Below are positions 1 through 21,264 of a DNA stretch of 21,264 nucleotides, one piece after another. The notes under the pieces were generated by a model, which had not been told where the DNA came from, searched no databases, and worked only from the letters and a program-made list of their open reading frames with translations. The stretch is from IMG/VR virus record IMGVR_UViG_3300037240_000245, positions 1 through 21,264 of that record; one strand, written 5' to 3'. Positions within the stretch are counted from its first letter, which is position 1. Each line of letters opens with the position of its first letter. The position numbers were made by a program, and so were the translations under genes. Source of the stretch: a virus.

Positions 1-1
1 C

Positions 2-769
2 TGCATCGTGCTGTTCGCCGACGAGGCGGTGTGGGCCGGCGACAAGTCCGCCCAGGGCACGCTGCAGGCGCTGGTCACGGAGCCGAGGGTCATGTACGAG
101 GGCAAGGGCCAGAACGCCGAGATGGGGCAGAACCACGCGCACGTCGTGATGGCGTCGAACGAGAAGTGGGTCGTCCCGTCCTCCGCCGAGGACGAGCGCC
201 GCTGGGCGGTGTCGGACGTGACGGACGGCGTGATGCAGGACAAGGCGTTCTTCGACGCGCTGCACGCGCAGCTCCGCGCCGGCGGGCTGGCCGGGTTCCT
301 GCACGACATGCTGCGGCGCGACATAGCCGGGTGGCACCCGCGCGACGCGATACCCGAGACCGGCGCCGGGGCGGAGCAGGCGCTCCTGTCCATGGCGCCG
401 GAGGAGCAGTGGCTGCTCGGGCTGGTGCGCGAGGGCCGCGCGCCGGACGGCGGGTGGGCCGAAGAGGTGGACTGGGAGAAGTCGGGCGCCTGGGCGTTCA
501 CGGAGTCGCTCTACCAGGACTTCGCGCGCGTGGCGAAGGAGCGCGGGTTCGGCCGCGTCGCGTCGCCGATAGCGTTCGGCCTCGGGCTCAACGGGCTGCT
601 CGGCAAGGGCCGCGGCAAGCGCCGGATAAGGGTGCCGGACGGCTGCTACGTCGCGGCCTCCGGGTCGGACGGACGGGCCTGGGCGACGTTCCTGCCGAAG
701 CGCCCGGAGCTGGAGGCGAAGTACCGCAAGGAGCTCGCGGCGCTCGACAGGGGGGAGGACCCGTGGTGA
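2..769 (+). CDS. Phage primase-helicase (D5/DUF5906-like), C-terminal part, 5' end outside window
   Basis: The reading frame is already open at the first bases, so this is the last ~255 residues of a longer replication protein. It starts with VLFADEA, matching the Walker B strand of superfamily 3 helicases, followed ~40 residues later by ASNEKWVVP and DERRW. That is the sensor and arginine-finger arrangement of phage D5-like or DUF5906 primase-helicases, which unwind DNA at the phage origin. The last ~120 residues (from about EEQWLLGL) look like the winged-helix-type tail often found after this ATPase core. The N-terminal primase half and Walker A cannot be seen. Ile is encoded almost entirely by ATA. 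The stop overlaps a possible GTG start (GTGA) of a small ORF. Family assignment is by motif reading only. Confidence 0.82.
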   Translation, partial: CIVLFADEAVWAGDKSAQGTLQALVTEPRVMYEGKGQNAEMGQNHAHVVMASNEKWVVPSSAEDERRWAVSDVTDGVMQDKAFFDALHAQLRAGGLAGFLHDMLRRDIAGWHPRDAIPETGAGAEQALLSMAPEEQWLLGLVREGRAPDGGWAEEVDWEKSGAWAFTESLYQDFARVAKERGFGRVASPIAFGLGLNGLLGKGRGKRRIRVPDGCYVAASGSDGRAWATFLPKRPELEAKYRKELAALDRGEDPW

Positions 770-960
770 ACGAGCACAACCCTCGGTTGCGGAAAGGCAC
801 CGTGTCTAGCCGGCCGGACAGGCTCGTAGCTGGGGATGAAGGAGACTCAGCACGGCGTTTAGCCTTTACGGAACAACGACATGATGCGTGTTTCGTACGG
901 CGTTACGAAGAACAGACGACCGTCGGTTGCTATGATGTGCGTGCGTATGCGTATATGTAA
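766..960 (+). CDS. Possible small hypothetical protein, coupled to the primase gene
   Basis: A 64-residue ORF beginning VNEHNPRLRK. Its GTG start overlaps the primase stop as GTGA, and GGAGG (754-758) lies 7 nt upstream, so translational coupling is plausible. It has no recognisable motif. Its codons drift from GC-rich to AT-rich towards the 3' end, ending in a TAT/GTA-rich tail (CYDVRAYAYM). It could be a degraded remnant at a module junction and not a functional gene. The only real support is the start context. Confidence 0.35.
   Translation: MNEHNPRLRKGTVSSRPDRLVAGDEGDSARRLAFTEQRHDACFVRRYEEQTTVGCYDVRAYAYM
928..936 (+). promoter_or_regulatory. Candidate extended -10 promoter (TGCTATGAT)
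   Basis: TGC followed by TATGAT fits an extended -10 element (TGn-TATnAT) for a sigma70-like polymerase. It lies in the only AT-rich patch of the first 2.4 kb and upstream of the 1008-1355 ORF and the packaging genes. No good -35 is visible. An inverted repeat (TTCGTA at 892-897 and TACGAA at 904-909) sits just upstream and could be an operator. This rests on sequence pattern alone. Confidence 0.25.
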
Positions 961-1007
961 TTATGTGTCATGTAGTCTGTAACACTGTACAAAAAGGATA
1001 TAAGTAT

Positions 1008-1355
1008 ATGGTATATATAAATAATATTATGAACAAAGTATATGTTTTCTGTACTGACTACGCCATACGACTCATGAAATACAAAGATAAAAAGCCTGTA
1101 AGCCCGAAGAGCGACTCCCCCGTCAACATTGGCCGGACGGCACCGCCCGGCCGACCGTTCGCCCCGCTCTACGCGGACAGGGCGCACGTCGAGGAGCTGC
1201 AGCGAAAATGGGAAGACTCGACGATGGGGTCAGACGCCACAGCGCGCCGGGCGTCGGAAGGAGAGAAGCCGAAACAAGGACCGCCGGGGATGTTCACAGA
1301 ATGGGGCAAATCCACGACGGACGGCGACGGCACGGGCGGAGGCGGGTCGGTATGA
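1008..1355 (+). CDS. Hypothetical protein upstream of the packaging genes
   Basis: ATG 1008 was chosen because AAGGA (994-998) lies 9 nt upstream. In-frame ATGs at 963, 1029 and 1074 are alternatives with poorer upstream context. The 115-residue product starts MVYINNIMNKVYVF, then becomes hydrophilic and Gly/Pro/Ser-rich, ending GTGGGGSV. The first ~25 codons are AT-rich and the rest GC-rich, so the gene looks like a chimera made at a recombination junction. The stop overlaps the next start (ATGA at 1352-1355), a translational-coupling arrangement that supports expression at least of the 3' half. I recognise no family. Confidence 0.5.
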   Translation: MVYINNIMNKVYVFCTDYAIRLMKYKDKKPVSPKSDSPVNIGRTAPPGRPFAPLYADRAHVEELQRKWEDSTMGSDATARRASEGEKPKQGPPGMFTEWGKSTTDGDGTGGGGSV

Positions 1356-1786
1356 TCGAGTGGGACATGACGAAGGTGTTCGAGCGCGTGCAGGAGGCGG
1401 CGCGCACGCTGAGGCACACGCCGCCCGTGAGGCGCGAGCCGAAGCAGACGCACTGGCCGGACTTCGTGCGCAGTTACTGGGAGGCGTACCAGGACGACGC
1501 CGCGCCGCTGCGCCCCCGCCCGACGCCGAAGCAGCTGAAGGAGCTGGACCAGGTGATAGCGTGGATGGCGTGGCTGCACCGCGCGGGGCCGGAGTTCCCG
1601 AGGATAGTGTGGGCCAGGGCCGCGACCAGGGCGTCGTGGCGGAAGCTGGGCCAGATGACGGGCCGCAGCCACACCAAGGCGATGCACGACTTCAGGGCGG
1701 GCGTGGCGCTGCTGATGTACGGCCTGAGGGACGGCGCGCTCGAGGGCGAGCCGCGTCGCGACGGCGACATCTACGGCAACTTTTAA
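1352..1786 (+). CDS. DUF6362-like helix-turn-helix protein
   Basis: The 144-residue product has the pattern I associate with DUF6362 phage and prophage proteins: an N-terminal HWPDFVRSYW, a middle RPTPKQLKELDQVIAWMAWL, then IVWARAATRASWRKLGQMTG, where the last part is the recognition-type helix-turn-helix around residues 90-120. The family is uncharacterised; its members commonly sit beside phage packaging genes, and DNA binding is a reasonable inference. GGAGG (1338-1342) lies 9 nt before the ATG, and the ATG overlaps the upstream stop (ATGA). The small terminase follows after 22 nt, so the two are probably co-transcribed. It could assist DNA recognition in packaging or act as a regulator; the sequence does not decide. 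Confidence 0.75.
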   Translation: MIEWDMTKVFERVQEAARTLRHTPPVRREPKQTHWPDFVRSYWEAYQDDAAPLRPRPTPKQLKELDQVIAWMAWLHRAGPEFPRIVWARAATRASWRKLGQMTGRSHTKAMHDFRAGVALLMYGLRDGALEGEPRRDGDIYGNF

Positions 1787-1808
1787 CAGGGCAGAGGAGA
1801 GACGGACA

Positions 1809-2402
1809 ATGGGGACGCACAGGGACGAGGACATGTCGGAGGACGGGCTGAACCCGAAGCAGCTGCGCTTCGTGGAGGAGTACCTGATAGACGGCAGCGC
1901 GAAGAACGCCGCGATAAGGGCGGGCTACTCGGCGGCCACGGCGGCGTCGATAGGGTCGAAGATGACGGCGCACCCGAAGGTGCGCGCCGCGCTCGACAGC
2001 CGGCGCCGCGACCTCAGCGACCGGACGAAGGTCGACGCGGAGTGGGTGAGGAAGCAGCTGACCGAGGTGCTGCACCGGTGCCTGAAGTCGAAGCCGGTGG
2101 TCGAGTGGGACAAGATGCGGGGGGAGTACGTCGAGACCGGCGAGTGGCAGTTCGACAGCGGCGGCGCGAACAAGGCGCTCGAGCTGCTCGGCAAGCACGT
2201 CGGGATGTTCCAGGCCGACAGGGGCGAGCGGAGGTCGGTAGAGGACCTGACGAGCGAGGAGCTGCTGCGGCTGGCGGCCGAGCTGCGCAGGCGGCGCGAC
2301 GCGGGGACGCTGGTGCCGAAGGGCGGCGGGCCGCGCCCGGACGCCGCGGCGGCGCGGACCGAGCAACGGCTGGTCGGAGGCCCGCCGCGCGACGCGGAAT
2401 AG
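1809..2402 (+). CDS. terS: Terminase small subunit
   Basis: The 197-residue protein begins, after a short Asp/Glu-rich leader, with LNPKQLRFVEEYLIDGSAKN and AAIRAGYS. This is the hallmark N-terminal DNA-binding helix-turn-helix of the Terminase_2 family, which recognises the packaging site and recruits the large subunit. The central part (KVDAEWVRKQLTEVLHRC) fits the oligomerisation helices, and GANKALELLGKHVGMF is also typical of the family. The C-terminus is Arg/Ala/Gly-rich. AGGAGA lies just upstream of ATG 1809. The large subunit is about 8 kb downstream and not adjacent, because small genes and virion genes lie between the two. Confidence 0.9.
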   Translation: MGTHRDEDMSEDGLNPKQLRFVEEYLIDGSAKNAAIRAGYSAATAASIGSKMTAHPKVRAALDSRRRDLSDRTKVDAEWVRKQLTEVLHRCLKSKPVVEWDKMRGEYVETGEWQFDSGGANKALELLGKHVGMFQADRGERRSVEDLTSEELLRLAAELRRRRDAGTLVPKGGGPRPDAAAARTEQRLVGGPPRDAE

Positions 2403-2568
2403 CCCGGAGCGCGTTTTCGGGCCCGCCGCGGCCGGCCGGGCCCGGGGAAAGTTAGCCCCCGAATCGAAACGGACGGGCAACGCCCCGAAACCCAATCGGC
2501 TCGCCCTCGCGCGCAAAAAATTTTCCAGATTCAAACGCTAACGCTAACAAATCCCCAATTTAGCAAAT

Positions 2569-2610
2569 TCTAATTAGGAATTACTAAGTCAGCACTGTCT
2601 AATTAGGAAT
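2569..2610 (+). repeat. 13-bp direct repeat TCTAATTAGGAAT, two copies
   Basis: Identical copies lie at 2569-2581 and 2598-2610, 29 bp apart start to start. Each contains the 8-bp palindrome CTAATTAG, so each could bind a dimeric regulator. Confidence 0.8.
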
Positions 2611-2650
2611 AGCTGAAGCAGCATATTCCCATCAGATAATACGGGGCGTT

Positions 2651-2665
2651 TATCCAAATTGGATA
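2651..2665. repeat. 15-bp palindrome, operator-like
   Basis: TATCCAA, a single central A, then TTGGATA form a perfect inverted repeat with 7-bp arms. The symmetry and AT-rich promoter-like setting fit a repressor operator; no cognate regulator is identified. Confidence 0.65.
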
Positions 2666-2801
2666 TTTTACAAATTCCCAATAACCGTCAGTCCCCTTTC
2701 CTCTCTATAGTCCAACCTCCATGATAGCGCGTTTTGCTGGGAATGTGAAAATAATTATTTTATCCCAATTTGAAAATAAACCTGTACTTTTGAGGGGAAA
2801 C

Positions 2802-2831
2802 GTGTTATCCGCGCGCCCGTTCTTTATAATA
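2802..2831 (+). promoter_or_regulatory. Candidate promoter for the small-gene cassette
   Basis: A perfect -10 hexamer TATAAT lies at 2826-2831. The best -35 with 18-bp spacing is GTGTTA (2802-2807), only 3/6 to consensus, so an activator or a low basal level would be expected. The predicted transcript start near 2838 lies ~127 bp before the first gene of the cassette. Confidence 0.4.
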
Positions 2832-2964
2832 TACCTATCTGGGAATAGTTAATTCTTGTTGGGTATAAAGTTTCACTTTTTTGTGTACATTCCCAGTTAG
2901 ATTCGATATTCTGTATAAAGAGAATGTGAATGAGAACATTCCAAACAACTGATGGAGACCAGCT

Positions 2965-3192
2965 ATGAGAAAGCCAAAATACCATTCTTATTACGTCGTC
3001 GGCTTCGCCAGCGAATTGGCTTCGAGCGGTATGATACTGGACTGCTTCGATTCGTCGGGCGACGGCAAGCACGCCTTCGAAAACACGAAAATGAAAATGT
3101 CGAAGGCTGCAGCGGCGGGCGAAAAGTTCCATGGCCTCGACCTGCCGAAAAAAGGCTTCCAAGCAATCCGCTCAGTAAAAGTGATGAAATAA
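2965..3192 (+). CDS. Small hypothetical protein, first gene of the moron-like cassette
   Basis: The 75-residue product starts MRKPKYHSYYVVGFASEL and has GGAGA (2954-2958) 6 nt before the ATG. A stretch VVGFASELASSGMILDCFDS could form a short beta-hairpin or helix; there is no signal peptide or clear membrane segment. I recognise no family. It is the first gene after the AT-rich control region and is followed after 27 nt by a second small gene with a strong ribosome-binding site, so the three genes to 4096 look like one transcription unit. Base composition is less GC-rich than in the virion genes. Confidence 0.65.
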   Translation: MRKPKYHSYYVVGFASELASSGMILDCFDSSGDGKHAFENTKMKMSKAAAAGEKFHGLDLPKKGFQAIRSVKVMK

Positions 3193-3219
3193 ACGACCAA
3201 CCAAAAAAGGAGAATCAAC

Positions 3220-3543
3220 ATGACTACACCAGCACAAGAAGGAATAGCCGCAGCGAAGAGTGACGACGAGGCCCGGGCGAAAAAAGTCTTCGTCCTACAG
3301 TACCACTCGTTCGACAAGTCGGACAGAGACGACGGCGATTGGATTATAGGCGTCTTCCAAAATGAGCTCGAAGCCATGAGCGTTTTGGCGGACGACCTCG
3401 AATCGTCTTTCGGAGGCATCACATTCGAAAGCCCCACGAAGTCCATCGTGCACAACAAAGACGGCAGTTGGAAGATGACTGAATGGGGATTTTTTGAGCC
3501 GGACGGCTTCAAGTATATCCTCACTCCCACGAAAATCAAGTAA
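3220..3543 (+). CDS. Hypothetical protein, second gene of the moron-like cassette
   Basis: This 107-residue acidic protein has the leader ACCAACC (3196-3202) and AAGGAGAA (3207-3214) before its ATG, a motif repeated before many genes of this phage. After an Ala/Lys-rich start the chain reads VFVLQYHSFD, then DWIIGVFQNELEAMSVLADDL and later KMTEWGFFEPDGFKY. That gives an alternating beta-alpha pattern of a small compact domain in which the GVFxNELEAM segment looks like a helix. No catalytic signature is evident and I recognise no family. Translation is probably coupled to its neighbours within the same mRNA. Confidence 0.72.
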   Translation: MTTPAQEGIAAAKSDDEARAKKVFVLQYHSFDKSDRDDGDWIIGVFQNELEAMSVLADDLESSFGGITFESPTKSIVHNKDGSWKMTEWGFFEPDGFKYILTPTKIK

Positions 3544-3571
3544 ACCAACCATCAAATCAAGGAGAATCGCC

Positions 3572-4096
3572 ATGAAAACAGTAGAGATAAAAGTTTACTC
3601 TTACGACGGGCTGTCCGAAGCCGCCAAAGAGAAGGCCCGCGAGTGGTATAGCGACTGCGACTCAGATTGGCAGTTCGAATGGGAGTGCGTCTGCGGCGAC
3701 GCGAAAAAAGTCGGGCTGAACATAGAATCGTTGGGGGATGCGCGGCGCGATTGCCGAGGCGCTTTCACCGAGGACGCCCTCGAAGTGGCCAAAAAGATAA
3801 TGCAGGGCCACGGCAAAGACTGCGCCACTTTCAAGACGGCGGACGCCTACACGGCGAAGGTCGAAGAGCTCGACAAAAAGTTCCCGCTGTACGGCCAAGA
3901 CGATTCGCCCTACGACTTCGAATGCGAACAGGAAAAAGAAGGGCTGGACGACGACTTCCTCGGCGAGCTGCTGAGCGACTACTACGGCATGATGGTGGAC
4001 AGCGCGGAAGAAGCGCGCAGCCGAGAGCGCGTGGAAGAGAACATACGCGCCAACGACTATCAGTTCACAGAAGACGGCAAGATATATCGAGGATAA
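3572..4096 (+). CDS. Conserved phage protein often labelled 'antitoxin of toxin-antitoxin stability system'
   Basis: ATG 3572 is preceded by ACCAACC and AAGGAGAA (3559-3566), which decides the start. The 174-residue protein begins MKTVEIKVYSYDGLSEAAKE with KAREWY next, and ends ENIRANDYQFTEDGKIY. In between are GAFTEDALEVAKKIMQGHG, TFKTADAYTAK and DDDFLGELLSDYYGMM. This order of motifs matches a widespread family of small phage proteins of unknown function. Databases often carry the antitoxin label, but I know of no experimental basis for it and no toxin partner is visible here. It is the last gene before two terminators. It may be an accessory (moron) function acting on the host. Confidence 0.78.
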   Translation: MKTVEIKVYSYDGLSEAAKEKAREWYSDCDSDWQFEWECVCGDAKKVGLNIESLGDARRDCRGAFTEDALEVAKKIMQGHGKDCATFKTADAYTAKVEELDKKFPLYGQDDSPYDFECEQEKEGLDDDFLGELLSDYYGMMVDSAEEARSRERVEENIRANDYQFTEDGKIYRG

Positions 4097-4125
4097 TACC
4101 CAACCAATGTGACTACACGCCCATT

Positions 4126-4156
4126 AAAGCACACTGCGCTAGCAGTGTGCTTTTTT
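4126..4156 (+). terminator. Intrinsic terminator, first of a tandem pair
   Basis: A perfect 12-bp stem (AAAGCACACTGC at 4126-4137 and GCAGTGTGCTTT at 4142-4153) has a 4-nt loop and merges into six Ts. It closes the transcription unit of the three small genes, 29 bp after the last stop. Confidence 0.93.
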
Positions 4157-4239
4157 GTTTGCGGACAACGGCTTGTGACATTTATAGCGCGTGGCGTTTA
4201 CGTCCGCACCGATAAAGCGCATATTAGAACGCATGATGG

Positions 4240-4269
4240 CACGACCCCGCAAGGGGCCGTGTTTTTTTT
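4240..4269 (+). terminator. Intrinsic terminator, second of a tandem pair
   Basis: The arms CACGACCCC (4240-4248) and GGGGCCGTG (4253-4261) pair with one A/C mismatch around a GCAA loop, followed by eight Ts (4262-4269). It backs up the terminator ~115 bp upstream. Confidence 0.88.
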
Positions 4270-4703
4270 ATTGCTCGCAGCCCACCCACCAGCTAGGCAA
4301 TTATTGCCCAGTCGACAGTGGTCGGGCGGAAGCCGCAACCCCTTGACGAAGCAGGCAGAATCTGCCCAGCCACCGCCCGTTATGCCAGTTGGCACTATGC
4401 GATTTTCGCCCCTGACTCGTCCCACCCCCGCCTCGCCCCGTCGTGCGCACGCGTCGGGGTGGAGCCTAGGCACCAGCCCAATTTGGGGTAAAGACTGGGC
4501 CCTGCGGGCTCGCGCGGGGCTCCTCGGCGCGTCGGCGGAGGGCCGGCGCAGTTCCAACCGGAGCGAACCGACCGGCGGGGTGATAGCCTCCCCGTACCAC
4601 CGGCGGCCCGGCGGGGGGCCAAGTCCCAGTTAGAGCGACGCGCGGCCGGCCCGGACGCCGGTCGGGAGAAAACACACGCAACCAACCGAACAGGAGCAAC
4701 GCC
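4270..4703 (+). promoter_or_regulatory. Non-coding GC-rich region before the virion genes
   Basis: These ~430 bp after the terminators contain no gene that I can support. There are three short palindromes near the 5' end (listed separately), an 8-bp palindrome GCCTAGGC, and several GC inverted repeats between 4500 and 4670. Because the upstream unit is terminated twice, a promoter for the virion genes would be expected here, but no convincing -35/-10 pair is visible. A phage-specific or activator-dependent late promoter, or a structured leader RNA, is possible. Confidence 0.45.
4296..4394. repeat. Cluster of three short palindromes, operator-like
   Basis: GGCAATTATTGCC (4296-4308) and GGCAGAATCTGCC (4354-4366) share the frame GGCAnnnnnTGCC and are both followed by CAG. 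TGCCAGTTGGCA (4383-4394) is a third palindrome with related half-sites. The first two are 58 bp apart start to start. The set resembles sites for a dimeric regulator. Confidence 0.55.
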
Positions 4704-4997
4704 ATGAAGACGCACACGGGCCGAGAGGCCGACAAGATGCACGACCTGCTGAACCTCTACAGCGGCCTGTACGACATGCACGACCACGGCGACGGCAGAG
4801 GCCTCAGGGCGCACGTCCGCTGCCCGGGGACGGCCGACGCGGTCGCCGCCGAGGCCGCCGGGGTGCTCGGGGTGACCGAAGAGCAGGCGCACCTCGTGCT
4901 GCAGGGCGCGGCGGGCCACCGCACGGCGCACGTCGACGACGCCGAGCCGGCCAAAGGCATGACTTTCGAGTACGACGAGGGCCTGCTGCCCCAATAA
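4704..4997 (+). CDS. Hypothetical protein, first gene of the virion block
   Basis: This 97-residue protein starts MKTHTGREADKMHDLLNLYS and is rich in His, Asp and Ala. ACCAACC (4681-4687) and CAGGAG precede the ATG. A segment ADAVAAEAAGVLGVTEEQAH looks like two helices; the C-terminus is acidic (TFEYDEGLLPQ). There is no signal peptide, membrane segment or recognisable motif. Its place at the start of the virion run, 51 nt before a large structural gene, suggests co-transcription with it, but no function can be assigned. Confidence 0.7.
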   Translation: MKTHTGREADKMHDLLNLYSGLYDMHDHGDGRGLRAHVRCPGTADAVAAEAAGVLGVTEEQAHLVLQGAAGHRTAHVDDAEPAKGMTFEYDEGLLPQ

Positions 4998-5048
4998 GAC
5001 CGACGACGACAGGCCGCCCAGCCAAAAACCGAACAAGGAGACACAGAA

Positions 5049-6521
5049 ATGAGCGTACTTCCCTCAGACGTCGCGTTCTACGGCTCGTACTGCCAGCCGG
5101 CGTACGACGGCAGCACCACCCTCAACGGCTCCATAGCGAGCACCACCGTCGCGACGCTGACCGCGACCTCCGCCGCGAGCTTCCCGCCGACCGGCGAGTT
5201 CTTCATCCTCGTGGACAGCGAGATAATGCTGGTCACGCAGGGCGCCAGCACCACCGGGTGGACGGTCGTCCGCGGCGCGTGCGGCACCACCGCGGCCACG
5301 CACTCGAACGGCGCGACGGTGACGATGCCGGCGGGCGGGGGCATGGACATATTGACCAAGAACTTCTTCAGCGACGTGACGAGCGGCGACACCGTGGACT
5401 GGTACTCCTCTTCGACGAGCGACACGAAGCCCATCAACACGATGACCGGCCGCGACACGACCGGCGTCATACAGGCGGAGACCAAGACGCTGAACGGCCA
5501 GACGGCCGTGACCGGCAGCCAGGTCTGGGGCCGCATAGAGAACGCGCGCTCCTCCGCGGCGACCACCATCACGAACGCGCCGCTCACGAGCGCCGGCACG
5601 AGCATAACGATAGCGTCGGCGACCAACACGCCGGCCTCGGGCAACTACTTCGCGCAGCTCGGCAGGGAGGTGGTCCTGGTGACCGCCGGCCAGGGCACCA
5701 CGACCCTCACCGTCACCCGGGCGCAGCTCGGCACGACCGCGACGGCGCACCAGAGCGGGGACAACTTCTACCTCCTGCCCCTCGGCGACGTCATGGCGGT
5801 CGACCACACCAAGGTCGTCGCCAACAGCACGGCGCGCGCCGGCTCGGCGAACGCCACCGGCACCACGCCGGCCCTCCTCTTCCTGAAGACAGGCGACGGC
5901 GCGTCGTGCGTCGTGGGCATGATAGTCCGCACGCAGGGCGGCACGGGCCCCCAGCAGATACGCACCATAATCGCGACCTCCGGCTACGGCACCGACGTCG
6001 TCGCGGTCTCCCGCAACTGGGGCACGCTCCCGGACAACACGACGACCTACGACGTGTGGAACGGGGTGCAGCTGGACCTCTCCCCCAACCCGGTGGTCGA
6101 GTGCCGCCGCTTCCTGTGGAACGCCGCGGCCGACGTGCCGGGCGGCTCGCAGAGGGTGTTCTACTCGCAGTGCTTCGCGGTCAACAACAACACGACCGTC
6201 GCGCTCACCGGGGCCACGGTGCAGGACGCGGCCAACACGCCGTCGCTGCCCGGCTCCGCGCTCCTGGACATCGCCGTGGCGACCGCGCAGAACGACGCGC
6301 AGTACGTCGCGAGCAGGCAGACGGCGTTCTCGACGGGCTACGGCTCCTACGTGACGCAGCCGGCGGCCACGGCCTTCGGCGCCAACTCCGGCAACCTCGC
6401 GTCCGGCGCCGCGCCGAACCAGGCCGGCGCCCAGGGCGTCGTGCTCAGGTACACGCTGCCGGCGGGCACCTCGTCCTACAAGGGCTCGGCGGACCTCCGC
6501 GTGGCGGGGAGCACGATATAA
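5049..6521 (+). CDS. Virion structural protein with duplicated beta-rich motif
   Basis: The 490-residue protein is Thr/Ala/Gly/Ser-rich and almost free of long charged helices, as in phage tail or head-decoration proteins. A ~45-residue unit occurs twice: around residues 50-97 (FFILVDSEIMLVTQG, WTVVRGACGTTAATHSNGA) and around residues 198-244 (YFAQLGREVVLVTAGQ, LTVTRAQLGTTATAHQSGD). The pattern of a strand, an E-x-x-L-V-T strand, an R-G/A-x-x-G-T-T turn and a conserved His is familiar from minor structural proteins of siphophages and podophages. AAGGAG (5035-5040) precedes ATG 5049. The next gene starts 1 nt after its stop. The exact place in the virion is unknown. Confidence 0.72.
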   Translation: MSVLPSDVAFYGSYCQPAYDGSTTLNGSIASTTVATLTATSAASFPPTGEFFILVDSEIMLVTQGASTTGWTVVRGACGTTAATHSNGATVTMPAGGGMDILTKNFFSDVTSGDTVDWYSSSTSDTKPINTMTGRDTTGVIQAETKTLNGQTAVTGSQVWGRIENARSSAATTITNAPLTSAGTSITIASATNTPASGNYFAQLGREVVLVTAGQGTTTLTVTRAQLGTTATAHQSGDNFYLLPLGDVMAVDHTKVVANSTARAGSANATGTTPALLFLKTGDGASCVVGMIVRTQGGTGPQQIRTIIATSGYGTDVVAVSRNWGTLPDNTTTYDVWNGVQLDLSPNPVVECRRFLWNAAADVPGGSQRVFYSQCFAVNNNTTVALTGATVQDAANTPSLPGSALLDIAVATAQNDAQYVASRQTAFSTGYGSYVTQPAATAFGANSGNLASGAAPNQAGAQGVVLRYTLPAGTSSYKGSADLRVAGSTI

Positions 6522-6522
6522 G

Positions 6523-6702
6523 ATGCCGACGTTCCAGCAAGGCGACTTCGTGGCGCTCTCCCCCGCGTTCGCGGCCAGCTTCCCCGGGCGGTACCCGGTG
6601 CTGGGCCCGGCCGAGTCGGGCGCGGCGGACACGTACAGCGTGGACGTGCGCGGCGACGGCGCCGGCTCGGACTTCCACGCGTCACACCTGACGGGGGCCT
6701 GA
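6523..6702 (+). CDS. Small SH3/KOW-like phage protein
   Basis: This 59-residue ORF starts MPTFQQGDFVALSPAFAA, continues through FPGRYPVLGP and ends SDFHASHLTGA. The arrangement GDFVALSPAF then FPGRYPV then DFHASHL resembles small SH3-like beta-barrel proteins found between phage structural genes. GGGGAG (6507-6512) lies 10 nt upstream. It fits tightly, with 1 nt between each neighbour, and codon use matches them, which supports a real gene despite its size. It may be a small adaptor or decoration protein. Confidence 0.68.
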   Translation: MPTFQQGDFVALSPAFAASFPGRYPVLGPAESGAADTYSVDVRGDGAGSDFHASHLTGA

Positions 6703-6703
6703 C

Positions 6704-7519
6704 GTGGCGATAACCACCCTCGACGGCGCCATAGCGGGCTTCCAGCCGCCTCAGTCCTTCTCGAAGGCGGTGACGGGGACGCTGACGGCCGGGCTCCCCA
6801 CCACGCTCTGGGCGCTGGCGGGCTACCCCGGCGCCGGCGCGTACGACACCACCCTGAACGGGGTGACCCTGTCGAGCACCTCCGCGCTGGTCGCGGGGCA
6901 GCTGCCGCACTACGACCCGGCGGGCGGGATAAACTCGTACCTCGCCAGGTTCCAGGGCGTCGCCACGCAGGCGGGCGTCCTCGTGCTCTGCGACAGGCTC
7001 TGGCACAACGGCGGCTACACCATAACGAGCACCGGCACGCAGAGCTCGACCACGCCGACCTGGCCGTCCCGCGACAACACGGGCACGGCCAACGGCGCCG
7101 GCGTCATGCTGGGCGTCGAGCTCTCCGGCGGCACCGGCGCCGGCACCCCGACCATCACGGCGTCCTACACCAACTCCGGCGGCTTCTCCGGCAGGACCGG
7201 GACCAACGTCCTGGCCACGAAGGCCTCGGCGGCGACCGGCTCGTTCTACGAGCTGGGGCTGCAGGCGGGCGACGTCGGCGTCAAGGCGCTGGCCTCGATA
7301 ACCCTCTCCGGCACGTGGACCTCGGGCACCATGAACGTGGTCGCGTACCGCGTGCTCGCGAGGCTCGAGCTGCCCGGCGCGCTGATACCCAACGCCATAG
7401 ACCTCCTCACGGCAGGCATGCCGCAGATTTTCAACGGGACGGTGCCCTACATGTACTTCATCCCGAACACCACCACCACGTCCAACGTGTCGGGGCAGTA
7501 CATAGAGACCCAGGGGTAG
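6704..7519 (+). CDS. Phage structural protein, paralogue A of a tandem pair
   Basis: The GTG start lies 1 nt after the previous stop. The 271-residue Gly/Thr-rich protein starts MAITTLDGAIAGFQPPQSFS and carries VLVLCDRLWHN, TPTWPSRDNTGTANGAG, YTNSGGFSGRTG, LQAGDVGVKALASI and GMPQIFNGTVPYMYF in order. I recognise this as a conserved family of uncharacterised virion proteins in GC-rich-host phages, probably a beta-sandwich. The next gene has the same motifs in the same order, so the two arose by duplication. Location between the SH3-like protein and the repeat protein points to the tail or the head-tail region. Function is not established. Confidence 0.75.
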   Translation: MAITTLDGAIAGFQPPQSFSKAVTGTLTAGLPTTLWALAGYPGAGAYDTTLNGVTLSSTSALVAGQLPHYDPAGGINSYLARFQGVATQAGVLVLCDRLWHNGGYTITSTGTQSSTTPTWPSRDNTGTANGAGVMLGVELSGGTGAGTPTITASYTNSGGFSGRTGTNVLATKASAATGSFYELGLQAGDVGVKALASITLSGTWTSGTMNVVAYRVLARLELPGALIPNAIDLLTAGMPQIFNGTVPYMYFIPNTTTTSNVSGQYIETQG

Positions 7520-7523
7520 CGCC

Positions 7524-8420
7524 GTGGCCATAACGTCGATGGCGACCCTGCTGGCGGGCCTCGTGCCGGCCCAGGCCTTCACGAAGCAGCCGGTCAACTC
7601 CGACGGCGACGGCCCGCACGGGCTCACGCAGCCGGTCAGCTTCTGGGGCGGCCCCGGCTACCCGCCGGCGGGCTCGTGGAACGCCACGCTCAACGGCGCC
7701 GTCCTGTCGGGCACCTCGGCCAACGTGAAGGGGCAGCTCCCGTACACCGACCCGGCGAGCGGCAACGGCTACGTGGCGGGCATAAGGGCCTCGTGCCTGT
7801 GCAACACGGGCACGGCGGCGCAGAACCAGGGCGGCGGGGGCGAGCTCATCCTGTGCGACAGGCTCTGGGTCAACCAGGTCAGCAACGCGGGCACGTCCGC
7901 GCAGGGCATAACGAGCCCCACGTGGCCCGCGAGGGACAGCACGGGCACGACGAACGGCGCGGGGGTCTACCTCGCGCTCGAGCTCTCCTCCGGGAGCCTG
8001 CTGAACGGCACGTTCACCGTCGGCTACACGAACAGCGGCGGGTCGGCGGGGCAGACGTCGCCCTCCACGGCGTTCACGAACTTCATCGCCGGCCAGGCGC
8101 AGGAGGTGCCGCTGGCGGCGGGCGACGTGGGCGTCCGGGCGGTCTCCACCTTCACGTGGAGCGTGGCCCCGGGCTCCGGCACGTGGAACCTGGTGGCGTA
8201 CAGGCCGGTGGCCAAGGCGCTGGTGCAGAACTACGGCGGCGTCAACGGCACGACGGCGGCGGCCAAGAGCAACTGGCAGGACGCGGTGCAGCTCGGCATG
8301 CCGCAGGTGTACAACGGCTCCGTGCTCTACTTCATGTGGAAGGGGGACTACGGCGGCAACAACAACAACAACGTCAACAACCCGCAGATAAGCGGCGTGG
8401 TGGAGTTCGCTCGGGGGTAG
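7524..8420 (+). CDS. Phage structural protein, paralogue B of a tandem pair
   Basis: This 298-residue protein (GTG start, MAITSMATLLAGLVPAQAF) is the paralogue of the preceding gene. Shared anchors are ILCDRLWVN, PTWPARDSTGTTNGAG, YTNSGGSAGQTS, LAAGDVGVRAVST, NLVAYRP and GMPQVYNGSVLYFMW. It is ~27 residues longer, mainly near residues 90-110 (CLCNTGTAAQNQGGGGE) and at the end, where an Asn-rich stretch (GGNNNNNVNNPQ) lies. The two copies have diverged substantially, so the duplication is old. They may form a hetero-oligomer or two rings of the same structure; that is inference. Confidence 0.75.
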   Translation: MAITSMATLLAGLVPAQAFTKQPVNSDGDGPHGLTQPVSFWGGPGYPPAGSWNATLNGAVLSGTSANVKGQLPYTDPASGNGYVAGIRASCLCNTGTAAQNQGGGGELILCDRLWVNQVSNAGTSAQGITSPTWPARDSTGTTNGAGVYLALELSSGSLLNGTFTVGYTNSGGSAGQTSPSTAFTNFIAGQAQEVPLAAGDVGVRAVSTFTWSVAPGSGTWNLVAYRPVAKALVQNYGGVNGTTAAAKSNWQDAVQLGMPQVYNGSVLYFMWKGDYGGNNNNNVNNPQISGVVEFARG

Positions 8421-8423
8421 GAA

Positions 8424-10151
8424 ATGGCAGACACAGGCAGAGGGGCTTGGCCGCTGCGCTCCGACTGGCTGTTCTACGGCGGGCAGCAGCTGTGGCCGGG
8501 CGTGACCTTCACCAACGCGGGGAACGGCTCGCCGACGAAGGCGGTGTTCGTCGACTGGTTCTTGCCGGCGCCGGTGTTCACGGTGACGGCCAACGCGTAC
8601 TCGCCGTTCGAGTCGCTCGCGACGCAGCGCTCCGACCCGCCGCACCAGCTCGAGGCCAGGGGGCAGCTGACGCTCGACCGCGCCCTGCCGCTGGACACGA
8701 CCGTCTCGGTCTCGACGGACAGGGCCGGGCCGCTCGAGTCCCCCGCGACGCAGCGCGCGGACCCGCCGCAGCAGCTCGAGTCGTACGGGCAGTTCAAGCT
8801 CGACCGCGTCCTGCCGCTCGACACCACGGTGTCGGTCTCGACGGACAGGGCCCAGCCCCTCGAGTCCGCGCTGACCGCCCAGCGCGACGGGCCCGCGCCG
8901 CTCGAGTCGAAGGGCCAGGCCTCGTCCGACGCGACGAGCCCGCTGGAGACGGTCGGGCAGGCGACGCTGGACAGGGCCTCGCCCTTCGAGTCCAAGGCGT
9001 CGCAGTCCAAAGACACGGGCGCGCCGCTCGAGTCGCAGGCCTCGCAGAGGTCGGACCCGCCGCAGCAGCTCGAGGCGACCGGCCAGCTGACGCTGGACCG
9101 CGCCCAGCCGCTCGAGGCGACCGGCCAGCTGACGCTGGACCGCGCCCAGCCCTCCGAGTCGAAGGCGCAGCAGACGGCGGACGCGGCGCAGCCGCTCGAG
9201 TCGCCGGCGCAGCAGACCAAGGACGCGGCGCAGCCGCTCGAGTCGCAGGCCTCGCAGAGGTCGGACCCGCCGATGCGGCTCGAGAACACGGGCGTCACGG
9301 CAGTCACGCTCGACGGGATGGCCCCGTTCGAGTCGCTGGCCTCGCAGCAGCGCGACTCGGCGCAACAGCTCGAGTCCAACGCGCGGCAGCAGGCGGACTC
9401 GGGGCAGCAGCTGGAGGCGACCGGCCAGCTGACGCTCGACAGGGCGCAACCGCTCGAGGCCACGGGGCAGCTCACGCTGGACAGGGCCGGGCCCTCCGAG
9501 TCGAAGGCGTCGCAGCAGCGCGACTCGGCGCAACAGCTGGAGTCCAAGGCGCAACAGTCGGCGGACGCGGGGCAGCAGCTCGAGTCGCAGGCGCAGCAGA
9601 AGGCGGACGCGGCGCAGCCGCTGGAGGCGACCGGGCAGGTGGCGCTGGACAAAGGTGTGTCGCTGGAGTCGCTGGCCTCGCAGAGGTCGGACTCGACGTC
9701 GCCGCTGGAGTGCGTCGCGTCGCTGAGGCTGGACGTCAACGGCCTGGTGGAAGTCGTCGCGTCGAGCGGCCGGGCGTTCACCGCCCCGCTCGAGTGGACG
9801 GCGCGCGTGGTCGCGGACTTCCTCTCGCAGCTCGAGTCCATAGCGGTCTCGAACATAGTGGTCTCGGACGGCTCGGCGCCCGTGGAGTGGCTGGCCGGCG
9901 TCAGGACGGACGCGGCGTCGCCCGTCGAGGCGTTGCTCAGCGTGCTCGCGAGGGCCCCGATGGGGTCCGAGGAGACCGGCTTCGTGCCGCCCACCCCGTC
10001 CGGCCGCGTGCTGGACCCGGGGGCGGTCGTCAGGGGGCTGGACCCCGCGGCCTCGGCGAAGACGCTGAACGCGGCGGCCGTGGCGAAGACGCTCAGCGCG
10101 GGCGGCGTCGTGAGGGTGCTGGCGCCGGCGAAACAGAACAGGGTACTTTGA
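8424..10151 (+). CDS. Large tandem-repeat virion protein (14-residue repeats)
   Basis: Three regions are seen in the 575-residue product. Residues 1-58 are a Trp/Phe-rich head (RSDWLFYGGQQLWPG). Residues ~59-513 are about 32 tandem 14-residue units of the form PLESxASQxxDxxQ or QLEATGQLTLDRAQ. The last ~50 residues switch to a 9-residue repeat (RVLDPGAVV, RGLDPAASA, KTLNAAAVA, KTLSAGGVV). P/Q-L-E at the start of each unit and alternating small polar and aliphatic residues suggest a repetitive extended or solenoid fold, as in fibre shafts or spacer proteins. TAGGA precedes the ATG. Related PxEWLA-type repeats occur in phage tail proteins. Repeat number could vary by recombination of the 42-bp units. 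Confidence 0.75.
   Translation: MADTGRGAWPLRSDWLFYGGQQLWPGVTFTNAGNGSPTKAVFVDWFLPAPVFTVTANAYSPFESLATQRSDPPHQLEARGQLTLDRALPLDTTVSVSTDRAGPLESPATQRADPPQQLESYGQFKLDRVLPLDTTVSVSTDRAQPLESALTAQRDGPAPLESKGQASSDATSPLETVGQATLDRASPFESKASQSKDTGAPLESQASQRSDPPQQLEATGQLTLDRAQPLEATGQLTLDRAQPSESKAQQTADAAQPLESPAQQTKDAAQPLESQASQRSDPPMRLENTGVTAVTLDGMAPFESLASQQRDSAQQLESNARQQADSGQQLEATGQLTLDRAQPLEATGQLTLDRAGPSESKASQQRDSAQQLESKAQQSADAGQQLESQAQQKADAAQPLEATGQVALDKGVSLESLASQRSDSTSPLECVASLRLDVNGLVEVVASSGRAFTAPLEWTARVVADFLSQLESIAVSNIVVSDGSAPVEWLAGVRTDAASPVEALLSVLARAPMGSEETGFVPPTPSGRVLDPGAVVRGLDPAASAKTLNAAAVAKTLSAGGVVRVLAPAKQNRVL
8598..9962 (+). repeat. 42-bp coding tandem repeat array (~32 units)
   Basis: The DNA repeats with a 42-bp period in phase with the 14-residue protein repeat. 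Units vary, but adjacent pairs such as those encoding EATGQLTLDRAQP (9071-9150 and again 9413-9490) are nearly identical. This suggests recent slippage or gene conversion within the array. Confidence 0.85.
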
Positions 10152-10152
10152 T

Positions 10153-10437
10153 ATGACTCTCAGCATACAGCAGACCCCGAACGAGCTGCAGGACTGGACC
10201 ATAAACTGGGCCACCCGCGGCCTCGGCGCGGACACCATCACCACGAGCGCGTGGGCCGTCAACTCGGCCGACGTGGCGCTCAGCGACGCGGCGGAGACCG
10301 CCACGACGACGACCATCTGGGTCACCGGCGGCATACCGGGCAACGCGTACAGCATAACGAACACGGTGGAGACGGCCGGCGGCCGCACGCTGCAGGAGAC
10401 GGTGACCTATGTCTGCATACCCGCCGAAGACAACTGA
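10153..10437 (+). CDS. Phage fibre-tail adaptor-like protein
   Basis: The 94-residue protein starts MTLSIQQTPNELQDWTINW and runs through GADTITTSAWAVNSADVAL, TTTIWVTGGIPGNAYSITN and ETAGGRTLQETVTYVC. The order D-W-x-I-x-W, then D-T-I-x-x-S-x-W, then WVTGGxxGxxYxIxNxVxTxxGR is that of small Ig-like phage proteins annotated as fibre-tail adaptors. It follows the 14-residue-repeat protein, so it may dock it on the particle. Its 3' end overlaps the large terminase start by 29 bp, and the terminase ribosome-binding site (GGAGA) lies inside it. Confidence 0.75.
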   Translation: MTLSIQQTPNELQDWTINWATRGLGADTITTSAWAVNSADVALSDAAETATTTTIWVTGGIPGNAYSITNTVETAGGRTLQETVTYVCIPAEDN

Positions 10438-12607
10438 CCTGGACGACCTCTCCTGGCTCGACGAGGACATAGAGCGCGTCGACGCGGAGGTCGCCAAGCG
10501 GGCGCTGCAGGACGCCAAGTACGACTGGGTGAAGACGGCCAGGCCCGACCAGCTCCCGCCGGATTGGGACTGGGTCTACTGGCTCATACTCGCGGGCCGA
10601 GGCTACGGCAAGACCCGCACGGGCGCCGAGACGGTGCGCGAGTGGGTGAAGAAGTACGAGTACGTCAACCTCATCGGCGCCACGAGCGACGACGCGCGCG
10701 ACATCATGATTGAGGGCGAGAGCGGCATCCTGGCCGTCTGCCCGAAGGACGAGAGGCCGACGTACCTGGCGCACAAGCGGCAGCTGCGGTGGCCGAACGG
10801 GGCGAAGAGCCTCATATTCACGGCCGACGAGCCCGACCGGCTCCGCGGCAAGCAGCACATGAAGCTGTGGTGCGACGAGCTCTGCGCGTGGCGCTACCAG
10901 GAGTCTTGGGACCAGGCGAAGTTCGGCCTGCGCCTCGGCGACGCGCCCCAGGCGGTGCTCACGACGACGCCGCGGCCGACGAAGCTGCTGAAGCAGATAA
11001 TGAACGACAAGCGGACGGCGCTGACGCGCGGCCGCACCATAGACAACAAGGCCAACCTCGCCCCCGCCTTCCTCGAGGCCATCACGGCCCGGTACGAGGG
11101 CACGAGGCTCGGCAGGCAGGAGCTGAACGCGGAGGTCCTGGAGGACAACCCGGGCGCGCTGTGGAAGCGCGAGCTGATAGACGCCACGCGCGTCCCGCTG
11201 GACAAGCTCCCGGCGATGCGCCGTATAGTCGTCGGCGTCGACCCGAGCGCCACGGCGAACAAGGACAGCGACGAGTGCGGCATACTCGTGGTCGGCCTGG
11301 GCGTGGACGGCCGCGGCTACGTGCTCGAGGACGGCTCCGGCGTGATGACCCCCGACGAGTGGGGCAAGCGGGCCGTCGCCCTCTACCGCAAGTGGAGCGC
11401 CGACAGGATAGTGGCCGAGACGAACAACGGCGGCCTCATGGTGGAGAACACCATCAGGACCGTCGACAGGAACGTGCCCTACAAGGGCGTGCACGCGGCC
11501 AAGGGCAAGATGACCCGGGCCGAGCCCGTGTCCGCCCTGTACGAGCAGGGGAAGGTCAGCCACGTCGGGCTGTTCAACCAGCTCGAAGACCAGATGTGCT
11601 TCCCGGCGGGCACGATGGTCGAGACGCAACGCGGCCCGGTGGCCATACAGGACGTCGCGACGACCGACTCGGTGCTGACGCGCTCCGGGTACGCGCCGAT
11701 CGACTGGGTGGGCATCACCGGCGAGACGGACAAAATAAACTGTGTACTTTACTCGCACGATGTAGTATTGTCTACGCCATGCCACCCGATATATTCAGTC
11801 TCCCAGTCGAAGTTTGTGCCTGCCCAGAGTGTTCTGCGTGGGGAGAGCCTGCTCGCGCTCCGCAGAGGAACAAGCGGGGCCACTGGCCCGTCGCGTGGCG
11901 AGGGAGATGGTACGGGAGAGACAAGAGGGGGTACTTCAGGCACGCCAAGGGAGAACTGCTCAGCCGCGCTGTCTACGAGGCGCACCACGGGCCTATCCCT
12001 GAGGGCTATCAGGTCCATCACAAGGACGAGAATCCCGGCAACAACGCGCCTGACAATCTTGAGGCGCTTACTCGCAAGCAGCACCACGCGAAGCACGGGC
12101 CGCGCGGTTGGGACGCTTTCACGCCTGCTCAGCGGTCGGTCAGCCGCAAGAAGGGTTGGGCCAACAGAGAACCTAGGACTTGCGAGTGCAGGGAATGCGG
12201 AACACGGTACACCACAATCGGGATGCGGGAGAGCTTCTACTGCTCCCGTTCTTGTCAATATCACGGTTCGAAGCGCTGAGCCGATCCAAGTATACAACCT
12301 CAGAGTGAAAGACGGGTACGAACACGAGTTCTACGCGAACGGCGTGCTCGTGCACAACTGCGAGTACGACCAGAAGACGTCGAAGTACTCGCCCGACAGG
12401 ATGGACGCCCTCGTGTGGGCGCTCACCGAGCTCATGGTCGAGCCGCTCCCCGGCCAGGGCTACATAGACCTCTACAAGCAGCGGGCCGACGAGGCCCGCG
12501 CTAGGAAAGCCGGCGCGCCCGACGCAGCGCCTGGCGAACCGCAGCTGGGCGCCCCGCCGTCGCCCGTTGCCAAGGCCAAGTTCTGCGTCGTCACAACCAA
12601 CCACTAA
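10409..12607 (+). CDS. terL: Terminase large subunit precursor containing an intein
   Basis: The precursor has 732 residues: 396 of N-extein, a 254-residue intein and 82 of C-extein, giving a 478-residue mature ATPase-nuclease of usual length. Motifs are Walker A GRGYGKT (63-69), Walker B WCDE (154-157), a coupling motif LTTTPRP, and an RNase H-like nuclease with VGVDPSA (Asp278), VAETNNGG (Glu337) and SPDRMDALVWAL (Asp666 of the precursor). The intein separates the nuclease acidic residues, so splicing should be needed for DNA cleavage. The extein junction LEDQM/CEYDQ matches the uninterrupted family sequence. The start overlaps the upstream gene by 29 bp with GGAGA ~10 nt before the ATG. 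Ile codons in the exteins are mostly ATA. Confidence 0.93.
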   Translation: MSAYPPKTTDLDDLSWLDEDIERVDAEVAKRALQDAKYDWVKTARPDQLPPDWDWVYWLILAGRGYGKTRTGAETVREWVKKYEYVNLIGATSDDARDIMIEGESGILAVCPKDERPTYLAHKRQLRWPNGAKSLIFTADEPDRLRGKQHMKLWCDELCAWRYQESWDQAKFGLRLGDAPQAVLTTTPRPTKLLKQIMNDKRTALTRGRTIDNKANLAPAFLEAITARYEGTRLGRQELNAEVLEDNPGALWKRELIDATRVPLDKLPAMRRIVVGVDPSATANKDSDECGILVVGLGVDGRGYVLEDGSGVMTPDEWGKRAVALYRKWSADRIVAETNNGGLMVENTIRTVDRNVPYKGVHAAKGKMTRAEPVSALYEQGKVSHVGLFNQLEDQMCFPAGTMVETQRGPVAIQDVATTDSVLTRSGYAPIDWVGITGETDKINCVLYSHDVVLSTPCHPIYSVSQSKFVPAQSVLRGESLLALRRGTSGATGPSRGEGDGTGETRGGTSGTPRENCSAALSTRRTTGLSLRAIRSITRTRIPATTRLTILRRLLASSTTRSTGRAVGTLSRLLSGRSAARRVGPTENLGLASAGNAEHGTPQSGCGRASTAPVLVNITVRSAEPIQVYNLRVKDGYEHEFYANGVLVHNCEYDQKTSKYSPDRMDALVWALTELMVEPLPGQGYIDLYKQRADEARARKAGAPDAAPGEPQLGAPPSPVAKAKFCVVTTNH
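11597..12358 (+). mobile_element. TerL intein (254 residues)
   Basis: Precursor residues 397-650. Block A is CFPAGTMVETQRGPVAIQDV with Cys1. Block B is STPCHPIYS, giving the TxxH motif (T60, H63), followed by FVPAQSVLRGESLLA, the usual strand after block B. Block F is VYNLRV then HEFYANGVLV, and block G is HN followed by Cys+1. All residues needed for class 1 splicing are present. Splicing-domain parts add to only ~125 residues, the size of a mini-intein. The ~130 residues between them (about 89-218) are low-complexity Arg/Ser/Thr/Gly with no endonuclease motif in this frame. G+C drops to 29/60 at 11761-11820 against 43/60 at 11101-11160 in the N-extein, which supports separate ancestry. Confidence 0.93.
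11779..12279 (+). CDS. HNH homing endonuclease nested out of frame inside the TerL intein
   Basis: In the -1 frame relative to terL, ATG 11779 to TGA 12277-12279 encodes 166 residues. Residues 40-106 read WRGRWYGRDKRGYF, LLSRAVYEAHHGPIPEGYQV, HHKDENPGNNAPDNL and then KQHHAKH. This is a full HNH_3-type ββα-metal core with the HH dyad (80-81), NN (88-89) and NL (93-94). A C-terminal CECREC...YCSRSC (135-159) resembles a small zinc ribbon, and N-terminal CACPEC may be a second metal site. The ORF overlaps the DNA of intein block B at its start and stops just before block F. No Shine-Dalgarno is evident before the ATG, so how it is translated is unclear. It probably cuts intein-less terL alleles to spread the intein. 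Confidence 0.88.
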   Translation: MPPDIFSLPVEVCACPECSAWGEPARAPQRNKRGHWPVAWRGRWYGRDKRGYFRHAKGELLSRAVYEAHHGPIPEGYQVHHKDENPGNNAPDNLEALTRKQHHAKHGPRGWDAFTPAQRSVSRKKGWANREPRTCECRECGTRYTTIGMRESFYCSRSCQYHGSKR

Positions 12608-12625
12608 CAACAAGGAGAATACCCT

Positions 12626-13951
12626 ATGTCTATCAAGTTCAAAGGAACCGCGTTCGCGACCTACAACAACGAGGAGGGCGTCTCCTTCACGGCCGACAAG
12701 AACGGCGTCGTCACCGTGACGGCCCCCACGTTCAAGACCATACTCGACCTGCTCAACAACGGGCTCATCATGCTCGGGCAGGTCGGCGGGCTCGACAACC
12801 TCACGGCCACGACCGACCCGACGCCCTCCAGCGACAACACGCTGGACTACAGCGTCGGCAGCAAGTGGGTGAACACCTCCAACAGCAACATCTGGACGTG
12901 CATCAGCTCGGCGACGGGCGCGGCCGTGTGGAACCTGACCAGCCAGGGCCAGGCCAACTTCCGCAACCTCATCGACGGCGGCGACTTCACCACCAACCCG
13001 TGGCAGCGCGGCACGACCTTCACCGGCATCACCAACGCCGTGGCCTACACGGCGGACCGCTGGTTCGCCGACGCCGCCAACTCGGCGAACAGCATCAGCG
13101 TCTCGCAGCAGGCGGTGACCACGGTCCCCGGCTTCGGCTTCGCGCTGCAGTTCGGCCGCGCGTCGGCCAACACCGACACCCACGCCATCTACCTCGGCCA
13201 GGTGCTCGAGACCCTGAAGTGCCAGGCGCTCCAGGGCCAGCAGGTCACCCTGTCGTTCTGGGCGAAAGCCGGCGCGAACTTCAGCGCCGCCGCGAGCGCG
13301 CTGACCGTCGCGCTCAACCACAGCACGACCGCGGGCAACGACACCGCCGCGCACCTCGTGGCCGCTTCCACCAACTGGCAGTCGCCGGCGACCCTCATCG
13401 CCACGACCGTCACGCTCACCACCAGCTGGCAGAAGTTCACGCTGACCGGCCTCGCCTGCCCGGCCGCGCTCACGCAGCTCGGCCTGCTGTTCTCCTACGT
13501 CACCGTGGGGACGGCTGGCGCCAACGACTGGTTCCAGATTGCCGGCGTGCAGCTCGAGCAGGGCGGCACCGCCACCCCGTTCGAACACCGCGCGCCGCAG
13601 ACGGAGCTCGCGCTCTGCCAGCACTTCTACGTGCGCTTCAACGAGACGGTCAGCGCGTCGAACATCCTCGCTCAGGGGTTCTCCGGCGCCACCAACACGC
13701 AGCGCGCCGTCTTCCCGACGCCTGTCCCCATGCTGTCGGCCCCGACCGTCACCCTGGCGGCGGGCACGATGAAGTGGAACGTCGTCGGCGTGGCCACCGC
13801 GCTCGGCACCCTGACCGTGCAGACCGCGCTGTCCAACGTGAACAACCTCGTGGTCTCCGACACCGTGACCACGACCGCTGGACAGGCCGTCCAGCTCATC
13901 TCGGGTAACTCGACGGGCGGCGGCTACGTCGCCGGCTCGGCGGACCTCTAG
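12626..13951 (+). CDS. Tail fibre / adhesin-like protein with carbohydrate-binding-type domain
   Basis: The 441-residue protein has a short N-terminal anchor (MSIKFKGTAFATYNN). It has a TLDYSVGSKWVNTSN segment (residues ~72-86), a typical fibre motif in which the particle end leads into display domains. From N114, NLIDGGDFTTNPWQRGTTF and TADRWF start a jelly-roll domain of the carbohydrate-binding type, which ends near residue 330 with GVQLEQGGTATPFEHR and ELALCQHFYVRF. This is a known signature set of phage fibre proteins. Residues 341-441 form another beta-rich domain. The usual leader (ACCAACC at 12596, AAGGAGAA at 12612) precedes the ATG, and a strong hairpin follows the stop. The gene separates terL from portal, which are usually adjacent. 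Ile is mostly ATC, unlike terL. It probably contacts the host surface. Confidence 0.82.
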   Translation: MSIKFKGTAFATYNNEEGVSFTADKNGVVTVTAPTFKTILDLLNNGLIMLGQVGGLDNLTATTDPTPSSDNTLDYSVGSKWVNTSNSNIWTCISSATGAAVWNLTSQGQANFRNLIDGGDFTTNPWQRGTTFTGITNAVAYTADRWFADAANSANSISVSQQAVTTVPGFGFALQFGRASANTDTHAIYLGQVLETLKCQALQGQQVTLSFWAKAGANFSAAASALTVALNHSTTAGNDTAAHLVAASTNWQSPATLIATTVTLTTSWQKFTLTGLACPAALTQLGLLFSYVTVGTAGANDWFQIAGVQLEQGGTATPFEHRAPQTELALCQHFYVRFNETVSASNILAQGFSGATNTQRAVFPTPVPMLSAPTVTLAAGTMKWNVVGVATALGTLTVQTALSNVNNLVVSDTVTTTAGQAVQLISGNSTGGGYVAGSADL

Positions 13952-13966
13952 GAAGGCAGGCCTGCC

Positions 13967-13994
13967 CCCGCCCCGCGTGAAAGCGCGGGGCGGG
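13967..13994 (+). terminator. Strong hairpin after the fibre gene, no T-tract
   Basis: CCCGCCCCGCG (13967-13977) pairs perfectly with CGCGGGGCGGG (13984-13994) across TGAAAG, effectively a U-G-closed GAAA tetraloop. No run of Ts follows, so it is not a canonical intrinsic terminator. It may attenuate transcription or protect the upstream mRNA's 3' end. Confidence 0.6.
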
Positions 13995-14023
13995 CCACTC
14001 ATCAACGAACGCGGTGAACGAAG

Positions 14024-15727
14024 ATGCCAACGGACGACCAGATAAAGAGCATGGGCGGCGGCCAGGTCAGGAAGGCCGGCTCGCCCCTGCAGCGCGTGAA
14101 GCGCGGCGTCAAGGCTTTCGCCGCGGCCATCAAGGGCGACCCGTACTCGTACGACGTCCCGCGCGCCACGAACAACCAGTACGCCGGCAACTACACCGGC
14201 GCGAAGGCCCCTGGCGTCCGCGAGACGGGCGTCAGGCCGTACGTGCAGGGCGAAGCTCTACCCATGCAGTCCGTCGACCCGGCCGCGTGGTTCGGCCCCC
14301 AGGTGCCCATAGCGCCGGTCGCGCCGGGGTACGTCAAGGGCCGGCAGTTCAACACGCCGGTGGGCTACAACATCCAGCTCGAGCCGAGGGCCTACGAGGC
14401 CGTCGGGTTCGAGACGCTGCGCAACCTGGCCGACACCTGCGACATCCTGCGCCTCGCCATCGAGACCCGCAAGGACCAGATAGAGGCGCTCCCGTGGAGC
14501 GTGAAGCCCAAGGGCAACGCCGACACGACGCCGGCGCTGCGGAAGAAGATAGACGAGGTCACGAAGTTCTTCCAGCGGCCCGACCGCAAGCACGACTGGT
14601 CGCAGTGGATTCGCGCGCTCCTCGAGGACCTCTTCGTCATCGACGCCGCGACGATATACCGGCGCAGGACGCGCGGCGGCAAGCTCTACTCGCTCGACCT
14701 CATGGACGGCGCCACCATACAGCCGCTCATGGGCGACGACGGCAGGACGCCGGACGCGCCGCAGGCGGCCTACCGCCAGGTGAACTACGGGCTGCCCGCG
14801 GCCGAGTTCGACGCGGACGAGCTGCTCTACCTCCCGCGCAACGTGCGCACGAACAGGCTCTACGGCTACCCGCCCACGCAGCAGGTGCTCACCACCGTGG
14901 CCATCATACTGCAGCGCTCGACGTCGCAGCTGGCCTACTACACGGACGGCAGCCTCCCGGACGCGCTCATAGGGACGCCGGAGAACTGGACGCCCGACCA
15001 GATAACCGCGTTCCAGAAAGACTGGGACGACATGCTGTCGGGCAACCTCCCGCAGCGCCGCCACGGCCGGTTCGTGCCGCACGACTTCAAGTATCAGGAG
15101 GTCAAGCAGCCGCCCCTGAAGGACCTATACGACGAGTGGCTGGCGCGCGTCATCTGCTTCTGCTTCAGCATAAGCCCCGAGCCGTTCGTGCAGCACGTCA
15201 ACCGCGCGACGGCCGAGTCCTCGCACGACAAAGCTCTGGAGGAGGGCCTCGCGCCCGTGCAGCACTGGATTAAGCGCTGGATGGACCGCATCGTGGTGGA
15301 GGACTTCGGCTACCCGGAGCTCGAGTTCGCGTTCGACGACACGCTGGACATAGACCCGAAGACGGCGGCCGACATAAACGTCGAGTACGTGAAGGCCGGC
15401 GTAATGTCCATCAACGAGGTGCGCGAGCGCGTGAACCTCCCGGCGATGCCGGAGCCGGCGTACGACGCGCCGATGCCGCTCACCCCCACGGGCTACGTCA
15501 TGGTGGTCGACCCCGACGTGCAGAACGACCGCGCCGAGCAGTCGCTCGAGAACGACTCCGCCCCCGCGGCTGCGCCGAGCGGCGGCAAGCCGACGACCGA
15601 GGGCAAGGCGACGCCGTCGCAGCCCAAGCCTAAGAAAGCGGTGGCCAAGGCGTATGGCGTAAAAAAAAACCCTCGCTCAAATCCCTACTCGAGCGACCAG
15701 TCGCACATGAAGCCCACGAAAAGATAA
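14024..15727 (+). CDS. Portal protein
   Basis: The 567-residue zero-frame product forms the dodecameric ring at the capsid vertex through which DNA is packaged. Family features include the sequence around residues 130-165 (EAVGFETLRNLADTCDILRL, IETRKDQIEALPW), YGYPPTQQVL near residue 285, FCFSISPEPFV and TAESSHDKALEEGLAPVQ near residues 384-410, and GVMSINEVRERVNLP near residue 460. The last ~65 residues are Pro/Ala/Lys-rich and end soon after an A-run. There the -1 frame continues openly into a MuF-like domain, so this stop may be bypassed by frameshifting (separate entry). Translation starts at ATG 14024 with a weak GGTGAACGAAG context. Confidence 0.92.
   Translation: MPTDDQIKSMGGGQVRKAGSPLQRVKRGVKAFAAAIKGDPYSYDVPRATNNQYAGNYTGAKAPGVRETGVRPYVQGEALPMQSVDPAAWFGPQVPIAPVAPGYVKGRQFNTPVGYNIQLEPRAYEAVGFETLRNLADTCDILRLAIETRKDQIEALPWSVKPKGNADTTPALRKKIDEVTKFFQRPDRKHDWSQWIRALLEDLFVIDAATIYRRRTRGGKLYSLDLMDGATIQPLMGDDGRTPDAPQAAYRQVNYGLPAAEFDADELLYLPRNVRTNRLYGYPPTQQVLTTVAIILQRSTSQLAYYTDGSLPDALIGTPENWTPDQITAFQKDWDDMLSGNLPQRRHGRFVPHDFKYQEVKQPPLKDLYDEWLARVICFCFSISPEPFVQHVNRATAESSHDKALEEGLAPVQHWIKRWMDRIVVEDFGYPELEFAFDDTLDIDPKTAADINVEYVKAGVMSINEVRERVNLPAMPEPAYDAPMPLTPTGYVMVVDPDVQNDRAEQSLENDSAPAAAPSGGKPTTEGKATPSQPKPKKAVAKAYGVKKNPRSNPYSSDQSHMKPTKR
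15661..15696 (+). other. Predicted -1 ribosomal frameshift site in the portal gene
   Basis: Nine consecutive As (15661-15669) and a C give GTA AAA AAA AAC in the portal frame, which contains the canonical -1 heptamer A AAA AAC (15664-15670). Just downstream, TCGCTC (15673-15678) can pair with GAGCGA (15691-15696) around a 12-nt loop, a possible stimulatory stem. The -1 frame is open from 15634 to 16392. The zero frame stops at 15727. Transcriptional slippage on the nine-A run is an alternative mechanism with the same outcome. Confidence 0.68.
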
Positions 15728-16392
15728 AAGCCCTGGCGGCGGACGCGCTGCGCCACGCCGGGATGATGGCCGCGGCCCAGGTGCGCGGCAGGCTGAAGAA
15801 AGACGAGGACGACGCGCCGCCCGAAGAGGGCGACATAGACCTGTCGTCGCTGAGGACGCTGGAAGACTCTTCGCCCGCCATGCGGGCGGTCGCGGCGGAC
15901 GCCGCGGCGGTCGCGCTGGCCCAGGTCGGCGTGGACGCCGGCTCCGACGGCCTGACCAACCAGGTGTTCGACCGCGCGGTCGACTACGCGGCGGCGAGGT
16001 CGGGCGAGATGGTGTCGCAGGTGACGGACGCGACGCGCGACCGCATCCGCGAGCTGGTGGCCAAGGGCCTGGCGGACAACGTGGGCCGCGACGGCATAGC
16101 GAAGCTGCTCGAGGACGACCTAGAGTTCTCGGAGGAGCGCGCCGAGAGGATAGCTAACTACGAGGTGACGGCCGCCAACGGCGCCGGCAAGCTCGAGGGC
16201 TACAGGCTCGCCATAGCGGCGGGCGTGGACGTCGAGAAGGAGTGGCTCGCAGACGAGGGCGCGTGCCCCGAGTGCCTCGCGAACGAGGCGCAGGGCCCGA
16301 TACCCGTGGACGAGCCTTTCCAGAGCGGCGCCATGGCGGAGCCGGACCACGTGAACTGCGAGTGCTCGGTCATACCGAGGGTGAAAGGCTGA
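15670..16392 (+). CDS. MuF-like minor head protein domain, probably made as a portal fusion by -1 frameshift
   Basis: From the slip site the -1 frame encodes ~240 residues starting PSLKSLLERPVAHEAHEKIK and continuing through a helical region to KLEGYRLAIAAGVDVEKEWL, DEGACPECLANEA, PIPVDEPF and PDHVNCECSVIP. The last part is the C-terminal signature of Mu gpF-like (SPP1 gp7-like) minor head proteins, with paired Cys and His residues that may bind metal. The sequence between the slip site and the first ATGs (15763, 15766) is coherent protein, and neither ATG has a Shine-Dalgarno site, so independent initiation is unlikely. The fusion would be ~789 residues. Such proteins sit inside or on the portal vertex and may be ejected with DNA. 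A separate start remains the alternative. Confidence 0.82.
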   Translation, partial: PSLKSLLERPVAHEAHEKIKALAADALRHAGMMAAAQVRGRLKKDEDDAPPEEGDIDLSSLRTLEDSSPAMRAVAADAAAVALAQVGVDAGSDGLTNQVFDRAVDYAAARSGEMVSQVTDATRDRIRELVAKGLADNVGRDGIAKLLEDDLEFSEERAERIANYEVTAANGAGKLEGYRLAIAAGVDVEKEWLADEGACPECLANEAQGPIPVDEPFQSGAMAEPDHVNCECSVIPRVKG

Positions 16393-16395
16393 GTC

Positions 16396-16719
16396 ATGGA
16401 AGACGGAAACAGGCTGGTGTTCCTCACGAGGGCCGTCAGCCGCATCTCGGACGAGCGCATAAACGAAGCGCTGGACTGCGTGCTCGACGAAGCCGTGGCC
16501 CAAGGCATACACAACGCCGAGGTCCTGGTGAACGCGGAGGACGCCAACCACTACACGCTGCAGCTGTACGGCGAGGACGCCGAGGGCGTCGTGCGAAAGC
16601 ACCGCTCGGTCGGCCTCCGCCACAACGACCTGCACGACAGGCCGGGGAGCGTGAAGCGGTACGCGGAGACGCTCGCGAGCGTGCTGGCCGTGGACCTCGG
16701 CATAGTGGTCAAGCACTAG
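16396..16719 (+). CDS. Hypothetical protein in the head module
   Basis: The 107-residue product starts MEDGNRLVFLTRAVSRISDE and starts 3 nt after the MuF-domain stop. RINEALDCVLDEAVAQGIHN looks like a long helix, followed by AEVLVNAEDANHYTLQLYG as a strand pair and a basic His-containing stretch (VRKHRSVGLRHNDLHD). There is no signal peptide, membrane helix or recognised motif. The ribosome-binding context (GAAAGG) is weak, so translation may depend on ribosomes arriving from upstream. The position suggests an assembly or packaging accessory, but nothing in the sequence shows this. Confidence 0.7.
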   Translation: MEDGNRLVFLTRAVSRISDERINEALDCVLDEAVAQGIHNAEVLVNAEDANHYTLQLYGEDAEGVVRKHRSVGLRHNDLHDRPGSVKRYAETLASVLAVDLGIVVKH

Positions 16720-16728
16720 GAGACGAGT

Positions 16729-16935
16729 ATGAAATACAAGGCGACTGTCGACGGACGCACCCACAGGGGCAACGTGCACTTCACGCTGACGGCGGAAGTC
16801 GAAAACAAAGAAGACAGCGACGAGGTGAGCAGCGTGCTCGCGACGCTGCGCGGCTTAGTCACCGCGGTCTACAAGGAGAAGAAACGCGACGCGAAACACG
16901 CGCACGTAGCCAAGGAGGAACTCGAACATGCCTAA
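16729..16935 (+). CDS. Small hypothetical protein overlapping the protease gene
   Basis: This 68-residue charged protein (MKYKATVDGRTHRGNVHFTL start) has TAGGAGA just upstream of the ATG. The first half reads as beta strands (ATVDGRTHRGNVHFTLTAEV), the second as a Lys/Glu/His-rich helix. It overlaps the next start by 8 nt, and that gene's ribosome-binding site (AAGGAGGA) lies inside it. Translation of the two is probably coupled. No family recognised. Confidence 0.68.
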   Translation: MKYKATVDGRTHRGNVHFTLTAEVENKEDSDEVSSVLATLRGLVTAVYKEKKRDAKHAHVAKEELEHA

Positions 16936-18955
16936 GCCAACCAAGACGACGCACACCTCTGTGGCCGACATAATCGTGACCAAGCCGCTCGAGATATTCG
17001 TCCCCATAACCAAGATAGACTCCGCCAAGCGTCTGGTGTACGGCGTGTTCACCCAGGAGACGCCGGACAAGTCGAACGAGGTGCTGGACTACGCGTCCGG
17101 CAAGAAGGCGTTCCAAGAGTGGAGCGACGAGATACACAAGGCCTCCAACGGCAAGTCCAAGGGCAACGTGCGCGAGATGCACGACAAGCGCGCGGTCGGC
17201 CGGGTGGAGGAGCTCAAATTCGACGACGAGAACAAGAAGGTGCTCGGCGTCGTGAAGGTCGTGGACGACGCAGCCTGGGAAAAAGTCCAGGAGGGCGTCC
17301 TCAACGGGTTCTCGATAGGCGGCGGCTACGCTCGGCGCTGGACGGACCCCGCTGACGGCCGCGGTGTTACCCGCTATACTCCAACGCTTTCCGAGGTGTC
17401 CCTCGTGGACAACCCCTGCCTCGCCGAAGCGACCTTCGACTTCGTGAAGGCCGACGGCCTGACGGAGAAACGCACAGTACGTCGGCCCACTTCAACCACC
17501 AACAAGGAGAACACGGACATGTCCAAGAACAAGACGAACGTCACACCGACGGCGAAGCAAGTGTGGGAAGCCGCTGACGGCTCCACCCACGACACCAAGG
17601 TCCTGGCCGACGCGGCCAGCGCGGCCCACCTCGCGAAGAACGCGGCCTCCGGCGTCCTCGCGGCGCTCGACAAGGCCGCCGTCAGCGTGGCCGGCCTGCC
17701 CTCCCTCATCGATGGCGGAGACGGCCTGCCCGACACGGCGCGCGGCGAGACCCCCGAGAACAAGGACGGCGTCCTCCACGGAGGCATGCACTCCTCGCAC
17801 GGCGGGCCGACCGACCAGTCGCACAACGCCGGCTACGCCAAGGCGGACGGCGCGGAGGGCGGCGAGGCGGACAAGGTGGACGACAAGGCCAAGGAAGGCG
17901 AGGGCGCTGAGAAGGGCGACGGCGGCACGATGGCCCTGGGCGCCGGCGACGGCTACCCCAAGCCGGTCGGCACCGCGGCCGAGAGCCACAACGGCCACTA
18001 CGGCAAAGCCGAGAAGGCCGAGAAGGCCAAGCGCATGGACAAGCTCCGCAAGAACCTCCACGACGCCGGCCGCCTGGCTCACCTGCTGCAGGACATGGCG
18101 TGGCTGAAGGACTGCCTCGCCATGGAGGCCAAGATGGAGGGCGACGGCTCCAAGGTGCCCGAGGAGATAGAGTCCATCATGCGCGCCATGGGCCAGGCCC
18201 TCGAGTCGCTGGTGACCGAAGAGGTCGGCGAGCTGTTCGAAGAGGGCGAAGAGGACGAGGCGACCGAGGTCATCATCCTCGAGCTGGCCGCGAAGCCCGA
18301 GGGCTTCAAGAAGTTCGTCGACGGCAAGGTCACCAAGGCCACGCCGAAGGAGAACGGGCTGTACAAGCTGAGCGACGCGCTCGAGAAGGCCGGCAAGCGC
18401 CACAGCAAGTCCGACCAGGAGCGCGTGCAGATGATGCACGACACCGCGCACGACATGCACAAGGTGGCGGAGAAGTGCTTCGGCCACATGGAGCACATGG
18501 TCAAGTGCGCCGGTATGGTCAAGAACACGGCGGTCGACCTGGGCGCCAACGGCGAGAAGCTGCCGGCGTTCGACGGCGCGGACTCGCACCACACGAGCGC
18601 GGCGGACAAGGCCGCGGGCGGAGACCTCCAGAAGATGACCTCGGAGCGCGACGCGCTGACCAAGGTGTTCCAGGAGGTGACGCCGCGGGTCGAGAAGCTC
18701 GCCGGCACCGTCGAGACGCTGCTCAAGGACAAAGCCGAGCTCGAGGCGCGCCTCAAGAAAATCGAGGACCAGCCGCTGCCCGCCAAGGGCACCGTGGCCG
18801 GCGCCCGCACGCTCACCAAGTCGCAGGACGGCGCCGACGGCATCGACCCAGCGGCTTTGAACAAGAGCATAGAGCAGACCATCGCCGACATGACCCCCGA
18901 GCAGCGCTCGCTGCTCCTGGTCAAAGCGGCCAAGATGAACCCCAGCAACAAGTAG
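16928..18955 (+). CDS. Prohead protease-scaffold fusion (XkdF/S78-like protease)
   Basis: The 675-residue ORF has two parts. Residues 1-180 form an XkdF-like or S78-like prohead serine protease: GVFTQETPDKSNEVLDY, REMHDKRAVGRV with candidate catalytic His85, VLNGFSIGGGY with candidate Ser129, and LSEVSLVDNPC. It would mature the prohead by cleaving scaffold or capsid ends. Residues ~198-675 are Lys/Glu/Ala/Gly-rich and helical, with a coiled-coil-like stretch near the end (LEARLKKIEDQ), as expected for a scaffold. The join (PTSTTNKENTDM) is the translation of a typical intergenic leader with a ribosome-binding site. The parts may therefore once have been separate genes, and the second can probably still be initiated alone. 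Confidence 0.82.
   Translation: MPKPTKTTHTSVADIIVTKPLEIFVPITKIDSAKRLVYGVFTQETPDKSNEVLDYASGKKAFQEWSDEIHKASNGKSKGNVREMHDKRAVGRVEELKFDDENKKVLGVVKVVDDAAWEKVQEGVLNGFSIGGGYARRWTDPADGRGVTRYTPTLSEVSLVDNPCLAEATFDFVKADGLTEKRTVRRPTSTTNKENTDMSKNKTNVTPTAKQVWEAADGSTHDTKVLADAASAAHLAKNAASGVLAALDKAAVSVAGLPSLIDGGDGLPDTARGETPENKDGVLHGGMHSSHGGPTDQSHNAGYAKADGAEGGEADKVDDKAKEGEGAEKGDGGTMALGAGDGYPKPVGTAAESHNGHYGKAEKAEKAKRMDKLRKNLHDAGRLAHLLQDMAWLKDCLAMEAKMEGDGSKVPEEIESIMRAMGQALESLVTEEVGELFEEGEEDEATEVIILELAAKPEGFKKFVDGKVTKATPKENGLYKLSDALEKAGKRHSKSDQERVQMMHDTAHDMHKVAEKCFGHMEHMVKCAGMVKNTAVDLGANGEKLPAFDGADSHHTSAADKAAGGDLQKMTSERDALTKVFQEVTPRVEKLAGTVETLLKDKAELEARLKKIEDQPLPAKGTVAGARTLTKSQDGADGIDPAALNKSIEQTIADMTPEQRSLLLVKAAKMNPSNK
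17519..18955 (+). CDS. Scaffolding protein from an internal in-frame start
   Basis: ATG 17519 (Met198 of the protease ORF) is preceded by CAACCACCAACAAGGAGAA (17493-17511). This CA-rich leader and Shine-Dalgarno matches those before the fibre, capsid and post-capsid genes. Initiation here would give a 478-residue scaffold starting MSKNKTNVTPTAKQ without the protease, comparable to lambda Nu3 made inside gene C. Making more scaffold than protease is what capsid assembly needs. The protein includes GDGLPDTARGETPENKDGVL, several Gly/His-rich linkers, and acidic helices (EEVGELFEEGEEDEATEV). Evidence is the start context; product stoichiometry is unknown. Confidence 0.7.
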   Translation: MSKNKTNVTPTAKQVWEAADGSTHDTKVLADAASAAHLAKNAASGVLAALDKAAVSVAGLPSLIDGGDGLPDTARGETPENKDGVLHGGMHSSHGGPTDQSHNAGYAKADGAEGGEADKVDDKAKEGEGAEKGDGGTMALGAGDGYPKPVGTAAESHNGHYGKAEKAEKAKRMDKLRKNLHDAGRLAHLLQDMAWLKDCLAMEAKMEGDGSKVPEEIESIMRAMGQALESLVTEEVGELFEEGEEDEATEVIILELAAKPEGFKKFVDGKVTKATPKENGLYKLSDALEKAGKRHSKSDQERVQMMHDTAHDMHKVAEKCFGHMEHMVKCAGMVKNTAVDLGANGEKLPAFDGADSHHTSAADKAAGGDLQKMTSERDALTKVFQEVTPRVEKLAGTVETLLKDKAELEARLKKIEDQPLPAKGTVAGARTLTKSQDGADGIDPAALNKSIEQTIADMTPEQRSLLLVKAAKMNPSNK

Positions 18956-18981
18956 CTGGGGCACGACAAGCCTCACGCGGA

Positions 18982-19060
18982 GCCGCGACCCTCGGGAGAC
19001 CGGGCCAGCGCGCGGGGCGGACTACCACCACCACACGCCGCGACCCTCGGGAGACCGGGC
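18982..19060 (+). repeat. 24-bp direct repeat upstream of the capsid gene
   Basis: Identical copies at 18982-19005 and 19037-19060 begin GCCGCGACCC and end GACCGGGC, 55 bp apart start to start, in the 140-bp gap before the capsid gene. In RNA each copy could fold as CCC-(bulge)-GG, a GAGA tetraloop, then CC-GGG. They may be paired RNA elements in the capsid leader or a remnant of duplication. Confidence 0.7.
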
Positions 19061-19095
19061 GTAAACGTAAACAACCAACCTCTTAGGAGAACCAA

Positions 19096-20640
19096 ATGAG
19101 TAACTTGATTAAGAGCGACATCACGCCCCAGGCAATGGCGGCGATGACTGACGCCTTGAAGAAGGCCCTCGGTGGGGTCATCAACAAGGACAGCCTCGAG
19201 AAAGCGTGGAACCAGTCCGGCTCCGCGACCACCGGCATCACCGCCTACGACCTCGAAGCCCCGGCCAAGAGCCTCGTGCCCGTAATCACCCCCCTGCGCA
19301 ACATGATTCCGCGCGTGGGCGGCGGCACCGGCACCCAGGCCAACTGGCGCGCTGTGACCGCGGTCAACACGACCAAGGTCGGCGTCGGCGTCCCGCAGGG
19401 GCAACGCGGCCGCACCCAGACCGTGGCCACGGCCAACTACACGGCCCCCTACGTGACCATCGGCATCGAGGACTACGCGACGGACGAGGCTGAACTCGCC
19501 GCCATGGGCTTCGACGACGTCCTGGCCCTGATGACCCTCAACAACCTCCGCGCCCTCATGATTGCGGAAGAGGCCCTCATCATCGGCGGCAACGGCACCG
19601 GCGGCGTCGCCCTCGGCACGGCGCCCACGCCGAGCCTGAGCAACCCGTCCACCTCCACCGGCACCATCGCCACCGGCACGACTTGGAGCGTCATCTGCGT
19701 CGCCCTGACGTTGGTCGGCTACCTCAACACGGACCTGACGCTGCTGTCCACGACCGCCATACCGGTCTCGGGCTCGGTGACGGGCGCCGACGGCCTGACC
19801 TACACCTACAACGCTGGCACCAGCCAGAAGTCGGTGGCGGGCACCACGACCGTGAGCGGCAGCACGAACACCATCGCGGCCACCGTCACGGCTGTCCCCG
19901 GTGCGTTCGCGTACGCCTGGTTCTTCGGGCCCTCCGGCTCCGAGACCCTCGCGCAGGTGACCACCATCAACTCGGTGCTGTTCACTTCCTCCACGACGAC
20001 CGGCACGCAGTCGCCCGCGGCTTTCACCGCGGACTTCAGCGAGGACCAGTACGTGTTCAACGGCCTGCTCACCTACATCAACCAGTCCGGTTCGGGCGCC
20101 TACCTCAAGACCATGGCAACCGGCACGGCCGGCACGGGCACGCAGCTGACCGCGGACACGGAGGGCGGCATCGTCGAGATAGACACCGCGCTCAAGTCCT
20201 TCTGGGACAACTCCCGCCTCAGCCCCGACGCCATCTGGGTGTCGAGCCAGGAGCAGGAGACCATCGGCATCGCCATCCTCGAGGGCGGCTCCAGCGCGGC
20301 CCAGCGCTTCGTCTTCACGACGGACCAGGGCAACGTGAAGGGCGGCGTCATCGTGCGGTCGTACCTGAACAAGTTCACGATGTCCGGCAACCAGGAGATT
20401 CCGGTGCACCTGCACCCGAACATCCCGCCCGGCACCATCCTGTTCACGACCTCGCAGCTCCCCTACCCGCTGTCGAACGTCACGAACGTGATGCAGGTGA
20501 AGACGCGCCGCGACTACCACCAGATTGACTGGCCGAGGAAGACCCGCCGCTACGAGTACGGCATCTACTCCGACCAGGTGCTCCAGCACTACTTCCCCGC
20601 CTCGCTGGGCATGATTACCAACATCGCTCCGACCACCTAA
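19096..20640 (+). CDS. Major capsid protein (HK97-fold), with an apparent Ig-like insertion
   Basis: The 514-residue protein builds the icosahedral shell. AGSLVPVITPLRN-like sequence near residues 56-68 (AKSLVPVITPLRNMIPRV), GIEDYATDEAELAAMGFDDV, and the end (IPVHLHPNIPPGTILFTTSQ, YGIYSDQVLQHYFPASLGMI) fit HK97-type capsid proteins of this lineage. Residues ~178-312 are an unusual Thr/Ser/Gly-rich insertion (VTGADGLTYTYNAGTSQK, TAVPGAFAYAWFF) that reads as an Ig/FN3-like domain, probably displayed on the surface. ACCAACC (19074) and AGGAGAA precede the ATG, in line with high expression. Ile is almost always ATC or ATT, with two ATA codons, unlike the neighbours. It lies directly after the protease-scaffold. 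Confidence 0.88.
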   Translation: MSNLIKSDITPQAMAAMTDALKKALGGVINKDSLEKAWNQSGSATTGITAYDLEAPAKSLVPVITPLRNMIPRVGGGTGTQANWRAVTAVNTTKVGVGVPQGQRGRTQTVATANYTAPYVTIGIEDYATDEAELAAMGFDDVLALMTLNNLRALMIAEEALIIGGNGTGGVALGTAPTPSLSNPSTSTGTIATGTTWSVICVALTLVGYLNTDLTLLSTTAIPVSGSVTGADGLTYTYNAGTSQKSVAGTTTVSGSTNTIAATVTAVPGAFAYAWFFGPSGSETLAQVTTINSVLFTSSTTTGTQSPAAFTADFSEDQYVFNGLLTYINQSGSGAYLKTMATGTAGTGTQLTADTEGGIVEIDTALKSFWDNSRLSPDAIWVSSQEQETIGIAILEGGSSAAQRFVFTTDQGNVKGGVIVRSYLNKFTMSGNQEIPVHLHPNIPPGTILFTTSQLPYPLSNVTNVMQVKTRRDYHQIDWPRKTRRYEYGIYSDQVLQHYFPASLGMITNIAPTT

Positions 20641-20658
20641 GGCCGGACGGCCCCTGCA

Positions 20659-20684
20659 GAGCGGCGCCCCGCCCGGCGCCGCTC
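20659..20684 (+). terminator. Strong hairpin after the capsid gene, no T-tract
   Basis: GAGCGGCGCC (20659-20668) pairs perfectly with GGCGCCGCTC (20675-20684) around CCGCCC, 18 bp after the capsid stop. It is GC-only in the core and lacks a T-run. It may be a 3' stabiliser or partial attenuator of the capsid message, like the hairpin after the fibre gene. Confidence 0.55.
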
Positions 20685-20735
20685 GACCGGGTCCGCCCGA
20701 CACGAGAGTGAAACCAACAACTGAGGAGAATCCAA

Positions 20736-21191
20736 ATGCCCAAGACCATACGCACCCCGGAGCCCAACGCCAACCTGTGCTACCAGGGCGAGAACTACCA
20801 GTCCGACGACCAGGGCCTAGTGACCCTGCCCGACGCGGCCGCGCAGCACTTCATCGAGTCGCACAGCTGCATGGACCCCGAGAAGGAGCACCCGCACGGC
20901 CTACAGGTTAAGGCGCTCGGCAAGGGCTTCTTCGTGGTCGTCGACGAACAAGGCAACCCCATCCACCAGGGCTCCGTGGACCGCGCCACCGCGTTCTCGC
21001 TGGTGCGCTCGTACAAGCCCGCGACGGTGGTCATGGACCCCAACGAAGACCCCGAAGCGCCGACCACTAAGGCCGGCGTCGACAGGCTGCCGACCGAAGA
21101 CCCCGACAAGACCGCCAAGGAGAACGAGGTCGCGCAGAAGAACGCGGTCAAGGACGCCGAGCGCGCAGAGCGCAAGGCCGGCAAGAAGTAA
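20736..21191 (+). CDS. Hypothetical post-capsid protein
   Basis: The 151-residue protein starts MPKTIRTPEPNANLCYQGEN and is preceded by ACCAACAACTGAGGAGAA (20713-20730). Residues 1-95 read as a small mixed domain (YQSDDQGLVTLPDAAAQHFI, KALGKGFFVVVDEQGNPI, then ATAFSLVRSYKP). Residues 100-151 are a Lys/Glu/Asp-rich tail (KTAKENEVAQKNAVKDAERA), probably helical or disordered. Genes at this place between capsid and connector often encode small head-completion or decoration proteins; I do not recognise a family and leave the function open. Confidence 0.75.
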   Translation: MPKTIRTPEPNANLCYQGENYQSDDQGLVTLPDAAAQHFIESHSCMDPEKEHPHGLQVKALGKGFFVVVDEQGNPIHQGSVDRATAFSLVRSYKPATVVMDPNEDPEAPTTKAGVDRLPTEDPDKTAKENEVAQKNAVKDAERAERKAGKK

Positions 21192-21222
21192 CCAGACACC
21201 GCCGCGACAGTAGGAGAGCAGA

Positions 21223-21264
21223 GTGCAACAGCCATACCTCACATCGCTCAACGCCGTGAAGACG
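21223..21264 (+). CDS. Start of a probable head-tail connector protein (truncated by window end)
   Basis: TAGGAGA lies ~8 nt upstream of GTG 21223, from which 14 codons are visible (VQQPYLTSLNAVKT). Phage gp6-like head-tail connectors typically begin with a short segment of this form leading into a first helix, and the position after the capsid gene fits. With 14 residues this remains tentative. Confidence 0.5.
   Translation, partial: MQQPYLTSLNAVKT

Follow-up and report, generated by a model that had tools for sequence, protein, structure and literature searches.

The window analysed here is a viral record of 21,264 bases derived from a metagenome (IMG/VR record IMGVR_UViG_3300037240_000245); the terL and HNH features described below all lie on its plus strand. 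A single open reading frame of 732 codons (10409-12607) encodes the large terminase subunit (TerL) as a continuous precursor made up of N-extein, intein and C-extein. In profile searches of this ORF, Terminase_6N/6C, the Hint N-terminal profiles and the TIGR01443 intein C-terminus all matched in one frame and in that order, in agreement with the original prediction that the terL frame is open throughout and carries the intein blocks. The intein extends from Cys1 to Asn254 (11597-12358) and is followed by Cys+1, the first residue of the TerL C-extein (12359-12604), which aligns with the TerL proteins of Strzyga and CRP-6. Excision of the intein restores an alignable TerL: when joined in silico, the exteins align over the junction with a TerL that has no intein, that of Brevundimonas phage Strzyga, the window reading LEDQM before and CEYDQ after the junction and Strzyga reading LEDQMCEFTAD, as befits the precise insertion of an intein. 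Elsewhere in the window, positions 8424-10151 hold an ORF of 575 amino acids composed mostly of short repeats (variants of QPLEATGQLTLDRA); the other frames and the opposite strand also carry long ORFs there.

The N-terminal Hint half, with blocks A and B (11597-11860), matches the PT-HINT and Hint_2 profiles, and the C-terminal half, with blocks F and G (12278-12358), matches TIGR01443. All splicing residues are present in the intein frame, namely C1, T60-x-x-H63 of block B (T60 at 11774-11776 and H63 at 11783-11785), H253, N254 and C+1, with C1, H63 and N254 invariant among 48 inteins; the host frame thus supplies a Hint domain with its nucleophile, the block B TxxH, the C-terminal HN and the +1 residue. 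AlphaFold models the Hint fold of the intein confidently, with pLDDT above 93 over the N half and above 90 over most of the C half, and in a structure search the model matches solved inteins and bacterial intein-like domains. Between the halves lies a stretch of low confidence, corresponding to a linker (11861-12277) that contains 0 stops in the intein frame. The alignments used for structure prediction omitted rows from the named phage records.

A second gene overlaps the intein in the -1 frame (offset +2 relative to TerL). This ORF encodes a putative HNH homing endonuclease of 166 amino acids (11779-12279), with an ATG at 11779 and a TGA stop at 12277-12279, and matches HNH_3 (PF13392) with an E-value of 2.5e-17; all intein and HNH coordinates of the original prediction, including the separate start and stop in the -1 frame, proved correct. 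The original prediction had placed the HNH over the linker. It does overlap the linker, but its ATG sits in block B (T60-x-x-H63) and its first ~27 codons overlap the back half of the N-terminal splicing domain, so that part of the folded Hint domain is also double-coding. An N-terminal CxCxxC motif (C13, C15 and C18; 11815-11832) falls in this shared segment. The HNH_3 match covers the catalytic core (residues 61-103; 11959-12087), where the region of H80/H81 and N88/N89 is conserved in an alignment of HNH proteins, and a C-terminal module (12187-12255) contributes the zinc-binding cysteines C137, C140, C155 and C159. Across 49 HNH proteins C137, C155 and C159 are invariant and C140 is at least 90% conserved. 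The ORF has the catalytic core with conserved His and Asn and the zinc-binding residues of an HNH_3 protein. AlphaFold models it with a mean pLDDT of 85.

The arrangement is not unique to the phage of the window. A tblastn search with the HNH found HNH genes on the annotated terL of Tetrasphaera phage TJE1, and the same overlap on terL of Rhodobacteraceae phage LS06-2018-MD07 and Acinetobacter phage Highwayman; each of the three has a Hint intein in the TerL frame and an HNH in the +2 frame. TJE1 and Highwayman are isolate genomes. In Highwayman (40% GC), two frames are open and the third contains stops throughout. A scan of IMG/VR that started from the HNH, taken with the earlier loci, yielded 59 loci with an HNH nested out of frame within an open intein at offset +2, 2 nested at offset +1 (L048 and L102), 14 split inteins whose halves flank an HNH gene, 23 HNH genes for which no Hint was detected, and no in-frame HNH. 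Starting instead from the Hint domain, so that the HNH was not selected for, we obtained 79 loci, 69 of them nested at offset +2 and 9 HNH-less mini-inteins, again with no in-frame HNH among the 79. A genome collection was scanned with a profile from a four-sequence HNH alignment, the alignment of 49 HNH proteins being too diverse; its 48 loci included 12 nested, 10 split and 1 in-frame. That single in-frame HNH intein (L210, from an Armatimonadetes MAG) is the only one found, and its HNH is a more distant relative. In all, there are 142 nested loci, 120 of them distinct at 90% nucleotide identity, with intein GC contents from 29 to 64%; 118 of the 120 have the HNH at offset +2 and 2 at offset +1. 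The search for close relatives with the HNH in frame thus returned about 120 distinct out-of-frame loci against one distant in-frame case, and nesting is the common architecture, and no exception, in the Hint family sampled here. Across the nested loci the HNH starts near the end of the Hint N half and stops near the start of the C half, and so occupies the usual endonuclease position of inteins.

The nearest relative of the window element (L115) has its intein at the same TerL site and a nested HNH 42% identical to that of the window, which likewise has an ATG in the block B region and the N-terminal CxCxxC. The motif is common to four further loci (L029, L036, L056 and L068), in which the HNH lies inside inteins whose exteins differ from those of the window; three of these four have in common the end of what is apparently a portal protein gene. 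This HNH subtype seems to move among host genes. More generally, most of 47 host N-exteins match terminase families, and 4 of the 47 match a portal family. A phage nucleotide search for close relatives of the window returned extein matches only, a plasmid search gave one weak HNH match, and we found no near-identical phage pair with and without the intein that would mark recent homing.

We propose that the TerL frame would be translated into a single continuous precursor in which the Hint halves associate and carry out cis-splicing, the stretch between them forming an unselected, disordered loop constrained only to stay free of stops. Translation of this DNA in the -1 frame, beginning at an internal start codon, would yield the HNH homing endonuclease as a second protein; by cutting intein-less terL, this enzyme would cause the whole composite DNA, intein plus HNH, to be copied. 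To this reading, in which a cis-splicing precursor and a separately translated HNH home as one piece of DNA, we assign a probability of about 0.86. The two frames, each with intact catalytic residues, the start codons of the HNH, the selection on the HNH and against stops in the intein frame of relatives, and the recurrence of the arrangement can be read directly from the sequences; from these we infer splicing, HNH production by internal initiation, and homing. The original prediction of an uninterrupted precursor with an overlapping, separate endonuclease is likewise supported by about 120 distinct relatives.

Internal initiation can be weighed against programmed -1 frameshifting, which would yield a TerL-IntN-HNH fusion and leave the endonuclease attached to the N half of the intein. 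The prevalence of the -1 frame, in 118 of 120 distinct loci, is what such a mechanism would produce, and the HNH frame of the window stays open for a long way upstream of the ATG. The -1 bias need not be mechanistic, however, because fewer stops are expected there by chance, about 3.8 per locus in the -1 arrangement compared with about 14 in the other frame; chance stops alone would give the bias. In 99 of the 102 nested loci whose HNH match is long, a start codon lies near the start of the domain (ATG in 87, GTG in 12); the other 3 have neither ATG nor GTG near it. A stop in the HNH frame lies no more than 30 nt upstream of the start codon in 79 of the 99, a Shine-Dalgarno sequence of at least 4 nt precedes 38% of HNH starts compared with 14% of control start codons, and a slippery heptamer occurs where a frameshift would need one in only 4 of the 102. 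These patterns favour independent internal initiation over frameshifting in producing the HNH, and we regard a frameshift fusion as improbable. For the window copy, the ATG at 11779 has no clear Shine-Dalgarno sequence, which makes the mode of initiation the weakest link in the proposal there.

In 114 loci, the segment covered by the HNH contains 0 stops in the intein frame, whereas 436 ± 15 are expected from synonymous reshuffling of the same HNH proteins with locus-specific codon usage; the third frame contains 1812 stops compared with 1612 expected. This count presupposes that the intein is one ORF, a requirement absent from the scan that started from the Hint domain, and in that scan every locus with both Hint halves and an HNH was continuous. 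In HNH genes without an intein and in split loci, the equivalent frame mostly contains stops, especially where AT-rich. For the three pairs of relatives close enough for dS to be unsaturated, more distant pairs being left out owing to saturation, dN/dS is 0.15-0.27 in the HNH frame, 1.1-1.3 for the linker in the intein frame and 0.14-0.49 for the part of the Hint N half outside the overlap, compared with 0.05-0.07 for the exteins of the closest pair. Given these ratios and the stop counts, the HNH is a protein under selection among the relatives and the linker is nearly unconstrained except for the avoidance of stops, much as the phrase 'accidental linker' in the original prediction had suggested. 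Such avoidance makes sense if a continuous precursor is needed.

The same data bear on the possibility that the HNH frame is decaying or already dead, which would make the intein effectively a mini-intein that happens to have a long loop. Relatives of that kind do exist: HNH-less mini-inteins of 128-153 amino acids occur in the same Hint family (L108, L109, L113, L123-125, L133, L139 and L140), as do short relics with only the tail of the HNH (L110, L111 and L153). Yet the catalytic and zinc-binding residues are conserved over the 49 HNH proteins, the HNH frame is under purifying selection, and nested loci outnumber mini-inteins by 69 to 9 in the sample drawn from the Hint domain, so that a dead HNH is quite unlikely, slightly more so than a frameshift fusion. 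Two compensating sequencing or assembly errors that moved an in-frame HNH out of frame, conceivable for a record derived from a metagenome, are ruled out because the frame relation recurs in the TJE1 and Highwayman isolates as well as in about 120 distinct loci drawn from many assemblies, and both frames avoid stops. Taken together, the comparisons of relatives show, as far as sequence can, that the overlap of two coding frames is genuine, is kept up by selection and occurs widely among environmental viruses.

The cis-splicing precursor with its overlapping HNH may also be related to the other forms recovered. At L021-L024, L062 and L097, TerL is apparently split by the intein, with the halves on separate ORFs and an HNH gene between them; these include Lactobacillus phage CL2 (L021), Vibrio phages 1.238.A and 1.245.O (L022 and L023) and Brochothrix phage BL3 (L024), and the databases present the parts as distinct genes, some of them truncated. 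The split loci have the appearance of inteins in which stops entered the linker. The three short inteins with HNH-tail relics keep just the C-terminal zinc-finger tail, in the -1 frame, and are likely deletion products on the way to mini-inteins; on sequence grounds, mini-inteins (L108, L109 and L124) and tail relics (L110 and L153) look like products of loss. The two loci with the HNH in the +1 frame of an open intein (L048 and L102) may point to more than one origin, or shift, of the nested arrangement. Deep branches of the HNH tree are weakly supported, so that any number of origins or direction of change is tentative.

We consider it reasonably probable that these loci constitute a widespread and previously unrecognised class of dual-coding homing element, an intein with a stably overlapping, out-of-frame endonuclease gene, in which selection preserves a working enzyme in one frame and requires of the other merely that it be free of stops. 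A stop arising in the linker of such an element may convert it into a split intein. Such an element would add a further intein architecture to the in-frame, mini and split forms, one in which splicing protein and homing enzyme share DNA and not a polypeptide, so that each protein could be separately translated, regulated, lost or replaced. It would also offer a possible origin for split inteins whose halves enclose a free endonuclease. In practical terms, phage terminases annotated with a long, odd insert can conceal an unannotated endonuclease, and the roughly 120 distinct loci form a natural set of overlapping genes in which one frame is selected for its amino acids and the other, as tested here, only against stops.

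Among known systems, fractured genes, reportedly described by Dassa et al. in 2009, are split inteins whose halves flank a free endonuclease gene. There, as in the window, the endonuclease is a separate polypeptide encoded between the intein halves, and the 14 split loci found here carry the same HNH family as the nested ones; in the window, by contrast, both intein halves lie within one continuous ORF (10409-12607), which the endonuclease gene overlaps, and the intein is thus not split. Nor is it a mini-intein, given the HNH gene in the other frame, whose relatives are conserved and under selection. Canonical full-length inteins carry their endonuclease in frame, as do the TerL inteins of mycobacteriophages (PMC5050341), which share with the window their location in TerL, Hint blocks A, B, F and G, and an endonuclease between blocks B and F; in the window, the endonuclease is in the -1 frame and outside the precursor polypeptide. 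The nearest solved relative of the HNH is I-HmuI (PDB 1u3e; profile E-value 1.5e-4, fold E-value 1.5e-3), which is encoded by a phage group I intron and is not nested in an intein, with a TM-score of only about 0.37.

Of the published elements we came across, the ShiLan domain comes closest (PMC11855218): it is an HNH encoded out of frame within a phage methylase gene, and its authors detected no splicing domain there. Like the window element, it has a zinc-finger HNH lying at the same offset (+2) in a host gene that stays open, and it has a disjunct distribution that suggests homing; in a 12 kb stretch, its HNH ORF matches the HNH profile built here with an E-value of 1.5e-10. One further locus (L002), missed by the C-terminal profile, has an HNH nested in the -1 frame of what resembles an intein in a DNA methylase-like gene and is a possible link to the ShiLan element. 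The window shares with ShiLan the out-of-frame HNH and the open host frame, but differs in that its HNH lies inside a complete Hint intein with all splicing residues and in that its host gene encodes TerL and not a methylase.
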